Translations under genes and position numbers: made by a program
Origin: Symbiobacterium thermophilum IAM 14863
GTDB lineage: Bacteria; Bacillota; Sulfobacillia; Symbiobacteriales; Symbiobacteriaceae
Direction of reading: 5' to 3'
Assembly: GCF_000009905.1 (NCBI RefSeq)
Contig: NC_006177.1
Span: forward strand, 620,001 to 684,000
Length of the DNA stretch: 64,000 nucleotides
Notes under the pieces: generated by a model
Databases searched by the model: none
Told to the model about the DNA's origin: nothing
The model's input: the letters and a program-made list of their open reading frames with translations, nothing else
In this document: piece by piece, positions 1 to 64,000 of the stretch
Layout of the letters: the number at the start of each line of letters is the position of its first letter
Numbering within the stretch: position 1 is the first letter of the stretch

Positions 1-2
1 TC

Positions 3-143
3 AAGGCGCCCGTGGACGCGTTCCTCGACACCGTCCGGGTCAACGTCGAGGACGAGAAGGTGCGGGCGAACCGCTATGCCCTGCTCCAGGCCCTGGGCGG
101 CCTCCTGTCGGCGCCGGCCGATCTGAGCAAGCTCGCGGGGTAG
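3..143 (+). CDS. glyS: Glycyl-tRNA synthetase beta subunit, C-terminal end (partial)
   Basis: Only the last 46 codons and the stop lie inside the window; the gene enters from the left edge. The tail reads [20 protein letters not shown] and ends PADLSKLAG. This matches the end of the anticodon-binding (DALR-like) region of bacterial GlyS, where a Val-x-Val-x-x-(D/E)-(D/E)-x-(K/R)-V-R-x-N-R stretch followed by a short helix and 'ADLSKL' is typical. GlyS works with GlyQ as an alpha2beta2 enzyme charging tRNA-Gly. A strong terminator follows 18 bp after the stop. In Firmicutes glyS commonly precedes the ppsR/dnaG/rpoD group, which fits the rest of the window. Confidence 0.88.
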
Positions 144-161
144 ACCCGGACGCGCACGCCA

Positions 162-205
162 GGGGCTGTTCCACACGTCGTCAAGGACGACGTTGGAACA
201 GCCCC
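162..205 (+). terminator. Intrinsic terminator of glyS
   Basis: A very long hairpin: outer arms GGGGCTGTTCCA and TGGAACAGCCCC, inner arms ACGTCGT and ACGACGT, with a small loop and a short T-rich tail (gtttctt). It directly follows the glyS stop. The 11-bp outer arm is shared with the terminator after nagB at 36597-36639. Confidence 0.85.
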
Positions 206-383
206 GTTTCTTGCTGTAGTGGCGCGGGAGTCGACCTGATCCTAGCACGTTCTGGTTCTCGGCGGCCTGCGTACGGGTCCCGGGGTGGACCCGCGGGCAC
301 CTCGGGGCCGGTGAGTGGGTGCGGAGCCAGCGGAACGGCCGGGGGCCGACTGCAGACCGAGTACAGGGCGGCGTGCACGGGAG

Positions 384-915
384 GGCTGTTCGAGGCGGAA
401 TGTGCATGGTGTTTCGGGTACCGAAGGTATTTTCCGCCTCGAACCGGGGGGAGCGGGGCCAGATGGTGGTGTGAGGCCTGCGGGGTAGGCGCAGGGGTGG
501 GCTGTTCGAGGCGGAATGTGCATGGTGCTTCGGGCACCGAAGGTATATTCCGCCTCGAACCGGGGGGGAGCGGGGCCGAATGGTAGTGTGAGGACTGTGG
601 GAGGAGGCGCAGGGGTGGGCTGTTCGAGGCGGAATGTGCATGGTGCTTCGGGCACCGAAGGTATTTTCCGCCTCGAACCGGGTGGGAGAGAGGCTGGATG
701 GTGGTGTGAGGACTGCGGGGGAGGCGCACGGGAGGGCTGTTCGAGGCGGAATGTGCATGGTGTTTCGGGTACCGAAGGTATTTTCCGCCTCGAACCGGGG
801 GGAGCGGGGCCGGATGGTGGTGTGAGGACTGCGGGGGAGGCGCACGGGGTGAGCTGTTCGAGGCGAAATGTGCACGGTGCTTCGGGAGCCGAATGTATAT
901 TTCGCCTCGAACCGA
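384..915. repeat. Hairpin array 1: five tandem long inverted repeats, period about 117 bp
   Basis: Five copies start near 384, 500, 617, 735 and 853. Each is about 62-67 nt with outer arms GTTCGAGGCGGAA and TTCCGCCTCGAAC (13-14 bp) and an inner stem CTTCGG/CCGAAG closing a 3-nt loop. Copies are separated by a conserved G-rich spacer of about 50 bp. Copy 5 has GGCGAAAT on the left arm and ATTTCGCC on the right: both strands changed, so pairing is kept. Copies 1 and 4 carry TTTCGG/CCGAAG, a wobble version of the inner stem. Periods of 116-118 bp break any reading frame, so open frames through here are not genes. The flanks 206-383 and 916-1133 hold nothing I can name. CRISPR is excluded because the spacers are near identical. 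Confidence 0.9.
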
Positions 916-1133
916 ATGGGAAACGGGTCGGCCCGACAGATTAGGGTGGGGTGCCAGAGCACGGGTCCGTCGGCGATTCGGGCGCACGGCGTCTGCGATG
1001 GACCGCGGGGCAGGAGCCGGGTTCCGCGGCGGAGAAGCCACGACCGAGAAGGGTTCCGCCACGCCCATGACCCCGGCCGGGTCGGCGGCTCGTGGAGCCT
1101 GAACCCCACCATACCCGGAAGGGGGCTTCCGTC

Positions 1134-1736
1134 ATGACCCAGCCTGCCGGCTTCGCACCGGTACTGTTCAAGGCCCGGAAGGATCCTGAGATCGTGGAGG
1201 TTCCCGACACCTGGTGCCTGACCCTGAGCGGTGTCGGCGCGCCCGAGAGCCCGGCGTTTCAGCAGGCGGTCGAGGCGCTCTACGGACTGGCTTACACCCT
1301 GAAGTTCCAGCAGAAGGCCGCCGGGCAGGACTTCAAGGTCCCGCCCCTGGAGGGGCTGTGGTGGTCCGAGCCACCGGAGGCGTTCGCCCGGACGCCGCGG
1401 GAAGAATGGCGCTGGCAGCTGCTGATCCGGATGCCTGAGGGGATCACCGCGGAACAGGTGGCCGCCACCCGCGGCCAGGCGGCGGCCAAGAAGAAGAACC
1501 CACGGATCCTGGACGTGGCGTTCGAGCGCTTCGCCGGGGGTACGGCCGCGCAGGTGCTCCACGTGGGCCCCTTCTCCGAAGAGGGACCGGTGATCGAGCA
1601 GCTGCACGCCTTCATCGCCGCGCAGGGATACCGGCTCCGGGGCCGCCACCACGAGGTCTACCTCTCCGACTTCCGGCGCACCCCGCCGGAGAAGCTGAAG
1701 ACCATCCTGCGGCAACCGGTGGAGCCTGCCACCTAG
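1134..1736 (+). CDS. GyrI-like small-molecule-binding domain protein
   Basis: A 200-residue protein of the GyrI-like/COG4832 type: the order 'Y(G)LAYTLKF' near residue 50, 'PLEGLWW' near 75, 'WRWQLLIRMPE' near 95 and 'VLHVGPFSEEGPVIEQLHAFI' near 150 is the usual pattern of the stand-alone members. These fold as a tandem SHS2 domain and are thought to bind hydrophobic small molecules; the physiological ligand is not known. There is no DNA-binding domain. The ATG at 1134 is preceded by GGAAGGGGG. The stop overlaps the stop of the convergent SDR gene by 4 bp. Confidence 0.8.
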   Translation: MTQPAGFAPVLFKARKDPEIVEVPDTWCLTLSGVGAPESPAFQQAVEALYGLAYTLKFQQKAAGQDFKVPPLEGLWWSEPPEAFARTPREEWRWQLLIRMPEGITAEQVAATRGQAAAKKKNPRILDVAFERFAGGTAAQVLHVGPFSEEGPVIEQLHAFIAAQGYRLRGRHHEVYLSDFRRTPPEKLKTILRQPVEPAT

Positions 1737-2479
1737 TTCATCACCCGGCCGCCGTCCACCACGACCGTCTGCCCGGTGACGAACGCCGCTGCCGGCGAGA
1801 GCAGCCAGGCCACGACCTCGGCCACCTCGCCGAAGGTGCCCAGGCGGCGGAGGGGGGTCTGGGCCTTCATCGCCTCCAGCGCCGGCGTCGGCAGCGCTCG
1901 GGCGAGGGGCGAGTCGATGGGCCCCGGCGCCACGCAGTTGACGCGGATGCCCAGCGGCCCCCACTCTCGGGCGGCCGACCGGGTGAGCCCTACCAGCCCC
2001 GCCTTCGCCGCCGCATAGGCGGGCCCGAACGCACCGCCGTTGAAGCTGACCACCGAGCCGACGTTGACCACGGCCGGCTCCCGCCCTTCCCGCAAGAGAG
2101 GCAGGGCCGCCCGCATCACGTGGAAGGGGCCGCTGAGGTCGGCCGCCAGCACGGCGGCCCATTGCTCGGGGGTGACCTGGTCCCAGGGGAGCACCGGCGC
2201 CACCCCGGCGTTGTTGACCAGTAGATCCAACCCGCCCCACGCGTCCCGCACCAGCTCAACCACGGACTCGGCCTGGCCGGGCACGGCGAGGTCGGCCCGG
2301 AGCACCAGCGCCCGGCGGCCGGAGGCATTCACCGCCTTCGCCGTTTCCTCCGCGCCGGCCTTGTCCCGGTGGTAGTGCACGGCCACGTCGGCCCCGGCCT
2401 GGGCCAGGCGGCGGGCCACCGCTGCCCCCAGCCCCTTGGAGGCCCCGGTCACCAGCGCCCGCTTGCCGCTCAGATCCAC
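1733..2479 (-). CDS. Short-chain dehydrogenase/reductase (FabG-like), last gene of the chorismate-linked operon
   Basis: 248 residues, classical SDR length. TGASKGLG nucleotide-binding motif near residue 12, NNAG near 90, catalytic YAAAK near 155 and the C-terminal 'FVTGQTVVVDGG' of FabG-type enzymes are all visible. It reduces a carbonyl or oxidises an alcohol with NAD(P)H/NAD(P). The start is GTG at 2479, with GGGAGG 12 bp upstream. It overlaps the end of the reductase gene by 10 bp, so it is very likely translated coupled to it. In this operon it could reduce an aldehyde made by the upstream reductase, or act like EntA on a dihydrodiol; the sequence does not decide between these. Confidence 0.85.
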   Translation of the reverse strand: MDLSGKRALVTGASKGLGAAVARRLAQAGADVAVHYHRDKAGAEETAKAVNASGRRALVLRADLAVPGQAESVVELVRDAWGGLDLLVNNAGVAPVLPWDQVTPEQWAAVLAADLSGPFHVMRAALPLLREGREPAVVNVGSVVSFNGGAFGPAYAAAKAGLVGLTRSAAREWGPLGIRVNCVAPGPIDSPLARALPTPALEAMKAQTPLRRLGTFGEVAEVVAWLLSPAAAFVTGQTVVVDGGRVMN

Positions 2480-3903
2480 GGGATCACCGCCTCCCGATAT
2501 GCCTTGGCCGTGAACAGGAAGTCCGCCAGCCGGCCCTTGTGCGGCGCCCCGGGCTCCGTGTGCCAGGGCGGGACCGGGCCGACGAACAGCTTTTGAATCG
2601 AAGGTTCCCTGAGGCAGCGCCGGACGAGCGCTGCCTCTTTCGTCATCAGCGTGACCGCCAGCGAGCCGCGCAGCAGCGGCAGCGGGTCTGCACCGGCGGG
2701 CAGCCGTAGGCCGGTCGCCCACGGGGCCGGAATCTCCGCGCCGAAACGGGGATCGGCGGGATCGACGCCCAGCACCAGCGCGGGGCGCACAAAGGTGAGG
2801 CCGTCCACCTCCACGGCTTCGCCCGGGGTCAGCCGGGCCGCCGCCGGGTCCTTCCAGGCGGGGACGCGCGCAGCCGGGTCCAGGGGGTCCAGGAGCGGCA
2901 ACCGGGCCAGCCGTTCCGCCACCGCTTCCAGGAGGCCCGGGGCGTCACCCCTGAGCAGCACGGCGCTGGCGCAGGTGCACTTGCGCCCGCCGTCGTGCAG
3001 GATGCAGTCCACCAGGAACGTCACAGGGTCTTCGGCACTGGTGGAAGAGCTGGCCGGCTTGTGGGTGCGGAGGCCGGACGGCTGGCCGTTCGGTTCCGGG
3101 GTCGGGTCACCCGGCGCTGCCCCGACCGCGTCCGTGTCCACCAGCACCTTGGACCGGCCCGGGCCGTTGAAGAGCACCCGGGGATCCCGGCCCAGCAGCG
3201 ATTCCAGCGCAGGCCCGCCATACGCCACCGTCCGGTCGCAGTGTTCCACCAGGGCGGGCACCAGGTCGTGCCCCCCGGGCAACAGGGCGATCCGCTCGGC
3301 CGGGAAACCCGCCTCCCGGAGTGCGAGCAGAACCCGCCACGGTGTGAAGGGGTCGTCGGCGCCGGGCCGGACGGCGACCACCCAGCCCATCGCCAGCGCC
3401 AGCACCCAGGTCAGGTGCACCGCCGGGTGGTTGGACGGGGCGACGAAGCCCAGCACCCGGCCCACCGGCGCCCAACCGCAGGACTTGCCGGGAGCGGGCT
3501 CGATCCGGCCGGTGAGGAAGGGCTCCGGCGTGCCGCCCGGCGCCTGCCAGGTCAGGGCTTCTCGCACCTGCGCCATGCCCCGGGCCAGTTCGGCCAGGGC
3601 GCGTCGGCTGTCGGTGAGGGGGGCGCCGGTGGCCAGCGTGACCAGCCGGGCGTGCTCCTCCGGGGAGCAGCCCCCGAGTTCGGCTGCGTCCAGCAGACGG
3701 CCGGCCGCGGCGATTCGGTCCCAGAGGGCGGTGAGGTCGGCTTCCGGCTCCGCCGCCGCCCGCAGCTCGGCCACCGCCCGGTGGACCAGCAGGGCCGGCG
3801 CGACGGCCACCTTCGCCAGGGGCTCGCCCCGGTAGTCCCGGAGCAGCCGCACGTCCAGGCTGGTCCGCTCCCGGCCGCCCCGCCAGATGGGGATCTCCCG
3901 CAC
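2470..3903 (-). CDS. Acylating aldehyde dehydrogenase / acyl reductase (LuxC/ALDH superfamily)
   Basis: 477 residues of the aldehyde-dehydrogenase superfamily. Visible features: 'GFVAPSNHP' near 152-160 (NFP-like Asn loop), the helical nucleotide-binding part to about 240, then 'FNGPGRSKVLVD' near 245 and a catalytic cysteine in GGRKCTCAS (Cys309). The usual ELGGK glutamate segment is replaced by a glycine-rich one, as in CoA-acylating or acyl-reducing members, so I infer reduction of an activated acyl group to an aldehyde. Residues about 261-292 are a Pro/Ser/Gly-rich insert between that segment and the cysteine. Start GTG 3903 lies 1 bp after the stop of the adenylating ligase and 10 bp of its end overlap the SDR. 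Substrate unknown. Confidence 0.72.
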   Translation of the reverse strand: MREIPIWRGGRERTSLDVRLLRDYRGEPLAKVAVAPALLVHRAVAELRAAAEPEADLTALWDRIAAAGRLLDAAELGGCSPEEHARLVTLATGAPLTDSRRALAELARGMAQVREALTWQAPGGTPEPFLTGRIEPAPGKSCGWAPVGRVLGFVAPSNHPAVHLTWVLALAMGWVVAVRPGADDPFTPWRVLLALREAGFPAERIALLPGGHDLVPALVEHCDRTVAYGGPALESLLGRDPRVLFNGPGRSKVLVDTDAVGAAPGDPTPEPNGQPSGLRTHKPASSSTSAEDPVTFLVDCILHDGGRKCTCASAVLLRGDAPGLLEAVAERLARLPLLDPLDPAARVPAWKDPAAARLTPGEAVEVDGLTFVRPALVLGVDPADPRFGAEIPAPWATGLRLPAGADPLPLLRGSLAVTLMTKEAALVRRCLREPSIQKLFVGPVPPWHTEPGAPHKGRLADFLFTAKAYREAVIPWI

Positions 3904-3904
3904 C

Positions 3905-5056
3905 TCAGTACACCCCCTCGACTCGGGCGCCGCCCCCGTCCAGGGGTGCAACCTCCGCCAGCTCGTCCCACAGCTCCGACCCGGGCCATGGGACGCGGAC
4001 CGCCCGATCCCGCTCCAGGTGCCAGGGGAGGAACAGCTCCCGGGTCAGCAGGCTGATGCGGACCTGGCCGGCCTCGCCGGGAGCGACGCGGCGGCTCGGG
4101 TCCTGCGGGTCGACCACCCGGACCACCGCCGCCGGCCCCGGCGGGGAGAAGATGCAGCGGTGGGTGTCGCCCTCCCGGCGGGGACGCTGGCAGGCGATGC
4201 CCATCAGCGTGTTGCCGTACCAGCCCACGAACCGCGCCTCCGGCAGCAGCTCCTCCTCCAGCAGCCGCAGCCCTTCGGCGGAAAGCGAGGTGCCGAACCA
4301 GATGATGCCCTCGACCCTCCCCGCCAGGGCGGCGTACGCCTCCGGGTGCTCGCAGAGGGCCTGCAGGAGGGGCGGGGTGGTGGAGAGTACCCGGACCGGC
4401 TGGGTCCTGAGCACCGCCAGGGCCTGCTCTACCAGGTGGGCGGTGTAGCGACGGGCTTCGTCGGCGCGGCCCTCCCGGTAGAGCCGCTTCACCCAGCGCG
4501 GGTCCAGGTCGACGGTATGGTAGAGGAAGCCCCGGAGCCGGGCGAGCCGGGCCACGTTGGTGCCCACCAGGTGGGGGCCCGTGGGCCCCAGGTGGAGCCA
4601 GGCCGGGTAGGCGTCCCCTCCCCCTGTGTGGGCCCGGCCCTCCGTCGTGTCCGTGCCGCCGTGCGCCGGGGCGATCGCACCGGTCGGGCCTCCCGGTCGT
4701 GTCCGTGCTTCGCGCCGCGGGAAGCCGTGCTCGTCCAGCATGCGGTCGACCCGCTGGATCCCCCTGGTGCGCTCCTGCGCGTCCACGATCCGTACGGGCG
4801 GCCCCGTGGTGCCGCCGGTCTCCCACACGTCAAAGGGCTCGCTGCACCCCCGCGGGATGAGGTCGCCGACGGGGACGGACCGCCACTCCCCGGCCACCGC
4901 GGGGAAGCGGGCCAGGTCGTCGAAGCCCCGCACCTCCGCGACGGGGTCGAAGCCCAGATCGGCCGCCTTGCGCAGCCAGTACGGCGAGCCGGTGTCCGGG
5001 CTGAAGTGCCAGCGCACGATGTCGCGCACGTGCGCGTCCAGTTCCGCCCGCGTCAT
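3905..5056 (-). CDS. Acyl/aryl-adenylating enzyme, LuxE/PaaK-like
   Basis: 383 residues. 'WETGGTTGPPVRIVD' near residue 80 is the AMP-binding P-loop; 'GIIWFGTSLSAEGLRLLEEEL' and 'GWYGNTLMG' are the later core motifs of LuxE/phenylacetate-CoA-ligase-like enzymes. It is shorter than ordinary acyl-CoA ligases, as LuxE-like acyl-protein synthetases are. It should activate a carboxylic acid as the adenylate for the adjoining reductase. Residues about 117-148 form a low-complexity insert (Gly/Thr/Ala/Arg-rich) with no counterpart expected in the family. The start is ATG 5056 in a TGATG overlap with the isochorismate-synthase-like gene, behind GAGGAGGTGA. A GTG one codon earlier is an alternative. 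Confidence 0.75.
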   Translation of the reverse strand: MTRAELDAHVRDIVRWHFSPDTGSPYWLRKAADLGFDPVAEVRGFDDLARFPAVAGEWRSVPVGDLIPRGCSEPFDVWETGGTTGPPVRIVDAQERTRGIQRVDRMLDEHGFPRREARTRPGGPTGAIAPAHGGTDTTEGRAHTGGGDAYPAWLHLGPTGPHLVGTNVARLARLRGFLYHTVDLDPRWVKRLYREGRADEARRYTAHLVEQALAVLRTQPVRVLSTTPPLLQALCEHPEAYAALAGRVEGIIWFGTSLSAEGLRLLEEELLPEARFVGWYGNTLMGIACQRPRREGDTHRCIFSPPGPAAVVRVVDPQDPSRRVAPGEAGQVRISLLTRELFLPWHLERDRAVRVPWPGSELWDELAEVAPLDGGGARVEGVY

Positions 5057-6531
5057 CACGTTGGGTCACCTCCTCGGACGGCGTCCTCGCCCCGCATCAG
5101 CTCCTCCGCCGGGGGCAGCGCGGCGCCGGCCGCGGCCAGGGCCCGTTCCGCCTTGGCCATGCACTCCCGCCATTCGGCCGCGGGGTCGCTGCCCGGCACC
5201 AGACCGGCGCCGGCCCGGACCAGGACGGTGCCGTCCCGCAGGGCCAGCGAGCGGATGGTGAGCCAGAGCTGCAGTCCGCCGCCGGGCAGTACCGCGCCCA
5301 CGGCGCCGGCGTACCAGCCCCGCGGCACAGGTTCCAACCGATCGATCAGCGCCCGGGCCGCCTCCCGGGGAATCCCGCCCACCGTGCCGGCCGGGAAGCA
5401 GGCGGCGACCAGATCGCCGGGGCCCAGGTCGGGCCGGAGCGTCCCCGACAGCCGTGACGCCAGGTGGACCAGGCCCGGGTGGCGCTCCAGCTCCATGAAG
5501 GCTTCCACCGCGACGCTCCCCGGTAGGCAGACCGCCTCCAGGTCCCGGCGGGCCTGTTCCACGGCCACCGCATGCTCCTCCCGGTCCTTCGGGCTGGCGG
5601 CGAGTTCCGACGCGCGCTCGGCGGGCCGGGTGCCGGCCAGCAGGTGCATGTGGGCGCGGCCGGCTTCCAGAAAGACCAGCGGCTCGGGGGAGATGCCCAC
5701 CAGGGTCTCGCCACCCGCGCCGACCCGTAGGAGGAACCCCAGCCCGGGCGGGCTGCCGGCAGTCAGCGGGCGGTAGATGGCCGCGGGGGGCAGGGGGCAG
5801 GGGGCGGCGAAGGGCACCGAGAGGATCACCTTGGTCAGCCGGCCTTCGGCCATGGCCGTCAGCGCCTCCCGCACCGCGGCCGCGTACGCCGGGTACGGCC
5901 ACAGCGGCACGGCCCGGTGCGGGGGCGCATGTGCCGATGCCCGCTCGCCGGGTCTTCCGGAGCCGCCCTGGCCGGCGGCAAGACCGACCTCGCCTTCGTC
6001 GGCGCCACTCTTCCTTGCGTCGGCGCCGCTCTTGCGCACGTTGGCGCCGTTCTCGCCCGTGTTGCCGCCGCTCTTACCCGCGGTGCCGCCGCTCTCGCCT
6101 GCGTTGGTACTGCTCTCGCTTGCGTCAGCGCCGCCCTCACCTGCGCAGGCGCCGCTTCGCACCGGCGGGCAGCCGCGGCCGGGGACGGCGGGCAGGCGCC
6201 CCCGCACCCAGAGCTCGCCCGCCTCCCGGTCGAACAGCGCGGCCGAGCCCGGTACCCAGAAGCGACCGGTTCCGTCCCAGTCCAGCCGGCCCACCGCCGC
6301 AGCCAGCAGCGGCGGGGCCTGCGGCGGCAGGGGGGTCCTGTCCGCCGCCGCAGCCGCCTCCGCCACCGTGCGGGCGCGGGCCTCCGGGGCCCAGGCCACC
6401 AGGGCCACCCTGCGGCCTTCCCAGGTGATGCCGTCCAGCAGCGCCACCGGCCCGGAGCCCAGGGCCGCGGCCAGGTCCGCGGGCTCCCAGGGCGGAAGGG
6501 GCAGGCGGCGGACGGACTCAGCCGTCGCCAT
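5056..6531 (-). CDS. Isochorismate-synthase-like chorismate-utilising enzyme with a heptapeptide-repeat insert
   Basis: 491 residues, chorismate-binding fold. The conserved half begins near 215 with 'GRLTKVILS' (Lys234, the position of the general-base lysine of isochorismate synthases), then 'HLLAGTRPAERASE', 'HPGLVHLASRLSGTLRPD', 'GGIPREAARALIDRLEPV', 'RGWYAGAVGAV' and 'RAGAGLVPGSDPAAEWREC'. Anthranilate synthases have Gln at the lysine position, so isochorismate (or salicylate) formation from chorismate is the better reading. No menaquinone genes are adjacent. Residues about 128-190 are a tandem heptapeptide insert. ATG 6531 overlaps the cyclase stop by 14 bp and has GGAAGGGGG upstream. 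Confidence 0.78.
   Translation of the reverse strand: MATAESVRRLPLPPWEPADLAAALGSGPVALLDGITWEGRRVALVAWAPEARARTVAEAAAAADRTPLPPQAPPLLAAAVGRLDWDGTGRFWVPGSAALFDREAGELWVRGRLPAVPGRGCPPVRSGACAGEGGADASESSTNAGESGGTAGKSGGNTGENGANVRKSGADARKSGADEGEVGLAAGQGGSGRPGERASAHAPPHRAVPLWPYPAYAAAVREALTAMAEGRLTKVILSVPFAAPCPLPPAAIYRPLTAGSPPGLGFLLRVGAGGETLVGISPEPLVFLEAGRAHMHLLAGTRPAERASELAASPKDREEHAVAVEQARRDLEAVCLPGSVAVEAFMELERHPGLVHLASRLSGTLRPDLGPGDLVAACFPAGTVGGIPREAARALIDRLEPVPRGWYAGAVGAVLPGGGLQLWLTIRSLALRDGTVLVRAGAGLVPGSDPAAEWRECMAKAERALAAAGAALPPAEELMRGEDAVRGGDPT
5962..6150 (-). repeat. Degenerate heptapeptide (21-bp) coding repeat inside the isochorismate-synthase-like gene
   Basis: Residues about 128-190 read as successive 7-residue units such as NAGESGG, TAGKSGG, NTGENGA, NVRKSGA, DARKSGA and DEGEVGL. 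At DNA level this is a degenerate 21-bp tandem repeat. It sits between the N-terminal part and the catalytic half and keeps the frame, so the enzyme is probably intact with a flexible, hydrophilic linker. Confidence 0.8.
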
Positions 6532-7201
6532 ACGGGACGCCCCCTTCCACGGCCAGGGCCCGGACCGGCGCCGCTTCCGCGCCTTCGACGAGCATGGGCG
6601 CGGCCATCAGCCAGACGATGGGCCCCCGCAGGGCCTTCAGGTTGCGGAGGTACTCCAGGATAGGTATGTCGGCTTCCAGCAGCCGGCGGTGCACGGGGAA
6701 GTCCCGGTCGCCGGGCTCCTCGGTCAGGAAGTCCAGCCCCACCAGCGCAGCCCCCTGCTCGACGCACCAGTCGGCTGCGCTGGGGGCCAGGTACGGGGGC
6801 TTCTGCCAGAAGTCCGGGTCGCCCCAGTGGCGGTCCACGTAGTCCGTGCGCAGCAGGAGACGCAGGCCGGGGCGCATCCGCCCGCCGGCTGCCGCCTCCA
6901 GGTCGTCGGCGGTGACGGGCTCGTACAGGCCGCGGTGGGTGAGATCCAGCACCAGCGCCGGCCCGATGAACCGGTCCGGCTCCAGATCGCTCACGTTCTT
7001 GCCGCCGGGCACGAAGTGGCTCGGGGCGTCGACGTGGGTGGCGTTGTGGGGATTGAACACGAACTGGCTGAAGCGCCGGCCGTGGCCCGTGGGATCCGTC
7101 TCGGGCGTCATGAGCGGGCGGATCTCCACCTGGCTGTACCAGGCGGTCCCGTAGGCCGGCATGCCGTGGCTGTAGCCCAGCGTCAGGTCGATGATGCGCA
7201 G
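6518..7201 (-). CDS. Cyclase/kynurenine-formamidase-like metal hydrolase, first gene of the operon
   Basis: About 227 residues. RIIDLTLGYSHGMP at the N-terminus and HNATHVDAPSHF near residue 60 are the signature of the cyclase family PF04199 (HxTHxDxPxH binds the metal); 'GLDFLTEEPGDRDFPVHRRLL' is the usual C-terminal half. Members include kynurenine formamidase and polyketide cyclases; the substrate here is unknown. AAGGAGGTG lies at 7208-7216. A GTG is embedded in that site (7210), while an in-frame CTG at 7201 stands 8 bp after GGAGG and directly before RIIDLT, so I place the start at CTG 7201. It heads a five-gene operon whose cistrons all touch or overlap. Confidence 0.75.
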   Translation of the reverse strand: MRIIDLTLGYSHGMPAYGTAWYSQVEIRPLMTPETDPTGHGRRFSQFVFNPHNATHVDAPSHFVPGGKNVSDLEPDRFIGPALVLDLTHRGLYEPVTADDLEAAAGGRMRPGLRLLLRTDYVDRHWGDPDFWQKPPYLAPSAADWCVEQGAALVGLDFLTEEPGDRDFPVHRRLLEADIPILEYLRNLKALRGPIVWLMAAPMLVEGAEAAPVRALAVEGGVPYGDG

Positions 7202-7323
7202 GGGGCCCACCTCCTTGGCGTTTGGCTGCTGTCCGGGACGGCCCGTGTGGCCGCTCGCCATACTATGCAGGTGCGCCGGCCCCGGTCCCGTGCATATCCA
7301 TGTCGGGGGAGGGGGGCGGCACT

Positions 7324-7791
7324 GTGGCCGTGGAGGTGGGGCTTCTGACCGTGGCGGAGTGGCCCTGGCTGGTGTCGCGGTCGGCGGCGACGGCCTGGGC
7401 CCACGTGGATCCCGCCCTGCGGGACCGGGTGAACCCGCAGGCGGTGGCCGCTCGGGTGGAGCAGAACCTGCGCGCGTTGCTGACCAGGCCCGGCAGCGCC
7501 GCACTGGTGGCGCGCGCGGGCGGCGCCGCCGCCGGCTACCTGGTGGTGGCGCTGGTGCCCGACGAGCTGACGGGGCTGCCCGTCGGTCTTTTCTATGACA
7601 TTTTCGTAGAACCGGCGTACCGGGGCACCGGCGTGAGCCACCGCCTCACCGCAGCCGGCGAGGCCCACTGCCGGGCCTGGGGCGCGAGCCTTGTCCGCCG
7701 GTACATCGACCCCGGCAACGAGCCCTCGCTCCGGCACGCGTTGCGGGAGGGCTGCCGGATCGACCGGCTTTCGCTGGTGAAGGTGCTGTGA
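7324..7791 (+). CDS. GNAT-family N-acetyltransferase
   Basis: 155 residues. The acetyl-CoA-binding core is visible as 'LVARAGGAAAGYLVVALV' (beta strand), 'GLFYDIFVEPAYRGTGVSHRL' (motif A, with RGTG for the R/Q-x-x-G-x-G/A loop) and 'WGASLVRRYIDPGNEPSLRH' (motif B). It transfers an acetyl group to an amine; the acceptor is unknown. GTG 7324 follows a GGGGGAGGGGGG ribosome site; an ATG at 7300 precedes that site and is less likely. It is divergent from the cyclase operon and may share its regulatory region. Confidence 0.75.
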   Translation: MAVEVGLLTVAEWPWLVSRSAATAWAHVDPALRDRVNPQAVAARVEQNLRALLTRPGSAALVARAGGAAAGYLVVALVPDELTGLPVGLFYDIFVEPAYRGTGVSHRLTAAGEAHCRAWGASLVRRYIDPGNEPSLRHALREGCRIDRLSLVKVL

Positions 7792-7885
7792 CCCGATGCC
7801 GGAGTGCCCGGGCGCGGCCGGCACGACTCCCGCGGGGCGGTGCCGGTCGGCTAAGGCCCCGGTTTCCTGAAGGGGGCGTGATCCC

Positions 7886-8890
7886 GTGCTCGACCATCGT
7901 GCCGCGGGGCTGACCGATGAACAGGCCCTCGCGATCTACCGCTGGATGCTCCTCACCCGGCGGCTGGACGAACGGCTCGGGGTCCTGCAGCGGAGCGGCG
8001 CCATCCCCCTGGCCCTGTCCAGCCGGGGGCACGAGGCGGCCCAGGTGGGGGCCGCCCTGGCGTTCGCGCGGGGGAAGGACTGGTGGTTCCCCTACTACCG
8101 CGACCTGGGGGCCGTGCTGGTCGCCGGCACGACGCCGCTGGACGTGATGTTGTCTTCCTTCGGCCGGGCGGCGGACCCGTCGTCGGGCGGTCGGCAGACG
8201 CCGTACAACTGGGGCGACCGGCGGCTGAACATCGTCGCGCGGTCGGCGCCGGTCGGAGTGCAGATCCCCCAGGCGGTGGGGGTGGCGCAGGCGGCGGTCC
8301 GCAGGGGCGATCCGATCGTGGTGTACTGCAGCTTCGGCGAGGGCGCCGCGTCCCAGGGCGACTTCCACGAGGGGCTGAACTGGGCGGCGTTGCACCGCCT
8401 GCCCGTCATCTTTTTCTGCCAGAACAACGGCTGGGCGATCTCGGTGCCGCTCAGCCGCCAGGTGGCCGGGGGCAGCGTCGCCGCGCGGGCGGCGGGGTAC
8501 GGCATCGAGGGCGTCAGCCTCGACGGGACGGATCCGTTCGCGGTCCACGCCGCGGTCCGGCGGGCGGTGGTGCGGGCGCGCGCCGGCGGCGGGCCGGCCC
8601 TGATCGAGGCCCGGGTGCACAGGCTCGACCCCCACACCTGCGACGACAACCACGCGGCGTACCGGACCGGGGCGGAGCTCAGGGCGGCGCGGGAGGCTGA
8701 CCCGCTGCCCGCCGTGGCAGACTATCTGCGGCGGCGGGGGCTGCTCACGGACGCTGCGGCCGCGGCGGTGGAGCGGGCCGTCGCGGCGGAGATCGACGCT
8801 GCGGAGGCCGCGGCGCGGGCGGCCCGCCCGCCGGCCGGCGAGGAGGCGCTGGGGCCGGTCACAGCGCCACCTGCTCCAGCGCCTCCTTGA
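7886..8890 (+). CDS. 2-oxoacid dehydrogenase E1 component, alpha subunit (thiamine-PP dependent)
   Basis: 334 residues. '[14 protein letters not shown]', '[13 protein letters not shown]', '[12 protein letters not shown]' and the thiamine-diphosphate motif from [14 protein letters not shown] to FFCQNN (residues about 150-185; GEG for the usual GDG) identify the alpha subunit of pyruvate/branched-chain 2-oxoacid dehydrogenase E1. [10 protein letters not shown] near 250 resembles the phosphorylation-loop region. These enzymes normally need an E1-beta subunit, lipoylated E2 and E3. No E1-beta or E3 is in this window. It starts with GTG 7886 after GAAGGGGGCG. Its 3' end overlaps the convergent E2-core gene by 32 bp. 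Confidence 0.85.
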
Positions 8891-9647
8891 CGGTCGCGAG
8901 GAAGCCGATCATCTCCGCCCCGTCCACCGCCCGGTGGTCCGCGGTGAGCGCGAGGTACATCATCGGTCGGATCGCGAGCTGGTCGTCCCCGACGACGACC
9001 GGTCGCTTCTGGATGGCCTCGAACGCCAGGATCCCGACGTTGGGCGGCTGGATGATGGGCGTGCCGAACAGGGTGGCCCCGTAGCGGCCCGTGTTGGTGA
9101 TGACGAACGTGTGGCCCGAGAGCTCGTGCGGCGAGAGCAGCCCGGCCCGGGCCTTCTGGGTCTGCAGGTGGATCGCCCGGGCCAGGTCCCAGAAGCCCAT
9201 CCGCTCGGCCCCCGGGACGACGGGCAGCAGGACGCCCCCTGGCACCGCCGTGGCGATGCCCAGGTTGATGTACCGCGGGATGACGAACCCCTGGGGGGTG
9301 AGCATGGCGTTCATGATCGGCCACGCCTTCAGGGCCCGGACGGTCGCGGCGGCGAAAAACGGCAGGTAGGTCAGCCGGATGCCCAGGTGCCGCTCGGCCA
9401 GCGGCTTCAGCGACTCGCGCACCGAGATGAGCCCCGTCGCGTCGACCTCGGCCACCACGGTGACCGGGGCGGTGGTCCGCTGGGCCTGCTCCAGGTTGAG
9501 CATGGAGACCCGGCGGATGTGGCTGAGCGGCAGGGTGACGACCGGGGGGAACGGCGGGCCGCCCATGGCCAGGGGGTTGTCGGGCGTGCCGCCGGGCAGC
9601 AGGAGGCCGGCCGGCGCGCCGGGGGGCGGGCTCGGGAACAGCTGCAC
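8859..9647 (-). CDS. Stand-alone 2-oxoacid dehydrogenase E2 catalytic core (no lipoyl domain)
   Basis: 262 residues comprising only the acyltransferase core. The family features '[17 protein letters not shown]', '[21 protein letters not shown]', '[26 protein letters not shown]' and the catalytic [11 protein letters not shown] (His and Asp of HxxxD) are present. The N-terminal lipoyl domain and peripheral-subunit-binding domain of normal E2 (usually about 150-200 more residues) are absent; instead about 40 Pro/Gly-rich residues precede the core. It therefore could not work as a usual swinging-arm E2 alone. GTG 9647 has GGGAGGAG upstream. Confidence 0.83.
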
Positions 9648-9831
9648 CGGAACTCCTCCCCTCGCTGGCAGGATGCTGCACCAGCATATGCCGCGGAAGC
9701 TGCCGCGCCCCCGCGGCGGGCGCGGCAGGGGCGCGATAGACGGGCTCTTGAACTGCGATCAAAAACATCAAGAGCCGCAGGAGCCGGGGGCCGCCGGCCC
9801 CGGTGCAGGAGTGCCGGGCCGGTGAGCGAAC

Positions 9832-9852
9832 TTTGTAAAACGAAGGTACAAA
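9832..9852. promoter_or_regulatory. Inverted repeat TTTGTA-n9-TACAAA upstream of ppsR
   Basis: TTTGTA and TACAAA, 9 bp apart, form an AT-rich dyad in an otherwise GC-rich leader 45 bp before the ppsR start. It could be an operator or could overlap a promoter; the sequence does not identify the regulator. A second dyad, GGCTCTTGA with TCAAGAGCC (9743-9776), lies further upstream and has no T-tract. Confidence 0.4.
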
Positions 9853-9896
9853 AGCGGCGTCGGATGTGCACACGGGAACAAGCAGGGAGGGCTCAG

Positions 9897-10718
9897 ATGG
9901 TCGCCAAGCCGGTCATCTTCGTGGTCTCGGACTCCGTCGGCGAGACGGCCGACCTGGTCACCCGTGCCGCGCTGTCCCAGTGGGGCCAGCGCAGCGTGGA
10001 GATTCGCCGGTTCCCCATGATCGACGACCCGCAGTCCCTTCGGGAGGTGATAGACGCAGCGCGACAGCAGCCCACCCTGATTGTGTACACCATCATCGTC
10101 CCTGAGATCCGCAAGGAGCTCCAGCGGCTGGTTGATATGTGGGATATACCCGCTGTGGACATTATGGGGCCCATGCTGGACGGGATCTCCCGACTGCTCG
10201 GGGCGCCCGAGAAGCTTGAGCCCGGTCGGATACACCGCCTGGATGATGATTACTTCCGCCGCATCGAGGCCGTGGAGTTCGCGGTGAAGTACGACGACGG
10301 CAAGGACCCCCGCGGTTTCCTGCGGGCCGATGCCGTGCTGATCGGCGTATCCCGCTCGTCCAAGACCCCGGTCTCGATGTACCTCGCCCACCGGCGGTAC
10401 AAGGTGGCGAACCTGCCGCTGGTGCCGGAGGTCAGCCTGCCCAAGGAGCTCTTCCTCGTCCCGCCCCACAAGGTGGTTGGCCTGCGGGTCAGCCCCGAGA
10501 AGCTGCATCAGATCCGCGAAGAACGCATCAAGACCATCGGCCTCAGGTCAGACGCGAATTACTCGAGCATGGAAAGAATTCTCCAGGAGTTGGACTACGC
10601 CGAGTCGGTCTTCAAGAAGGTCGGATGCGCGGTGATTGATGTGACGAACAAGGCGGTTGAAGAGACGGCGGTCCGGGTCCTGGAAATCATCAACCGAGGG
10701 GTGAATTTCGGTGACTAA
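9897..10718 (+). CDS. ppsR: PPDK regulatory protein (ADP-dependent kinase / phosphate-dependent phosphorylase)
   Basis: 273 residues of the PF03618 family (DUF299, YqfL in Bacillus). '[17 protein letters not shown]' at the N-terminus and the P-loop-like '[15 protein letters not shown]' near 150 are diagnostic, and '[20 protein letters not shown]' near 230 completes the fold. The enzyme inactivates PPDK by ADP-dependent phosphorylation of a threonine and reverses it by phosphorolysis. Here the gene overlaps ppdK by 8 bp, so regulator and target are co-translated. ATG 9897 follows GGGAGG. Confidence 0.93.
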
Positions 10719-13389
10719 GAAGTGGGTGTATCTCTTCCACGAGGGTCGGGCCGACATGCGGATGCTGCTGGGCGGCAAGGGCGCCAACCTGGCCGAGATG
10801 ACCAACATCGGCCTGCCGGTGCCTCCGGGCTTCACGATCACCACCGAAGTCTGCCGGGAGTACCAGAAGACCAAGCAGCTCGATCCCGAGGTGATCGAGC
10901 AGGTCAACGCCGCCCTCACCGCCCTGGAGCAGCAGACGGGCAAGAAGTTCGGCGACCCGCGCAACCCCCTGCTGGTTTCGGTCCGGTCCGGTGCGCCGAT
11001 CTCGATGCCGGGCATGATGGACACCGTCCTCAACCTGGGCCTGAACGACGAGACCGTGGTGGCCATGGCCGAGCTGACCGGCAACGAGCGGTTCGCCTGG
11101 GACTCTTACCGGCGCTTCATCCAGATGTTCTCCAACGTCGTGCTGGGCATCGAGCTGCACAACTTCGAGGCCATCCTGGAGGCGCACAAGAAGCGGAACG
11201 GGTTCACCCAGGACATCGAGCTGCAGGCCGAGCACTTCAAGGCGATCGTGCCCGAGTACAAGGCCGTCGTCGAAAAGCACACCGGCAAGCCCTTCCCGAT
11301 GGACCCCCGTGAGCAGCTGATGGCGGCCATCCGGGCCGTGTTCGAGTCGTGGGACAACCCGCGCGCGCAGGTCTACCGGAAGATCAACAAGATCTCCGAC
11401 GACCTGGGTACGGCCGTCAACGTGCAGGCCATGGCCTTCGGCAACATGGGTGACGACTCGGCGACGGGCGTCTGCTTCACCCGCAACCCGAACTCCGGCG
11501 CCAAGGAGTTCTATGGCGAGTACCTGCCCAACGCCCAGGGCGAGGACGTGGTGGCCGGCATCCGCACGCCGTATCCGATCGCCCACCTGAAGGAGACCAT
11601 GCCCGAGGTCTACCAGCAGTTGTTCGACCTCTGTGAGCTGCTGGAGAGCCACTACAAGGACATGCAGGACATCGAGTTCACCGTGGAGCGGGGCAAGCTC
11701 TACATGCTGCAGTGCCGGGCCGGCAAGCGGACGCCCATCGCCTCCATCAAGATCGCCGTCGACCTGGTGAAGGAAGGCAAGATCTCGAAGGAGCAGGCGG
11801 TCCTGCGGGTGGATCCGGAGCAGATCAACAACATCCTGCACCCGGCCATCGATCCCAAGGCGAAGCTGGACATCCTGGCCAAGGGCCTGGCCGCCTCGCC
11901 CGGCGCCGCCACCGGCATGTGCGTCTTCGACCCCGACCGGGCCGCCAAGCTGGCGGGCGAGGGCCACAAGGTCATCCTGGTGCGCCCCGAGACCTCGCCG
12001 GATGACATCCACGGCATGGTCGTCGCCCAGGGCATCCTCACCTCCCGCGGCGGCATGACCTCCCACGCCGCCATCGTCTCCCGCGGCATGGGCAAGCCCT
12101 GCGTGGTCGGCTGCGAGGCCATCAAGGTCGACCTGGAGGCGCGGGAGTTCCGCGTGAACGGCCGCGTGGTGAAGGAGGGCGAGGTCATCTCCATCGACGG
12201 CGCCACCGGCAACGTGATCTACGGCGAGGTCCCCGTGGTGGATCCCGAACTGTCGCCGGAGTTCCGCACGCTGCTCAGCTGGGCGGACGAGATCCGGACC
12301 ATGGGCGTGCGGGCCAACGCCGACACCCCGATCGACGCCGCGAAGGCCCGCGAGTTCGGCGCCGAGGGCATCGGCCTCTGCCGCACGGAGCACATGTTTG
12401 GCCAGGGCGGCCATCATCCCGAGCGCATGGCCGTGGCCCGCGAGATGATCCTCGCCGAGACCACCGAGGAGCGGATGGTGGCGTTGGAGAAGCTCCAGGA
12501 GATGCAGCGGCAGGACTTCTACGAGATCTTCAAGGCCATGAACCCGTTCCCGGTGACGATCCGCCTGCTGGATCCGCCGCTGCATGAGTTCCTGCCCGAC
12601 GCGGAGGATCTGGCGATTGAGGTCGCCATCATGCGGGAGCGGGGCGAGACGGGGTCTGAGCTGCAGGAGAAGGAGGCCCTGCTGAAGAAGGTCCGGGCGC
12701 TGGCCGAGATGAACCCGATGCTGGGCTTCCGCGGCTGCCGCCTCGGCATGATCTACCCCGAGATCTACGAGATGCAGGTGCGGGCGATCTTCGAGGCCGC
12801 CGCACAGTGCAACAAGGAAGGCATGGTCGTCGAGCCCGAGATCATGCACCCGCTGGTCAGTATCGTCACCGAGTTCTCCTTCCTGCGCGAGATGACCGAC
12901 CGGATCGCCCGGGAGGTCATGGAGAAGCACGGCGTCACCTTCAAGTACATGGTCGGCACGATGATCGAGGTGCCGCGGGCGGCCGTCACCGCCGACGAGA
13001 TCGCCGAGCACGCGCAGTTCTTCTCCTTCGGCACCAACGATCTGACCCAGACCACCTTCGGCTTCTCCCGCGATGACGCCGAGGGCAAGTTCCTGGCCCA
13101 GTACGTCGAGCAGAAGGTGCTGCCGGAGAACCCGTTCGTCACCATCGACCGCAAGGGCGTGGGCAAGATGGTGGAGATCGCGTGCGAGCTCGGGCGCAAG
13201 GTCCGTCCGGACATCAAGCTGGGCGTCTGCGGCGAACACGGCGGCGATCCGTCGTCCATCGAGTTCTTCCAGAGCTGCGGCCTGACGTACGTCTCCTGCT
13301 CGCCGTACCGGGTGCCCGTGGCCCGGCTGGCGGCGGCACAGGCGGCGGCCAGGGCCAAAGGCGAGCGCGCCACGTCCAGCACCGTGTAG
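10711..13389 (+). CDS. ppdK: Pyruvate, phosphate dikinase
   Basis: 892 residues, normal length. It interconverts pyruvate, ATP and phosphate with PEP, AMP and pyrophosphate. Visible in order: the N-terminal nucleotide-binding domain ([10 protein letters not shown] near 25, [18 protein letters not shown] near 92), the phosphohistidine domain with [19 protein letters not shown] (catalytic His452, with the neighbouring Thr being the PpsR target in the family) and the C-terminal TIM barrel with [13 protein letters not shown] (catalytic Cys840). GTG 10711 lies within the end of ppsR. A dyad at 13404-13441 follows the stop. Confidence 0.96.
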
Positions 13390-13403
13390 CGGCGGTGCAC
13401 GGG

Positions 13404-13441
13404 GTCAGGGTCCGCTTCCCGGTGGGGGAGCGGACCCTGAC
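13404..13441 (+). terminator. Hairpin after ppdK
   Basis: GTCAGGGTCCGCT pairs with AGCGGACCCTGAC around a G/C-rich loop (13-bp stem), 15 bp after the ppdK stop. There is no U-run behind it, so it may be an RNA-stabilising or Rho-associated end rather than a classical terminator. Confidence 0.55.
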
Positions 13442-13588
13442 GATCGTGCGGAAGGAATCGCGCCCTCCATTGTCGAAAGGGAGAACGCCCGCCAGACACC
13501 CTCGCCGCCGTCCACTTCTTTCCTCCCGGTGGTTCCGAGGGGTTTTCTATTGGGGCGCGACTGTTCCGGCACGATGAGGTGGTGATCG

Positions 13589-15460
13589 GTGGCCCGGTTC
13601 GACCAGGCATTCAAGGACGAGGTGCGCGCCAGGAACGACATCGTCGAAGTGATCTCCGCCTATGTGAAACTGGAGCGCAGGGGCAACCGGTACGTGGGGC
13701 TCTGTCCCTTCCACAGCGAGAAGACGCCCTCGTTCCACGTCGTGCCCGACGGGCAGTTCTACTACTGCTTCGGCTGCAAGGCCAGCGGCGACGTGTTCAC
13801 CTTCCTGATGGAGCGCGAGCACCTTACCTTCTACGAGGCGCTGGTGCAGCTGGCGCAGCGCGCCCGCATCCCCCTGCCGCAGGAGGAGCGGACGCCGGAA
13901 GAGGAGCGGGCCTACCGTGAGCGGCGCGACATGTACGCCGCGCTCGACCTGGCGGCTCGTTTCTATCACCACCAGCTCTTCACCCCGGCCGGCAAGCCGG
14001 GGCTGGACTATCTCCTGGGCCGTGGGCTGACCGAGGAGACCATCCGCCGCTTCCGGCTCGGGTGGGCCCCGGGTCGCGGAGCGCTCTTCCGGGCACTGCG
14101 GGACCGCTTCCCGCCCCAGATCCTCCAGAAGGCGGGGCTGATCGTGCCCCGGCGGGACGGCCCGGGCTTCATGGACGTCTTCTTCGAGCGGGTCATGTTC
14201 CCCATCGCCGACCTGTCCGGCCGGGTGATCGGCTTCGGCGGGCGGATCCTCGGCGGCGAGGGCGCCAAGTACAAGAACACGGCGGAAACCCCGCTGTTCG
14301 TGAAGCGCCACGTCCTCTTCGGATTGGATCAGGCCAAAGAGGCGATGCGCGCCAGGAATCAGGCGATCCTCGTCGAAGGATACATGGACGTCCTCATGCC
14401 CCACCAGGCGGGGATCCAGAACGTGGTGGCGCCGTTGGGCACGGCCCTCACGGACGAACAGGTGCGGATCATCCGCCAGCAGGCCCAGCAGGTCATCGTC
14501 GCCTTCGACATGGACACGGCCGGCCAGCTGGCGACGCTGCGCGGCCTGCAGAAGCTCTACGACAGCGGCTGCGACGTGCGGGTGTTGCAGCTTCCCGACG
14601 GGAAGGATCCGGACGAGTTCATCCGCACCCATGGTGCACCTGCGTTCGTCGAACGAATCGAACAGGCTCTTCCGCTAATCGAGTTCCGGCTCAGCCTGGC
14701 CCTGCCCGCCACCCGCCGGCCGACGCCGGAGGAGATGGCGAAAGCCGTGGAGTCGGTGGCGCAGGTCCTGGCGGACGTGCGCAACGAGGTCGTGCGGGAG
14801 GCGTACGTCGACCAGGTGGCGGACCGGCTGGCCGGGGACAACCCGCTGGCCAAGCCCGATCTGAAGCTGGCGATCGATCGCCAGATGAACCGCCTGCTTC
14901 GCCGGGGATTCCAGCATAATCTGCCAGATTCCAGGAATAATAGAAGAGGTCCGGGAGCACCTGCCTCGCCCGGACCGACGCGTCCTCGCCCGGACCAGGC
15001 CCCGGTCACCCAGGCGGAGGGGGCCCGCCGGGCTGAGCGTGTGCTGCTGTACCTGCTGCTGGAGCACCCGGGGCTGCTCCGCACCGTGGAGGCGGAGCTG
15101 GGGGAGGAGCCCTTCTCCGACCCCCACCACCGGCAGATCTACAGGGCGGGGCGCGCACTGCTGGCGGAGGCAGACCCCCTGGCGGGCGGAGGAGTGATCG
15201 CCCGCCTGTTCGATCGCCTGTCGGATCCGGAGGCCAGACAGGTCCTCACCGAGATGGCCGTTACACCGATGCTGACCAGCGATCCGGAAAAGGAAGCGGC
15301 AGACTGCATCGAGAAGATAAGGAAGCATAGAGATTCGAGGAGACTAGAGGACTTGGAGAACCAGATCAAGGCCGCGGCAGCAGCGAGCCGGAGAGTGGAT
15401 CCGGCCATATGGAACGAGTACATGGCGCTTGTGCGTAAACTCAAGTCAACCCGATCCTGA
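13589..15460 (+). CDS. dnaG: DNA primase
   Basis: 623 residues. Zinc-binding CHC2 motif: Cys39, His42 (CPFH), Cys60 and Cys63 (CFGC). The central 'ILVEGYMDVLMPHQAGI' with 'FDMDTAG' forms the Toprim metal site of the RNA polymerase domain (about 255-340). The C-terminal helicase-binding domain starts near 440 after a Pro/Arg-rich linker. It makes RNA primers at the replication fork. GTG 13589 follows GAGGTGGTGAT. The next gene, rpoD, starts 27 bp after the stop, the usual Firmicutes operon. Confidence 0.96.
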   Translation: MARFDQAFKDEVRARNDIVEVISAYVKLERRGNRYVGLCPFHSEKTPSFHVVPDGQFYYCFGCKASGDVFTFLMEREHLTFYEALVQLAQRARIPLPQEERTPEEERAYRERRDMYAALDLAARFYHHQLFTPAGKPGLDYLLGRGLTEETIRRFRLGWAPGRGALFRALRDRFPPQILQKAGLIVPRRDGPGFMDVFFERVMFPIADLSGRVIGFGGRILGGEGAKYKNTAETPLFVKRHVLFGLDQAKEAMRARNQAILVEGYMDVLMPHQAGIQNVVAPLGTALTDEQVRIIRQQAQQVIVAFDMDTAGQLATLRGLQKLYDSGCDVRVLQLPDGKDPDEFIRTHGAPAFVERIEQALPLIEFRLSLALPATRRPTPEEMAKAVESVAQVLADVRNEVVREAYVDQVADRLAGDNPLAKPDLKLAIDRQMNRLLRRGFQHNLPDSRNNRRGPGAPASPGPTRPRPDQAPVTQAEGARRAERVLLYLLLEHPGLLRTVEAELGEEPFSDPHHRQIYRAGRALLAEADPLAGGGVIARLFDRLSDPEARQVLTEMAVTPMLTSDPEKEAADCIEKIRKHRDSRRLEDLENQIKAAAAASRRVDPAIWNEYMALVRKLKSTRS

Positions 15461-15487
15461 GGCGGCTGCGGAAGGGGGGTAGTCATC

Positions 15488-16654
15488 ATGGAGTCCAACG
15501 AAGCGAAGATGCAGAACGCCCGCGAACTGGTGAAGCAGCTCATCGCGAAAGGCAAGCGCAAGGGAAGCCTGAGCTACGACGAGGTGGCGGATTCCCTGCA
15601 GGAGCTGGAACTGGACGCTGAGCAGATGGAAGCCATCTTCGACACGCTGACGGAGGCGGGCATCAAGCTGCAGGGCGACGAACCCGACGAGGCGGAGGAG
15701 CCGGTGGACGGCGACGCCGACGTCGAAGCCCTGGACGTGGTCGAGCCCCCGCCCGTGGACGACGCGGAGCCGGATGACGACGCCGCAGCCGGCGAGGATG
15801 ACGACCTCTCGGTCCCGGAAGGGATTGCCATCGATGACCCGGTCCGCATGTACCTGAAGGAGATCGGGCGCGTTCCGCTGCTCACGGCCGAGGAAGAGAT
15901 CATGTACGCCGAGCGCATCGAGAAGGGCGACGAGGAGGCCAAGCGCAAGCTGGCCGAGGCGAACCTTCGGCTGGTCGTCTCCATCGCCAAGCGCTACGTG
16001 GGCCGGGGTATGCAGTTCCTCGACCTGATTCAGGAGGGCAATCTCGGCCTGATCAAGGCCGTTGAGAAGTTCGACTACCGCAAGGGCTTCAAGTTCTCCA
16101 CCTACGCCACGTGGTGGATCCGCCAGGCGATCACCCGCGCGATCGCGGACCAGGCCCGGACCATCCGCATCCCGGTGCACATGGTCGAGACGATCAACAA
16201 GCTGATCCGGGTCACCCGCCAGCTGGTGCAGGAGTTGGGGCGGGAGCCGACCCCGGAGGAGATCGCCGCCGTCATGGATATCCCGGTGGAGCGGGTCCGG
16301 GAAATCCAGAAGATCGCGCAGGAGCCGGTGTCGCTGGAGACGCCGATCGGCGAGGAGGAGGACTCGCATCTGGGCGACTTCATCGAGGACCAGGATGCCC
16401 CCGCCCCGGCCGAAGCGGCCTCGTTCACCCTCCTGAAGGAGCAGCTGGAGGAGGTCCTGGAATCCCTGACCCCCCGGGAGGAGAAGGTGCTGCGCCTGCG
16501 GTTCGGCCTGGACGACGGCCGCGCCCGCACGCTGGAGGAGGTCGGCCAGGTCTTCGGCGTGACTCGGGAGCGGATCCGGCAGATCGAGGCCAAGGCTCTG
16601 CGCAAGCTGCGCCATCCGAGCCGGTCGAAGAAGCTGAAGGACTATCTCGAGTAA
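15488..16654 (+). CDS. rpoD: RNA polymerase primary sigma factor (sigma-A)
   Basis: 388 residues. Region 1.1 at about 8-65, an acidic Asp/Glu linker to about 110, region 1.2 beginning [17 protein letters not shown] near 117, region 2 with '[20 protein letters not shown]' and '[16 protein letters not shown]', region 3, and region 4.2 helix-turn-helix ending [17 protein letters not shown]. The length and 2.4/4.2 motifs are those of group 1 sigma factors, similar to Bacillus SigA. ATG 15488 has GGAAGGGGGG upstream. A T-tailed terminator follows. Confidence 0.97.
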
Positions 16655-16673
16655 CATACTTGCCGTCGGCATT

Positions 16674-16708
16674 AAGAGCCGGGTCGCACCCGGCTCTTCT
16701 TTGTTTTT
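16674..16708 (+). terminator. Intrinsic terminator of dnaG-rpoD
   Basis: AAGAGCCGGGT and ACCCGGCTCTT form an 11-bp stem with a 3-nt loop, followed by ctttgttttt. Textbook Rho-independent terminator 19 bp after rpoD. Confidence 0.95.
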
Positions 16709-17135
16709 CCCCTTCCACCTCCAGGGGAGGGTGGGCTGCGCGGATTCCAAGCTTGGCTTCGATCTGGCCCAACTTGCGGTACGTGCGGCTCCGTTGAATG
16801 CCGTCGCCGTCCTGTCGAACAGCGAAAGAGCGAAGCTGGTGTGACGGCGCCCGCGAGTCTCATGGCGGTGGGGCAGAAGCGCCGGGCCAGGGCCGTTCGT
16901 CGGCCCGGGTCCTCGTTCGCGCCCGACAAGCGCCCGTTTGGTTTGACGGAACTGCCGGGTTCTTGCGATGTACGGTCGCGTTGGGCATGCGAACGGCTGT
17001 GCCGGGGTGGGCCAGGGCCCACCGTGCATCTGGCGGTCGAATTGCGCCCTCTTGTCGCCGATTCGGGGACTGCAACAAGTCACCTTATTATACTACCACC
17101 ATGATAAAACTGGCTGAAAGGCGGTGGATTTCCGG
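16709..17135. other. Intergenic region before aceB with no recognisable gene
   Basis: About 430 bp between the rpoD terminator and aceB. No convincing coding frame. A short perfect dyad GGTGGGCC/GGCCCACC lies at 17006-17023. An AT-rich stretch ending TTATTATACT (17085-17094) just upstream of aceB is the best -10 candidate (TATACT), but I find no good -35 at the right distance. Confidence 0.4.
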
Positions 17136-18728
17136 ATGCTCACCCTGGAGGGCGTTTCGATTCGGGGCGCACTGGGCGAGCGTTACGACGAGGTGCTCAC
17201 CCCCGAAGCGCTGGAGTTCCTGGTTCAGCTGCACCGCCGGTTTGCAGCCAGGCGCAGGGAGCTGCTCCGGCTGCGCGCTGAGCGGCAGGAGCGGCTGGAC
17301 CAGGGCGAGTGGCCCGACTTCCTCCCGGAGACCCGGCACATCCGGGAGGCGGAGTGGCAGGTGGCGCCCTACCCGCCCGACCTCGCGGACCGGCGGGTGG
17401 AGATCACCGGGCCCGTGGACCGCAAGATGATGATCAACGCCCTGAACTCCGGCGCCCGGGTGTTCATGGCCGACTTCGAGGACGCCAACACCCCCACGTG
17501 GGCCAACATCGTCGAGGGGCAGATCAACCTGATCGATGCCGTGAAGGGCACCATCACCTATACCAGCCCCGACGGCCGGGTCTACAGGCTGAAGGAGAAG
17601 GTGGCGACGCTCTTCGTGCGGCCCAGGGGCTGGCACCTGCCCGAACGGCACATCGTGATCGACGGCGAGCCGGCCTCGGGCAGCCTGGTCGACTTCGGGC
17701 TCTACTTCTTCCACAACGCCCGGCGGCTGATCGAGAAGGGCAGCGGGCCGTACTTCTACCTGCCGAAGCTGGAGAGCCACCTGGAGGCCCGTCTCTGGAA
17801 CGACGTGTTCTGCTTCGCCCAGGACTACCTGGGCATCCCCCGCGGCACCATCAAGGCGACCGTGCTGATCGAGACGATCCTCGCCGCCTTCGAGATGGAC
17901 GAGATCCTGTGGGAGCTCAGGGAGCACTCGGTGGGGCTCAACGCCGGACGCTGGGACTATATCTTCAGCTGCATCAAGAAGTTCCGGAACCGGCCCGAGG
18001 TCCGCTTCCCCGACCGCAGCGCCGTGACGATGACCGTCCCGTTCATGCGGGCCTACACCGAGCTGTTGGTGAAAACCTGCCACCGGCGGGGCACCTTCGC
18101 CATGGGCGGCATGGCGGCGTTCATCCCCAGCCGGAAGGACCCGCGGATCAACGCCGTCGCCCTGGAGAAGGTGCGGCAGGACAAGGAGCGGGAGGCCGGC
18201 GACGGATTCGACGGCACGTGGGTGGCCCACCCCGACCTGGTACCCGTCGCGACCGCCGTGTTTGACGAGGTGCTGGGCGAGAGGCCGAACCAGATCGACC
18301 GGCAGCGTTACGATGTGGAAGTTGGTGCTCGCGATCTCCTGAACTTTGCTGCGACGCCGGGCGCCATTACCGAGGAAGGGCTGCGGCTCAACATCAACGT
18401 GGGGATCCAGTATATCGAGTCGTGGCTCCGGGGTGTGGGGGCCGCGGCGATCCACAACCTGATGGAGGATGCCGCCACCGCCGAGATTTCCCGCTCGCAG
18501 GTGTGGCAGTGGGTGCGCCACGGGGCGACCCTGCAGGACGGGCGGCGGGTGACCCCGGAACTGGTCCGGGAACTGATCGAGGAGGAGATGGAGCGAATCC
18601 ACCGCCAGGTGGGGTCCCGGGCCTTCACGTGCGGGCGCTTCCAGGCCGCCCGGAAGCTGTTTGAGCAAGTGGCCTTGTCCGAGGAGTTTCCGGAGTTCCT
18701 GACGCTGCCCGGATACGACCTGATCTAG
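17136..18728 (+). CDS. aceB: Malate synthase A
   Basis: 530 residues, the size of malate synthase A. '[23 protein letters not shown]', '[11 protein letters not shown]', '[20 protein letters not shown]', '[22 protein letters not shown]' (catalytic Glu) and '[16 protein letters not shown]' are the family's active-site blocks; [12 protein letters not shown] near the end is the C-terminal cap. It condenses glyoxylate and acetyl-CoA to malate. I place the start at ATG 17136, about 10 bp after AAAGGCGG; an in-frame GTG at 17124 abuts that site. It is followed after 21 bp by isocitrate lyase, so the two make the complete glyoxylate bypass. Confidence 0.94.
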
Positions 18729-18749
18729 ACTTGCGGGGAGGTATAGGAG

Positions 18750-20042
18750 ATGCGAGACAAGGTTCGCCAGCAGGCGGCAGAACTGGAGCGGGAGTGGAGG
18801 ACGAACCCGCGGTGGGCGGGGGTGGAGCGGCCGTACTCGGCGGAGGACGTGGTGCGCCTGCGCGGATCGTTCCAGGTGGAGTACACCCTGGCCCGGCGGG
18901 CCGCCGAGAAGCTCTGGCACCTCCTGCACACGGAGCCGTACGTCCCCGCCCTGGGGGCGCTCACCGGTAACCAGGCGGTCCAGATGGTCAAGGCGGGCCT
19001 GAAGGCCATCTACCTCTCCGGCTGGCAGGTGGCGGCCGACGCCAACCTGGCGGGGCAGATGTACCCGGACCAGTCGCTGTATCCCGCCAACTCCGTGCCC
19101 GCGGTGGTCCAGCGCATCAACAACGCGCTGCGCCGGGCCGACCAGATCGCCTGGTCCGAAGGCAGGGACGACATCGACTGGATGGTCCCGATAGTGGCTG
19201 ACGCCGAGGCCGGCTTCGGCGGGCCGCTCAACGCCTTTGAGCTGATGAAGGCGATGATCGAGGCCGGGGCGGCCGCCGTCCACTTCGAGGACCAGCTGGC
19301 CTCCGAGAAGAAGTGCGGTCACATGGGCGGCAAGGTGCTGGTTCCCACCAGCCAGCACATCCGGACCCTGATCGCCGCCCGGTTGGCGGCGGATGTCATG
19401 GGCGTGCCGACCCTCATCGTCGCCCGGACGGACTCCCTGGGCGCCAACCTGCTCACCAGCGACATCGACCCGCGGGACCGGGAGTTCATCACCGGCGAGC
19501 GGACGCCGGAGGGATTCTACAAGGTCCGCAACGGCATCGAGGCGGCCATCGCCCGGGGGCTGGCCTATGCTCCGTACGCCGACCTGATCTGGTGCGAGAC
19601 CGCTACCCCGGACCTGGACGAGGCGCGGCAGTTCGCCGAGGCCATCCTCTCCCGGTACCCCAACAAGCTGCTGGCCTACAACTGCTCGCCCTCGTTCAAC
19701 TGGAAGCGCCACCTGGACGACGACACGATCGCCCGGTTCCAGCGGGAGCTGGGAGCGATGGGGTACAAGTTCCAGTTCATCACCCTGGCGGGTTTCCACT
19801 CGCTCAACGCCTCGATGTTCGAACTGGCCAGGGGCTACGCCCGGGAGGGCATGACGGCCTACGTGAGGCTGCAGGAGAAGGAGTTTGCGCTGGAGCGGGA
19901 GGGTTACACCGCCACCCGGCACCAGCGGGAGGTGGGCACCGGCTACTTCGACGAGGTCGCGCAGGTGATCTCGGGCGGCGCCTCCTCGACCCTCGCGATG
20001 CGGGGCTCGACGGAGGAGCAGCAGTTCAACGTGGCCGACTAA
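18750..20042 (+). CDS. aceA: Isocitrate lyase
   Basis: 430 residues. [11 protein letters not shown] near 190 contains the catalytic Cys of the KKCGH signature; '[23 protein letters not shown]' and '[17 protein letters not shown]' are substrate- and metal-site blocks. It cleaves isocitrate to glyoxylate and succinate for growth on acetate or fatty acids, which fits the fadD and fadF genes further along. ATG 18750 lies behind GGGGAGGTATAGGAG. No classical terminator is visible; hairpin array 2 begins about 140 bp downstream. Confidence 0.95.
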
Positions 20043-20537
20043 AGCTGCGCAAGCCAGCCGTTCACGCCCGGATCCGGCGGGGGCTGCGTGCTGCGGTTGT
20101 GGGTTCCCTGTCCCGGCGGCGGGGTGTCACAGGCGCTCGATCGGGCGCCGTGCCCTCGCCGCCGGGGCTTTCGTGCTGGTGACGGCCGCGGGAGGTCCGG
20201 CGGTGGGGCGGTGGTTGGCCGTGGGGGAGTCCGTTTCACTTGGTCGGCGGGTCGTCGTTGGCACAGAAGTGCACTTTCCGAGGCGCCTTGTGCCACAAGG
20301 GATGCGGGGATTGCGGTGCCGGAAGCGCTCGTGGCCCAAGGGATTGCGGAAAGTGCACACTCGTTTCACTGACGGGGCGCTGGCGGAGGAAGGTCGGCAG
20401 GTGGGGCGGTGGTTGCCGTGGGGGAGTCCGTCTCACGCGGTCGGCTGGTCGTCGTTGACACAGAAGTGCACTTTCGGAGGCGCCTTGTGCCACAAGGGAT
20501 GCGGGGATTGCGGTGCCGGAAACGCTTGTGGCCCTAG

Positions 20538-22272
20538 CTCAAGTTTCGCGTGAATAACCCGCACTCCGTACAATGGAAACCCATTGAAAAAGCATCAGTC
20601 TGAACCAATGATACATGGTGGGATTTGCCCCTCTTAAACCACCATGTGGAGGTTCGACTGATGCAGTCTCATGGTACGACGCCCGAAGTCACTGCGCAAG
20701 CCATCAAATGCACCACCCGGCATGGTTTTCTTGTCGCTCTTGGTTGGGTAGCGCAAAGGCTGAACCTGGTTGACGTGTTGAACCGGCACCTGCGGATCAA
20801 TCAGAAGACCTACACCCATACGCCGGTCGACAAGGTAGTCGAGGCGTTGGTTGCCATTCTCGGCAACTGCCGCTACATGAAGGACCTGAACTTCGATCCC
20901 GAGCCGCTGGTCGCCGACCCTGCCGTAGCTCAAGCCTGGGGGCAGGAACGCTTTGCTCACTTCTCCACCGTCTGTGCGACCTTCAGCAAACTAACGGAGG
21001 AAAACGTTCAACAACTTTCCGATGCACTGGCGGAGATCCAGGCTCCCCTGCTTCAGCAGGAGGTTGCGGCGGTGGCTGGCCCAGACCGGTCCGGAATGGT
21101 CATCGTGGACATCGACCTCACCGGCCAGAAGGTCCGGGGAGAGACCAGGCAGTACACCGGTACCGACTTTGGCTACATCCAGGGGCAACTGGCCCGCGGC
21201 TATCAGATCGCAGCCGCCTTCCTCACTGGAAAGCAGCAGCGCTTTGCCATCGACGGCCTTCTCAAGTCCGGTAAGGCCAACAGCCGCTCTGGCGCCTGCC
21301 TGCTCGAACTGATCCCCAGGGTGGAAGCCCGGATCGGCCGCCCCCTGCGGCGGGTGGAATGGGTTGAAGCATGCCTGGCTCAGCAGAAGGTGCGGGTCCG
21401 GCAGTTGCATCAGGCATTACAGACGGTATCGGGCAAGGGCAGCGCCCGGCGGAAACAGAAACTGCAGTCCGAGTTACAGGAGACGGTCCAGGTCATCCGT
21501 GAACTGAACCATCGGCTCCGGCAGTACAGGCAGGACAATCAGACGAACCCGGCTCCCCTCCGGATCGTGCTGCGAGCCGACAGCGCCTTTGGCACGCCGG
21601 AGGTGATCCAGCGGCTGCTGGAGCTGGGATACGAGTTCACCATCAAGTCCTACTCCGGAAGCAATCCCGCCTACAAGCGCCTCTTCGACGCCGTGCCGGC
21701 GGAGGGCTGGGTTGAAGTCGAGAAGAACCGGTTTGCCTCCGAAGCCGTTGCTGTGCCTGGCCCAACGCTGCTCGCACCGTATCCGGTGCGGCTTGTCGCC
21801 ATGCGCCGCTGGAATACGGATGGCCGGGAAGTCCGCAGCGTGATCCTGACCACGCTCCAAACCGAGGCGCTAACCATGACAGAGGTCGTGAAACTCTACC
21901 ACGGACGCCAGACCATCGAAGCCGGATTCCAGGAGTGGAAGGGAACGTTTCACTTTGGTGCACCCCGGCTGCGCAAGTACGAGGCCAACGCCGCCTTTAC
22001 GCAGCTCGTCCTGTTTGCCTTCAACCTGGTGCGTTGGGCCTGGCGCTATCTGAGCACCTCCTCGTCCAAACTGGCCGAGGCCAAGAGTCGACTCCTGGTA
22101 CGGGTAGCGGCCCGGTGCCGGGCAACCATACGGTGTATTGGTGACACGCTGCGGCTGGTGTTCAGCCGGGGTACTCCCCTGGCTGGAGCGGAGATTACCC
22201 TGAACCGGGCCGTTTCTTACCAATGCACTTTTTCAACACCACGAATGTCGAGTTGTTCGCGTGAAACTTGAG
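20538..22272 (+). mobile_element. Insertion sequence (DDE transposase, IS4/IS1380-like), 1,735 bp, inside hairpin array 2
   Basis: Terminal inverted repeats: the left end CTCAAGTTTCGCGTGAATAAC and the right end, read inward, CTCAAGTTTCACGCGAACAAC match at 18 of 21 positions. They are flanked by CTAG on both sides (20534-20537 and 22273-22276), read as a 4-bp target duplication. A single transposase gene fills the element. Its GC content is visibly lower than its neighbours'. The interrupted array continues in register on both sides, so insertion happened after the array formed. Confidence 0.88.
20661..22271 (+). CDS. Transposase of the DDE type (IS4 superfamily, IS1380-like)
   Basis: 536 residues. 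'GMVIVDIDLTGQ' holds the first catalytic Asp, 'VLRADSAFGTPEVIQ' the second, and LYHGRQTIEAGFQEWKG is the Y-(2)-R-(3)-E-(6)-K signature with the catalytic Glu. A helical segment near 240-285 (rich in Gln, Arg and Leu) precedes the second Asp. ATG 20661 has GGAGG 8 bp upstream; a TTG at 20625 lies before that site. The stop codon lies inside the right terminal repeat. The frame is intact, so the element may be active. Confidence 0.9.
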   Translation: MQSHGTTPEVTAQAIKCTTRHGFLVALGWVAQRLNLVDVLNRHLRINQKTYTHTPVDKVVEALVAILGNCRYMKDLNFDPEPLVADPAVAQAWGQERFAHFSTVCATFSKLTEENVQQLSDALAEIQAPLLQQEVAAVAGPDRSGMVIVDIDLTGQKVRGETRQYTGTDFGYIQGQLARGYQIAAAFLTGKQQRFAIDGLLKSGKANSRSGACLLELIPRVEARIGRPLRRVEWVEACLAQQKVRVRQLHQALQTVSGKGSARRKQKLQSELQETVQVIRELNHRLRQYRQDNQTNPAPLRIVLRADSAFGTPEVIQRLLELGYEFTIKSYSGSNPAYKRLFDAVPAEGWVEVEKNRFASEAVAVPGPTLLAPYPVRLVAMRRWNTDGREVRSVILTTLQTEALTMTEVVKLYHGRQTIEAGFQEWKGTFHFGAPRLRKYEANAAFTQLVLFAFNLVRWAWRYLSTSSSKLAEAKSRLLVRVAARCRATIRCIGDTLRLVFSRGTPLAGAEITLNRAVSYQCTFSTPRMSSCSRET

Positions 22273-23150
22273 CTAGGGGTTGCGGAAAGTGCACACTCGT
22301 TTCACTGACGGGGCGGTGGCGGAGGAAGGTCGGCAGGTGGGGCGGTGGTTGCCGTGGGGGAGTCCGTCTCACTCGATCGGCTGGTCGTCGTTGACACAGA
22401 AGTGCACTTTCCGAGGCGCCGTGTGCCACAAGGGATGCGGGGATTGCGGTGCCGGAAGCGCTCGTGGCCCAAGGGGTTGCGGAAAGTGCACATTCGTTTC
22501 ACTGACGGGGCGCTGGCGGAGGAAGGTCGGCCGGTGGGGCGGTGGTTGCCGTGGGGGAGGGTGCCTCACTCGGTCGGCTGTCCGTCGTTGACACAGAAGT
22601 GCACTTTCGGAGGCGCCTTGTGCCACAAGGGATGCGGGGATTGCGGTGCCGGAAGCGCTCGTGGCCCAAGGGGTTGCGGAAAGTGCACACTCGTTTCACT
22701 GATGGGGCGGTGGCGGAGGAAGGTCGGCAGGTGGGTCGGTGGTTGCCGTGGGGGAGTCCGTCTCACGCGGTCGGCTGGTCGTCGTTGACACAGAAGTGCA
22801 CTTTCGGAGGCGCCTTGTGCCACAAGGGATGCGGGGATTGCGGTGCTGGAGACGCTTGTGGCCCAAGGGGTTGCGAAAAGTGCACATTCGTTTCACCGGT
22901 CGGCGCGGGCGACGGGTGAGCCCTGGACAAGGCGGTGGCGACATGGCGACGAGCGACCAGCGGGGCGTGACAGGTGGCCGGGTGCCGCGATATCCGAGAA
23001 ACGATTGTGCGGGTCATGGGAATCGCATCCTGGTTCCGGCGAGGCTACGGGAACCCGAGTCGGTTTCTGCGGGTCGATGGAACCCGTGTTGGCAGACTTC
23101 GGGATCGCGATGTGGTGGGGATTGGTTTGACAAAAGGCATAAAGTTCTTG

Positions 23151-23179
23151 TTGACTTTACCGCGGTATCAGGGTAAAAT
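23151..23179 (+). promoter_or_regulatory. Sigma-A promoter of the tRNA-Asn gene
   Basis: TTGACT (23151-23156), a 17-bp spacer, and TAAAAT (23174-23179), 14 bp before the mature tRNA 5' end. One of the clearest promoters in the window. Confidence 0.85.
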
Positions 23180-23193
23180 ACGAACGTGTTCAT

Positions 23194-23268
23194 TCCGGCG
23201 TAGCTCAGCGGTAGAGCGTCCGGCTGTTAACCGGAGGGTCGTAGGTTCGAATCCTACCGCCGGAGCCA
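23194..23268 (+). tRNA. tRNA-Asn (GTT)
   Basis: Acceptor TCCGGCG pairs with CGCCGGA, D-arm GTAGCTCAGCGGTAGAGC, anticodon loop CTGTTAA (GTT), T-arm GTAGGTTCGAATCCTAC, discriminator G and encoded CCA. It is 75 nt with a T-tailed terminator 8 bp downstream. Confidence 0.96.
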
Positions 23269-23276
23269 GGTATGTG

Positions 23277-23299
23277 CAGGCGGGAAACCGCCTGTTTTT
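23277..23299 (+). terminator. Intrinsic terminator of tRNA-Asn
   Basis: CAGGCGG, loop GAAA, CCGCCTG, then TTTTT. Confidence 0.93.
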
Positions 23300-23319
23300 G
23301 CATGTCCGCCGGGGCGATC

Positions 23320-23348
23320 TTGTGAAACGCCTCCCCGTCGCGTAAAAT
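23320..23348 (+). promoter_or_regulatory. Promoter of the tRNA-Met gene
   Basis: TTGTGA (23320-23325), 17-bp spacer, TAAAAT (23343-23348), about 10 bp before the tRNA. The -10 box is identical to that of the tRNA-Asn promoter. Confidence 0.78.
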
Positions 23349-23357
23349 GCTCTATGC

Positions 23358-23433
23358 GGGCCCTTAGCTCAGCGGTCAGAGCTGCCGGCTCATAACCGGT
23401 TGGTCGTAGGTTCGAATCCTACAGGGCCCACCA
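23358..23433 (+). tRNA. tRNA with CAT anticodon (elongator Met most likely)
   Basis: Acceptor GGGCCCT pairs with AGGGCCC, D-arm TTAGCTCAGCGGTCAGAGC, anticodon loop CTCATAA, T-arm GTAGGTTCGAATCCTAC, discriminator A and encoded CCA. The anticodon stem GCCGG/CCGGT lacks the three consecutive G-C pairs of initiator tRNA and the first acceptor pair is intact, so it is not fMet. A lysidine-modified Ile2 identity cannot be excluded from sequence. Confidence 0.94.
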
Positions 23434-23455
23434 GAGGAATCCAGGGGGAGAGGGC

Positions 23456-23491
23456 GTGGCCCGGAGACTGTTTCAGCAGTCCCCGGGCCAC
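23456..23491. terminator. Long hairpin between tRNA-Met and the convergent SDR gene
   Basis: GTGGCCCGG pairs with CCGGGCCAC, continued by inner GACTG/CAGTC around a T-rich loop. It is symmetric enough to serve both convergent transcripts but has no U-run. Confidence 0.55.
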
Positions 23492-23524
23492 GTCGCGCCT
23501 CCGGGCAGGATGGAGCCGTACTGG

Positions 23525-24328
23525 TCAGGCGAGACTCAGGCCGCCGTCCACGCCGATCACCTGGCCGGTCAGCCAGTGCGAACCGGGCGCGGCGAGGGCG
23601 ACGATCCAGGCTGCCACATCGTCGGGTTCGCCCCGGCGGCCAAGGGGGATCTGCCTCTTCTCCGCTTCTTTGATGGACGCCACCACATCTTCCGGCAGCC
23701 CTGATCTCGACAAGATGGGCGTTTCCGTCGGCCCGGGGGCGACGGCGTTGACGCGGATCCCGTAGGGCGCCAGTTCCAGGGCCCAGCAACGGGTGAGGTG
23801 ATCGAGCGCCGCCTTGCTCGCCGCGTAGTGGGCAACGTTGGCGGCCGCCTTGTGCCCGTAGGTGCTGGAGACGTTGATGATCGCTCCGCGGCTCTCCTTG
23901 AGCCACGGGAGCGCTTCCCTGACGAGGTTGATGGGGCCGAAGACGTTGGTGGCGAAGAGCTGGGCGGCGGTTTCCGCGCCGACCTTCTCGAACGGACCGG
24001 AGGCGAACATTCCTGCGTTGTTCACCACGACGTCGATCCGGCCCCAGAGCTTTGCGGCTTCCTCGACAACACGCCGGGCGTCCGATGCGACGGTCACATC
24101 GGCCGTGACGCCCCGGATGCCCGGCGCAGCGGCCTCGGTCTCCCGCAGCGGCTCAGGACGCCTCCCTGTGATGAGCACCTTCGCACCCCGGCGTGCGCAG
24201 GCGAGCGCCGTGGCGCGCCCGATGCCGGTGCCGCCTCCGGTCACGATCACGACAAGCCCTTGAAGCTCCTGGTTCCCTCTCCTTGCCGGCGCGTTGGACA
24301 CGCTGGCGGCGACGTCCGAGGCGCTCAT
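23525..24328 (-). CDS. Short-chain dehydrogenase/reductase
   Basis: 267 residues. Nucleotide motif TGGGTGIG near 30, NNAG near 104, YAASK near 165, and 'WLTGQVIGVDGG' at the end place it in the classical FabG-like SDRs. The substrate is not predictable. ATG 24328 lies about 11 bp after GGGGAAGGGG. It lies directly downstream of the disrupted merR gene, on the same strand and apparently under the same MerR-type promoter, so MerR-controlled expression of this reductase was probably the original arrangement. Confidence 0.85.
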   Translation of the reverse strand: MSASDVAASVSNAPARRGNQELQGLVVIVTGGGTGIGRATALACARRGAKVLITGRRPEPLRETEAAAPGIRGVTADVTVASDARRVVEEAAKLWGRIDVVVNNAGMFASGPFEKVGAETAAQLFATNVFGPINLVREALPWLKESRGAIINVSSTYGHKAAANVAHYAASKAALDHLTRCWALELAPYGIRVNAVAPGPTETPILSRSGLPEDVVASIKEAEKRQIPLGRRGEPDDVAAWIVALAAPGSHWLTGQVIGVDGGLSLA

Positions 24329-24683
24329 GCGGTCTCATCCCCTTCCCCGCGATCCTGACGGCGATGCGTGAGCTGATCTTTTCGAGCTGCAGGATGCGGT
24401 TGCGAATTTCATTCAGCTTGTCACGGTACATGTTGCGGGCCACCTCACACAGCTGGTGGCCGTGAACCGGATCGCCCAGGCAGTGGGCAATCTGTTGGAT
24501 CTCCTTCACGGTGAACCCGACCTCGAGGAGTGCACTGATCTCCTGCACCCGCCTCACGGCGCTTTCGTCGAACTCCCGGTAGCCGTTCTCGAGGCGTTGG
24601 GCGCCCAGAAGGCCCATGTTGTCGTACTAGCGCAAGGACCGGATGCTCACGCCGGTCCGCCTGGCCAGCTCGCCGATACGCAT
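24153..24683 (-). pseudogene. MerR-family regulator interrupted by an in-frame TAG at codon 19
   Basis: From ATG 24683 the frame reads MRIGELARRTGVSIRSLR, then TAG (24627-24629), then YDNMGLLGAQRLENGYREF and the rest of a MerR HTH plus dimerisation helix (VRRVQEISALLEVGFTVKEI). In MerR proteins the motif is LRYYD, so TAG stands in place of a Tyr codon: a single-base nonsense mutation in the DNA-binding helix. The frame also runs on past the normal end (about 120-130 codons) into the SDR gene, to a stop at 24153, so the original stop may be lost too. A sequencing error is an alternative. Restart at ATG 24617 would give a protein lacking half the HTH. Confidence 0.82.
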
Positions 24684-24706
24684 CTCATTTGAACCTCCCG
24701 GGGGGT

Positions 24707-24738
24707 ATTGTAAACCCTGACATGGGTGTCAGGGTCAA
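24707..24738 (-). promoter_or_regulatory. MerR-type promoter/operator upstream of the merR pseudogene
   Basis: On the minus strand: TTGACC (-35, 24733-24738), a 20-bp spacer and TACAAT (-10, 24707-24712). The spacer contains the perfect dyad ACCCTGACA-CCCA-TGTCAGGGT (24714-24735, overlapping the end of the -35). An over-long spacer filled by a dyad is the hallmark of promoters that MerR proteins activate by untwisting DNA. The operator is intact although the regulator is broken. Confidence 0.82.
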
Positions 24739-25043
24739 GGGGGATCTGCAAAACCCGAGGGGATCTGCACAACGCGGCGACGCCGCCGCCGGACGGGGGA
24801 TGCCGTTACACCACGCACGGGACGCCCGCACCGCCGGCAGAGTCCGGCAGTCGACCCGGGTGAACCTGCTGAGTCGCGGACTCGCGGGATCCAGGACGTC
24901 TGGCACACGGATCTCGGCGGGGAGGGAACTGGCGTCCGGCGGTAGAACGTTTCAGAGCAGAGCCAACTGGCGCGGAACAGCCGCCGCCGGATCGGCGGCG
25001 GCGGGGGAGGGTGCGCGGCAGACCAGCCGACAGGAGGTGCCCC
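24739..25043. other. Intergenic region with no recognisable gene
   Basis: About 305 bp between the MerR-type promoter and the DUF2804 start. No coding frame looks real. A GC-only hairpin (GCCGCCGCCG, GATC, CGGCGGCGGC) lies near 24981-25005. AGGAGGTG at the end is the ribosome site of the next gene. Confidence 0.4.
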
Positions 25044-26038
25044 ATGAACGTCGAACGCGAACTGCTGGAGCCCGTTCCGCTCTGTGACGACCGCGGCCGG
25101 CTCAATCCCGACGCGGTGGGCTGGTCCCGCAGACCGCTGCACCGCTGCAATCTGCGGGGACACTGGCTGCGGAAGAAGCGCTGGAACTACTGGGCCATCA
25201 CCACCGAGACGCATCTGTTCTCGCTGACGGTGACCGACCTGGACTACGCCGGCCTGGGGTTTGCGTACTTCCTCGACTTCGGGACCGGCGACTTCACGGA
25301 GCAGACCGTCCTGCACCTCCTCGGCCGGGGGCTGACCCTGCCGGACGACGTGGAGGGCGAGGTGCGGTTCGACGACGAGAAGATGCGGCTTTACATGTAC
25401 GACGACGGGGAAACGGTCCGGCTCACCGCGGCGAGCCCGGATTTCGGCGGGGTGCCCATGCAGGCCGATTTCACCGTCACCCGCCCGCCGGAGCAGGAGT
25501 CGGTGAACGTGGTCATCCCGTGGAGCCGGCACCGGTTAAGCAGGAGGCCCTGCCGGCCCGGGGGGAGGTGCGGCTCGGCGATCGGCGCATCCCCTTTGAG
25601 GGCTTCGCCTGCCTGGACTTCGGGCGGGGCGTCTGGCCCTACCGGGGCTTCTGGAACTGGGCCGCCGCTTCAGGCGTGCAGGGCGGCCACACGATCGGCC
25701 TCAACCTGGGCGGCGGCTGGACCGACGGGACCGGCATGAACGAAAATGGCTTCGTGGTGGACGGTCGGGTCACGAAGATCCACGACGACCTGAACTTCGA
25801 GTATGACCCCGCGGACTTCATGCGCCCCTGGCGCATCCGCACCCGGGAGACCGACCAGGTCAACCTGCTCTTCGAGCCCTTCTTCGAGCGGGTGGCGCGC
25901 ACCGACGCGCTGGTCGTGCGCTCGGAGGTCCATCAGATGATCGGCCGGTTCAGCGGCTGGGTGACGACGGAGGCCGGTGAGCGCATCGCCATCGAGCGGA
26001 TGGTGGGCTGGGCCGAGGAGCACCGCGCCCGCTGGTAG
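25044..26038 (+). pseudogene. DUF2804 family protein, frameshifted
   Basis: ATG 25044 behind AGGAGGTG opens a frame reading LLEPVPLCDDRGRLNPDAVGWSR to 'SVNVVIPWSRHRL', the N-terminal half of a DUF2804 protein. The C-terminal half continues in a different frame from about 25525: 'VKQEALPARGEVRLGDRRIPF', 'ACLDFGRGVWPYRGFWNW', 'HTIGLNLGGGWTDGTGM' and ending 'GWAEEHRARW'. The shift falls at 25525-25540, where the family has a few more residues between IPWS and KQ, so a small out-of-frame deletion is likely. Both halves are well preserved, so the lesion is recent or an assembly error. The family's function is unknown. Confidence 0.85.
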
Positions 26039-26590
26039 GCCGGCGGAGTCGGTCCGCACCCGCCACCGGACCTCCAGGCGGGTGTCCTTCTTCACCCGCG
26101 GCACGGCGATGACGTGATACGGCTGCGTGACTGCCTGGGTGACGGGGCGCCCCGGGGCGGGGCGCAGCTCCAGGGCCGTGACCCGCAGGCTGTCGCCCTG
26201 CGGCGCCACGTCCGTGATGTAGAGGCTGTATCCGCCGGTGGGCCGCTCGCCGGCGAAGAGCGCCACCACCGAGGAGCGGCTGAAATCCACCGGGGGCAGG
26301 GCGGGGGGCGGGTCGAAGCGGCTGGCGTGGCGCCGCCAGAGGGCTTCCCACTCGGCCAGGCTGGTGATGAGCGCAGCCTCCTGCGCGGTGATGCCGCTGT
26401 GAGTTCCCCGGGCCAGGGTGGTGAACGTGCCCGTCGCGGCGGGCGAGCCGCAGGCCGAAGCGAGCGCAAGCAACGCCGCGAACAGGGTCCGCAGCAACCG
26501 GGATCGGGACTTGGACAGGGCTGCCGGCAGCGCCGCCGGGAGCCCGGGCCGGCAGATCAGGAGGGGTCTGGTCCGGGCCATTCGCTGCAC
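25670..26590 (-). CDS. PrcB-like lipoprotein with an unusual antisense C-terminal extension
   Basis: 306 codons. Signal peptide with Arg-rich N-region and 'LFAALLALASAC' lipobox (Cys near residue 47) marks an exported lipoprotein. 'HSGITAQEAALITSLAEWEALW' and 'VDFSRSSVVALFAGERPTGGYSLYI' to 'TQPYHVIAVPRV' match the PrcB C-terminal domain found in exported protease-associated proteins. The domain ends near residue 185; the frame then runs a further 120 codons, largely antisense to the DUF2804 gene (369-bp overlap), with no family resemblance. That tail is probably an accident of a lost stop in GC-rich DNA. GTG 26590 follows GAGGGAGG. Confidence 0.68.
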   Translation of the reverse strand: MQRMARTRPLLICRPGLPAALPAALSKSRSRLLRTLFAALLALASACGSPAATGTFTTLARGTHSGITAQEAALITSLAEWEALWRRHASRFDPPPALPPVDFSRSSVVALFAGERPTGGYSLYITDVAPQGDSLRVTALELRPAPGRPVTQAVTQPYHVIAVPRVKKDTRLEVRWRVRTDSAGLPAGAVLLGPAHHPLDGDALTGLRRHPAAEPADHLMDLRAHDQRVGARHPLEEGLEEQVDLVGLPGADAPGAHEVRGVILEVQVVVDLRDPTVHHEAIFVHAGPVGPAAAQVEADRVAALHA

Positions 26591-26694
26591 AGTCAGGCCT
26601 CCCTCGGTTTTTTGCTCAGCTTTCCCGAAGTTCGGGGCGACGAACCGGGGGGCGGAGCGAATCCTAACCTGCGATCGGAGGGCTTGCCAACGCG

Positions 26695-27390
26695 ATGATT
26701 CAGCTTTCCCCGCGCCTGGCCGCCGTGGCCCGCCATGTGCCCGCTGGCCGGCCGTTTGCCGATATCGGCACAGACCATGCCTACCTGCCGGTCCATCTGG
26801 TGCAGTCCGGCCGGGTGCCGCGCGCCGTCGCCGGCGACCTGCTGCCTGGGCCCCTGCAGGCGGCGAGGGCCACCGTCGCCGCCGCGGGGCTGGCGGACCG
26901 CATCGACGTGCGGCTGGGTTCGGGGCTCACGGTGCTGGCGCCCGGCGAGGCGCCGTGCGTGGCCGTGTGCGGCATGGGGGGACCGCTGATCGCACGCATC
27001 CTGGCAGAGGGGCCGCTGGCGGGCGTGGAGCGGCTGGTCCTGCAGCCAATGGGCGGCGAGGCGCAGCTGCGCCGCTGGCTGGCGGACAACGGCTGGCGCC
27101 TGGTCGCCGAGGAGGTCGTCGAGGACGGCGGACGGCTTTATCCGGTGCTTGTGGCCGAGCCCGGCCGGATGGGCCTCACCCGCATGGAGGAAGAGGTGGG
27201 GCCGCTCCTGCTGCGTCAGGGCGGCCCGCTGGTCGTGCGCTACGTGGACGAGAAGCTGGAGCTGGCCCGCCGGGCCCTGGCGGGCGCGTCCCGCTCCGAC
27301 CAGCCGGCGGCGCAGGAGCGCGCGGCCCAGCTGTCCGAGTTGGTCGAGCTGCTGGCCCGGGCCCTGCGCATCTGCGCCGGCGACCGCTGA
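26695..27390 (+). CDS. trmK: tRNA (adenine22-N1)-methyltransferase
   Basis: 231 residues, COG2384/YqfN. 'GRPFADIGTDHAYLPVHLV' is the S-adenosylmethionine-binding motif I; 'VAVCGMGGPLIARIL' and 'LVLQPMGGEAQLRRWLADNGW' are the NPPY-region and family-specific blocks. It methylates A22 in the D-arm of tRNAs. In Bacillus it follows sigA directly; here about 10 kb lies between them. ATG 26695, ribosome site CGGAGGG. nif3 follows 23 bp after the stop. Confidence 0.93.
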   Translation: MIQLSPRLAAVARHVPAGRPFADIGTDHAYLPVHLVQSGRVPRAVAGDLLPGPLQAARATVAAAGLADRIDVRLGSGLTVLAPGEAPCVAVCGMGGPLIARILAEGPLAGVERLVLQPMGGEAQLRRWLADNGWRLVAEEVVEDGGRLYPVLVAEPGRMGLTRMEEEVGPLLLRQGGPLVVRYVDEKLELARRALAGASRSDQPAAQERAAQLSELVELLARALRICAGDR

Positions 27391-27413
27391 GGGAAACAGG
27401 GAGGTGCTGCCGG

Positions 27414-28529
27414 ATGACGACGGTGAGGAACATCGCGGCGTACATCGAGGAACTGGCGCCGCTTTACTGGGCGGAGTCGTGGGACAACGTCGGCCTGCAG
27501 GTCGGGGACCCGGGTGCCGCCGTGCAGCGCGTGCTGGTCGCGCTGGAGCTCACGGATCCGGTGCTGGAGGAGGCCGAAAGTCTGGGCTGCGATATGGTGG
27601 TGGTCCATCACCCGCCGATCTTCAGGCCGCTGAAGGCGCTGCGCTTTGACAACCGCCCGGCCCGCAGGCTGCTGCGGCTGATCCGCGGGGGCATCGCCCT
27701 GTACGCGGCCCACACCAACCTCGACCAGGCCGCGGGCATGACCAACGACACGCTGGCCGCCGCCGCGGGGCTCACCGAGTTCGAGGTGCTGAAGCAGGCC
27801 GGCGAGGAGCGGTACGTGAAGCTGGTGGTGTTCGTGCCCCGGGGACACGAGGACGCCGTGCGGGACGCCCTGGCGGGGGCCGGCGCCGGCCACATCGGCA
27901 ACTACAGCCACTGCACCTTCCAGGCCCCCGGCACCGGCACCTTCCTGCCGCTGGAGGGGACGAATCCTTTCATCGGCCAGCAGGGGAGGCTGGAGCGGGT
28001 GGAGGAGCTGCGGCTCGAGACCATCGTGCCGGAGTCCGCCGCGGCGCAGGCCGTGCAGGCGATGATCGCCGCGCATCCCTACGAGGAGGTGGCCTACGAC
28101 CTGTACCCGCTGGCCAACCCGGGGAAGGTGCGGGGACACGGCCGCATCGGACGTCTGGCGCAGCCGGTGAGCCTCGCACAGCTGGCGGAGCGGCTGAAGC
28201 AGGCGCTGCGCACCCCGGCGGTGCGCGTCGTGGGCGACCCGGAGCGGATGGTGACCACGGTCGCGGTGGGGGCCGGCGCCGGTGCCGACCTGATCCGCCC
28301 TGCGGCCTCCCGCGGCGCGGACGTCTTGGTGACCGGAGACGTGAAGTACCACGAGGCGCAGGATGCGCTGGACCTGGGGCTCGCCCTCGTCGACGTGGGC
28401 CATTACAACTCGGAGGCCGGGGCGATCGGCTCGCTGGCCGCGTACCTGCGGGAACGGCTGGCGGCGGACGGTCACCCGGTGGAGGTCGTGGAGTCACAGG
28501 CCGGCCGCGACCCGTTCCGGTTCGTGTAG
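27414..28529 (+). CDS. Nif3-like dinuclear metal-centre hexameric protein
   Basis: 371 residues, the length of YqfO-type members with a middle domain. N-terminal 'SWDNVGLQVGDP' and 'VVVHHPPIFRPLK' (metal ligands), a PII-like middle domain at about 130-230 ('YVKLVVFVPRGHEDAVRDAL' to 'AAHPYEEVAYDLYPL'), and C-terminal 'DVGHYNSE' (metal ligands). Conserved partner of trmK in Firmicutes; the reaction is not established (GTP-cyclohydrolase-like by annotation only). ATG 27414 follows GGGAGGTG. Confidence 0.92.
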   Translation: MTTVRNIAAYIEELAPLYWAESWDNVGLQVGDPGAAVQRVLVALELTDPVLEEAESLGCDMVVVHHPPIFRPLKALRFDNRPARRLLRLIRGGIALYAAHTNLDQAAGMTNDTLAAAAGLTEFEVLKQAGEERYVKLVVFVPRGHEDAVRDALAGAGAGHIGNYSHCTFQAPGTGTFLPLEGTNPFIGQQGRLERVEELRLETIVPESAAAQAVQAMIAAHPYEEVAYDLYPLANPGKVRGHGRIGRLAQPVSLAQLAERLKQALRTPAVRVVGDPERMVTTVAVGAGAGADLIRPAASRGADVLVTGDVKYHEAQDALDLGLALVDVGHYNSEAGAIGSLAAYLRERLAADGHPVEVVESQAGRDPFRFV

Positions 28530-28538
28530 GAGGCAGCC

Positions 28539-29465
28539 ATGTCCGAACCCGTCCTGAAACTCGATGAGATCGTCGTCCTGCGCCGCACCGATCCTACCGG
28601 TCCCTTCGGCCTGTGGGGCGCCAGGCCGGTGCGCGCGGTGGACGGCGTCAGCCTGACCGTCGACCGGGAAGAGACCCTGGGGCTGATGGGCGGCTCCGGC
28701 GCAGGAAAGACCACGCTGGCGCAGGCGGCCACCCTGCGGCTGCCCCTGCACCGGGGCAACCTCCTGATGCTGGGGGAGGACGTCCGGCGGCTCGACCGCA
28801 AGCGGGCGCGCCGCCGACTGCAGCTGGTGCCGCAGGACCCGCGGGAGTCGCTGGACATGGACCGGCGGGTGGACGAACAGTTAGATCAGCTCGTCCGCGC
28901 CTACGAGCTGCCCGACGGCGGCGCCCGCATCCGCCGGGCGCTGGAGCGGGTGGGGTTGCCGCCGGAGCAGTTCCTGAAACGGACCCCGCGCCAGATGTGC
29001 GGCGGCGAGCAGCAGCGGCTGGCGATTGCGCAGGCGCTGGCCCTCAACCCGCTGCTGGTGGCCCTCGACGAGCCGGTGTCTGGCGTCGACCCCAGGCTGC
29101 GGGAGGAGCTTCTGGACTTGCTGGCGGACGTGCAGCGGGAGCAGGGCGTCGCTTACCTGCTGATCTCCCAGGACCTGCGGGTGATCGGCCGCCTGGCCCG
29201 CCGGGTCGCCATCATGCACCTGGGCCGGATCTGCGAGGTCGGCCCCACCGAGCAGGTGCTGATGAACCCCCGGCATCCCTACAGCCGCCGCTTCCTCGGC
29301 AAGGAGGAGGGGGCCCTGCCGCCGGACGAGAACACGGCAGGGCGGGTCTTCGCCGGCTGCCCGTGGGCGCCCCACTGCCCCCACGCGGTAGAGCGGTGTA
29401 CGCGCGAGCGGCCGGCGGAGCGGGAGGTGGCCCCCGGCCACCTGGCGGCGTGCCACGTGCTCTGA
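28539..29465 (+). CDS. Orphan oligopeptide-type ABC transporter ATP-binding protein (OppF/DppF-like)
   Basis: 308 residues. Walker A GGSGAGKTT near 55, a Q-loop 'LVPQDPRESLD', signature 'CGGEQQRLAIAQAL', Walker B 'LLVALDEP', and the C-terminal oligopeptide-transporter cysteine cluster 'GCPWAPHCPHAVERC' that can bind an iron-sulfur centre. The signature begins CGGEQ instead of SGGQ. No permease or binding protein lies nearby, so it must act with components encoded elsewhere. It starts 9 bp after nif3. Confidence 0.88.
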   Translation: MSEPVLKLDEIVVLRRTDPTGPFGLWGARPVRAVDGVSLTVDREETLGLMGGSGAGKTTLAQAATLRLPLHRGNLLMLGEDVRRLDRKRARRRLQLVPQDPRESLDMDRRVDEQLDQLVRAYELPDGGARIRRALERVGLPPEQFLKRTPRQMCGGEQQRLAIAQALALNPLLVALDEPVSGVDPRLREELLDLLADVQREQGVAYLLISQDLRVIGRLARRVAIMHLGRICEVGPTEQVLMNPRHPYSRRFLGKEEGALPPDENTAGRVFAGCPWAPHCPHAVERCTRERPAEREVAPGHLAACHVL

Positions 29466-29472
29466 GCAACGA

Positions 29473-29504
29473 CTGCGGCGCACCCCCGTCGGGGTGCGCC
29501 GCAG
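29473..29504. terminator. Bidirectional hairpin between convergent genes
   Basis: CTGCGGCGCACCCC, loop CGTC, GGGGTGCGCCGCAG: 14 perfect base pairs centred between the ATPase and the phosphoesterase stops. Confidence 0.75.
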
Positions 29505-29508
29505 CCGC

Positions 29509-30651
29509 TTACTGGGCGAAACGAATCGTAATCTGCACGATCTCGGAACGGGAGCCGACCCGGATCGGCGGCCCCCAGGTGCCCCAGCCCTGGGAGACGA
29601 TGAACTGGGTGTTGCCTTTCCTGAGGTACCCCCAGTCGACCTCGAAGATGCGGTCGGTAATCAGCCTCCCGGGCCACACCTGCCCCCGGTGGGTGTGGCC
29701 CGAAACCTGCAGGTCGACGCCCGCGGCCACGGCCTCCTCCAGCCGGTCGGGCTGGTGGTCCATGACCAGGACCGGCCGGGACGGGTCGACCCCGTGCAGG
29801 ACGTCCTGCAGCGACGCCCGTTGGTGCGAGCGGTCGTTCCGCCCCACCACGTAGAAGGCGTCGTCCACCGCCACCCATTCGTCCACCAGGAGCCGGATGC
29901 CGGCCTCGGCCATGGCCGCCCGGAACATCGGCAGGTCGTCGGACCCGGCGTCGTGGTTCCCCAGTACGCTGTACACCCCCAGCGGGGCGTCCAGCCCCCG
30001 GAGTACCCCGGCCATCTGGCGCGCCTGGAAGGGGCGGAAGTCGTCATCGATGATGTCGCCGGCCAGGAGCACCAGGTCCGGCCCCAGCCGGTTGACGTCC
30101 GCCACCAGCCTCTCCAGCCGCCCCCGGCCGATGATCAGACCCAGATGGGTGTCCGACACCAGCACGACGTTCAGCTCCCGGTACTTCCCCGCATGCTTGG
30201 GAATCGTCACCTCGTACCGGGTAACCACCGGCGAGCGAGCCGCCCAGGCGCCGTAGATCACCACGGCCGCGTACGCGGCCAGCAGGACCGCCCCCGTGAC
30301 CTTCACCAGGTTCAGCGGGGGGAAGACGCCCGGGGCCAGGAGGCGCGCACCCCGGTACATCAGCCGCGCCACGTCCACCAGCAGAAGCGCCGGGAACAGG
30401 TACACCAGCGCGGTCATCCACCAGGCCCCGATCCGGGCCAGCGCCTCGGAGACCCAGAGCGGCAGCCAGGCTCCTCCGACGCGCGCAAGCGGGAAGGCCG
30501 TGGCCAGGAGCAGGACCGCGGCCCAGTACGGCGCAGGCGGAACGGGTCGGGGCAGCACGGCTGCCAGCCACTCGGCGCCGCGCAGGCCGATGTAGAAACC
30601 GATACCTCCGTACAGTGCCAAGAACAGGGCGATGAAGAGGTACAGATACAT
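29509..30651 (-). CDS. Membrane-anchored metallophosphoesterase (YkuE/YaeI-like)
   Basis: 380 residues. Four hydrophobic segments occupy about residues 1-150, then the calcineurin-like domain: 'VVLVSDTHLG' (DxH), 'LLAGDIIDDD' (GDxxD), 'LGNHDAG' (GNHD), 'VLVMDHQPD' and 'SGHTHRGQVWP' (GHxH), all five metal-binding blocks. The catalytic domain should face outward. Related proteins act on lipid-linked phosphate such as UDP-diacylglucosamine or are uncharacterised. Start ATG 30651. Confidence 0.88.
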   Translation of the reverse strand: MYLYLFIALFLALYGGIGFYIGLRGAEWLAAVLPRPVPPAPYWAAVLLLATAFPLARVGGAWLPLWVSEALARIGAWWMTALVYLFPALLLVDVARLMYRGARLLAPGVFPPLNLVKVTGAVLLAAYAAVVIYGAWAARSPVVTRYEVTIPKHAGKYRELNVVLVSDTHLGLIIGRGRLERLVADVNRLGPDLVLLAGDIIDDDFRPFQARQMAGVLRGLDAPLGVYSVLGNHDAGSDDLPMFRAAMAEAGIRLLVDEWVAVDDAFYVVGRNDRSHQRASLQDVLHGVDPSRPVLVMDHQPDRLEEAVAAGVDLQVSGHTHRGQVWPGRLITDRIFEVDWGYLRKGNTQFIVSQGWGTWGPPIRVGSRSEIVQITIRFAQ

Positions 30652-30666
30652 CTTTCCACTCCCGAC

Positions 30667-31905
30667 TTAACCGGTGGCTGCGGCCCGGCCGCCCTCCGTC
30701 AGGGCGGCCTGCAGGGACCGGAGGTCGCGCGCGTAACCGTCCATGCGCGCCTGCACCTGTGCGAGCACGGCGGGATCCCGGGTGAAGCGTGCCGTCTCGG
30801 CGGGTACCCCCTCGACGTAAGCGACGAGCCGGTCCAGGTCGGCGCGCAGCCGGTCGCGGTCGAAGGGGCGCCCTTCCCGCACGCAGGCGAGGAGGGCGTC
30901 CGCCTCCTGCTGCCAGGCCTGCACCGGCTTGCCTGTCCTGGACCGGAAACCCGACCGGGCCAGGGGCCGCACAAAGACCGGAAGCCGCTGGAAGTCCGCC
31001 TCCGTCTCGGCCAGGATCTCCTTCAGCCGCGTCAGCCCTTCGGCCAGAGGCACGTCACCCACACCCGGCTCCCCGGCCGGTGCGGTGGGCCCGCACGGCG
31101 TGATCAGCCCGGCGCGCTCCAGCACCTCGTAGCCCGACGCCACCTGCCCGTGATACTCTCCGGCCAGTCTGGCCACCAGGAAGGCCAGGGCCAGTCCGGC
31201 GTGCTCCACGGGCATGAGGCCTTCATAGGCAGGGTGCAGCGACACCCGGCGGAACCCGGCCTCGCTCATGCCCAGCAGGGGTGCCAGGCCACGGGCGGCC
31301 TCCAGCAGCCCCGGGGTCTCCACCATCCCCGGCGCGAAGGCGACGACCCGGAGGCTGCCGTCGCCGATCTCGGCGGCGAGGGACTGGGTGAAGCCGACCA
31401 GCCCCTGTTTGGAGGCGATGTAGGCGCTCAGCCCGGGCATGGCGTCGGTGGAGATCAGGTTCACGAGGGTGCCCGTCCCCGCCTCCCGCAGTTGGGGCAG
31501 AAAGGCCCGGGTGACGAGGAAGGCCCCTCGCAGGTTGACCGCGAACACGCGGTCCCAGAGCGCCGCGCTCATCTGCTCCACGGGCGCCACCGGGCAGACG
31601 ACCGCGTTGTTGATGACGACGGAGGCCGGCCCCATCCCGTCACGGACGGCCCGGGCCAGGTGTGCCACCGCGGCCTCGTCGGAGACGTCGCACCCGAAGA
31701 ACCGGGCTTCCCCGCCGGCCGCCCGGATCTGTTCGACGGCCTCCTCACCCTCCCCGGCGATGTCGACCACGGCCACTCTGGCGCCCAGGGCCGCGAGCGC
31801 GGCAGCGGCTGCATGGCCGATCCCGCGGGCCGCTCCCGTGACCACGGCGACCCGGCCGTCCAGCTCCCCCGGTGCCAGCCCCACTGCCTCCAGTAGCGAC
31901 CGCAT
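30667..31905 (-). CDS. SDR-family protein with a C-terminal helical extension
   Basis: 412 residues, much longer than the usual 250. The first 270 are an SDR: 'VVTGAARGIGHAAAAAL', 'NNAVV' (in place of NNAG), and 'YIASKQGLVGFTQ' (YxxxK). Residues about 275-412 are charged, mostly helical sequence of no family I recognise ('EILAETEADFQRLPVF', 'CVREGRPFDRDRLRADLDRL'). ATG 31905 lies 8 bp after GGGGGGG. The stop is 15 bp from the start of the phosphoesterase gene, so the two may be co-transcribed. The Gly-to-Val change in NNAG is worth noting. Confidence 0.75.
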   Translation of the reverse strand: MRSLLEAVGLAPGELDGRVAVVTGAARGIGHAAAAALAALGARVAVVDIAGEGEEAVEQIRAAGGEARFFGCDVSDEAAVAHLARAVRDGMGPASVVINNAVVCPVAPVEQMSAALWDRVFAVNLRGAFLVTRAFLPQLREAGTGTLVNLISTDAMPGLSAYIASKQGLVGFTQSLAAEIGDGSLRVVAFAPGMVETPGLLEAARGLAPLLGMSEAGFRRVSLHPAYEGLMPVEHAGLALAFLVARLAGEYHGQVASGYEVLERAGLITPCGPTAPAGEPGVGDVPLAEGLTRLKEILAETEADFQRLPVFVRPLARSGFRSRTGKPVQAWQQEADALLACVREGRPFDRDRLRADLDRLVAYVEGVPAETARFTRDPAVLAQVQARMDGYARDLRSLQAALTEGGRAAATG

Positions 31906-32140
31906 GCGAACCCCCCCACGCCGGAAAGGATTCGCTCGCGGATCCCACAATCCCTCCGTGGTGCCAGGCCCGCCGGCGGCTGTTCCCGCGGGGCGGTCCG
32001 CACGCGGTCGGCCCCCGGGGCCAGATTGCGGAAATGCTATGACCGGGCGCGCGCATCGCTGCCCGCCCGGGCCGTTCCGGAGCGGGCCACGGGGCGTGGT
32101 GGCGCGAGCAGGGATCGGAGCAGGGGGGAGGTGAGCCGCA

Positions 32141-33067
32141 GTGGTCTATCTGGGCATCGACATCGGCGGCACGGGCATCAAGGCGGCCATCGTGGACGGG
32201 CAGGGCATCATCCTTCACCGTGCCGAGGTGCCCACCGGCGCGGCGGAGGGAGCGGACGCCGTCCTGCAGCGCGTCCGGCGGCTGGGGCTCACCCTGGTGG
32301 AAAGGGCGGGGCAGCCGGTGGAGGCGTGCGGCGTCGGGTCGCCGGGCCGCATCGATCACCTCCGGGGGCACGTGATCTTCGCCAGCGGGAACCTGCCGGG
32401 CTGGACCGGCACGGCCCTGGGCGCGGAGCTCCATCAGACCTTCGGCGTCCCCGTCGTGGTGGACAACGACGTGAACGCGGCGGCCGTGGGCGAGGCCTGG
32501 ATCGGCGCCGCCCGGGGCTCGTCCGACTTCCTCATGCTGACGCTGGGCACCGGAGTGGGCGGCGCCCTCACCGTGCACGGCCGGCTCTGGCGGGGCGCCC
32601 GGTGGGGCGCGGGCGAGGTCGGCCACATGGCGCTCTACCCCGGCGGCGACCCCTGCCCCTGCGGCGGCCGGGGCTGCGCCGAACGGTACGTCTCGTCCAA
32701 GGCGCTCACCCGCCGGGCCAACGAGGGACTGGTCGCGGGCCATCCGTTCCGCGGGGTCCGAGACGTGATCCGGACCGCGGAACAGGGCGACGGCGAGCGG
32801 CAGCGCGCCGCCCGTCTGGCCGTGGAGCAGTGGACCGCGGACCTGGCGCTCTTCCTGATGAACCTGCAGATGGCCTTCGACCCGCAGATGATCGTGGTGG
32901 GCGGCGGCATCACCCGGCTCGGCTACTGGTGGGATCGGCTGGTGCAGGCCGCCGCCCGGGAGTGCCGGGAACGGTCCATGTCAATCCGCATCCGGCGGGC
33001 CAAGCTCGGCCCGATGGCCGGTGTGGTGGGCGCAGCCCGTCTGGCCATGCTGAGACGCGCCCGCTGA
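32141..33067 (+). CDS. ROK-family sugar kinase
   Basis: 308 residues. Phosphate-1 motif 'LGIDIGGTGIKAAIVD', 'VVVDNDVNAAAVGEAW' (substrate Asp), 'LGTGVGGALTVHG', 'EVGHMALYPGGD' and the zinc motif CPCGGRGCAERY. Specificity cannot be read off; glucokinase, GlcNAc kinase and MurNAc kinase all look like this. Because murQ-nagA-nagB follow 650 bp downstream, an amino-sugar kinase supplying MurNAc-6-P or GlcNAc-6-P is an attractive inference. GTG 32141 follows GGGGGAGGTGAG. Confidence 0.86.
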   Translation: MVYLGIDIGGTGIKAAIVDGQGIILHRAEVPTGAAEGADAVLQRVRRLGLTLVERAGQPVEACGVGSPGRIDHLRGHVIFASGNLPGWTGTALGAELHQTFGVPVVVDNDVNAAAVGEAWIGAARGSSDFLMLTLGTGVGGALTVHGRLWRGARWGAGEVGHMALYPGGDPCPCGGRGCAERYVSSKALTRRANEGLVAGHPFRGVRDVIRTAEQGDGERQRAARLAVEQWTADLALFLMNLQMAFDPQMIVVGGGITRLGYWWDRLVQAAARECRERSMSIRIRRAKLGPMAGVVGAARLAMLRRAR

Positions 33068-33091
33068 GTCCCCGGAGCCGGTGGCCGGGGC

Positions 33092-33451
33092 CTATTCCCC
33101 GGCGGCCGGGGAATCGGGCCGGCCGGGCTGCTCCTGTGCGTCGCTCGGGGAGCCGCGGCCCTTGAGCCGTTCCCGGAGAGCCCGATACACCTGCTCCGTC
33201 TCGGCGATCGGGCGCAGGGCGACGCCCCGTTCCCGCTTGGCCGTGCGGATGACGTGCTGCACCTCGGCCTGCGCCTGCTGCAGGGCCGACCGGGCGACAT
33301 CCAGCTCCTCGAGCGTGCGGGCCTCCCGCAGCATCTGGTGTGCGGTCTCCACGCGGGCGAGCGCCGCCTTCATCAAGGCGTGGTGGTCGGGCTCACGGAC
33401 GGCGGGCTCCGGGGCGCGGAAGCGGAGGAGTCCGAGTGCCCTCTGCAGCAC
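33092..33451 (-). CDS. Small coiled-coil protein of unknown function
   Basis: 119 residues from GTG 33451, placed 7 bp after GGGGGG. The middle (about 25-95) is a predicted amphipathic helix rich in Ala, Glu, Leu and Arg ('MKAALARVETAHQMLREA', 'LQQAQAEVQHVIRTAKRER'), and the tail is Pro/Ser/Gly-rich. No signal peptide or membrane segment. It is convergent with the ROK kinase and divergent from murQ. I do not recognise a family. Confidence 0.6.
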   Translation of the reverse strand: MLQRALGLLRFRAPEPAVREPDHHALMKAALARVETAHQMLREARTLEELDVARSALQQAQAEVQHVIRTAKRERGVALRPIAETEQVYRALRERLKGRGSPSDAQEQPGRPDSPAAGE

Positions 33452-33721
33452 GGGAACACCCCCCATTGACGGTTGACCTTGGAGGCGTACCCTCCTGCTA
33501 GTAATTACGAGGAAAGCCAGGAAATGGTTTCCCTGCACAAGTCTCCTCTGCGCGAAATTCCGCAAACCATTCAGCACCGGTCATCCGGCAGGCACCGGCC
33601 GGGTATTCTCTAAGCGGTGACGACGACCGAAGTGGTGCGCGCGGGCAGGCTTCCAGCCGTGAGGCGGGGAAATCGATATAGAATGGGTCGCTCGGCTGAG
33701 CGGGAAGGAAGGGAACGCATC

Positions 33722-34624
33722 GTGGAACTCAACCGGCTGGTGACCGAGGGAAGGCTGCAGGAATCGCTGGAGATCGATCAGGTGTCGACCCTGGAGATGG
33801 TGCGGATCATCAATGAACAGGACAAGCAGGTGGCCCTGGCCGTGGAGAAGGAGCTGCCCCACATCGCGCGCGCCGTCGACCTCATCGCCGAGCGGCTGCG
33901 GGCGGGCGGCCGCCTCTTCTACGTGGGCGCCGGCACCAGCGGCAGGCTCGGCATCCTCGACGCCTCGGAGATCCCGCCGACCTACGGCGCACCGCCCGAT
34001 CTGGTGCAGGGCGTCATCGCCGGCGGCCTCGAAGCGGTGTTCCGGACGCGGGAGGGCGCCGAGGATTCGCGGGAGCAGGGCGCCGCCGACATCGCCGCGC
34101 GGGTGCGCCCCGGCGACGTCGTGGTGGGCATCGCCGCCAGCGGCCGGACCCCGTACACGGTGGCGGCGCTGGAGGAGGCCCGCCGCCTGGGGTGCGCGAC
34201 CGTGGCCGTGACCAACAACCCGGACTCTGCCCTGGCCGCCGCGGCGGACGTCGCCATCGCGCCCGTGGTGGGGCCGGAGGTGATCATGGGCTCGACCCGC
34301 ATGAAGGCCGGCACCGCGCAGAAGATGGTGCTGAACATGCTCTCCACCGGCGCGATGATCAGGCTGGGTAAGGTCTACTCGAACCTGATGGTCGACATGC
34401 AGGCTTCCAATGAGAAGCTGCGGCACCGGGCGGTCCGCATGGTGGTCCAGGCCACCGGGCGGGACGAGGATGCGGCGGCCCGGGCGCTGGAGGAGGCCGG
34501 CGGCTCGGTGAAGCAGGCCATCGTGGCCCTTCTGGCCGGCGTGGATGCCCGGACTGCGCGGGAGGCTCTGGATCGCGCAGGGGGCTACGTGCGTGAAGCC
34601 ATTCGACTGGCGCAGGGGAAATGA
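33722..34624 (+). CDS. murQ: N-acetylmuramic acid 6-phosphate etherase
   Basis: 300 residues. 'LNRLVTEGRLQESLEIDQVSTLEMVRIIN' start, SIS-domain 'FYVGAGTSGRLGILDASEIPPTYG' (catalytic Glu in ASEIPPT), 'GIAASGRTPYTVAALEEA' and 'GPEVIMGSTRMKAGTAQKMVLN' are MurQ signatures. It removes D-lactate from MurNAc-6-P to give GlcNAc-6-P for NagA. GTG 33722 follows GGAAGG and gives the family length; an upstream extension to 33617 is unlikely to be translated. nagA starts 31 bp downstream. Confidence 0.94.
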   Translation: MELNRLVTEGRLQESLEIDQVSTLEMVRIINEQDKQVALAVEKELPHIARAVDLIAERLRAGGRLFYVGAGTSGRLGILDASEIPPTYGAPPDLVQGVIAGGLEAVFRTREGAEDSREQGAADIAARVRPGDVVVGIAASGRTPYTVAALEEARRLGCATVAVTNNPDSALAAAADVAIAPVVGPEVIMGSTRMKAGTAQKMVLNMLSTGAMIRLGKVYSNLMVDMQASNEKLRHRAVRMVVQATGRDEDAAARALEEAGGSVKQAIVALLAGVDARTAREALDRAGGYVREAIRLAQGK

Positions 34625-34655
34625 ACGGGAAAGCGAATGGAGGAGAGATGTCAGC

Positions 34656-35813
34656 ATGAAGCGCTGGTTCAGGGCCCCGCTCATTCTTCCGGACCGGGTG
34701 ATTCCCGACGGGCTGCTGGCGTACGATGCCGGCAGGATCACCGATGTCTGGGACCTGGCCGACCCGGCCGCCCCGCCTGTTCCCGCTGAAGCCGAGGTCG
34801 TGGAGCGGGGCTACCTGGCTCCGGGTTACCTGGACATCCACGTGCACGGGGGCGGCGGCGGCGATTTCATGGATGCGGACCCCGAGGCCGTGGTGGCGAT
34901 CACGACCATCCACGCCCGCCACGGGACGGTCGGGCTCCTGGCCACGACCCTGACCGCGCCGGAGGAGCAGATTATCCGGGCCATCCGCACGGTCCGGCAG
35001 GCCCCCCGGAAGGGCGCCCGGGTGCTGGGCTACCACATCGAGGGGCCGTACATCAACCTGGCGCATAAGGGGGCGCAGAATCCGGAGTACGTGCGGCCCG
35101 CCTCCATTGCCGAGATCGATCGTTGGATGGCGGAGGGCGGGCCCGAGGACCGGTGGCACGTGACGCTGGCGCCGGAGACCGACGGTGCATTGGAAGCCAT
35201 CCGTTACCTGGTCCGCCGCGGCGCCACCGTCAGCGCAGGCCACACCGACGCGACGTATGACCAGATGCGGGCGGCGGTCGAGGCCGGCCTGTCCCACGCC
35301 ACTCACCTGTACAACGGCATGCGGGGCCTGCACCACCGGGAGCCGGGCACCGTGGGCAGCGCTCTCGCCCTCCCCGGTGTGACGGTGGAGCTGATCGCCG
35401 ACGGCGTGCACGTGCACCCCGCCGCAATGCAGGTGGCCGTGCGGGCCCGGGGCCCGGAGCGCGTCCTGCTGGTCACCGACGCAATGCGGGCCACCGGCAT
35501 GGGCGACGGCGAGTTCACCCTGGGCGGACTGCCCGTCACCGTCCGGAACGGGGAGGCCCGCCTGCACAGCGGCTCGCTGGCCGGGTCGGTGCTGACCATG
35601 GACCGGGCCGTGCAGAACGCGGTCCGACTCATCGGGCTCGACCTGCCGACGGCGGTGGCCATGGCGACCCTGCATCCGGCCCGCCTCCTGCGGCTGGACG
35701 ACCGGAAGGGCTCGCTCGCGGTGGGCAAGGATGCCGATCTCCTGGTCCTGGACGAGGATCTGAACGTGAAAGCGACGATCATAGGCGGTGAGGTTGTGTA
35801 TGATGAGCGGTAA
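34656..35813 (+). CDS. nagA: N-acetylglucosamine-6-phosphate deacetylase
   Basis: 385 residues of the amidohydrolase fold. Metal motif 'DIHVHGGGGGDFMD', 'LGYHIEGPYINLAHKGAQN' (metal Glu), 'VSAGHTDATYDQM' and 'HLYNGMRGLHHREPG' (metal His), 'LVTDAMRATGMGDG' (catalytic Asp). It converts GlcNAc-6-P to GlcN-6-P. ATG 34656 follows GGAGGAGAG. The stop overlaps nagB by 14 bp. Confidence 0.95.
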   Translation: MKRWFRAPLILPDRVIPDGLLAYDAGRITDVWDLADPAAPPVPAEAEVVERGYLAPGYLDIHVHGGGGGDFMDADPEAVVAITTIHARHGTVGLLATTLTAPEEQIIRAIRTVRQAPRKGARVLGYHIEGPYINLAHKGAQNPEYVRPASIAEIDRWMAEGGPEDRWHVTLAPETDGALEAIRYLVRRGATVSAGHTDATYDQMRAAVEAGLSHATHLYNGMRGLHHREPGTVGSALALPGVTVELIADGVHVHPAAMQVAVRARGPERVLLVTDAMRATGMGDGEFTLGGLPVTVRNGEARLHSGSLAGSVLTMDRAVQNAVRLIGLDLPTAVAMATLHPARLLRLDDRKGSLAVGKDADLLVLDEDLNVKATIIGGEVVYDER

Positions 35814-36546
35814 TCGGTACCCGTTGAAGGTGGAGGTCTTCCCGGACTACGCCGCGCTCTCGCAGCGGGCGGCCGAGATCGTGATCGGCCTGCTGAAGGA
35901 GAAGCCGGATGCGGTGCTGGGACTGCCGACCGGCTCCACGCCGGTGGGCTTCTACGACGCGCTGGTGGCCAGCGGGGTTTCCCTGGCCCGCGCGCGGACG
36001 TTCAACCTCGACGAGTACCTGGGGCTGCCCCGCACGCACCCCGAGAGCTACTATTCCTTCATGAAGCGGATGCTGTATGACCGCACCGACCTGCGCCCGG
36101 AGAACTGTCACATCCCCGATGGCACCGCGGCCGACCCCGAGGCCGAGTGCCGGCGGTACGAGGAGGCGATCCGCGCCGCGGGCGGGCTGGACATCCTCAT
36201 CCTGGGTGTGGGCCACAACGGCCACATCGGGTTCAACGAGCCCGGCGCGCCCTGGGACGGGCGGACACGCATCGTGGAGCTGGCCGAGCGGACCCGCCAG
36301 GCCAACGCCCGCTTCTTCAACAACAACATCGACGAGGTGCCCCGCCGGGCCATCACGATGGGCATCGGCACCATCCTGGAGGCCCGCCGGCTGCTGCTCC
36401 TGGCCAACGGCGCCGGCAAGGCGCCCATCGTCCAGCGGTTGGTGGAGGGCGAGCCGACGCCGGAGGTGCCGGCGTCCGTGCTGCACTACCATCCGGACGC
36501 GACGGTGCTCCTGGACACCGAGGCCGCCTCGCTGCTCAGGCGGTAG
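35800..36546 (+). CDS. nagB: Glucosamine-6-phosphate deaminase
   Basis: 248 residues. 'VLGLPTGSTPVGFYDAL', 'FNLDEYLGLPRTHPESYYSF' (catalytic Asp), 'ILGVGHNGHIGFNEPG' (catalytic His) and 'ITMGIGTILEARRLLLLANG' are diagnostic. It yields fructose-6-P and ammonia, ending the salvage route. ATG 35800 lies 6 bp after GGTGAGG within the end of nagA; ATG 35803 is an alternative. A strong terminator follows. Confidence 0.95.
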   Translation: MMSGNRYPLKVEVFPDYAALSQRAAEIVIGLLKEKPDAVLGLPTGSTPVGFYDALVASGVSLARARTFNLDEYLGLPRTHPESYYSFMKRMLYDRTDLRPENCHIPDGTAADPEAECRRYEEAIRAAGGLDILILGVGHNGHIGFNEPGAPWDGRTRIVELAERTRQANARFFNNNIDEVPRRAITMGIGTILEARRLLLLANGAGKAPIVQRLVEGEPTPEVPASVLHYHPDATVLLDTEAASLLRR

Positions 36547-36596
36547 GGGGCTCCGGACCGGCGGCACCGCAGGCTCATCCGGGCTGCGCAGAGACA

Positions 36597-36639
36597 GGGG
36601 GCTGTTCCGGCAGCGTGTTGCTGCCGGAACAGCCCCTTT
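36597..36639 (+). terminator. Terminator of the murQ-nagA-nagB operon
   Basis: GGGGCTGTTCCGGCAG pairs with CTGCCGGAACAGCCCC (16 bp), then TTT. The distal arm GGGGCTGTTCC is shared with the glyS terminator. Confidence 0.88.
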
Positions 36640-36700
36640 GAAACTGGTGCCATTTGGGCATCCTATAGGGGGAGTACTGCCGCGGGAGGCAAGGACTTCC

Positions 36701-37870
36701 ATGGAGATTCTGCGCAACCTGTATCGGCGGCGGCTGCGCACCGGCCTGACCGTCCTGGGCATCGCGGTGGGCATCCTGGCCTTCACCGTCATGGGCGCGA
36801 TGGCCGAGAAGTTCAACCGGCTGATCGCCGGGGGCGAGGCGTACTTCGCGAACCGCATCGCGGTCCACTCCACCGGCGGCGCGCTGCGGCTGAACCTCCT
36901 GGGCCCCGAGGACATCGAGGTGATGAAGCGCACGCCCGGCGTCCGCCACGTGGAGACGCACATCATGATGGCCCTGGACGAGACGGCGGGGTTCGAGCTG
37001 GCGCCGCGCTTCCTGGTGGGCATCAACCTGCCCAACTTCGCTCGGGCGCAGCTGATCGGGGACGAATCGGCCCGCCTGCGCCTTGCCCGGGGCAACTGGT
37101 GGCGGCCCGGCGAGCGGCAGGTCGCGGTGCTGGGCAGCGCCGTCGCCCACAAGATGAAGCTGGACGTGGGGGACACCCTGCAGGCCCGCGGGCGCGACTT
37201 CCGGGTGGTCGGCGTACTGGAGGAGACGCTCTCCCTGCCGGATGGCTGGGCCCTGATCCCGGAGGAGGATGCGCGGGAGCTTCTGTTGGAAGGCTCGTCC
37301 CTCCTGCAGGCGCTGGGGCTTGAGCTGGAACGGGTCTGGACCAACGCCTACGCCCTGGTTGAGCCCGGTATGGGGGACGAGCTCACCGACCGGCTGGCTC
37401 ACAGCCTGCGCAGGGGCTACCTGCTCCACTCGCCGGAGCAGCTGGTCAAGGCCGCGGGGACCGCGTCCAGCGTGCTCAACGCGGCGATCCTCGGGTCGGG
37501 CGCCATCGCCGTCATCGTGGGGTCGCTGGCCGTGGTCAACACCATGTTCTTCGCGGTGGGCGAGCGGACCCGGGAGATCGGGATCAAGAAGGCCATCGGC
37601 GCCGGGCGCTGGGCCATCCTCCGGGAGTTCCTGGCCGAGTCGGTCCTGATCGGCTTCCTGGGCGGACTGCTGGGGCTGGGCGTGGCCGCCGGGCTGATCG
37701 CCGTGCTGAACGGGTACGCGGCGCAGGAGGGCACGCCGGTCTTCCTGCTGACGCCCCGCCTCGCCCTGGGGGCGCTGGGGTTTGCAACCGTGCTGGGCGG
37801 AGCCGCCGGCGCATGGCCCGCCTGGCGGGCGGCCAATCTGGACCCGGTGGAGGCGCTGCGGGCCATCTAG
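36701..37870 (+). CDS. ABC transporter permease (MacB/FtsX type)
   Basis: 389 residues. N-terminal 'LYRRRLRTGLTVLGIAVGILAFTVMGAMA' is the first membrane segment, an extracellular MacB periplasmic-core-like domain follows (about 45-250), then three membrane segments at about 265-380 with the conserved 'VGERTREIGIKKAIGAGRWAI' coupling helix and terminal 'PAWRAANLDPVEALR'. These mechanotransmitting exporters move peptides, lipoproteins or drugs. ATG 36701 follows GGGAGGCAAGG. The ATPase gene starts 21 bp after the stop. Confidence 0.9.
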   Translation: MEILRNLYRRRLRTGLTVLGIAVGILAFTVMGAMAEKFNRLIAGGEAYFANRIAVHSTGGALRLNLLGPEDIEVMKRTPGVRHVETHIMMALDETAGFELAPRFLVGINLPNFARAQLIGDESARLRLARGNWWRPGERQVAVLGSAVAHKMKLDVGDTLQARGRDFRVVGVLEETLSLPDGWALIPEEDARELLLEGSSLLQALGLELERVWTNAYALVEPGMGDELTDRLAHSLRRGYLLHSPEQLVKAAGTASSVLNAAILGSGAIAVIVGSLAVVNTMFFAVGERTREIGIKKAIGAGRWAILREFLAESVLIGFLGGLLGLGVAAGLIAVLNGYAAQEGTPVFLLTPRLALGALGFATVLGGAAGAWPAWRAANLDPVEALRAI

Positions 37871-37891
37871 GGACGAAGAGGAGGGAGAAGC

Positions 37892-38575
37892 GTGAGCGCA
37901 AGGCCGCTCTTGGAGGCGGAGGGCCTGGTGAAGGAGTATCCCATGGGCGTGCGGGCTCTGGACGGCGCCAGCCTCTCGGTGGGGCGGGGCGAGATCGTCG
38001 GGATCATGGGGCGTTCGGGCAGCGGCAAGTCCACCCTGCTGCACATCCTCGGCTGCCTGGACCGGCCCGACGCCGGCCGGGTCTGGATCGACGGCATCGA
38101 GGTCACCCAGCTGTCGGACGCCGCACTGCCCAAGATCCGGCTGCACCACCTGGGGTTCGTGTTCCAGGCCCACAACCTGGTGCCCACCCTGACGGCGCTG
38201 GAAAACGTGGCGCTGCCGCTCCGGTACGTGCGGCCGCGCCCCGCCGACCCCTACGCCCGGGCCCGGGAACTGCTGGAGGCGGTGGGGCTGGGCGACCGCA
38301 TGCACCACCTTCCCGGCCAGCTCTCCGGGGGACAGCAGCAGCGGGTGGCCATCGCCCGGGCCCTGGTGAATAACCCCGCGCTGGTCCTGGCCGACGAGCC
38401 GACCGGCTCCCTGGACTCGCAGAGCGCCCGGGCGCTCCTCCGGCTGATGCGCCGGCTCTGCCAGGAGCGGGGGCAGACCTTCGTCGTGGTGACCCACGAC
38501 CCGGCAGTGGGCCAGGTGTGCGACCGCATCTACCACATGGTGGACGGCCGCGTTCTGAACGCGGCGGTGGGGTGA
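37892..38575 (+). CDS. ABC transporter ATP-binding protein (LolD/MacB type)
   Basis: 227 residues, single nucleotide-binding domain. Walker A '[20 protein letters not shown]', Q-loop '[19 protein letters not shown]', signature '[16 protein letters not shown]', Walker B '[13 protein letters not shown]' and switch 'VVVTHD'. This is the partner of the permease just upstream. GTG 37892 after GAGGAGGGAG. Confidence 0.93.
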
Positions 38576-38771
38576 GGGCAGGAACCGGTCTGCTGACCCA
38601 CGGCCATTCGTCGGGCGGGCCGCGGCGGGACCGCGACGCAGACCACGGGGGTGGCAGAGCGAGGATGCCGGTCGGGCGCCGAGCGGCGCAATGCCCACAG
38701 CGAAAATAACGGAAAATTATGTACAAATAGCAGCGGGATGTCCTACGTTGGTGGGGAAAGGAGATATCCCC

Positions 38772-40409
38772 ATGCGCAGAATCATCCCGCTGCTTCTGGT
38801 CTTGTCCCTTCTCTTCCTGTCTGCCGCCGCGCTGGGCGCGCGCCCGTCACGCCTGGCGGCCGCGCAGCCGGTTGCGCCGGCCGAGCCCCCGCCGCCGGTA
38901 CACGCCGGCCGTGTCGAACTCGCCCTGGACGGGGGGCCGGCGGAGCCGGGGACGCACGGCGCGGGCGACGTGCCGGCCGGCCGGGCCCTGGCCGCGGGCG
39001 ACTGGTACGTGGGCGCCACGCCGCCCAACGCCGACCCGACGAAGCCGGTGCTCGTGTTTGTGCACGGCAAGGGCGGCTCGGCGGCCGGCTGGTGGTCGGA
39101 CACCATGTACCACGGCGTCAACGACATGTACGCCTACGCCTACAACAATGGCTACCGCACCGCCTTCGTGGACCTTCACCCTGAGGGCACCATGTGGACC
39201 AACGGGCAGCTGCTCAGCAGCCTGCTGGACCAGGTCACGGCCCACTTCGGGGTCAGCAAGGTCGTCATCGTGGCGCACTCCAAGGGCGGTGTCGACGCCA
39301 ACGCCGCCTCCGCCCACTACGGCGCGGCCGCACGCATCCGCCGTGTCGTCACCCTGGGGACGCCGCACTGGGGCACGCCGCTGGCCGACCTGGCCTACTC
39401 CAGCTGGGCGTCGTGGCTGGCCGAGATCATCGGCCAGCGGACGGACGCCACGTACGTCATGCAGACCGGGTACATGGACTACTTCCGTTCCATCACCGAC
39501 GGCCTGGACCCGGGGGTCGCCTACGCGACGGTGTCCGGGTACAAGTGCGGGCCGCTCTTCACCGCCCTGTGGCTGGGCTGCGTCTACATCTCGGGCGAGG
39601 ATGACGGCGTCGTGCCCGTCTGGTCGGCCCAGAAGCCCGGCGCCAGCCACCTGAGCACCGGCTACTGGGACCACGACGAGATCCGGATGGGCAGCCGGGT
39701 CTGGAGCACCATCGCCCCGCAGCTCACCGCCTCCGGGCTGACCGCCTCCCCCGGGGCCCGGGCGGCCGCCGGCGGGCCGGCGGCGCCGGGCAACCTGATC
39801 CTGCGGGGCGGCAAGGCCAATGCCGAGGAGCACGCCGACGCCTTCCCGGTCGAGCGGGGCGTGCGGGCGGCGACGTTCCACGTGCTCGCCTCCCACCCCG
39901 ACCTGAAGGCGGCCCTGGCCGCGCCGGACGGCACCCTCCATCCGGTGAAGTTTGTCGCTCCGGTGCCTGAGGGCGAGGTCTTCGCCGGAGCCTGGCTGGG
40001 CGCCGTGGAGGTAGAGGACCCGGCCGCCGGTGAGTGGCGGCTGGTGACATCCGGCCCCGCCGGCTCCGCCTACCTGATGATCGCCGCCCTGGAGGGCGGG
40101 GTGGCTGCGGTCCTGGACCTGGGCGACCGGCTTTCGGTCCCGGGCGCGGCCCGTACCGTGAGCGTCAGCCTCCAGGGAGCGGACGTGGCAGAGAGCAGGG
40201 CCTCGCTCACGCTGACCGGCCGCGACGGGCCGGTTGCGGACGGCATCGGGCTCTCCGGCGGCCGGGGCGCCCACCGGGCAGCGCTGTCGGTGCCGCAGCA
40301 GCCCGGCGTCTACACGGTCACGGTCACCGTAACCGGGAAGCTCGGCGACGGATGGCCCTTCGAGCGGACGGTGGTGAGCAGCTTCGCGGCGTTCCCCCGG
40401 GCCGACTGA
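38772..40409 (+). CDS. Secreted lipase / alpha-beta hydrolase
   Basis: 545 residues. Signal peptide 'RRIIPLLLVLSLLFLSAAALGA' with a likely cleavage near residue 26. 'VLVFVHGKGGSAAGWW' is the oxyanion loop and VIVAHSKGG holds the nucleophile Ser170 (AHSKG in place of GHSxG), followed by 'VVTLGTPHWGTPLADLAY' and 'SGEDDGVVPVWSA' (acid) as in Bacillus-type lipases. Residues about 350-545 form beta-rich sequence resembling a C-terminal adhesive domain. ATG 38772 is preceded by AAAGGAG. The extended C-terminal half is unusual for a simple lipase. Confidence 0.82.
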   Translation: MRRIIPLLLVLSLLFLSAAALGARPSRLAAAQPVAPAEPPPPVHAGRVELALDGGPAEPGTHGAGDVPAGRALAAGDWYVGATPPNADPTKPVLVFVHGKGGSAAGWWSDTMYHGVNDMYAYAYNNGYRTAFVDLHPEGTMWTNGQLLSSLLDQVTAHFGVSKVVIVAHSKGGVDANAASAHYGAAARIRRVVTLGTPHWGTPLADLAYSSWASWLAEIIGQRTDATYVMQTGYMDYFRSITDGLDPGVAYATVSGYKCGPLFTALWLGCVYISGEDDGVVPVWSAQKPGASHLSTGYWDHDEIRMGSRVWSTIAPQLTASGLTASPGARAAAGGPAAPGNLILRGGKANAEEHADAFPVERGVRAATFHVLASHPDLKAALAAPDGTLHPVKFVAPVPEGEVFAGAWLGAVEVEDPAAGEWRLVTSGPAGSAYLMIAALEGGVAAVLDLGDRLSVPGAARTVSVSLQGADVAESRASLTLTGRDGPVADGIGLSGGRGAHRAALSVPQQPGVYTVTVTVTGKLGDGWPFERTVVSSFAAFPRAD

Positions 40410-40422
40410 GCCCGGGCGGTGG

Positions 40423-41268
40423 TCAGCCGCCCTGCGGCCCCGCCCGCACCAGGTGTTCCACCGCCGCCGGGACCTCCTCCAGGTGGTTGACGATGGCGTC
40501 GGGGATGCAGTCGGCCAGCTCGCAAGGCGGGTAGTCGTGCCAGCGCCGGTCGATCGCGAAGCGCTCCTCCAGCCACGCCCGGCCCGCGGCGGGCCGCTGC
40601 CACGGCGGGAGCGCGGCCAGCGCCGGCGGCATCGGAGTATAGCCGGGCGCGAGGGGCTGCACGATGTAGATGGCGAGCCAGCCCGCGGCCCTCGCGCCGG
40701 CGATGTCGTGGGGCAGCACGTCGCCCACGTGGATGAAGGGCGGGCCGCCGTAGGCCTCTGCCGCCCGGTAGATGGACGGCTGGGGCTTGCCGGCACCTGC
40801 GGTGTCGGGGGTGATGAGGGCCGCGAAGCGGGGCAGGAGCCCCAGGGCCCGCTGGACCGGCTCCTGGTAGCAGCGGAACCCGTTGGTGACGGAGACCAGC
40901 GTGTGCCCCTCCGCCCGCAGCCGGTCCAGGCATTCTGCGGCGCCGGGGTAGGCCCAGATCATGCCCTCCATGCGGCAGTACGCCTCCACGAGCCCCGCCA
41001 CGTCGATCCGTTCCGGGAAGCCCACCTCCCGGGCGATGGTGTTGACGATGTCGTCCCAGTCGTGGCAGCCCACCATGTCGCCAGCCGCGGCCCGGGCCCG
41101 GTGCAGGGCGACGAGCCGCCGGAGGACGGCCTTCTCCGGCTCCGGTTCGGCGACGAACGGGGCCAGCGTCCGGCAGATGTGGCCGAAGACGCCGTGGGGC
41201 CGGCCCAGGTGAAAGGGATTGCGCTGCAGCACGCCGTCGAGATCAAAGGAGACGAGGGCCAAAGGCAT
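40423..41268 (-). CDS. HAD-superfamily hydrolase
   Basis: 281 residues. Motif I 'LVSFDLDGVLQRNPFHLG' (DxD), motif II 'VSVTNG', motif III Lys in 'GAGKPQPSIYRAAE', motif IV 'HVGDVLPHDIAGARAAGW'. It is a phosphatase of unknown substrate. A helical cap lies at about 25-115, and the last 60 residues (Trp/Pro-rich, 'LPPWQRPAAGRAWLEERF') are outside the domain. ATG 41268; GAGGTG abuts the start, so the ribosome site is poorly spaced. Confidence 0.82.
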   Translation of the reverse strand: MPLALVSFDLDGVLQRNPFHLGRPHGVFGHICRTLAPFVAEPEPEKAVLRRLVALHRARAAAGDMVGCHDWDDIVNTIAREVGFPERIDVAGLVEAYCRMEGMIWAYPGAAECLDRLRAEGHTLVSVTNGFRCYQEPVQRALGLLPRFAALITPDTAGAGKPQPSIYRAAEAYGGPPFIHVGDVLPHDIAGARAAGWLAIYIVQPLAPGYTPMPPALAALPPWQRPAAGRAWLEERFAIDRRWHDYPPCELADCIPDAIVNHLEEVPAAVEHLVRAGPQGG

Positions 41269-41391
41269 CACCTCATGGCTGTGTATGTTCGCCGCACGAA
41301 GGCTTGCGCCTCCGCCCGGGCGGAAGATTCGTCGGGAGGGAAGGGCCGGCGGCCTGCCGAACCCAGAAGGAAACCCCATTCCGCCTGGGAA

Positions 41392-43293
41392 GTGAGGACG
41401 GTGACGCGGTTGCAGAGCGCATCTCCCGCCACCGCCCGGCGCCTGCTGGAGGGGCTGACCCCCGAGCAGGCCCGGGCGGTGACGCATGCCGCCGGCCCCC
41501 TGATGGTGGTCGCAGGGCCCGGTAGCGGCAAGACGACCGTGATCGCGCGGCGCATCGGCTACCTCATCGCCGTCCGCGGAGTCGATCCGCGCTCGCTGCT
41601 GGTGATCACCTTCACCAAGGCCGCGGCGGACGAACTGAAGGCCCGCGCAGCCGGGACCGCCGGTCCGGCGGCGGCGCGGGCCTTCTTCGGCACGTTCCAC
41701 GGCCTGGCCTACCGCATGCTGCGCCACGCACAGGGCGGGGGCCCCCTGCGGATCCTGCTGGAGGACCAGCAGTTCCAGCTCATCCGCAATCTCATGCGCA
41801 CCATGGGGTTGAACACCGACGACGAGGCGGTGCAGGAGGTGCTTGCCGACCTGAGCCGGCTCAGGGCCGAGCCGGAGCCTCCGGCCGGGTTCCGGCCGCG
41901 GTCGCTTCCGCCCGCCGAGTTCGACGGGCTGCTCCGGCGATACGCCGAGGCAAAGGCCGAGCAGGGCCTCCTGGACTTCGACGACCTGCTGCACGAGGCG
42001 CTGGCTCTCCTCCGCGGCCGTCCGGAGCTGCTGGAGGGCTACCGGCGCCGGTTTGGCCACATCCTCGTCGACGAGTTCCAGGACACCAACCCGGTGCAGT
42101 TCGCGCTGGTCCGCCTCTTGGCGGAGCCGGGGCGCAACCTCTGCGTGGTGGGGGACGACGACCAGGCCATCTACGGCTGGCGGGGGGCCACACCGGAGTT
42201 CCTGCTCTCCTTCGGGGACCTGTACCCCGGGGCCGCGCAGGTGACCCTCGCCGTGAACCACCGCTGCCCGGCGCCGGTCGTCGAGGCGGCCAACCGGCTG
42301 GTGGCGCACAACGTCCGGCGCCTGGGCAAGGTGATGCGGCCGGTCCGGCGGTCCGGCCCGCCGGTGAGACTGCTGACCCCGGCCGACACCGTAGAGGAGG
42401 CCGAGGTGATCGCCCGCCTGGTGCGGGAAGCCGGGGCGCCGCTCAGCCATTGGGCGGTGATCTACCGCACCAACCAGCAGGCGCACGTGCTGGCGGAGGT
42501 GCTGAGCCGGGAGGGCATTCCGTACCGGACCCTGGGCGGCCTGCCGAATCTCTACCGGCGCTGGCCGGTGCAGGACGTGCTGGCGTACCTGCGGGCCGCC
42601 GCCGGGGACCGGATGGCGCTCCTGCCGGTACTCAACCGGCCCAACCGATACCTCGCCCGCGCCGTGGCCGAGGAGGCGGCGCGCATCGCCGGCGCGACGG
42701 ACGGCGACCTGCTGGCCGCCATCGGTCGGACGGGCCTGCTGCGCACCTGGCAGCTGCGGCCGGTGGAGGAGCTGGAGGACCACCTGCGGGCGCTGGGGCG
42801 CATGACTGCGCCGGAGGCGATCGCCTACGTTCGATCCGTCATCGGGTACGACGACTACCTGCAGGAGTACGCCGCCCGGGCGGGCGGCAGGCCGGACGAG
42901 CTGCTGGGCCTCCTGGCCGAGGTGCAGCGCACGGCGCCGCGCCTCCTGCTGCCTGCCTACCTGGGCCACGTCGCGGCCTTCTCCGCCCAGGCGGACCGGA
43001 AGGCGCCGGAAGGCCAGGCCGTCACGCTGGTGACCTGTCACCGGGCCAAGGGGCTGGAGTTCCCCCGGGTGGTCGTGGCCGGCGCCGTCGACCGGCTGCT
43101 GCCGCACCGGTCAAACCCCGACATTGAGGAGGAGCGCCGGCTGATGTACGTGGCGGTCACCCGCGCCCGCGAGGAGCTCTGGATCAGCGCGCCCCGCTCC
43201 TACGAAGGCCGGGAGTGCCGGCCGTCCCCCTTCGTGGCGGAACTGCTGGGAACCGCGGCCTTCAGGGCCGCGGAGGCCGGCACGGCCGACTAG
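41392..43293 (+). CDS. UvrD/PcrA-type superfamily 1 DNA helicase
   Basis: About 633 residues, roughly 100 shorter than PcrA/UvrD. Motif I 'VVAGPGSGKTTVIARRI', Ia 'LLVITFTKAAADELK', II 'HILVDEFQDTNPVQ', III 'VVGDDDQAIYGWRGA', IV 'NHRCP', V 'VTLVTCHRAKGLEFPRVVVAG' and VI 'RRLMYVAVTRAREEL' are intact, so it should be an active 3'-5' translocase. The shortening is in the 2B and C-terminal parts. The start is uncertain: GTG 41392, GTG 41401 or TTG 41410. It is divergent from the HAD gene; its stop overlaps the adenosyltransferase stop by 4 bp. Confidence 0.9.
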   Translation: MRTVTRLQSASPATARRLLEGLTPEQARAVTHAAGPLMVVAGPGSGKTTVIARRIGYLIAVRGVDPRSLLVITFTKAAADELKARAAGTAGPAAARAFFGTFHGLAYRMLRHAQGGGPLRILLEDQQFQLIRNLMRTMGLNTDDEAVQEVLADLSRLRAEPEPPAGFRPRSLPPAEFDGLLRRYAEAKAEQGLLDFDDLLHEALALLRGRPELLEGYRRRFGHILVDEFQDTNPVQFALVRLLAEPGRNLCVVGDDDQAIYGWRGATPEFLLSFGDLYPGAAQVTLAVNHRCPAPVVEAANRLVAHNVRRLGKVMRPVRRSGPPVRLLTPADTVEEAEVIARLVREAGAPLSHWAVIYRTNQQAHVLAEVLSREGIPYRTLGGLPNLYRRWPVQDVLAYLRAAAGDRMALLPVLNRPNRYLARAVAEEAARIAGATDGDLLAAIGRTGLLRTWQLRPVEELEDHLRALGRMTAPEAIAYVRSVIGYDDYLQEYAARAGGRPDELLGLLAEVQRTAPRLLLPAYLGHVAAFSAQADRKAPEGQAVTLVTCHRAKGLEFPRVVVAGAVDRLLPHRSNPDIEEERRLMYVAVTRAREELWISAPRSYEGRECRPSPFVAELLGTAAFRAAEAGTAD

Positions 43294-43853
43294 GAGGAGC
43301 GGTTCCAGTCCACCAGCACGTCCCCGTGTCCGGCGGCCTGGTTGGCGGCCCTGGCGGCGACGAAGAGCAGGTCGGAGAGCCGGTTGAGGTACCGGAGCAG
43401 GGCCGGGTCCACCGGTTCCTGCTGCATGAGGGAGACCAGCAGCCGCTCCGCGCGACGCACCACCGTCCGGGCGACGTGCAGCGCGGCCGCCGGGGCGGAG
43501 CCGCCGGGAAGCACGAAGTTCCGGAGCGGGGGCAGCCCGGCCTCCAGCCGGTCGATGTCGGCCTCCAGCGCGTCGACGGAGGCCTGGGTGATGCGGGGCT
43601 GCTCGCCCCGGTCCCGGTTGGGCGGGGTCGCCAGGTCCGCGCCCACGTAGAACAGCTCGTTCTGCACCCGGAGGAGCACGTCGCGGACCGCCGCGAACGC
43701 GGGACCCTCCATCATGGCCACGGCCATGCCCACGTGGGCGTTGGCCTCGTCCACGGTGCCGTACACCTCGACGCGCAAGGCGTTCTTGGGCACGCGCTCG
43801 CCCCAGCGCAGGCTCGTGTCTCCCTTGTCGCCTGTACGCGTGTAGATTCGCAT
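43290..43853 (-). CDS. Cob(I)alamin adenosyltransferase, PduO type
   Basis: 187 residues. 'YTRTGDKGDTSLRWG' (ATP binding), 'VEVYGTVDEANAHVG', 'FVLPGGSAPAAALHVARTVVRRAERL' (cobalamin/ATP site) and 'LLRYLNRLSDLLFVAARAANQ' are standard. It makes adenosylcobalamin from cob(I)alamin and ATP. ATG 43853 after GGAGGTGAGG. Single gene; no other B12 genes adjoin. Confidence 0.93.
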   Translation of the reverse strand: MRIYTRTGDKGDTSLRWGERVPKNALRVEVYGTVDEANAHVGMAVAMMEGPAFAAVRDVLLRVQNELFYVGADLATPPNRDRGEQPRITQASVDALEADIDRLEAGLPPLRNFVLPGGSAPAAALHVARTVVRRAERLLVSLMQQEPVDPALLRYLNRLSDLLFVAARAANQAAGHGDVLVDWNRSS

Positions 43854-43955
43854 GGGCCTCACCTCCGCCACCAGTCTACCATGCCGCTGCAGGATTTGGC
43901 GGCAATGTGGTTAACATGATTTTAACCATTCTTGCGAGAGGAGGCGGGATCGACC

Positions 43956-44537
43956 GTGACCCGGGAGGAAGCCTGGCAACTGGTCAACGAGTACGTGAAG
44001 AGCCCGCGGCTGATCAACCACCTGCTGGCCGTGGAGGCCTGCATGCGCTACTTCGCCCGCCTGTACGGCGAGGACGAGGAGACCTGGGGCCTGATCGGGC
44101 TGCTGCACGACTTCGACTACGAGCGCTGGCCCACGATCCCCGACCACCCGCTGCAGGGCGAGCGCATTCTGGCGGAGCTCGGGGTGCCGGAGGATATCCG
44201 CTACACGATCTGCTCCCACGCGGACGCGCTGGCCGACCGCTACCCGCGCCGGTCGCTGCGGGACAAGGTGCTCTACGCGGTGGACGAACTGTCCGGCCTG
44301 GTGGTGGCCACGGCGCTGGTGCGCCCGACCAAGTCCATCCACGACGTGGACGTGCAGGCCGTCCGCAAGAAGATGAAGGACAAGCGGTTCGCGGCGGGGG
44401 TCAGCCGGGAGGATATCCTGCGCGGCGTGCAGGACCTGGGGGTCGACCTGGACGAGCACATCGGGCACGTCATCCGTGCCCTGCAGTCGGCGGCCGACGC
44501 GCTGGGGCTGGTCGGAACGGCCGCGAGCGACGACTGA
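43956..44537 (+). CDS. HD-domain metal-dependent phosphohydrolase
   Basis: 193 residues. 'INHLLAVEACMRYF', 'WGLIGLLHDFDYERWP' (HD) and 'ICSHADALADRYP' (second His) are HDIG-like metal ligands; 'LSGLVVATALVRPTKSI' matches the common HDIG-related family. Probable nucleotide or phosphate-ester hydrolysis, substrate unknown. GTG 43956 lies after GAGGAGG. Confidence 0.82.
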   Translation: MTREEAWQLVNEYVKSPRLINHLLAVEACMRYFARLYGEDEETWGLIGLLHDFDYERWPTIPDHPLQGERILAELGVPEDIRYTICSHADALADRYPRRSLRDKVLYAVDELSGLVVATALVRPTKSIHDVDVQAVRKKMKDKRFAAGVSREDILRGVQDLGVDLDEHIGHVIRALQSAADALGLVGTAASDD

Positions 44538-44608
44538 GCGGCGTCATGCCGTTTCTGCCGGGGCGTATCCTTCTTCGTGAAGGCCGATCGCGGAGGAGGA
44601 GAGGACCC

Positions 44609-44953
44609 GTGCGACACGTGAACACGCTCTGCCTCAAGCTGGCCGCGTACATCCTGATCTTCGCGCTGGCCCTGCCCGCGGCCGGGCACCGGGCCTTTCC
44701 CCAGTCGCTGATGATGGCGGCGGTGCACACGCTCGTGCTTTGGCTGGGCGACCTGATCGTGCTCCCGCGGTACGGTCGCACCACGGCCCTGGCGGGCGAC
44801 GCCGCGGCGCTGGTCCTGGGATCGCTGCTGATGCTCCGGGCCATGGGCGCAGCCCTGCGGTTCGGCGGGCTGCTGGCCGCCGTGGGCATGGCGGTGCTTT
44901 TTGAAGCCTGGTTTCATTACCACTTGACGGAAAACCGGCTATTAGAAGGATGA
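44609..44953 (+). CDS. DUF2512 integral membrane protein
   Basis: 114 residues, four hydrophobic segments (about 10-27, 33-52, 60-80, 85-103) and 'WLGDLIVLPRYGRTTA' typical of DUF2512 (YndM-like). Function unknown. GTG 44609 after GGAGGAGGAGAGG. It follows the HD gene by 71 bp on the same strand. Confidence 0.78.
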   Translation: MRHVNTLCLKLAAYILIFALALPAAGHRAFPQSLMMAAVHTLVLWLGDLIVLPRYGRTTALAGDAAALVLGSLLMLRAMGAALRFGGLLAAVGMAVLFEAWFHYHLTENRLLEG

Positions 44954-45048
44954 ACATTGCCGAACTCGACAGGGATTCGACAAGGTATGCTGAAAATGCA
45001 AGACTGTGACTTGCCAGCGTCGGGGTAACCAGAAAGGATGTATGGCAA

Positions 45049-46152
45049 TTGCGGCTCGAGGAGTTCACGTACCTACCGCTGGATGTGAAAGAGAAGGCGC
45101 TGCGGTACCTGGCCAACATGATGGGCGAGCCCGAGCGGCCGCTGGACCAGCTGACGGCGGATCTGGAGCGGGCGCTGGATCGCGCCGTCAGGGGCGGGCT
45201 GTTCTCCTACCTGCGGGAGGAGCAGCCCGTGGAGGACCGCGCCCGGGCGGACGCCGTCCTCTTCCCGACCGGCCACACCACGCCCACCGGCGAGGAGATC
45301 CTGGCCAAGTGCATCCTCAACAAGAACCCCAACCGGCAGCCCTGGTTCGGCCTGTTCTTTCAGGCGGCCCGGCGGGAGGGGTTCGTCATCGGGGACCTGT
45401 ACTTCCGCACCTGGAACGAGGGGGCCCGATTCCTGGAGGAGCTCGCGTCCATGGCCATCCCGGAGCGGTGGAACTACAGCCAGTACCAGTCGAAGCAGCA
45501 GCATCCCATCCTGAAGTCGTACGTGGAAAAGACCTACGAGCGGCTGAAGCAGCAGGGGCGCGTCCTGCGGAACGAAAGCAAGCTGCTCTTCAACACCGGA
45601 CTGCTGAATGTGTACTTCAAAGAAATCTACGTGCTCGGCGAGGCGGATCCGGAGTACCCGCAGCGGGTGATCAACGCCCGCCCGGTGCTGGAGAACGACC
45701 GCGCGGTGCTGGAGCTCTTCCTGAATCAGAAGCCGCCGATGGCCACCTACTTCGACAGGATCACGGATGTGATCTTCGACCCCGACCTGGAGATCAACAC
45801 CGACGACATCCACATCATCGACGACAACTTCGACCGCATCCCGCCCAAGTACCGGAACCGCAAGAAGAGCGAAATCTTCGCCCTGTTCCAGGCGGCCATC
45901 GAGTTTGCGCGCATCATGGCCCGGCGCAACTACAAGCTCGTGGTGCCGCAGTATTACATGGGGCAGATTCAGTTCCTGATGCCCATCTATCTCTCCGGCG
46001 AGTTCAGCGGCCCACCGGACTTTGCCCTGGTGCTGCAGAAGATGGGCGATGTCTACCGGGGCAACACCATCCTCACACTGGACATGGCCTACCAGAACGC
46101 ACGCCTCATCGCCAAGCCCGACACCACCTGGCTCAGCCCGGATAAGTTCTAA
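45049..46152 (+). CDS. DUF3825-family protein
   Basis: 367 residues, no signal peptide or membrane helix. 'LFPTGHTTPTGEEILAKCILNKN', 'PWFGLFFQAARREGFVIGDLYFRTWNEGARFL', 'LLFNTGLLNVYFKEIYVLGE' and 'PQYYMGQIQFLMPIYLSGEFSGPPDFALVL' are characteristic DUF3825 blocks. The family is uncharacterised, sometimes fused to nucleic-acid-binding domains; here it stands alone. TTG 45049 with AAAGGA about 10 bp upstream. Followed by its own terminator, so probably monocistronic. Confidence 0.78.
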   Translation: MRLEEFTYLPLDVKEKALRYLANMMGEPERPLDQLTADLERALDRAVRGGLFSYLREEQPVEDRARADAVLFPTGHTTPTGEEILAKCILNKNPNRQPWFGLFFQAARREGFVIGDLYFRTWNEGARFLEELASMAIPERWNYSQYQSKQQHPILKSYVEKTYERLKQQGRVLRNESKLLFNTGLLNVYFKEIYVLGEADPEYPQRVINARPVLENDRAVLELFLNQKPPMATYFDRITDVIFDPDLEINTDDIHIIDDNFDRIPPKYRNRKKSEIFALFQAAIEFARIMARRNYKLVVPQYYMGQIQFLMPIYLSGEFSGPPDFALVLQKMGDVYRGNTILTLDMAYQNARLIAKPDTTWLSPDKF

Positions 46153-46166
46153 CAGACCCAGCAGGC

Positions 46167-46193
46167 AGCCCCTCCGGCGGCGGAGGGGCTTTC
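46167..46193 (+). terminator. Terminator after the DUF3825 gene
   Basis: AGCCCCTCCG, loop GCGG, CGGAGGGGCT, then TT. Confidence 0.8.
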
Positions 46194-46297
46194 GCGTACC
46201 CCGCCCGGCCGGTGAGAGCAGGAACCGCTGGGGGTGGGAGCTAATATACATCTTTGCATAGAATAGGAGCCGGATCCGCCTGAAAGGAGGTATATCC

Positions 46298-47671
46298 ATG
46301 ACCCAGACGACGCGCTACGTACGGCTGGTAACCGAAGTCCCCGGCCCGCGCTCCCGGGAGCTGATGGCCCGCAAGGAGCGCGTCGTGGCGAACGCCCTCT
46401 CCATTCACGTGCCGGTGGCGATCCAGGAAGCGCGCGGCGCGCTGGTCACGGACGTGGACGGCAACGTGTTCATTGACCTCGCCGGGGGCATGGGCTGCAT
46501 GAACGTGGGCCATTCGCACCCCCGGGTGGTCGAGGCCATTCAGCGGAGTGCGGCGCAGTTTACCCACACCGACTTCTCGGTGATCATGTACGAGTCGTAC
46601 ATCCGGCTGGCGGAGCGGCTGGCCGCGCTGGCGCCGGGCGACTTCCCCAAGAAGGCCTGCTTCTTCAACTCCGGCGCCGAGGCGGTGGAGAACGCGATCA
46701 AGATCGCCCGCAAGTATACGGGCCGAAGGGCCATCATCGCGCTGGAGGGCGCCTTCCACGGCCGCACCAACCTGGCCATGGCCCTCACCTCCAAGGTGAA
46801 GCCGTACAAGGAAGGGTTCGGTCCGTTCGCCCCGGAGATTTACCGGGTTCCGACGCCGTACACCTACCGGCGGCCCGCGGGCATGAGCGAGGCGGAGTAC
46901 GTGAGGTTCTGCGCCGACGCCCTGGAGAGGGCCCTGATCACTCACGTGTCACCGGACGAGGTCGCCGCGATCATCCTGGAGCCGGTGCAGGGCGAGGGTG
47001 GCTTCATCCCGCTCCACCCCGATTACCTGGCCCGGGTGAGCCAGTTGGCCCGGAAGCACGGCTTCCTGATCATCGCCGATGAGATCCAGTCCGGCTTCGG
47101 CCGCACGGGCACCTTCTTCGCCAGCGAGCAGCTGGGCCTGGTGCCGGACCTGATCTGCGTGGGCAAGTCGCTGGCCGCGGGCATGCCGCTCTCGGGCGTG
47201 ATCGGCCGGGCCGAGGTCATGGACGCCCCGGAGGACTCCACCATCGGCGGCACCTACGTGGGCAACCCCGTCGCGTGTGACGCGGCCCACGCGGTGCTGG
47301 ACATCATGGAGGAGGAGGGGCTCGTCAGCCGGGCCCGGGCGATCGGCGACCTGATGCGGCGCCGGTTCCAGGAGCTGGCGGTGCAGCTGGAGAGCATTCC
47401 CGGTTCCCGCCTGCAGATCGGCGAGATCCGCGGGCTGGGTGCCATGTTGGGCGTGGAGCTGGTGACCGACCGGGCCACCCGGGCGCCGGCCACGGCGGAG
47501 GCCGCTGAGGTGGTGAAGCGGGCCTGGCAGCGGGGGGTCGTGGTCGTGAAGTGCGGCATCTACGGCAACACCCTGCGCATGCTGCTCCCGCTGGTGATCA
47601 CCGACGATCAGCTGAACGAGGCGCTGGACATCATCGGGCAGATCTGCACCGAGATCGCCCGGGGCGAGTAA
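46298..47671 (+). CDS. gabT: 4-aminobutyrate aminotransferase
   Basis: 457 residues, class III PLP aminotransferase. 'CFFNSGAEAVENAIKIARKYTGR', 'LEPVQGEGGFIPLHPDYL', 'LIIADEIQSGFGRTG' and 'LICVGKSLAAGMPLSGVIGR' (PLP lysine) are GabT-like. It transfers the GABA amino group to 2-oxoglutarate, giving succinate semialdehyde. AAAGGAGG lies 8 bp before ATG 46298. No succinate-semialdehyde dehydrogenase is next to it, and a terminator follows. Confidence 0.9.
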   Translation: MTQTTRYVRLVTEVPGPRSRELMARKERVVANALSIHVPVAIQEARGALVTDVDGNVFIDLAGGMGCMNVGHSHPRVVEAIQRSAAQFTHTDFSVIMYESYIRLAERLAALAPGDFPKKACFFNSGAEAVENAIKIARKYTGRRAIIALEGAFHGRTNLAMALTSKVKPYKEGFGPFAPEIYRVPTPYTYRRPAGMSEAEYVRFCADALERALITHVSPDEVAAIILEPVQGEGGFIPLHPDYLARVSQLARKHGFLIIADEIQSGFGRTGTFFASEQLGLVPDLICVGKSLAAGMPLSGVIGRAEVMDAPEDSTIGGTYVGNPVACDAAHAVLDIMEEEGLVSRARAIGDLMRRRFQELAVQLESIPGSRLQIGEIRGLGAMLGVELVTDRATRAPATAEAAEVVKRAWQRGVVVVKCGIYGNTLRMLLPLVITDDQLNEALDIIGQICTEIARGE

Positions 47672-47685
47672 GGCGCGCAGGGCAG

Positions 47686-47723
47686 ACGCAGGCGGCCCCA
47701 CTGCCACGGGGGGCCGCCTGCGT
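47686..47723 (+). terminator. Terminator of gabT
   Basis: ACGCAGGCGGCCCC and GGGGCCGCCTGCGT form a 14-bp stem 15 bp after gabT. The T-tract is minimal. Confidence 0.75.
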
Positions 47724-47741
47724 TGGTATCGAGATGCATCG

Positions 47742-47948
47742 TCAACGGCCGACAGCCGCTTCGTTGAGCCGTTGCTGCACGAGGTTCCGCAGTTCCGCGG
47801 AGAGGCGGACGTGGACTTCTGAGCCGCTGATCCGGACCGTGTCATCCTCGCCTTCGAACCCAACGACCTCCAGCAGGATCGTCTCCGAGGCGTCGCGACC
47901 GCATCCGCCCTGAACAGCCGGAAGGGGGCAAGAAGGTTCTGCCTCCAC
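47742..47948 (-). CDS. Possible small protein of unknown function
   Basis: 68 codons from GTG 47948, with GGAGG about 10 bp upstream, ending just short of the gabT terminator. The C-terminal half ('LLEVVGFEGEDDTVRISGSE' then 'VHVRLSAELRNLVQQRLNEA') is amphipathic and protein-like, but codon bias is weaker than in neighbours. Homology would be needed to confirm it. Confidence 0.4.
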   Translation of the reverse strand: MEAEPSCPLPAVQGGCGRDASETILLEVVGFEGEDDTVRISGSEVHVRLSAELRNLVQQRLNEAAVGR

Positions 47949-47995
47949 CGTCCCGTTCCCTCCCCGCAGGCAGGCGGAAGGCGAAGACAGCAAGA

Positions 47996-48043
47996 GAAGC
48001 CATCGAGGCCCCGAGGCGTACCCGTCCTCGTCTCGATGGCTTC
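47996..48043. terminator. Long hairpin downstream of the acyl carrier protein gene
   Basis: GAAGCCATCGAG and CTCGATGGCTTC form a perfect 12-bp outer stem around a GC-rich inner part. It lies 20 bp after the acyl carrier protein stop on the minus strand, and no T-run follows in either direction. Confidence 0.65.
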
Positions 48044-48062
48044 TTGCGCGTGTTCGCCCGGC

Positions 48063-48290
48063 TCACTCCTCGACACGGGCGACCAGCGAACAGAGCTCGC
48101 CGACGGTCTCCACGTCGACCAGGAGCTCTTCCGACAGCTCCACGCCGAACTCGGCCTCCAGCGCCTCGACCAGCTCCTCCATGCTGGTCTCGTACTCCTC
48201 CGTGAGGGCGGTCAGGGTGGTGGCCGGGCCAATGGTACGGTCTCCCACCCGTTCCCGGATGAGCTTCAGCGCTTCGTTTCGCACATCCAT
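48063..48290 (-). CDS. Acyl carrier protein-like protein
   Basis: 75 residues, the size of ACP. 'VGDRTIGPATTLTALTEEYETSMEELVEALEAEF' contains the expected phosphopantetheine region, with Ser in ETSMEELVEAL in place of the classical DSLxxVEL. 'VELSEELLVDVETVGELCSLV' is the helix III/IV part. Whether a synthase can prime this divergent site is unproven. ATG 48290, GGAGGTGG upstream. It is divergent from fadD, 185 bp away, suggesting a shared role in acyl metabolism. Confidence 0.78.
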   Translation of the reverse strand: MDVRNEALKLIRERVGDRTIGPATTLTALTEEYETSMEELVEALEAEFGVELSEELLVDVETVGELCSLVARVEE

Positions 48291-48475
48291 GGGTCGCAGT
48301 GCCACCTCCGGGGCCATATTCTGCCCGGGCCGCCTCCGGTTATGCGCTCTGCAAGGGAAAGAAAGAACAAAACAATCCGCCGTATTATACCTGGAGGGTA
48401 AATCGGAATCATGTTACAATAAGACAAATCCGACCAGGTCTGATGGGAATCTCGGATCAAGGGGGGGCATTTCGC

Positions 48476-50149
48476 GTGGAGCGTCCGTATCTCAAGGCCT
48501 ATCCGCAGGGGGTACGCTGGGAGCTGGAGTTCCCGGAGGTTCCCTTCTACCAGGCGCTCTTCGAGCAGGCAGCGAAGCACCCGGAGCGGACAGCACTCAT
48601 CTTTATGGGTAAGCGGGTGAGCTACGGCGAACTCGTGGATCTGATCGACCGGTTCGGCGCAGCGCTGCAGCGGAGGTACGGCATCCAAAAAGGGGACCGC
48701 GTGGGCATCATCCTTCCCAACAGCCCGCAGAACGTCATCGCCACGGTGGCCTGCCAGCGGATCGGCGCGATCCCGGTCCAGTTCAACCCGCTCTACGTGG
48801 CCCGGGAGATTGCCTACCAGGTGAAGGACTCGGGCTGCCGCATCATGATCACGCTGGACCTGTTCTGGCAGAAGGTGCGCGAGGCCGGCGGGGTGGAGGC
48901 GTACATCTGGACCGGGGCGCAGGACTACCTGAACTTCCCGCTCAACATCCTCTACCGGCTGAAGGCCAAGCCCCCGCGCATCCCGCCCTCGGAGGCGACC
49001 CACTTCATGGAACTCCTCCGCGAGAGCCCGCAGGGAATTCAGATCGCCCCCGTGAACCCCAGGGAGGACGTGGCGGTGCTGCTCTACACCGGCGGCACCA
49101 CCGGCGTCTCCAAGGGCGTCATGCTCACCCACTTCAACCTGACGTCCAACGTGACCCAGATCCGCGAGTGGCTGCAGATCGGCGACGAGCATCACACCAC
49201 GCTCGCCGTCCTGCCCATGTTCCACTCCTACGGCTTCACGGCCGCGGTGGGCATGGGGCTGTCGTGCGGCTTCACCCTGATTCTGGTGCCGCGCTTTGAT
49301 CCCGGCGACCTGCTGAAGACCATCGCCAAGTACCGGCCGTCGGTGTTCCCGGGCGTGCCGACGATGTACATCGGGCTGCTCAACCATCCTGACATCCACA
49401 AGTACGACCTGCGCTCGATCAAACTGTGCGTCACCGGCGCCGCGGCGATGCCGGTGGACCTGCTCCGCCGCTTCGAACAGGTCACCGGCGCGACCATCAT
49501 GGAGGGCTACGGCCTCACGGAGACCTCGCCGGTGACCCACGCCAACCCGCGCTTCGGCAAACGGATCCCGGGCAGCGTCGGCCTGCCCTACCCGGGCACC
49601 GACGTGCGGATCGTGGATCTGGAGACCGGCGAGGACCTGCCGCCCGGCGGCGAGGGCGAGATCCTGATCAGGGGCCCGCAGGTCATGAAGGGCTACTGGA
49701 ACCGGCCGGAGGAGACCGCGGAGGTCCTGAAGGACGGATGGCTCTACACGGGCGACATCGGCCGGATGGACGACGAGGGCTACCTCTACATCGTGGACCG
49801 CAAGAAGGACATGATCATTGCAGGCGGGTTCAACATCTATCCGCGGGAGATCGACGAGGTGCTCTACCAGCACCCCGCGGTTCTGGAGGCCTGCGCGGTG
49901 GGCGTGCCCGATGCGTACCGGGGCGAGACGGTGAAGGCCTTCGTGGTGCTCAAACCCGGCGCGCAGGCCACCGAGCAGGAGATCCTCGAGTTCTGCCGGG
50001 AGCGGCTGGCCGCCTACAAGCGGCCGCGCTCGGTGGAGTTCCTGCCTGAGCTGCCCAAGTCCACGGTCGGCAAGGTGCTGCGCCGGGTTCTGGCCGAGCA
50101 GGAGCGCAGCAAGATGGAGCAGAAGCAGAAGGCCGCGGTGGCCGATTAG
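48476..50149 (+). CDS. fadD: Long-chain acyl-CoA synthetase
   Basis: 557 residues. P-loop 'LLYTGGTTGVSKGVMLTH', 'IMEGYGLTETSPVTH', 'WLYTGDIGRMDDEGYLYIVDRKKDMI', 'IAGGFNIYPREIDEVLY' and C-terminal lysine in 'LPKSTVGKVLRRVL'. It adenylates fatty acids and transfers them to CoA. GTG 48476 with AAGGGGGGG upstream; an in-frame ATG at 48443 lacks a ribosome site. TACAAT at 48415-48420 is a possible -10, but no good -35 is seen. It is followed by SCP2 and, 2 kb on, fadF. Confidence 0.92.
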   Translation: MERPYLKAYPQGVRWELEFPEVPFYQALFEQAAKHPERTALIFMGKRVSYGELVDLIDRFGAALQRRYGIQKGDRVGIILPNSPQNVIATVACQRIGAIPVQFNPLYVAREIAYQVKDSGCRIMITLDLFWQKVREAGGVEAYIWTGAQDYLNFPLNILYRLKAKPPRIPPSEATHFMELLRESPQGIQIAPVNPREDVAVLLYTGGTTGVSKGVMLTHFNLTSNVTQIREWLQIGDEHHTTLAVLPMFHSYGFTAAVGMGLSCGFTLILVPRFDPGDLLKTIAKYRPSVFPGVPTMYIGLLNHPDIHKYDLRSIKLCVTGAAAMPVDLLRRFEQVTGATIMEGYGLTETSPVTHANPRFGKRIPGSVGLPYPGTDVRIVDLETGEDLPPGGEGEILIRGPQVMKGYWNRPEETAEVLKDGWLYTGDIGRMDDEGYLYIVDRKKDMIIAGGFNIYPREIDEVLYQHPAVLEACAVGVPDAYRGETVKAFVVLKPGAQATEQEILEFCRERLAAYKRPRSVEFLPELPKSTVGKVLRRVLAEQERSKMEQKQKAAVAD

Positions 50150-50230
50150 CAGGAGATTCGGACGACGGCCGCCGAAGTGAAGCACCGGGCACGTATGCGA
50201 CACCTGACGAAGGAAGGGGAGACCAGAGCG

Positions 50231-50551
50231 ATGACGATCGCAGAGCTGCTGGAGAAGCTGAAGGCGCAGATCGCCGCGAATCCGGCCAAGATCGCCAACC
50301 TGAAGGCGACCTATCAGTTCGAGCTGACCGGGGAGGGCGGCGGCACCTACCACGCCGTCTTCGACAACGGCCAGTACAAGATCGGCGAGGGACCCGTGGA
50401 GAACCCGGGTTGCACCATCACCATGGCCACCTCTGACTTCTTCGCCCTGATGGAGCGCAAGCTGAACCCGATGGCGGCTTTCATGTCCGGCAAGCTGAAG
50501 ATCCGCGGCGACATGGGCCAGGCGATGAAGCTCCACCAACTGTTCAGTTAA
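50231..50551 (+). CDS. SCP2 sterol-binding-domain protein
   Basis: 106 residues, a bare SCP2 domain. 'ATYQFELTGEGGGTYHAVFDNGQYKIGEG' and 'CTITMATSDFFALMERKLNPMAAFMSGKLKIRGDMGQAMKL' are characteristic. The fold holds acyl chains or other lipids in a hydrophobic tunnel. It lies 81 bp after fadD on the same strand, so it may carry acyl-CoA or fatty acid for it. ATG 50231 after GAAGGGGAG. Confidence 0.9.
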   Translation: MTIAELLEKLKAQIAANPAKIANLKATYQFELTGEGGGTYHAVFDNGQYKIGEGPVENPGCTITMATSDFFALMERKLNPMAAFMSGKLKIRGDMGQAMKLHQLFS

Positions 50552-50578
50552 AGCCCCGCGCGGAGGCACCCAGCGAAC

Positions 50579-50612
50579 GCAGCGCCCCCGGCCCGCAGGT
50601 CGGGGGCGCTGC
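50579..50612 (+). terminator. Hairpin after the SCP2 gene
   Basis: GCAGCGCCCCCG and CGGGGGCGCTGC, a perfect 12-bp stem. No U-run. Confidence 0.6.
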
Positions 50613-50698
50613 CCGTGGCCGGGCCCTGCGGGACAGGCAGGGATCCCGGCATTTGTTCACGTATACACAAGGGATAACCCCTGAAAGGGGGGCTCGCT

Positions 50699-51556
50699 CT
50701 GCTTCACCTGTTCGCCCTGCTGATCGCGCTGGCCCCGGCGGCGGCCATGCTCTGGTACATCCGCCACCTGGACAAGTACGAGCCGGAGCCCTGGACCCAC
50801 ATCGCCGCCGCGTTCGTGGCCGGCGTGCTGGTCACGGTGCCTGTCTACGCCGTCGAGGTCCTGCTGGACCAGGTGGTTTCCTTCTCCGGCTTCATGGAGA
50901 CGGTGTACGTCTCGTTCATCGTCGCGGCGGTCACGGAGGAGACCGGCAAGGGCATCGCCGCTTGGGCCGCGAGCTGGCGCAGGCCCGAGTTCAACGAGGT
51001 CATGGACGGCATCGTGTACTTCGGCGTTACCCACATGGGCTTCGCCGTGGCCGAGAACCTCGTCTACGTGTTCCTCGGCGGCGACATCCACACCGGCATC
51101 CTGACCGCGCTGGTTCGCACCACCACCGCCGTGCCCATGCACGTGATCGTCGGCATGATCATGGGCTACCACATGGGCGTCGTGCGGTTCGCCACGACCC
51201 GGCGGGAGAAGGTGCTGCACATCCTGGAGGGGTGGGTTCTGCCCGTCCTGTTGCACGGCTTCTACAACCTGGGGAGCCTCAATCAGGACATGGCCCTGGA
51301 GACCCTGACCGACCTCATCCGCTACGGTTTCGGCACGGCCCTGCTCTACGCCGCGGTGGTGGCCCTGTGGATGGCGCTCCTCCCCCGGGTGCGGCGCGCC
51401 CAGCAGGCCTCGCCGTTCCGGCCGATCGCGGCTTACCCCCTCGTCGCGGCCGAGATGCCTTGCCCCGGCTGCGGCGCGGTCTATCCCCAGGGGGCGCGCT
51501 ACTGCCCCAACTGCGGCGTCAGGCTCGAGCGAGGCGGCGCTCCTGCTCCCAGATGA
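50699..51556 (+). CDS. PrsW-family intramembrane protease with a C-terminal zinc ribbon
   Basis: About 285 residues with seven or eight hydrophobic segments. 'AAVTEETGKGIAAW' (EE motif), 'VTHMGFAVAENLVYVF' and 'HVIVGMIMGY' plus 'LLHGFYNL' carry the conserved Glu/His residues of PrsW-like metalloproteases, which in Bacillus cleave anti-sigma factors. The last 30 residues add a zinc ribbon CPGCGAVYPQGARYCPNCG. An ATG at 50747 would cut off the first membrane helix (LLHLFALLIALAPAAA) and has no ribosome site. A CTG at 50699 lies just after GAAAGGGGGG, so I take CTG as the start. Confidence 0.8.
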   Translation: MLHLFALLIALAPAAAMLWYIRHLDKYEPEPWTHIAAAFVAGVLVTVPVYAVEVLLDQVVSFSGFMETVYVSFIVAAVTEETGKGIAAWAASWRRPEFNEVMDGIVYFGVTHMGFAVAENLVYVFLGGDIHTGILTALVRTTTAVPMHVIVGMIMGYHMGVVRFATTRREKVLHILEGWVLPVLLHGFYNLGSLNQDMALETLTDLIRYGFGTALLYAAVVALWMALLPRVRRAQQASPFRPIAAYPLVAAEMPCPGCGAVYPQGARYCPNCGVRLERGGAPAPR

Positions 51557-51851
51557 TCGATCCGGCGAGCAGCAGGGCTGCCGGCACCACCAGGTACCAG
51601 GCCCGGTCGGGGACCACGGACCGGTACAGCACGACCCAGCCGAAGACGTGGCAGACCAGCCGCCAGGGCACCGCCCAGTGCACGGTGGCGACGTTGAGCA
51701 GCCACGTGAGCCCGACCAGGCCGATGAGCGCGAGTCCGTTCACCCCCGTGGCGACGACCGTCAGTGCCAGAGCGAAGGCCATCAGGGCCAGGAACCCGGT
51801 CCAGCCCGCGGCGGTGGCCGGGTAGCCGGCCCGGTACAGCCGCTCCCGCAT
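51519..51851 (-). CDS. Small four-helix membrane protein
   Basis: 110 residues with hydrophobic segments at about 17-37, 39-57, 62-78 and 83-99, ending in a charged tail (EQERRLARA). ATG 51851 is preceded by GGGGGTGATTCC. It is convergent with the PrsW gene and overlaps its end by 38 bp. No family recognised. Confidence 0.65.
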   Translation of the reverse strand: MRERLYRAGYPATAAGWTGFLALMAFALALTVVATGVNGLALIGLVGLTWLLNVATVHWAVPWRLVCHVFGWVVLYRSVVPDRAWYLVVPAALLLAGSIIWEQERRLARA

Positions 51852-51900
51852 GGAATCACCCCCGAGACAGGCTATGACGCCGTCCGGACGGCCATGTTAT

Positions 51901-51925
51901 CCGCCCCGTGCAGGGGCGGGTTTTT
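51901..51925 (+). terminator. Rho-independent terminator upstream of fadF
   Basis: CCGCCCC, loop GTGCA, GGGGCGG, then GTTTTT. It is oriented for plus-strand transcripts, so it would end PrsW read-through after crossing the opposite-strand membrane-protein gene. Confidence 0.85.
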
Positions 51926-52095
51926 GCGTCTTCAGGGGGTCACGGCGGAGAGGGGATGAAAACCTACGAAAGAATAGGATGAGCATAGAGGATATTTTGC
52001 CGAGAGGGACGAATAATGCGAGACAGACTGAATGGCTATTCATTCACGAGGCGTGGGGGAGAAGAGGCAAGGTTGGCCGATAAGGGGGAGGCAGC

Positions 52096-54183
52096 ATGAT
52101 CCTGGCAACCAGGACCGTCTACTGGAACATCGAGCACGAGTACATCCTCTACCTCATCTTCATCGCCGCCGTGGCGGTGTTCGCTTACGGCCTGTGGCAG
52201 CGCGTCCGGACGTGGTTCGTCGGCATGCCGGAGGTCCGCTGGGACCTGGTCCGGGACCGGCTGCGACAGGCGTGGCGCCACGCGGCGCTGCAGCGGCGGC
52301 TCTCCCAGAACCGGGTCGCCGGCGTCTTCCACCTCTGGCTGTCGTGGGGCTTCTTCATTCTCTTCCTCGGCACCGTGGTGGTCATGATCCACGAGGACCT
52401 GCGGATCCGGATCATGCAGGGGCCGTTCTACCTCTGGTTCCAGTCGCTGGTCCTGGATATCGCCGGCCTGCTGGCCCTGGTGGGCGCCGTCATCGCCTGG
52501 GTGCGGCGGGGGGTGTTCAAGCCCCGGGCCCTGTCCAAGGTCGCGGAGACGAAGGCGCCGCTGGACGACTGGGTCTACCTGCTGCACATCGTGCTGATCC
52601 TGTGGACCGGCTTCTGGGTGGAGGGCATCCGACTCGTGGCCACCGACGACCCCTGGGCGGCCTGGTCGCCCGTCGGACTGGCGCACGGCCGGCTGCTGGC
52701 GAGCTTCATGTCGCTGGAGGCGATGCTCGTCCTGCACCGGATCCTCTGGTGGTTCCACATGGTCATCTCCTTCGGGTTCATCGCCCTCATGCCCTACACC
52801 AAGATGATCCACATCCTCACCGGTCCCGCCAACATCTTCCTCTCCGACCTGCGGCCGGCCGGCATCATGGCCGCCACCGACCTTGAGGCGGAGAACCCGG
52901 TGCTGGGGGCGGCCACGCTCTGGGACTTCCGCTGGAAGGACCTGGCCGACCTGGACGCCTGCACCGAGTGCGGCCGTTGCCAGGAGAACTGTCCGGCTTT
53001 CCTCACCGGCAAGCCGCTCAACCCCAAGAAGCTGATCCTCGACCTGCAGCGCCACCTCCACGAACAGGGGCCACTGCTGGCCCTGGCGGCGATGAAGGGC
53101 GAGCGCCCCGCGGAACAGCCCTTCGAGTCGCAGTTGGTGGGGTCCGTGGTGCAGCCGGACGAGATCTGGGCGTGCACCACCTGCCGCGCCTGCATGGAGG
53201 TCTGTCCGGTCTTCATCGAGCACGTGCCCAAGATCGTCGAGATGCGCCGCCACCAGGTGATGCTCCAGGGCGAGTTCCCGGCCGAGCTGAACCAGACGTT
53301 CAAGAACCTGGAGCGGCAGGGCAACCCGTGGGGCATGGGCGCCCACACCCGCACGGCGTGGACCGAGGGGCTGAACGTGCCGCTCCTGGCCGACAAGCCC
53401 GACGCCGAGTACCTCTTCTGGCCCGGCTGCGCCGGCGCGTTTGACCAGCGGGGGCAGAAGATCGTGCGGGCCATCGTGCAGCTCCTGGACCAGGCCGGTG
53501 TCTCGTACGCCATCCTCGGCCCCGAGGAGAAGTGCACGGGCGACGCCGCCCGCCGGGCCGGCAACGAGCTGCTCTTCCAGCAGCTGGCCATGGAGAACAT
53601 CGCCACCTTGCAGGGCTACGGCGTGAAGAAGATCATCACCCACTGCCCGCACTGCTTCCACACCTTCGACAAGGACTACCGGGCCATGGGGCTGGACGTC
53701 GAGGTCGTCCACCACACGCAGCTGCTCGCCCGGCTGGTGAAGGAGGGGCGGCTGAAGCCAGTGAAGGAGGTGGCGGCGACCGTCACCTACCACGACTCCT
53801 GCTACCTCGGCCGCTACGGCGGCGAGTACGGGGCGCCCCGGGAGCTGCTCACGGCCCTGCCCGGGGTGGAGCTCAGGGAGATGGAGCGGCACGGCCCGAC
53901 CGCGATGTGCTGCGGCGCCGGCGGCGCGCAGATGTGGATGGAGGAGCACCACGGGACCCGCATCAACCTGGAGCGCACCCGCCAGGCGCTGGCCACCGGC
54001 GCGACCACCATCGCCACCAACTGTCCGTTCTGCATGACCATGCTTTCCGACGGCGTCGCGGCCCAGGAGAACAGCGACCAGCTCAGGGTGCTTGACCTGG
54101 CGGAGCTCCTCCTGGAGGCCGTGGGTACCGGTGGGGGGCCGGAGGCCGCGGCGACCGTTGCACCGTCGGGGGAAAAGGAGTAA
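52096..54183 (+). CDS. fadF: Membrane-bound (Fe-S) oxidoreductase, ETF:quinone oxidoreductase type
   Basis: 695 residues. Five membrane helices in the first 250 residues carry candidate haem ligands (HLWLSWGFF, LLHIVLIL, WWFHMVISFGF). Two 4Fe-4S motifs follow, CTECGRCQENCPAF near 294 and CTTCRACMEVCPVF near 360. Two CCG domains follow (WPGCAGAFDQRG, HCPHCFHTF; YHDSCYLGRY, MCCGAGGAQMW), like heterodisulfide reductase HdrDE. In Bacillus the homologue YwjF/FadF feeds electrons from acyl-CoA dehydrogenase and ETF to menaquinone. ATG 52096 after AAGGGGGAGG. Confidence 0.9.
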   Translation: MILATRTVYWNIEHEYILYLIFIAAVAVFAYGLWQRVRTWFVGMPEVRWDLVRDRLRQAWRHAALQRRLSQNRVAGVFHLWLSWGFFILFLGTVVVMIHEDLRIRIMQGPFYLWFQSLVLDIAGLLALVGAVIAWVRRGVFKPRALSKVAETKAPLDDWVYLLHIVLILWTGFWVEGIRLVATDDPWAAWSPVGLAHGRLLASFMSLEAMLVLHRILWWFHMVISFGFIALMPYTKMIHILTGPANIFLSDLRPAGIMAATDLEAENPVLGAATLWDFRWKDLADLDACTECGRCQENCPAFLTGKPLNPKKLILDLQRHLHEQGPLLALAAMKGERPAEQPFESQLVGSVVQPDEIWACTTCRACMEVCPVFIEHVPKIVEMRRHQVMLQGEFPAELNQTFKNLERQGNPWGMGAHTRTAWTEGLNVPLLADKPDAEYLFWPGCAGAFDQRGQKIVRAIVQLLDQAGVSYAILGPEEKCTGDAARRAGNELLFQQLAMENIATLQGYGVKKIITHCPHCFHTFDKDYRAMGLDVEVVHHTQLLARLVKEGRLKPVKEVAATVTYHDSCYLGRYGGEYGAPRELLTALPGVELREMERHGPTAMCCGAGGAQMWMEEHHGTRINLERTRQALATGATTIATNCPFCMTMLSDGVAAQENSDQLRVLDLAELLLEAVGTGGGPEAAATVAPSGEKE

Positions 54184-54195
54184 AGTCACAGTGTG

Positions 54196-54222
54196 GAGGC
54201 GCCGTGTAGGGCACGGCGCCTC
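54196..54222 (+). terminator. Hairpin between fadF and the MBL hydrolase gene
   Basis: GAGGCGCCGTG and CACGGCGCCTC, 11 bp, 12 bp after the fadF stop, followed by acctttgg. It could attenuate read-through into the next gene, whose ribosome site begins about 8 bp later. Confidence 0.6.
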
Positions 54223-54241
54223 ACCTTTGGGGAGGGTGTGC

Positions 54242-55219
54242 ATGCCGATGCTGCCGATCCATCAGATCACCCTGCCGCTGCCCGGGGGCCCGGGTGCGGT
54301 GCACGTCTATGCGGTCCGCTCCGATCCGGTCACATTGATTGATACGGGGGTCAACACCCCCGATGCCCGCGCCGCCCTGGTCGACGGCCTGAAGCGGCTG
54401 GGGCTCCGGGTGCGGGACGTCCGGCGGGTGCTGCTCACCCATGCCCACGTGGACCACATCGGCCTCGCCGGCTGGGTGCAGGAAGAGTCCGGGGCGGAGG
54501 TCCACCTCCACCCGGAGGAGGCCGGGAAGGCCGAGGTTGCCCCTTGGTGGCAGGAGGCGCGCGACCGCATTCTGGCGGAGGCGGGCGTCGACCCGGAAGG
54601 GTTTGCCCTGATCGAGCGGTTCTGGCGTCTCAACCGCCAGTTGATCCTGCCCCTGCAGTCGTGGCGGCAGCTGGCCGACGGCCAGGTGTTTGCGTTCGAC
54701 GGCGGCCGGCTGGAGGCCGTTCACCTGCCCGGCCACGCCCTGGGGCACACGGGCTTCCTCGACCGGGAAGGCCGGCGGCTGGTGGGCGGCGACCACCTGC
54801 TGGACGGCATCACGCCCAACCCCATCCTGGAGCCGGTCCCGCCCGGCCATCCGGACGCGGTGCCGCATGCTCCCAACCGGGCCCTGACGCTGGGCCAGTT
54901 CCTGCGGTCGCTGGACCGCGCGGCCGGGCTGGACGTGGATGAGGTGCTGCCGGGGCACGGCCCGGTCATCACGGATCATCGCGCCGTGGGCGAGCGGTAC
55001 CGCGCGGCCCACGGCCGCCGGCTGGACAGCCTGCTGCAGCGGCTGCAGGAGGGGCGCAGCCCCTGGGAACTGACCCGGGAGGTCTACCCCCAGGTGAAGG
55101 GGTTCGATCACTTCCTCGCGCTGTCCGAGGTGCTGGCGCACCTGGACCTGCTGGTGGTGCAGGGGCGCGCCCTGTACACCCGCAAGGCCGGGTACGGCCG
55201 GTACCGGGCCGCGATCTAG
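54242..55219 (+). CDS. Metallo-beta-lactamase-fold hydrolase
   Basis: 325 residues. 'LLTHAHVDHIGLAGW' (HxHxDH), 'VHLPGHALGHTGFLD', 'VGGDHLLDGITPNP' and 'VLPGHGP' give the full metal site. The C-terminal 70 residues are helical, as in the LACTB2/GloB-like group active on thioesters or RNA. Position after fadF hints at acyl-thioester metabolism, but that is inference. ATG 54242 after GGGGAGGG. Confidence 0.85.
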   Translation: MPMLPIHQITLPLPGGPGAVHVYAVRSDPVTLIDTGVNTPDARAALVDGLKRLGLRVRDVRRVLLTHAHVDHIGLAGWVQEESGAEVHLHPEEAGKAEVAPWWQEARDRILAEAGVDPEGFALIERFWRLNRQLILPLQSWRQLADGQVFAFDGGRLEAVHLPGHALGHTGFLDREGRRLVGGDHLLDGITPNPILEPVPPGHPDAVPHAPNRALTLGQFLRSLDRAAGLDVDEVLPGHGPVITDHRAVGERYRAAHGRRLDSLLQRLQEGRSPWELTREVYPQVKGFDHFLALSEVLAHLDLLVVQGRALYTRKAGYGRYRAAI

Positions 55220-55261
55220 GGCCGCCTGTGCCGGCCCATGTCGACATCGAGGTGAGAGACG

Positions 55262-56026
55262 TTGGGTTCGGGATCCGCGACTGCCGCTTTGCAGGTGGCC
55301 GCAGCCGCCGGGGTCGTCCTGCTCCAGTCCGGGGCCGACGTGGCCCGGGTGGAGGACACCGTCTCCCGGATCCTCCGGGCGTACGGGGTGGGCGAGCCCG
55401 AGATCTACGCGACACCGACGGGCATCTTCATCAGCGTGGCCGACCAGGAGGCCACCGTGGTGCGGCGGGTGCGGAGCCGGACCATCGCCCTGGACCGGGT
55501 CAGCGCCGTGAACGCGCTGTCGCGGTCGCTCACGGCCGACCCGAAGGACCCGGCCGAGGCGCTGCGCCTGATTCGGGCGATCGGCGAGCAGCCGCCGCCC
55601 TTCCCCCGCTGGCTGGACGTCCCGGCCAGCGGCCTTGCCGCGGCGGCCTGCACGATGCTGGTGGGTGGCTCCCTGGCCGGGGTGCTGCCCGCCTTCCTCG
55701 CCAACCTGGTGGTGCAGGCCGGTGAGCGCATCTGTAGGTGGCTGGGGCTGCCCGATGCGGTCGCCGATCTGATCAGCGGGGCCAACGCCGTCTTCTGCGC
55801 GACCCTGCTTCACCGCTGGCTGGGCGTGCCGGTGGGCCCGGTGGTGGCCGGCGGGATCATGATCCTGGTGCCCGGCATCGCCTTCACCAACGCCCTGCGG
55901 GACGCGATCGCCGGCGATCTGGTGAGCGCCACGGCCCGGGGGCTGGAGGCCTTCGTCAAGGTCACCGCCCTCGCAGCCGGGGTGGGCGCCGCGCTGTATC
56001 TGGTCGGGGGAGGTGGGGTGCTGTGA
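55262..56026 (+). CDS. Threonine/serine exporter, N-terminal half (ThrE_1, YjjP-like)
   Basis: 254 residues. 'LLQSGADVARVEDTVSRILRAYG' and 'VYATPTGIFIS'-type sequence (here EIYATPTGIFISVAD) are the cytoplasmic signature of DUF1212/ThrE; five hydrophobic segments follow from residue 120, with 'GGIMILVPGIAFTNALRDAIAGDL'. It works with the next gene as a split amino-acid exporter. TTG 55262 lies 7 bp after GAGGTGA. The stop overlaps the partner's GTG start (GTGA). Confidence 0.86.
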   Translation: MGSGSATAALQVAAAAGVVLLQSGADVARVEDTVSRILRAYGVGEPEIYATPTGIFISVADQEATVVRRVRSRTIALDRVSAVNALSRSLTADPKDPAEALRLIRAIGEQPPPFPRWLDVPASGLAAAACTMLVGGSLAGVLPAFLANLVVQAGERICRWLGLPDAVADLISGANAVFCATLLHRWLGVPVGPVVAGGIMILVPGIAFTNALRDAIAGDLVSATARGLEAFVKVTALAAGVGAALYLVGGGGVL

Positions 56027-56436
56027 TCACCTATCCCTTCGCCTTCCTGACCTCGGCGGCCATCGCCGTCTCGTTCCGCTCGCCCCGCGGGGCCATCCTC
56101 TGGACCGGCCTCTGCGGCCTGGTGGGCTGGGCGGGCTTCGACCTGGCCCTGCGGGCCGGCGCCCCGGCCCCGGCCGCGGTGCTGCTCGGCGCGGTAACCC
56201 TGGGCACAGCCTCGGAGGTGCTGGCCCGCCGGCTGCACCAGCCGGCGATCCTCTTCGTCATCCCCGGCCTGTTCCCGCTGGTCCCCGGTATCATCGCCTA
56301 CCGGGGAATGCTGCTGCTGTCGCAGAGCCGGCTGGCGGAGGGGGCCTGGCAGCTGGCGCGGGCGCTGGCCATCGCGGGCATTCTGGCCGCCGGGCTGGCG
56401 ATCCCGCCGGTGTTGTTCCGGCGGTGGAGGCGGTGA
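56023..56436 (+). CDS. Threonine/serine exporter, C-terminal half (ThrE_2, YjjB-like)
   Basis: 137 residues, four hydrophobic segments, with 'ARRLHQPAILFVIPGLFPLVPGIIAYRGM' as the family block. It completes the exporter encoded by the preceding gene, with which it overlaps by 4 bp. In many bacteria the two halves are fused as ThrE. GTG 56023 after GGGGGAGGTGG. Confidence 0.86.
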   Translation: MITYPFAFLTSAAIAVSFRSPRGAILWTGLCGLVGWAGFDLALRAGAPAPAAVLLGAVTLGTASEVLARRLHQPAILFVIPGLFPLVPGIIAYRGMLLLSQSRLAEGAWQLARALAIAGILAAGLAIPPVLFRRWRR

Positions 56437-56569
56437 GCGCGTCGGCGCCGCTCTGCAGTGCGCTCCGCTGCGCCCGCGCCGTCCGCCTGCGGAGCTTGAA
56501 CGAAGCGGCCTGAGACGCAGACCGAAGTCGAGGCCCGGGTTCTGGGTGCTGACCGCGTTCGGGGTCTGC

Positions 56570-57363
56570 GCGCAGAATCTGAACCCATCTCCCGGGGGGA
56601 AGTACAGGTTTTGCGTGTCGACCCCCGTCCGGTGCGGAGTCTCCGCGCAGAACCTGAGGCGGTGTCCGGAGTTGCGGTTCAGGTTTTGCGCGTCTACCCC
56701 CGGGCGAAGCCGAGTTCCCGCGCAAAACCTGAAGCGGTGCCCCGAGGCGCGGTTCAGGTTCTGCGCGTCGACCCCCGGGCGAAGCCGAGTTCCCGCGCAA
56801 AATCTGAAGCGGTGCCCCGAGGCGCGGTTCAGGTTCTGCGCGTCGACCCCGCCTGATGCCGAGTTCCCGCGCAAAATCTGAAGCGGTGCCCCGAGGCGCG
56901 GCTCAGGTTTTGCGCGTCGACCCCGCCTGATGCCGAGTTCCCGCGCAAGATCTGAAGCGGTGCCCCGACGCGCGGTTCAGGTTTTGCGCGTCGACCCCCG
57001 GGCGAAGCCGAGTTCCCGCGCAAAATCTGAAGCGGTGCCCCGAGCCGCGGTTCAGGTTCTGCGCGTCTACCCCCGGGCGAAGCCGAGTTCCCGCGCAAAA
57101 TCTGAAGCGGTGCCCCGAGGCGCGGCTCAGGTTTTGCGCGTCGACCCCCGGGCGAAGCCGAGTTCCCGCGCAAAATCTGAAGCGGTGCCCCGAGGCGTGG
57201 TTCAGATTTTGCGCGTCGACCCCGTCGGGTGCCGAGTTCCCGCGCAAAACCTGAAGCGGTGTCCCGAGGCGCGGCTCAGGTTCTGCGCGTCGGTCCGCGC
57301 CTCGTGCGGAACTCCCGCGCAGAACCTGAAGCGGTCTCCGGAGTTGCGGTTCAGGTTCTGCGC
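56570..57363. repeat. Hairpin array 3: eleven tandem inverted-repeat units, period 74-75 bp
   Basis: Units begin at about 56570, 56645, 56720, 56795, 56869, 56943, 57018, 57093, 57168, 57242 and 57317. Each has arms GCGCAAAATCTGAA (or AACCTGAA) and TTCAGGTTTTGCGC around a 19-nt constant loop (GCGGTGCCCCGAGGCGCGG in the centre of the array), then a constant spacer of about 27 nt (GTCGACCCCCGGGCGAAGCC). In the unit at 57168 both arms read AAAATCTGAA/TTCAGATTTT, a fully paired variant. The end units (1, 2 and 11) are the most divergent. Mixed 74/75-bp steps break any frame. The flanks 56437-56569 and 57364-57576 hold nothing I recognise. Confidence 0.92.
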
Positions 57364-57576
57364 GTCGACCACCACCGGGCTATCCCCCTCGCCGTGAAAC
57401 CGGGGCCTGTGGCCAGGATTGGGCCTCAGCGCCCATTGCCGCGGCCTGCCCTTCTCTCGGGACGTGGCGAAGGCCAGGACGCCGGCGGCGCATCACCGGT
57501 CGGGCAGCGGTGGGAGGGGAGGGGCAGGAGGCCACCCGGTCCGGGTGGAAAGAATAAGTCCTCAGAGGTGAGTGCC

Positions 57577-57942
57577 ATGAAGCCTGAGGTGACCTTTTTC
57601 ACCTACCCCACGTGTACTTCGTGCAAGAAGGCCAAGCAGTTGCTTGACGAGAAGCCCGTAGAGGTGCACGAGCGCCGCTTCTTCAAGGAGAAGCCCACGC
57701 CCGAGGAGGTGCGCTGGCTGGCCGCCCGGCTCCCCGGGGGCGTGCGGGACCTCCTCTCGACCCGCAGCCGGCGCTACAAAGAGCTGGGGCTCGCGGAGCG
57801 GGAGCTGACCGACGACGAGCTGGTAGAGCTGCTGGCCGCCGAGCCGGGGCTCTGGCGGCGGCCGGTGGTCGTGCGCGGCGACCAGGTGGTGGTGGGCTAC
57901 GACCCCGCCAGCCTGGAGGAGCTTCTGCGCGTGGGGGAATGA
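57577..57942 (+). CDS. ArsC/Spx-family thioredoxin-fold protein
   Basis: 121 residues. 'FFTYPTCTSCKKAKQLL' has the CxxC of ArsC/Spx-like proteins, followed by 'ERRFFKEKPTPEEVRWLAARL' and 'LWRRPVVVRGDQVVVGYD'. It resembles YusI/ArsC-like reductases more than Spx because the linker to RNA polymerase is absent. A redox role is likely, the substrate unknown. ATG 57577 after GAGGTGA. glpP starts 13 bp after the stop. Confidence 0.84.
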   Translation: MKPEVTFFTYPTCTSCKKAKQLLDEKPVEVHERRFFKEKPTPEEVRWLAARLPGGVRDLLSTRSRRYKELGLAERELTDDELVELLAAEPGLWRRPVVVRGDQVVVGYDPASLEELLRVGE

Positions 57943-57955
57943 CGACGAAAGCGAG

Positions 57956-58597
57956 ATGATGGCCGTGGCGGAGCGGCGGCGCAGCGAGGGCGCGCAACGG
58001 CTCGCCGAGGCGCTGAGGGAGCACCCGGTGATCGCGTCGGTGCGGGACGAGCAGCGGCTGGACGAGGCCCTGCGGTCGCGCTGTCGCACCGTATTCCTGC
58101 TGTCCACCAGCCTGGGGCGGCTGGCGGAGGTGGGCGAGGCGGTGGCCGGGGCGGGCAAGCTGCTGTTCATCCACCTGGATTTCGTGGGCGGGCTCGGCCG
58201 GGACGAAGAGGCCGTCGAGTACCTCGCCCGGGTGGCGCGGCCGGTCGGACTGATCACCACCCGCACCAACCTCATCCAGACCGCCAGGCGGCTGGGGCTG
58301 ACGCCGCTGCAGCGGCTTTTTCTGCTGGACTCCCAGTCGCTGGCGACCGGCATCGAGGCGGCCCGCTCCAGCCGGGCCGAGGTGGTGGAGGTGCTGCCCG
58401 GCATCATCCCCCGGGCGGTGCAGGCCATCCGCAGCCAGCTGCCCGGCGCCCTGATCATCGCCGGCGGGCTGGTGCGCACCCCCAGGGAGGTGGGCCGGGC
58501 CCTGCAGGCCGGCGCATCCGGCGTTTCCACCAGCAGCGCGGACTTGTGGAACATGGAGCCCGCGGCGTTTGCCGTCGCCCTGGAGCAGGGGTCGTGA
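57956..58597 (+). CDS. glpP: Glycerol-3-phosphate-responsive antiterminator
   Basis: 213 residues. 'REHPVIASVRDEQRLDEAL', 'VFLLSTSLGRLAEV', 'LLFIHLDFVGGLGRDEEAVEYL', 'GLITTRTNLIQTARRLGL' and 'VEVLPGIIPRAVQAI' are the GlpP pattern. In Bacillus it binds glycerol-3-phosphate and mRNA leaders of glpFK and glpD to prevent termination. No glp gene or obvious leader is next to it in this window, so its targets lie elsewhere. ATG 57956. Confidence 0.9.
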   Translation: MMAVAERRRSEGAQRLAEALREHPVIASVRDEQRLDEALRSRCRTVFLLSTSLGRLAEVGEAVAGAGKLLFIHLDFVGGLGRDEEAVEYLARVARPVGLITTRTNLIQTARRLGLTPLQRLFLLDSQSLATGIEAARSSRAEVVEVLPGIIPRAVQAIRSQLPGALIIAGGLVRTPREVGRALQAGASGVSTSSADLWNMEPAAFAVALEQGS

Positions 58598-58667
58598 GCG
58601 CCCGGCCAGGCGCGCCCCGTGGCCCGGAGCCTCGGGAATGGGATCAGCCGAAACCGAATACGCCTGA

Positions 58668-58689
58668 GGCGGACCCCCTCGGGTCCGCC
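58668..58689 (+). terminator. Hairpin between glpP and the radical SAM gene
   Basis: GGCGGACCC, loop CCTC, GGGTCCGCC. No U-run; it lies 32 bp before the GTG of the next gene and could shape its leader. Confidence 0.45.
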
Positions 58690-58720
58690 AGCTATTGTGC
58701 AAACGGGAGGTCGTGTATTC

Positions 58721-59830
58721 GTGGGGGAGTGGGGATTCATCGCCGATCCCTGGGAGCCGCGGCGCGGCATGGAGGACGGCCGCTTCCGGCTCACCAGCGT
58801 GGAGATCACCGTGACCAACTGGTGCAACCTGCGCTGCCGCCACTGCGCGGTGGGCGAGTCGCTCATGGACCGGGACCCCGAGCGGCTGCCGCTGGACCTG
58901 ATCCTGCGGCGGCTGGACGAGGTGGAGGGGCTGACGACGCTGAGCCTCACCGGGGGCGAACTGAGCGGGTCGACCGAGGTGCTCCGCCGCTGGGTGGCGC
59001 CGCTCCTGCAGTACGCCAAGCGGCGCGGGCTGCAGACGCAGGTGAACACGAACCTGACCTTTGACCTGGGGCGGTATGAGGAGATCGCCCCGTGGGTGGA
59101 CGTCTTCCACATTACCTGGAACTACCGGGACGAGGCGCACTTCCACCGGATCGTGTGGGGGCACGGCAGCCGGGAGGTCTCACCGGAGGCGTCCAGGCGG
59201 CTCTTCCGGCGCATTATCGACAACGCCCGCGCCCTGGCCGCGCAGGGGCGCTTCGTCTCCGCGGAGACGATGATCAACGCCGAGACCGCCGACCATCTGG
59301 GGGCGATGAACCGGTTCCTGGCGGAGATCGGCTGCCGCAGGCACGAGGTCCACCCCATGTACGCGGTGGACTGGGCGTCCGACCTGCCGGTCCTGCCGCT
59401 GCCCGCCTTCCGGGAGGCCATCCGGCGGTTCCTCGCCGAGCGGGATCCGAACCTGTGGGTGCTCTTCGGCACCTTCCCCTTCCTGCCTTGCAGCCCGTTG
59501 CCGGAGGACCAGGACCTGCTCCGGGCGGTGGCCGCGGCGCCCAACGTGTCGGTGCGCAACTGCCCCGACGGCCGGAACCGGGTGAACGTGGACCTGTTCA
59601 CGGGGGCCGTCCGGGTGACGGACTTCGGCGGGATGGAGCCGCTGGGCAACGTCCGGACCGAACGGCTGGAGGACGCGTTCCGCCGCTGGCACGCGCACCC
59701 GCGGTTCCAGCGGCTCAACTGCCACTGCCCCGAGGTCGGATGCACCGGGCCCGACCTGCTGGTGGCCGAGATGTACTACCCGGAGGTGGACTTCCGCACC
59801 CGGCGGGCGGTCCTGCCCACGGGGGCGTGA
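58721..59830 (+). CDS. Radical SAM / CxCxxxxC-motif protein (YfkAB type)
   Basis: 369 residues. 'VTNWCNLRCRHCAVGE' is the CxxxCxxC cluster site, 'LSLTGGELSGSTEVL' the GGE motif, 'TQVNTNLTF' a further SAM-site block, and NCHCPEVGC near the end is the CxCxxxxC motif that defines this family. The reaction is unknown. The N-terminal 'EWGFIADPWEP' is family-typical. GTG 58721 lies 10 bp after GGGAGG. A strong hairpin terminator follows. Confidence 0.9.
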   Translation: MGEWGFIADPWEPRRGMEDGRFRLTSVEITVTNWCNLRCRHCAVGESLMDRDPERLPLDLILRRLDEVEGLTTLSLTGGELSGSTEVLRRWVAPLLQYAKRRGLQTQVNTNLTFDLGRYEEIAPWVDVFHITWNYRDEAHFHRIVWGHGSREVSPEASRRLFRRIIDNARALAAQGRFVSAETMINAETADHLGAMNRFLAEIGCRRHEVHPMYAVDWASDLPVLPLPAFREAIRRFLAERDPNLWVLFGTFPFLPCSPLPEDQDLLRAVAAAPNVSVRNCPDGRNRVNVDLFTGAVRVTDFGGMEPLGNVRTERLEDAFRRWHAHPRFQRLNCHCPEVGCTGPDLLVAEMYYPEVDFRTRRAVLPTGA

Positions 59831-59846
59831 TAGGTACCGGCAAAGC

Positions 59847-59881
59847 GGAGGCCGGGGGTTCGCACAGAACCCCCGGCCTCC
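59847..59881. terminator. Bidirectional terminator-like hairpin
   Basis: GGAGGCCGGGGGTTC, loop GCACA, GAACCCCCGGCCTCC: 15 perfect base pairs between the convergent radical SAM and Nudix genes. Confidence 0.8.
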
Positions 59882-59927
59882 TGCGCGCCGTCGACCCGGC
59901 GCGGTCTTCGGTTGGCCCTCCCCGCCG

Positions 59928-60371
59928 TCACCGGATGCGGTTCCGGGAGGGGTCGGGGAAGGCGTGATACTTCACCGTGCCGCCGTTGAGCCAGTGGCGC
60001 AGCGGCTCCAGCCAGGGGCGCCACCGGATGTACTGTTCCACCTCGGAGGTGGGCACCCACTTGACCCCGGAGATCTCCCCGGGGGCGGGCGAGAGGGAGC
60101 CCCCGATCAGCCTGGCCCCGAAAAAGAACTGGACGAGGTGTTCCTTCGCCTCCGCGTTCCGGAACTCGGTGATGAATGCGAGGTCGCCGATCTCCACCTC
60201 GAGCCCCGTTTCCTCCCGCACCTCCCGTGCCGCGGTCTCTGCCAGCAGTTCGCCGGGCTCCCAGTGGCCCTTGGGCAGCCCCCAGTGCCCGCGCCGGTTC
60301 CTTACCAGGAGGATGGCCCCTTCGTGCAGGACGAGGCCTCCGGCGGAGAGGTGCCTTCGCAAGTGCTGCAT
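59928..60371 (-). CDS. Nudix hydrolase
   Basis: 147 residues. The Nudix box is complete, GHWEPGELLAETAAREVREETGLEV (shown in two parts: GHWEPGELLAE and REVREETGLEV), near residues 35-60, preceded by 'NRRGHWGLPKG'. 'AEAKEHLVQFFFGARLIGG' suggests an NDP-X or (di)nucleoside polyphosphate substrate of the MutT/Ap4A type; it is not resolvable further. Start ATG 60371. Confidence 0.9.
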   Translation of the reverse strand: MQHLRRHLSAGGLVLHEGAILLVRNRRGHWGLPKGHWEPGELLAETAAREVREETGLEVEIGDLAFITEFRNAEAKEHLVQFFFGARLIGGSLSPAPGEISGVKWVPTSEVEQYIRWRPWLEPLRHWLNGGTVKYHAFPDPSRNRIR

Positions 60372-60460
60372 GGCCTACCGCTCCTATCCCTCGGGCCGTA
60401 TGTGCCCATGATACTACCCCGCCGCGGCGGGGGCAAGCCGGCGCGGCTGGCGGCGCCCGC

Positions 60461-62326
60461 CTACTGCGGCGTGCGGAACCGGGCGACCTGCTCCCGCATC
60501 TGCTGGGCCACGTGCTGCACCCGTTCCGCGGCAGTGGACACCTCCGCCCCCGCATCCGCCATGGCGGTGGCCGCACGGGAGGCTGCGGCCGCCGCATCGG
60601 CGTTCTCCCGGGCGACCTCTGTCACCTGCTCCAGCGAGGCGCAGACCTGCGCGGCCTGGGCGGCCATCTCCTCCGCCGCCGCGGAATTCTCCTCCGCCAC
60701 GGTGACGATGTTGGTGAAGAGCTCGTCCATCGACTGGAGCCGCTGCCGGGCGCTCTCGGCGACCCGGGCGATGTTCTCCACGCTGCGGGTCGTCTGCTCA
60801 GCCGCCTGCTGCAGCCGCTCCAGCGCCTGGCCGGCCTCCAGAGCCTGCCGGACGCCGGTCTCCACCTCGGCCAGGCCCGCTTCCATGGTCGCCGCGACCT
60901 CGGCGGTGAGGGACTGCACTGTCTGAATGAGCTGGGCGATCTCCGCGGCGGACCGGGACGCGCCCTCGGCCAGCCGGCGCACCTCGCCGGCCACCACGGC
61001 GAAGCCGCGGCCGTGCTCGCCTGCCCTCGCCGCCTCGATGGCTGCGTTCAGGGCCAGCAGGTTCGTTTGCTCAGCGATGTCGGAGATGGCGGTGTTGATG
61101 GCATCGATCTCCTCCGAGAGCGACGCCAGGCGGCGGACCTGCTCTGCAGTGCGTTCGGCGGCGTCCTTTACCCGGGTCATGCCGGCCGTCGACGCCTTCA
61201 CCGCCCGCGCCCCTTCCGCGGCGCTGCGGGCGCCTTCCAGGACGGTCTCCGCCTCCGCAGATGCGGTCCGGGCCATCTCGGTGGTCTCCCGGGTGACGGC
61301 GTGCAGGACCGAGACCGCCTGGTGGATCGCACCGGTGGTCTGCTCCGCCCCGGCCGACACCTGCCGGATCGCCTCCTGCAGCTGCTCCATGGTCTTCTGC
61401 ACCTCGGCGGTGGCCTCGGCCTGCCGGCTGCCGCCCGCGGCCACCTGCCCGATGCTGCCGGCCACCTCGTCCGCGGACCGGGTGGCCTGGGCCGCCACGG
61501 CGCCCAGGGAGGCCGAGGCGTCGCCCAGCGTGGCGGCGGACGCCGTCAGCTCCCCGATCAGGGTCCGGAGGGAGCCGAGCATCGTGTTCACCGCCCGGGT
61601 CAGGTCCGCCACCTCGTCGCTGCTCTGCACGGGCAGCTCGTCGACGGCCAGGTTGCCCCCCGCCACCTGCAGGGCGACCTCGGAGAGCTGGCGGATCGGC
61701 CTGGCCAGCGAGCGGGCAAGCGGGATCCCGATGGCAACCGACAGCACGACGCCCAGCGCGGCGATGGCCGCGCCGATCAGCCGGGCGGAGGCGGCCTGCC
61801 GCTGGGCCTCACGGGTCGCCTGTTCGGCCAGGACCTGCAGCCGCAGGGTCACCTTGCCGCTGAGGTCCACGATCTGTTCGGTGACCGGGATGACGTCATT
61901 CTTCAGGACGGCCGACGCCTGGGAAATCCAGCCCTCGTCCCGCAGGGCCATCATCTGCTGCAGCGCCTGGACGTACTGCCCGGCGAGGGCCTCGGCGTCT
62001 TCCAGGTGCTGCAGCACCACGGGGTCATCTGTGTGCGCGCGGATCTGTGCGATGTAAGCGGAGAAGTCATCGGCCGCGGTTTCGAACCCCTCCCGGTGCG
62101 CAGCGGAGGGGTCGAGCACGTACCCCCGCGCCGACGCGCTCATGCGGTGAACCGCGGCGTTCAGGGCCGTGGCCGCCTGGTGCGCGGGCTGGTAGTCCAG
62201 CACCACCTCGCCGTAGACCGCTTCCACCCGGTTGAGGGAAGCGAAGATGGCACCGGCTGCAACGCCGACGGTGATGGTGCCGATCAGGGAGAGGCCGATC
62301 AGTTTGGTGATGAGTGGCATGCGCAT
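60461..62326 (-). CDS. Methyl-accepting chemotaxis protein
   Basis: 621 residues. TM1 at about 8-30, an extracellular helical sensor (about 31-180, four-helix-bundle type, '[29 protein letters not shown]'), TM2 about 181-203 ([22 protein letters not shown]), a HAMP domain about 204-256, then the long signalling coiled coil whose hairpin tip is '[21 protein letters not shown]' and '[15 protein letters not shown]'. The ligand is unknown. ATG 62326 has only a weak GCGAAGCGG upstream; a second ATG lies two codons on. No che genes nearby. Confidence 0.92.
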
Positions 62327-62501
62327 CCGCTTCGCCCCGTCTTTCTGATGATATTTTCATATTTTAATCGTAGGTCCAGGGGGCATCGGTGTCAACCACA
62401 GATGCTAAGCAGGATTGACAGTTGACTAGGTGAAGGAACCTCGTCACCGAGGGCGAATTTGCTATAGATAAACGTTCAACCGTATTGAGGGAGTTGGGTG
62501 C

Positions 62502-64000
62502 ATGCGGGTGTTCGCGCGCCTCAGGCGCTTTTTTGTCCCGTACATCGGATGGGGGCTGGGATCGGTCCTGGCCATGGCGTGCCTGACCGCGGTGGGCCTG
62601 GTGCGGCCGTGGCTGCTGGAGCAGCTGATCGACCGGGTCATCCGGGAGCAGCGGTTTGCCGAACTGCCGTACTGGACGGCGGCGGTGCTGGCCGTCGCCC
62701 TGGTCCGGGCGGTGTTCAACTTCCTGCGACAGTATCTGGGCCACTCCTTCGGGCAGAACGCCACCCTGGACCTGCGCAACGCCCTCTACGACAAGCTTCA
62801 GTACCTGCACTTCAAGTACTACGACAACGCGTACACCGGCGACCTCATGTCCCGCGTCACCGCCGACGTGGAGGCCTTCCGGATGTTCCTCTCCTTCGGG
62901 TGGGTCCACCTGATGGACATCCTCTTCATGACCCTCTTCTCGCTGGTGGTCATGCTCTCGATGTCCGTCCGGCTGACGCTGGTGACCCTCCTGGCGATGC
63001 CCTTTCTGCTGGCGGTGGTGCTGCGGTTCGAGCGGCGGGTGCATCCGGCCTTCCGCCGGGTGCGCGAGGCCCTGGCCGGCCTCTCCACCGCCGCCCAGGA
63101 GAACCTGAACGGGATGCGCACGGTAAAGTCCTTTGCCCGGGAGGACTTCGAGGTCCGGAAGTTTGCCGCCCACAACCAGGAGTACCTGGAAGCCAACCTG
63201 GCGACGACGGGGCTCTGGGCGCGGTACTTCCCTGTCATGGAACTGCTCTCCAACCTGGCGCTGACGCTGATGCTCGCCTATGGCGGCCTGCTGGTGCTGC
63301 GCGGCGAGCTGTCGCTGGGCGAGCTGGTCGCCTTCAACAGCCTGATCTGGTACTGGATCTGGCCAATGCGGGAGGTCGGATATCGCATCAACGAGCTCAC
63401 CCAGGCCATCGCCTCGGGCGAGCGGCTGCTGGAGGTGCTGGAGCACCCGGTGGCGGTGCAGAGTCCGCCGGAGCCGGTGCGGCTGCCCGAGATGAAGGGC
63501 CACGTCCGCTTCGAGGGGGTCTGGTTCCAGTACGACTCGCCCCGCCCTGGCACGGGCGAGATCAGCCCGCATCCGGCGCTCGCGGACATCCACCTGGACG
63601 CCCCGCCCGGAAGTGTCATCGGGCTGATCGGCGCCACCGGCTCGGGCAAGTCGACCCTGGTGGCGCTCATTCCCCGGTTTTACGACGTGACCCGGGGCCG
63701 GGTGACCATCGACGGCATCGACGTGCGCGACCTCGACCTGGACGACCTGCGCCGGCAGATCGGGATCGTGCAGCAGGAGACCTTCCTCTGGTCGGCATCG
63801 ATCCGGGAGAACATCGCCTACGGCCGGCGCACGGCCACCATGGAGGAGATCATCGCCGCGGCCAAGCTCGCCCGTGCGCATGACTTCATCATGGAGACCC
63901 CGGCCGGCTACGACACCATCATCGGTGAACGGGGGCTGGGCCTCTCCGGCGGGCAGCGGCAGCGCATCGCCATCGCCCGGGCGATCCTCAACAACCCCCG
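62502..64000 (+). CDS. ABC exporter, fused membrane and ATP-binding domains (partial, cut by window end)
   Basis: The 499 codons present include six membrane helices in the first 300 residues with the exporter coupling sequence 'AALAGLSTAAQENLNGMRTVKSFARE' (within 'REALAGLSTAAQENLNG'), and the nucleotide-binding domain: 'FEGVWFQYD', Walker A 'IGATGSGKSTLVALIPRFYD', Q-loop 'IGIVQQETFLWSASIRENIAYG', signature 'LSGGQRQRIAIARAI'. The Walker B part lies beyond the window. It looks like a heterodimeric multidrug/lipid exporter subunit (BmrC/D or YfiB/C type). ATG 62502 lies 8 bp after GAGGGAG. TATAGA at 62463 is a possible -10. Confidence 0.92.
   Translation, partial: MRVFARLRRFFVPYIGWGLGSVLAMACLTAVGLVRPWLLEQLIDRVIREQRFAELPYWTAAVLAVALVRAVFNFLRQYLGHSFGQNATLDLRNALYDKLQYLHFKYYDNAYTGDLMSRVTADVEAFRMFLSFGWVHLMDILFMTLFSLVVMLSMSVRLTLVTLLAMPFLLAVVLRFERRVHPAFRRVREALAGLSTAAQENLNGMRTVKSFAREDFEVRKFAAHNQEYLEANLATTGLWARYFPVMELLSNLALTLMLAYGGLLVLRGELSLGELVAFNSLIWYWIWPMREVGYRINELTQAIASGERLLEVLEHPVAVQSPPEPVRLPEMKGHVRFEGVWFQYDSPRPGTGEISPHPALADIHLDAPPGSVIGLIGATGSGKSTLVALIPRFYDVTRGRVTIDGIDVRDLDLDDLRRQIGIVQQETFLWSASIRENIAYGRRTATMEEIIAAAKLARAHDFIMETPAGYDTIIGERGLGLSGGQRQRIAIARAILNNP

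Follow-up and report, generated by a model that had tools for sequence, protein, structure and literature searches.

The five palindromes downstream of glyS in Symbiobacterium thermophilum belong to a family of arrays dispersed throughout the genome, an aspect missed by the first-pass annotation of this DNA, and these arrays probably act (with a probability of roughly 0.6) as protein-binding platforms in double-stranded DNA. The window analyzed here is a 64,000-nt stretch (positions 620001-684000) of the source genome (G000), a single contig of 3,566,135 bp in which at least 24 related arrays (15 family A loci and nine family B loci) were located between genes. Literature searches returned no description of these arrays; the S. 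thermophilum genome paper may hold an earlier mention.

Array 1 and the two array families

Array 1 was confirmed as five imperfect palindromes (positions 388-912) lying in the intergenic region 3' of glyS. The features of the window and the family A loci are listed below (no strand is assigned to arrays and dyads).

1-143, + strand: 3' end of glyS (glycyl-tRNA synthetase beta subunit, PF02092), upstream neighbor
162-210, + strand: inverted repeat resembling a terminator, with a T-containing stretch after it, located between glyS and array 1 (read directly in the sequence)
384-915, no strand: array 1, family A array of five dyads, period 116-118 bp (11 helical turns)
388-444, no strand: dyad 1, spanning 45 bp between the outer ends of its 13-bp core half-sites (394-406 on +, 426-438 on -)
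504-560, no strand: dyad 2, core 510-554
622-678, no strand: dyad 3, core 628-672
739-795, no strand: dyad 4, core 745-789
856-912, no strand: dyad 5, core 862-906, with a G-C to A-T change in both arms
1134-1736, + strand: GyrI-like domain protein (PF06445), downstream neighbor
56560-57375, no strand: array of family B with half-site CAGRTTYTGCGCG; about 11 dyads repeat every ~74.6 bp (7 turns), each with the 45-bp geometry seen in family A
Family A loci in G000: 620.4, 700.6, 1205.9, 1248.4, 1493.6, 2104.8, 2368.7 and 2552.9 kb
Family A loci in G000, continued: 2572.3, 2741.2, 2771.1, 3188.8, 3365.5, 3440.6 and 3504.0 kb

Start-to-start distances between successive dyads of array 1 were 116, 118, 117, and 117 bp, and TRF reported a period of 117 with 4.6 copies (score 862). 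The first-pass annotation was accurate on the positions of these five tandem copies, on their 116-118 bp repeat, and on an outer stem of 13-14 bp (13 bp in copies 1, 3, and 4; 14 bp in copies 2 and 5), the perfect outer arms being GTTCGAGGCGGAA(T) / (A)TTCCGCCTCGAAC. The inner hairpin that it described as tetraloop-like is present, though in most cases its loop is predicted to have 3 nt or 5 nt; this hairpin is missing from most other family A arrays. Its statement that reading frames are not maintained across copies also held. As it had proposed, the copies are not a terminator cluster, as no run of T follows the stem, which leads into CCGGGGGGAG or similar. Nor are they a CRISPR, which they resemble in having regular repeats and spacers: here the spacers are copies of each other and not unique, the palindrome is about 57 bp, and no cas gene adjoins. 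An Rfam scan of the 64-kb window matched no family to array 1 and returned only two tRNAs.

The search with a covariance model across the genome and its relatives, which the first-pass annotation had called for, yielded a dispersed family in G000 and in a congener, G002 (142 and 28 strand matches, respectively, at E ≤ 1). Searching with array 1 as DNA returned diverged relatives at seven further G000 loci and one in G002. When the half-site GGCGRAWTGTGCA was searched with at most one mismatch, 141 matches were obtained in G000 versus 8 for the reversed control, 27 versus 4 in G002, and 7 versus 4 in the third Symbiobacterium genome (G001). Family A half-sites are scarce elsewhere in G000 (122 of the 141 matches fall in arrays), solitary units are almost absent, and a script run over the half-sites counted approximately 72 dyads at the 15 loci. 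Given these other genomic copies, array 1 is not the single locus-specific expansion under which the annotation would have regarded it as a neutral duplication. The lone half-site at 1080023, which precedes an ORF, was considered as the site of an autoregulated regulator and dismissed, the encoded protein reading as an oxidoreductase.

Family B comprises approximately 88 dyads at nine loci, the third array of the window (56560-57375) and eight others. Its half-sites alternate between two steps: the first measures 36 bp in 87 of 88 cases, and the second 38-39 bp, except in the array at 2848.8 kb, where it is 28 bp, one turn less. The spacing pattern of family A recurs independently in family B. 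Both families share two inverted half-sites (outward T.CA.ATTC.GC) with a span of exactly 45 bp. Read outward from the dyad center, TGCACATTCCGCC (A) and TTCAGATTCTGCG (B) are identical at 9 of 13 core positions (consensuses, counted by eye), and when the consensuses were aligned with both dyads set to 45 bp, zero shift was the best of the shifts tried. From this resemblance we infer that families A and B are subtypes of one system.

Conserved arms and whole-turn spacing

Paired half-sites of family A stand 45 bp apart in 71 of 73 cases. Each half-site consists of a 13-bp core and measures about 20 bp in all, and the 19-bp dyad center is not conserved. Calculated on per-array consensuses, information content was highest in the 13-bp arms (1.68 bits per position), followed by the outer arm (1.08), the 19-bp center (0.50), and the sequence outside (0.32). 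Pairing was compared with shuffles in which partners were exchanged among sequences. In 38 family A dyads, pairing was 80.3% versus 83.0% in shuffles, and the observed covariation score was reached by 500 of 500 shuffles; in 41 family B dyads, pairing was 91.7% versus 92.3%. As the arms are conserved and their pairing is no better than in shuffles, they appear to be kept as sequence and not as a helix, which contradicts the earlier suggestion that conservation lies in the structure and not in the loop sequence.

Structured RNA or single-stranded DNA hairpins, active in mRNA 3'-end protection, as a small RNA, or as a nuclease or integrase substrate, would account for the location at gene 3' ends and for the strong single-strand folds (array 1 folds better than shuffles on both strands, with z of -4.0 to -6.9 on the + strand). 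Locally, an inner CTTCG...CGAAG hairpin recurs together with + strand G.U pairs in the glyS arrays of both species (array 1 and its G002 orthologue), and an RNA role confined to this locus could be read from these sequences. As an explanation of the families, such hairpins are nevertheless very improbable: pairs do not covary in A or B, consistent arm mismatches are tolerated, loops are not conserved, Rfam gave no match, and the spacing is quantized in helical turns, which has no evident meaning for RNA.

The distinct array periods (64.0, 74.6, 85.3, 106.7, 117, 127, and 139 bp) are integer multiples of about 10.65 bp. Between 10.2 and 11.0 bp, the best common divisor was 10.63 bp (R = 0.975), the periods fitting multiples of 10.63-10.66 bp, and 17 of 200,000 uniform random sets did as well, a post hoc p of about 1e-4 for a test conceived after the periods were known, on only seven distinct periods from arrays some of which may share descent. 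Half-site gaps corresponded to 3, 4, 5, 7, 8, 9, and 10 turns, along with two further gap classes (117 and 139.5); as the latter may reflect missed or decayed units, the phasing test was redone on periods, with variants dropping the doubtful ones. The sites thus stand whole helical turns apart, as in a helically phased array, which puts every half-site on one face of the helix. Such spacing points to double-stranded DNA instead of the RNA or single-stranded DNA function that had first been suggested. S. thermophilum was obtained at 60 °C (PMC10893535), and DNA twist drops by about 0.011-0.0135 degree per °C (PMC8942373); lowering the twist from that of a 10.5-bp turn gives about 10.6 bp per turn at 60 °C, so a repeat of ~10.65 bp suits DNA at that temperature.

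Cooperative binding on one face of a duplex predicts the combination found here: conserved inverted half-sites, a dyad span that is fixed, and repeats at whole turns. A sequence-specific protein would bind each dyad as a dimer and assemble side by side on one DNA face, producing a nucleoprotein structure between transcription units. Its role would likely be architectural (a domain boundary, anchoring, or the handling of supercoils between genes) and not the regulation of neighboring promoters. Against this reading stand the ready folding of single strands of the dyads, a G002-type motif in the array at 700.6 kb, and an array with a 197-bp period (window 22276-22896) that is out of phase.

Gene context, relatives, and known systems

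Family A arrays are intergenic and lie at gene 3' ends. Using a codon-trained gene caller, eight of the 15 loci were convergent, seven tandem, and none divergent, compared to 15 convergent, 100 tandem, and 50 divergent among background intergenic regions of at least 100 bp (Fisher p of 8e-5 for the convergent excess and 0.006 for the divergent deficit). The nine family B loci were one convergent, seven tandem, and one divergent. Scanned neighbors (glyS, aldehyde dehydrogenase, aconitase, acetate kinase, a tRNA methyltransferase-like gene, PTS enzyme I, and others) shared no common function and included neither a candidate binding protein nor partition genes. This placement, beside neighbors lacking a common function, argues against promoter operators.

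Among 154 genomes of the class, only G000 and G002 matched the covariance model at E ≤ 0.01. Three G002 arrays lie at loci homologous to G000 arrays (620, 700, and 1206 kb). The glyS array occupies the same place in both genomes, with a period of 127-128 bp in G002 versus 117 bp, one turn more, and flanks that are 86-87% identical. Beyond the glyS locus, G002 arrays carry GGCAG where G000 has GGCGG, a variant half-site found genome-wide, and a shift of this kind is what a single trans-acting factor recognizing all sites would be expected to cause. Neither family A nor family B arrays were found in G001, so the family is not essential to the genus. A wider DNA search matched the contigs of one Bacillota MAG and, apart from these, only two single palindromes from clostridia. 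Phage or plasmid origin was also considered, and no matching copy was found.

The G002-type half-site motif in the G000 array at 700.6 kb (region 694800-707000) is accompanied by an identity to G002 of 88-93% across array and flanks, compared to ~81-87% for the glyS region. This array was possibly exchanged between lineages.

Neutral satellite DNA, in which copies of a palindrome reached several loci and then multiplied through slippage or unequal exchange, would fit the similarity of units within an array (~90% by TRF, with array 1 spacers much alike between units), the spacers that differ between arrays, the lack of a common flanking gene, and the many other tandem arrays in these genomes. 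We regard this origin as quite unlikely, since half-sites, unlike spacers, are kept from locus to locus and between species, the 45-bp span is exact, periods are limited to whole turns, and family A keeps away from divergent promoters.

Among known systems, the REP/BIME class comes closest: intergenic elements of many copies located downstream of or between convergent genes, for which gyrase, IHF, and DNA polymerase I are reported as BIME partners (PMC2817692, PMC3733652). Under this explanation, a transposase would have spread the arrays as extragenic palindromes, either selfish or domesticated, and gyrase or nucleoid proteins would have come to bind them later at gene 3' ends. The Symbiobacterium arrays are likewise extragenic palindromes of alternating, inverted orientation, with many copies per genome and the downstream or convergent placement described for REPs (PMC3733652, PMC2817692). 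However, the RAYT/IS200-like transposase that the first-pass annotation had proposed looking for was not found, as Y1_Tnp (PF01797) was missing from G000, G001, and G002 and was detected in five control genomes, and neither a GTAG nor a CGTC tag stands at the stem end in the family A consensus GGTTCGAGGCGGAATGTGCA. The Symbiobacterium dyad is larger, units occur in arrays and not as singlets, the arrays were found only in two Symbiobacterium genomes, and the REP features described in the portions of those sources consulted include neither a fixed 45-bp span nor whole-turn periods. Lacking the two REP marks, the arrays are BIME-like in placement and were not classed as REP/BIME; descent from such elements is unlikely.

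Iteron and partition-site arrays (e.g., of the parC/ParR type) consist of repeated sites on one helical face where protein assembles cooperatively. The arrays described here likewise place repeated sites on one helical face, but they occupy two dozen chromosomal loci and not one, their half-sites are inverted and 20 bp long, and no partition genes were among the scanned neighbors.

More tentatively, the binding platforms may together form a previously undescribed chromosome-organizing system of Symbiobacterium. A putative protein would occupy the 24 or more arrays, phased by whole turns and of two half-site subtypes, as a bacterial equivalent of the architectural proteins that bind satellite DNA, and protein and sites would co-evolve between species. 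If the reading as protein-binding platforms is right, natural variation in array spacing would record the genome's own helical repeat (~10.65 bp, as expected near 60 °C), and some two dozen sites would be marked where a putative architectural protein should sit. A 59-bp duplex would then be a ready probe for fishing out the binding protein, and the arrays would offer a case of binding sites fixed in place that change sequence and spacing together between related species.

Other arrays and neighboring elements

Further tandem arrays have periods of 197 and 114 bp in G000 and 94.5, 170, and 193 bp in G001; on simple comparison, none of the 197, 114, and 94.5 bp periods comes close to an integer multiple of 10.65. 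The 197-bp palindrome array (window 22276-22896) lies beside an apparent transposon end, and its half-site (TGCACTTTCCG outward) resembles family A. As a whole it is not in helical phase, with one step of 75 bp and another of 122 bp, and part of its unit recurs at several G000 and many G002 loci. The 114-bp array (G000 2011686-2012082, 3.5 copies) is unrelated to A or B by eye. Few other tandem arrays were found in a 400-kb sample of G000, and further array families may exist beyond it.

Palindrome arrays of its own were located in G001 at L161 13540-13960, L149 16166-16634, and L147 10611-11287 (periods of 94.5, 170, and 193 bp), the first of which had no second locus. Weak model matches in G005 and G007 were rejected as family members and read as coding-like repeats, except for one lone hairpin in G007, a genome of the sister family (L056 1500-1550). 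This hairpin (GAGGCAAAATGTGCG...CGCACATTTTGCCTC) has a similar core, GGCAAAATGTGCG, and a span of 47 bp, and may be a relic, a relative, or a product of chance.

In G000, a stretch of ~680 kb, running from 3504 kb through coordinate 1 to 620 kb, holds no family A or B array, which is not significant alone. The family A array at 1493.6 kb (from 5985) closely follows a group II intron (RVT_1, GIIM, RF02001, RF00029; L088 4148-5943), which may have inserted beside or into the array.

Follow-up and report, generated by a model that had tools for sequence, protein, structure and literature searches.

A five-gene operon of Symbiobacterium thermophilum IAM 14863, located in the 64,000-nucleotide stretch of DNA analysed here (the window; positions 620,001 to 684,000 of the single-contig genome), appears on balance to encode a short pathway converting chorismate into a small aromatic aldehyde (or alcohol) that bears an ortho-hydroxyl group, a reading that we hold with slightly more confidence than doubt. 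The genes present, their conservation, their families and their active-site residues were established directly; every substrate, the order of the steps and the product are inferred. The chorismate-utilising enzyme (PF00425) would add water at C2 of chorismate, generating isochorismate, or salicylate if pyruvate is also eliminated; a cyclase-fold protein might then remove the enolpyruvyl group, or otherwise convert isochorismate to an aryl (or dihydroaryl) acid. This acid would be activated as acyl adenylate by an EhpF-type enzyme, and the acyl group would be transferred to the cysteine of an EhpG-type partner and converted to the aldehyde; finally, a FabG-like SDR may reduce the aldehyde to the alcohol or adjust a ring oxygen. 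Salicylaldehyde, salicyl alcohol or a dihydroxy analogue would be the candidate products. No description of this gene combination or of its relatives was found in the open-access literature searched, and the route matches no pathway described there; the component families are known. If the reading is correct, isochorismate would feed an aldehyde route distinct from siderophore and menaquinone synthesis.

Organization and conservation of the operon

A preliminary description of this DNA had indicated an operon of five genes coupled by overlaps or 1-bp gaps, and all five open reading frames were confirmed on the minus strand between positions 7201 and 1733; its overall interpretation held in part, as discussed below. 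The order is cyclase, chorismate enzyme, AMP-binding protein, ALDH-like protein and SDR. In this order, the first two genes overlap by 14 bp and the second and third by 4 bp; 1 bp separates the third from the fourth, and the last two overlap by 10 bp. The features are:

6518..7201, minus strand: metal-dependent 'cyclase'/kynurenine-formamidase-fold hydrolase (CYC; PF04199, Pfam 109 bits), 227 aa
5056..6531, minus strand: chorismate-utilising enzyme (PF00425, Pfam 227.9 bits) with an isochorismate/salicylate-synthase-type active-site Lys, 491 aa
5997..6156, minus strand: 21-bp repeat array inside the chorismate-enzyme gene, giving a linker of 7-residue repeats (TRF, 7.6 copies)
3905..5059, minus strand: predicted EhpF-type adenylating enzyme for aryl carboxylate activation (EhpF homology), 384 aa
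2470..3903, minus strand: predicted EhpG-type ALDH-fold acyl reductase (PF00171; homology with the ehp-cluster ALDH), 477 aa
1733..2479, minus strand: FabG-like SDR (PF13561/PF00106; PRK12826.1-2), 248 aa

The cyclase reading frame extends from a CTG at 7201 to 6518 and is preceded by AAGGAGGTGGG; the CTG is the probable start codon. No promoter-like sites were found, and terminator-like sites are no commoner than expected by chance. G+C content is 74-76% in the operon region versus 63-68% across 10 to 26 kb of the window. The repeat linker of the chorismate enzyme is absent in the related loci L018 and L020. Another repeat, with a 117-bp unit present in 4.6 copies of 90% identity, is found at 375-914 of the window, upstream of a GyrI-like gene.

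The gene set, which the preliminary description had proposed to look for in other genomes, was found in identical order in four members of the same order of bacteria (G000, G001, G002 and G007) and split across two contigs in another genome (G003). In G019, belonging to another family of the class, the cyclase, chorismate enzyme, adenylating enzyme and reductase are encoded on two broken contigs, where a DAHP synthase gene adjoins the cyclase gene and no SDR is visible. The pN/pS values of all five genes against L018, L021 and L020 range from 0.16 to 0.54, the cyclase having the lowest against the two nearest relatives; judged by these ratios, all five genes are under purifying selection. Since the order is conserved in other genomes and pN/pS is low, the set is more than a chance association; the same features, together with the absence of the operon from three genomes sampled within the order (G004, G005 and G006), indicate that it is old, maintained and patchy. 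A profile search with the adenylating enzyme in the 154 genomes of the class, as sampled, returned seven strong matches; the seventh, in G239, has another context, without cyclase or chorismate enzyme. Elsewhere in the phylum, matches to the cyclase at E 1e-25 occur in 92 of 398 genomes; most score much lower, at 138 bits or less, and the strongest (G417, 221 bits) is encoded among genes of other metabolism, where the rest of the operon is missing. An intermediate cyclase from Chloroflexota (G615) has no gene set within 1.5 kb on either side; a distant cluster was found in one of 400 Chloroflexota genomes, while Actinomycetota were sampled through plasmid records only.

Three genes next to the operon are also of relevance:

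7222..7791, plus strand: divergent GNAT acyltransferase (PF00583), a conserved neighbour
7886..8890, plus strand: E1-alpha-like thiamine enzyme subunit (PF00676), between GNAT and E2
8859..9647, minus strand: stand-alone E2 acyltransferase domain (PF00198) without lipoyl domain

The GNAT gene adjoins the cyclase gene in G000, G001, G002, G003 and G007 and lies downstream of the ALDH gene in G019; it is possibly part of the pathway. Short E2 genes occur within about 5 kb of the operon in G000, G001, G002, G007 and G019, their products having no lipoyl domain or a lipoyl-like domain missing the ETDK-type lysine motif; in G004-G006, which do not have the operon, the E2 genes seen all had longer open frames. 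A role of the short E2 in the pathway is possible and is taken as a lead only, because the copies of G007 and G019 are not close orthologues of the window E2 (37-38%). At 8859-9647 of the window, 12973-13890 of L020 and 4320-5285 of L024, the stand-alone E2 domains are catalytic domains of the 2-oxoacid dehydrogenase type; they lack a functional lipoyl domain but carry the motif HRAVDG (HRALDG in L020). The E1-alpha-like gene, adjacent to the operon in Symbiobacterium genomes only, shows a weak association with it. This gene overlaps the convergent E2 gene by 32 bp and its product has a GEG instead of a GDG thiamine-diphosphate motif; no E1-beta was recognised among the neighbouring reading frames.

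The chorismate-utilising enzyme and the predicted reductase pair

The PF00425 enzyme, called isochorismate-synthase-like in the preliminary description, scores below the cut-off of the isochorismate synthase model TIGR00543 (147.6 bits vs 224.75). The stretch LTKVIL aligns with VDKVVL/LDKVVL of isochorismate synthases (EntC/DhbC/MenF), with Lys at the position where TrpE has Gln, and this Lys is present in all six members of the enzyme's clade. The Lys of this site activates water in EntC, MenF and MbtI; for MbtI, activation of the attacking water is ascribed to Lys205 (PMC8008425). At a second site the enzyme has Thr, as do salicylate synthases, TrpE and PhzE, whereas all eight isochorismate synthases compared have Ala. 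The two residues point to water addition at C2; they do not separate isochorismate from salicylate. In a tree of 26 proteins the enzyme belongs to a clade of six (98/94), composed of members of its order and G019, while the eight isochorismate synthases (99/99) and two salicylate synthases (100/97) form groups apart; deeper branching is weak. A joint clade with isochorismate synthases received a p of 0.12 in the AU test and one with salicylate synthases a p of 0.055, neither union being firmly rejected.

The same residues bear on an alternative to which we give appreciable, though minority, weight: the PF00425 enzyme may be a one-step salicylate synthase, the reductase pair then producing salicylaldehyde and the SDR salicyl alcohol, with the cyclase acting later or hydrolysing a by-product. 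Indeed, the Lys and Thr pair is common to the window enzyme and to both salicylate synthases compared, and Thr361 of MbtI contacts ligands. However, the Thr is not exclusive to these enzymes, being found in TrpE and PhzE as well, the AU value for the joint clade is 0.055, the score with the salicylate synthase model TIGR03494 is 126.8 bits against a cut-off of 325.15, and the cyclase, the most conserved gene of the set, would be left without a clear role.

Whichever acid is formed, the route from isochorismate that we favour continues with the adenylating enzyme and the ALDH-like reductase. The names LuxE-like and LuxC-like, previously given to them, have to be abandoned: neither protein matches Pfam LuxE or LuxC, the only Pfam matches being AMP-binding (PF00501, weak, 26.6 bits vs a cut-off of 29.9) and Aldedh, and membership of the LuxE/LuxC fatty acid reductases was rejected. 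Conversely, the claim that a chorismate-linked acid is activated and reduced gained support from the homology with EhpF and EhpG and from the reductase active site. EhpF is the only PDB match of the adenylating enzyme (2.8e-71 with a family profile, positions 6-363 of 363); no NCBIfam model matched the protein, which is 36% identical to its homologue in the phenazine (ehp) cluster of an E. coli plasmid. The reductase is 27-29% identical to the ehp-cluster ALDH. When aligned with the latter and with PuuC, it retains the catalytic Cys (GGRKCTC), while the deacylating Glu (LEAGGKS in PuuC) is replaced in all seven proteins compared, by Asn (window and L020), Arg (L019, L029 and L030) or another residue; the retention of Cys and the loss of Glu fit an acyl-enzyme whose acyl group is reduced instead of being released by hydrolysis. 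Judged from their sequences, the two proteins would together form an aryl-carboxylate reductase of the EhpF/EhpG type, as found in phenazine clusters.

Homologous pairs neighbour PhzE in Burkholderia and in the E. coli plasmid, and in Streptomyces goshikiensis the neighbours are DAHP synthase and PabB; thus, the pair recurs in clusters making chorismate-derived aryl acids. In grixazone synthesis, GriC and GriD convert an aryl acid to the aldehyde as a two-protein system, by adenylation and then reduction (PMC10179220). In the S. goshikiensis plasmid (L030, 14953-21038) the pair is found with DAHP synthase and aminodeoxychorismate synthase, and these genes probably represent a p-aminobenzoate-derived aldehyde route. 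In plasmid p1 of Streptomyces angustmyceticus (L033, 8826-15047), an 'arylcarboxylate reductase' subunit of this EhpF/EhpG-type family lies beside genes for mqnE, mqnC and 1,4-dihydroxy-6-naphthoate synthase, perhaps for a secondary metabolite from the futalosine route.

The cyclase-fold protein, the SDR and the weight of the evidence

The preliminary description gave the cyclase no role in the pathway, yet no other gene of the set is so well conserved. The metal motif HxxxHxDxxxH and a later His and Glu are present (H52, H56, D58, H62, H171 and E183), and all are invariant across the cyclase alignment except D58, which is Glu in L029 only. A fold model of moderate confidence (pLDDT 76, pTM 0.76) matches 8hmo, a metal-dependent hydrolase of Bacillus smithii, as well as isatin hydrolases and kynurenine formamidases (KynB). 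The activities known in PF04199 are the hydrolysis of amides, lactones and esters; the family is not known to hydrolyse enol ethers. In all sets found, namely those of Symbiobacteriales, G019, Tengunoibacter and two Streptomyces plasmids, the cyclase is accompanied by a chorismate enzyme or by DAHP synthase. The set of Streptomyces NBC_01450 consists of just four genes, for isochorismate synthase, DAHP synthase, the cyclase and DUF362, with neither reductase genes nor such an SDR within 18 kb, suggesting that the cyclase is tied to isochorismate rather than to reduction. No PchB-type lyase exceeded the cut-off in the seven genomes or records tested. By guilt by association, we propose that the cyclase processes isochorismate.

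The four genes of the NBC_01450 plasmid (L060, 11814-19919) are adjoined by LarC, LarB and LarE, which are nickel-pincer cofactor genes; DUF362 and LarA are in a common Pfam clan (PMC11770544). The same DUF362 protein (57% identical) and a LarC gene are found in Tengunoibacter, while no LarC was found in the window genome or in G019. One possibility is that DUF362 acts in isochorismate metabolism as a nickel-pincer enzyme.

The SDR just exceeds the cut-off of PRK12826.1-2, a broad FabG subfamily (222.9 vs 222 bits), carries the Ser-Tyr-Lys residues and shares 43-49% identity with its counterparts in two distant clusters (Tengunoibacter and Streptomyces NBC_00998). Its identity is 39% to FabG, 33% to EntA and 25% to EhpK, FabG being nearer, so that identification as EntA is disfavoured; the EntA-like acidic residue after the second strand is missing, which suggests the use of NADPH. 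Reduction of the aldehyde to the alcohol is a plausible function. An improbable alternative would assign the SDR to a catechol route, where the cyclase acts as isochorismatase to give 2,3-dihydro-2,3-dihydroxybenzoate, the SDR acts as EntA to give 2,3-dihydroxybenzoate and the pair forms 2,3-dihydroxybenzaldehyde. The ICS-type Lys, the position of the SDR as last gene and the absence of an isochorismatase gene from the operon agree with this scheme, but the resemblance of the SDR to FabG rather than EntA, its missing acidic residue and the NBC_01450 set, which combines isochorismate synthase and cyclase without such an SDR, argue against it.

It is very unlikely that the chorismate enzyme is the missing PabB of folate synthesis or an ordinary MenF, sharing the operon with unrelated catabolic enzymes: the genome has only two PF00425 genes, the one of the operon (C1:625059-626531) and a TrpE-like one (C1:1553128-1553886), with no separate PabB for folate visible, and TrpE and some PabB models give the enzyme higher scores than the isochorismate synthase model does, but PabB is rejected by the active-site residues (LLAGT instead of PIKGT, without the PabB lysine, and the ICS/SS Lys in place), MenF by the absence of any MenD over cut-off in the genome and the presence of the futalosine enzymes MqnE and MqnC over cut-off, and both by a gene locked with the other four across families, its slot being filled elsewhere by a true isochorismate synthase. 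The earlier statement that this is not a menaquinone locus was therefore right; the case that would have told against its reading, a sole menF of the genome among genes of a characterised unrelated pathway, is not the one found, menaquinone being made via the futalosine route.

The pathway from chorismate to an aromatic aldehyde through isochorismate is thus supported by the conserved gene order and purifying selection, the ICS/SS Lys, the homology with EhpF, a reductase that keeps the Cys and has lost the deacylating Glu, the homologous pairs beside PhzE or beside PabB and DAHP synthase, the precedent of GriC/GriD and the lack of a detected PchB-type lyase. Further support comes from Tengunoibacter and a Streptomyces plasmid, where a true isochorismate synthase and a dedicated DAHP synthase accompany the other four genes. 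It is weakened by the fact that no operon enzyme has a known substrate, by the position of the chorismate enzyme below the ICS cut-off and outside the ICS clade, although a joint clade is not rejected by the AU test (p 0.12), by a cyclase family not known for enol-ether hydrolysis, by a generic FabG-like SDR with 25% identity to EhpK, and by the G019 set, where no SDR is visible on broken contigs. More speculatively, and with doubts that outweigh our confidence, the cyclase could represent a new kind of metal-dependent enzyme that processes isochorismate and has no relation to isochorismatase or PchB, its Symbiobacteriales partner could be an isochorismate synthase of second origin, derived from TrpE-like ancestors by a Gln-to-Lys change in the active site, and the set could stand at the centre of a family of aldehyde metabolites, not yet described, that are made from isochorismate in at least three phyla. 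If true, isochorismate synthase would possibly have arisen twice and the cyclase fold would have a new chemistry.

Related clusters and known systems

The cluster of Tengunoibacter tsumagoiensis (L019/L079) starts with a SARP regulator, DAHP synthase, the cyclase, DUF362, the adenylating enzyme, the reductase, the SDR, ATP-grasp and MDR proteins, and continues with CarB and CarA, a carbamoyltransferase and a true isochorismate synthase. A plasmid of Streptomyces sp. NBC_00998 (L029) has the same core together with isochorismate synthase, carbamoyltransferase, ATP-grasp, MDR and MATE proteins; the Streptomyces and Tengunoibacter isochorismate synthases pass TIGR00543. Both sets have the appearance of complete biosynthetic clusters, and the window operon would be a smaller relative of them. 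Their cyclase, adenylating enzyme, ALDH-like reductase and SDR share 34-50% identity with those of the operon and are accompanied by isochorismate synthase; unlike the operon, they add DAHP synthase, an ATP-grasp ligase, carbamoyltransferase, MDR and MATE, and their isochorismate synthase belongs to the true ICS clade.

Among characterised systems, the D-alanylgriseoluteate/phenazine clusters resemble the operon in having adjacent AMP-binding and ALDH-fold proteins, EhpF and EhpG (with EhpK), beside a chorismate-utilising enzyme. There, however, this enzyme is PhzE, accompanied by PhzD, PhzF and PhzG, and the acid is a phenazine, none of which applies to the window operon; moreover, EhpK and the window SDR share only 25% identity. 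GriC and GriD, set beside the window pair by their description (PMC10179220), likewise reduce an aryl acid to its aldehyde with two proteins, but their substrate, 3-amino-4-hydroxybenzoate, is not derived from chorismate, unlike the acid proposed here. Finally, the LuxE/LuxC fatty-acid reductase of the luciferase system shares the logic of adenylation followed by acyl transfer to a cysteine of the reductase, whereas the window proteins fall outside the Pfam LuxE and LuxC families.

Follow-up and report, generated by a model that had tools for sequence, protein, structure and literature searches.

A helically phased tandem array in Symbiobacterium thermophilum as a candidate orphan site array for a Rep-like homing nuclease

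The window analysed here is a stretch of 64,000 bp (genome positions 620001-684000) from Symbiobacterium thermophilum IAM 14863, the genome of which is a single contig of 3,566,135 bp. Positions below are those of the window unless they are marked as genome coordinates. Three tandem arrays were examined in the window (Table 1). Array 3 was described in an earlier note, made from the sequence alone, as following thrE genes, and the Pfam matches of the upstream genes agree with that description. The intergenic stretch that contains it spans ~1,140 bp, against ~100 bp between the same genes in the congener G002, so array 3 was either gained here or lost in G002.

Array 3 is built of units that each consist of GCGCARAAYCTGAA, 19 bp, TTCAGRTTYTGCGC and then a further 27 or 28 bp. 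The units start at 56570, 56645, 56720, 56795, 56869, 56943, 57018, 57093, 57168, 57242 and 57317, giving a spacing of 75, 75, 75, 74, 74, 75, 75, 75, 74 and 75 bp, and the final arm stops at 57363. These start positions, with a TRF score of 1061, confirm the eleven units of 74-75 bp that had been reported in the note; nine of them have the core pattern exactly. The two arms of a unit are inverted 12-14-bp sites, C-GCGCARAAYCTG, with 19 bp between them, and the distance from arm start to arm start is 33 bp throughout (a 14-bp arm plus the 19-bp loop). Because the arms are symmetric, no strand can be assigned to the array. Full arm pairing is regained in one inner unit, that at 57168 (TCTGAA/TTCAGA), as had been noticed before. 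The loop had been called constant, which holds nearly for the inner units and only there; the spacer, also called constant, takes either of two lengths.

Differences from the consensus, counted per unit in order, are 12, 7, 2, 1, 1, 2, 2, 1, 2, 4 and 8. The ends have thus diverged (12, 7 and 4, 8) and the inside is homogenised (1-2), a pattern that supports the turnover from the middle of the array proposed in the note. An array at genome position ~700.6 kb points the same way, being orthologous in the congener G001 with three units here and four there. At that locus (L145 against L142), identity to G001 rises from 88% to 99% at the array, resembling a recombination junction.

Two further observations concern the immediate flanks of array 3. 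Directly before it, at 56440-56500, GCTCCGCTGCGC...CCTGCGGAGCTT resembles a repeat of G002 that forms arrays of 164-172 bp there (L121, L130). Downstream, the ArsC-like gene carries the Cys codon TGT at a position where both congeners have an in-frame TGA (L089, L090; ACGTGAACCTCGTG), which is probably a selenocysteine codon.

Table 1. Features of the window (window positions; a dot marks a feature without assigned strand)
Feature	Position	Strand	Remarks
Array 1	375..914	.	5 units, period 117 bp (11 turns), family b arms GAGGCGRAATGTGCA
Array 2	22275..22896	.	Period 197 bp
Two ThrE threonine/serine exporter genes	55262..56436	+	Pfam PF06738, PF12821; upstream context, outside the system
Intergenic stretch with array 3	56437..57576	.	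Empty site in congener G002 (gene pair ~100 bp apart)
Array 3	56570..57363	.	11 units, 74-75 bp; family a orphan array
Homogenised inner units of array 3	56720..57214	.	7 units, each within 1-2 differences of the 47-bp hairpin consensus
ArsC-family gene	57577..57942	+	Pfam PF03960; downstream context, outside the system

The arms of array 3 recur across the chromosome. A genome-wide search gave 67 exact hairpins and none for a reversed control pattern, which excludes chance. Pattern searches and genome stretches, which may miss diverged arrays, yielded 11 arrays in this genome with the arms of array 3 (family a) and 13 loci with a sister arm, GCRRAAWGTGCA (family b); some arrays contain forms intermediate between the two (L035, L040). 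Family b is also present in G001, and pattern searches found neither family in G002. With exact or one-mismatch patterns, family a was not found elsewhere in the order, nor family b in the phylum sample, outside the genus. The inner distance is 33 bp in both families, apart from one case of 32. Across arrays the arms are 91% identical and the loops 40%, where ~30% is expected by chance; loops and spacers vary from array to array and the arms stay fixed. The arrays lie in the chromosome and are rich in GC; orphan arrays are intergenic, with genes of unrelated function on either side in any orientation.

Two familiar kinds of repeat were ruled out. CRISPR arrays have unique spacers, whereas the loops and spacers here are homogenised within an array, and coding repeats are incompatible with 1-bp length changes within arrays and with periods of 64, 74, 85 and 106 bp, which break any frame. 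Near-identical group II intron reverse-transcriptase genes lie within ~0.8 kb of four arrays (L033, L035, L043, L133); the one at L043 matches the other copies only beyond the first ~567 nt of the element and may be 5'-truncated. The introns were rejected as the cause of the arrays, as they lie on differing sides of the four arrays and at differing distances. Other repeats were seen in these genomes: two G002 arrays with periods of 59 and 56 bp have a direct-repeat motif in common near TCTGTTCNNCTTCACTGTTGATG, with no gene linked to them (L125, L127), and a long 61-bp periodic region at ~722-729 kb of this genome, with the 16-bp palindrome CCCCACGCGCGTGGGG, is probably a CRISPR array (L092, L093).

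The hairpin shape of a unit can be read as an RNA stem or as a pair of inverted sites in duplex DNA. Using 101 units from 11 arrays, we compared arm pairing within units with pairing between arms taken from different arrays. The values were 0.851 and 0.849 on the plus strand (P=0.41) and 0.907 and 0.901 on the minus strand (P=0.26), and no covariation between the two arms of a unit was detected on either strand. The T-G closing pairs that had been pointed out do occur, but many units have A-C oppositions, which would be unpaired in plus-strand RNA. An Rfam search returned no family match in array 3, and no promoter-like or terminator-like site was found at 56400-57600. Each arm on its own fits C-GCGCA-R-AA-Y-CTG, the second arm varies freely at its two innermost bases, and the bases flanking the arms are variable save for one C, with GTAG absent. 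Since the arms fit one motif separately and without covariation, they look like two inverted protein sites and not like a selected stem. These comparisons point to the arms being candidate protein sites in duplex DNA, and array 3 is not best read as an RNA hairpin.

The spacing of the units follows the DNA helix. Arrays of families a and b have periods of 64, 74.7, 85.4, 106.6, 117, 126.7 and 138.5 bp, equal to 6, 7, 8, 10, 11, 12 and 13 turns of 10.64 bp. When the turn length was allowed to vary from 10.2 to 11.0, only 2 of 200,000 random sets fitted whole turns equally well (P ~1e-5). Within arrays, alternation of 74/75, 85/86 and 106/107 bp holds the mean near whole turns; the exceptions are one 140-bp step and distances of 172 and 182 bp between the units of two two-unit arrays. 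The rule is absent among 27 other arrays of these genomes. Whole-turn periods point to protein along one face of the DNA. If so, these steps are a rare case in which sequence alone seems to report the helical repeat inside the cell (~10.64 bp).

Gene calls beside the arrays revealed one protein family adjoining three arrays in two genomes, with seven copies in this genome, seven in G001 and six in G002. A tandem array lies 107-376 bp upstream of the start codon in 13 of the 20 genus members (14 counting a split gene), compared with 40 of 800 background 1-kb windows (5%; Fisher P 4e-12), and an array was present in 4 of 19 downstream windows of these genes (P 0.007 against upstream). In seven genus members TRF found no upstream array near the gene. 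Six of the seven copies in this genome have an upstream array if g4 is counted (L157, L215; genome ~3135349-3136530). An insertion of ~1.15 kb interrupts g4 at its 5' end; the g4 array precedes both the insertion and the original start and has arms in common with the G001 orthologue (L151). The insertion begins GTGTCGCG and is possibly a group II intron.

Particular site types go with particular genes. The gene g1 (346 aa; genome 2928435-2929472) lies ~215 bp downstream of its cognate family a array, and g2 (genome 1204838-1205812) is the cognate gene of family b; the two proteins are 68% identical. Family a arrays were found only in the genome that has g1, and family b arrays only in the two genomes that have a b-type gene. 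Among proteins with cognate arrays, arms are shared in the four most identical of 78 pairs; a weaker arm resemblance was seen in one pair of proteins that are not especially close (L160/L159, rank 22 of 78). One orphan array of G002 (L114) matches that of the gene in L150. The three arrays of the window show the same relation: array 1 matches the g2 cognate array, array 3 matches the g1 cognate array, and array 2 has an exact 28-bp sequence, CCGTCAGTGAAACGAATGTGCACTTTCC, in common with the array upstream of a further paralogue, g5 (genome 2703667). All three thus belong to one system, each by way of a different paralogue. Co-occurrence of genes and arrays, together with arms that follow the proteins, strongly suggests that each paralogue recognises its own sites, and protein-site coevolution could be tested directly in one genome that has seven paralogues and matching site types.

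Period was also compared for two other site types. The cognate and orphan arrays at L150 and L114, the arms of which are AACTCCATGAGCC, repeat every 181 and 170 bp (17.0 and 16.0 turns), which may extend the whole-turn rule to another paralogue. For array 2 and its g5 relative (L158) the periods are 197 and 250 bp, which are 18.5 and 23.5 turns of 10.64 bp; the two periods are five whole turns apart and offset by half a turn.

The gene family extends further than the arrays do. Other genera of the order have homologues too, as do 27 of the 398 Bacillota genomes sampled. TRF found no tandem array upstream of the homologues in G003-G005, and a tandem repeat was present upstream of one (L200) of the seven distant homologues examined from the phylum sample. 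An array is therefore not an obligate partner of the gene, given that seven genus members and most homologues outside the genus lack one, and because homologues beyond the genus are mostly array-less, the gene family looks older and the arrays a later elaboration centred on Symbiobacterium. Two array-less homologues in G003 (L182, L192) are preceded, at 128 and 225 bp, by single hairpins with loops of 16 and 18 nt, possibly an ancestral single-site state. Synteny downstream of the genes is kept between two species in three orthologous pairs (L158/L154, L153/L156, L157/L151), so that these genes have kept their place over species divergence, as RAYT genes do.

The predicted structure of g1 (pLDDT 88.9) contains two winged helices in residues 5-161. 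The best VIA-align alignments of this part were to RepE54 (Z 8.5) and pi initiators (Z 8.2), over ~150 residues at 4.0 and 3.6 A, where a Z near 8 can be reached by unrelated proteins; several of the aligned initiator structures are complexed with iteron DNA. The C-terminal domain, folded alone, reached a pLDDT of 90.8. Its best match was the catalytic domain of I-Bth0305I (Z 7.9, 93 residues, 2.9 A), with Vsr at Z 7.5, both scores being below the Z that VIA-align trusts. With Z values near 8, the fold assignments are suggestive and not proof, and Foldseek returned no PDB match under E 0.001 for either model. Profile searches divide the protein in the same way: in PHROGs, replication initiators match the N-terminus and homing endonucleases the C-terminus (E 9e-14 for a homing endonuclease profile against g5). 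Pfam gave HTH domains only, with HTH_36 best and a weak DUF2726, and neither RepA_N nor T5orf172 was among the Pfam matches of the partner proteins. Residues D222, E232, G235, Q237, H238, R257, D258 and K261 are invariant in an alignment of 19 members; of these, D222, E232, Q237, H238, D258 and K261 look catalytic. These results are suggestive of a protein with Rep-like tandem winged helices and a C-terminal homing-endonuclease domain of the EDxHD/Vsr-like type.

On balance, we consider array 3 to be probably an orphan array of duplex DNA sites that is served in trans, likely by g1, within a nuclease-array system resembling REP/RAYT. Binding, cutting, and a role of cutting in the turnover and spread of the arrays are what we infer. 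Two g1 molecules, or a dimer, would occupy the two inverted 12-14-bp sites, which start 33 bp from each other, and neighbouring site pairs, 6-13 whole turns off, would be bound on one face of the helix where the bound proteins could meet. The nuclease would nick or cut within or near the array, and repair that copies from sister units or from other arrays would homogenise, lengthen and shorten arrays and occasionally seed new ones. Several paralogues would each have a site type of their own, mostly with one cognate array and dispersed orphan arrays. Several points stand against this explanation: cutting at its own arrays would make the nuclease toxic, unless it were a nickase, weak or under control; seven genus members and most homologues outside the genus lack an upstream array; the fold scores are in a range open to unrelated proteins; the L160/L159 resemblance joins proteins that are not especially close; and array 2 and its g5 relative have half-integer turn periods. 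More tentatively, and as a claim that we hold at somewhat less than even confidence, the parts would make up a new class of self-maintaining system, in which phased chromosomal iteron-like arrays have their own Rep-like homing nucleases, are amplified, homogenised and seeded through repair, and coexist in several paralogue specificities.

Four other explanations were weighed against this one. The arrays could be regulatory, with the winged-helix proteins controlling their own transcription, the orphan arrays acting as regulatory sites or sponges, and the nuclease working elsewhere, for example on invading DNA. The place of the cognate arrays, 107-376 bp upstream of start codons, is operator-like, as are the single hairpins with 16-18-nt loops that precede some array-less homologues, and orphan arrays are intergenic. 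However, arrays reach ~1 kb and 14 units, far beyond what an operator needs; the orphan arrays lie amid genes of unrelated function in any orientation; array 3 is absent between the same genes in a congener; and the invariant nuclease residues suggest that the nuclease matters. We regard this explanation as unlikely, though it is the best of the four.

Alternatively, the proteins could form an origin-directed defence that cuts invading replicons at iteron-like sites, the chromosomal arrays being decoys, captured origins or a record of contact. Joining Rep-like binding to a homing nuclease is the domain logic of Odn, the cutting of which needs iterons (PMC8263062), and several paralogues of differing specificity per genome would suit defence. 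The sites nevertheless belong to the chromosome of the host itself, where types a and b together occupy about two dozen places, and PADLOC gave no defence-system match beyond winged-helix similarity, which makes this account quite improbable. Passive satellite DNA, in which tandem duplications spread by recombination with no protein reading them and the arms are hot spots for slippage or gene conversion, would account for homogenisation within arrays, changing unit number and diverged ends, all usual in satellites; we consider it very improbable, because the arms stayed fixed across arrays whose loops drifted almost to chance, the periods of seven classes keep to helical turns, and each type of arm goes with particular genes. 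The structured RNA proposed in the earlier note, a plus-strand hairpin transcript closed by G-U pairs, can hardly be right: single units do fold stably (-24 and -28 kcal/mol for two units) and T-G oppositions are present, but arm pairing shows no excess, A-C oppositions are frequent, neither an Rfam match nor a promoter-like or terminator-like site was found, and spacers quantised in helical turns are needless for RNA.

The preferred explanation, an orphan site array served by a Rep-like nuclease, has its closest parallel in arrangement in the REP, BIME and REPIN elements, which are short, palindromic and intergenic, in some cases tandem, and which are associated with RAYT (TnpA-REP) transposases (PMC3116915, PMC8266576). 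In both cases a chromosomal enzyme gene adjoins its own flavour of repeat and dispersed copies lie elsewhere, several enzymes per genome each have their own repeat type, and the genes are apparently vertically inherited. The partner here is a predicted tandem winged-helix protein with an EDxHD-like nuclease, whereas RAYT proteins are Y1 HUH transposases; the arms lack the GTAG foot; and what is apparently recognised is a pair of duplex DNA sites, in arrays with whole-turn periods. With neither a Y1 transposase as partner nor a GTAG foot, the system lacks the defining features of REP/RAYT that were tested. If our explanation is true, the same arrangement has been reached a second time by chemically unrelated means, with DNA recognition of the replication-initiator kind joined to a homing nuclease in bacterial chromosomes.

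The separate parts each have relatives. As in the iteron-binding Rep proteins (RepE of mini-F, pi of R6K), tandem winged helices are predicted in a similar arrangement, and repeated sites lie beside the gene in helical phase (families a and b). Unlike in those systems, a nuclease domain is attached, the sites form inverted pairs and not only direct repeats, and the arrays are chromosomal and mostly distant from the gene. The EDxHD/Vsr homing endonucleases, with I-Bth0305I, provide the best match to the predicted catalytic fold, and the conserved acidic and QH/DxxK residues and the PHROGs profiles suggest the same affinity; in contrast to I-Bth0305I, the gene here is free-standing, has a Rep-like DNA-binding part and is accompanied by cognate arrays. 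Odn of phage ICP1, which was the only relevant report found that joins iterons and homing endonucleases, combines RepA_N with a GIY-YIG-type T5orf172 nuclease and is directed by iterons to cut a rival's origin (PMC8263062). It resembles the protein predicted here in joining a Rep-type DNA-binding domain to a homing-endonuclease domain, but the two differ in their domain families, and the sites here are carried by the host chromosome, whereas Odn is phage-encoded. Our literature search found no description of these arrays or of this combination of domains and arrays, although the genome paper (Ueda et al. 2004) possibly mentions them. Provided that the proteins bind the arrays, the system looks categorically new, sharing parts with iteron/Rep systems, EDxHD nucleases and Odn and apparently being a member of none of them.
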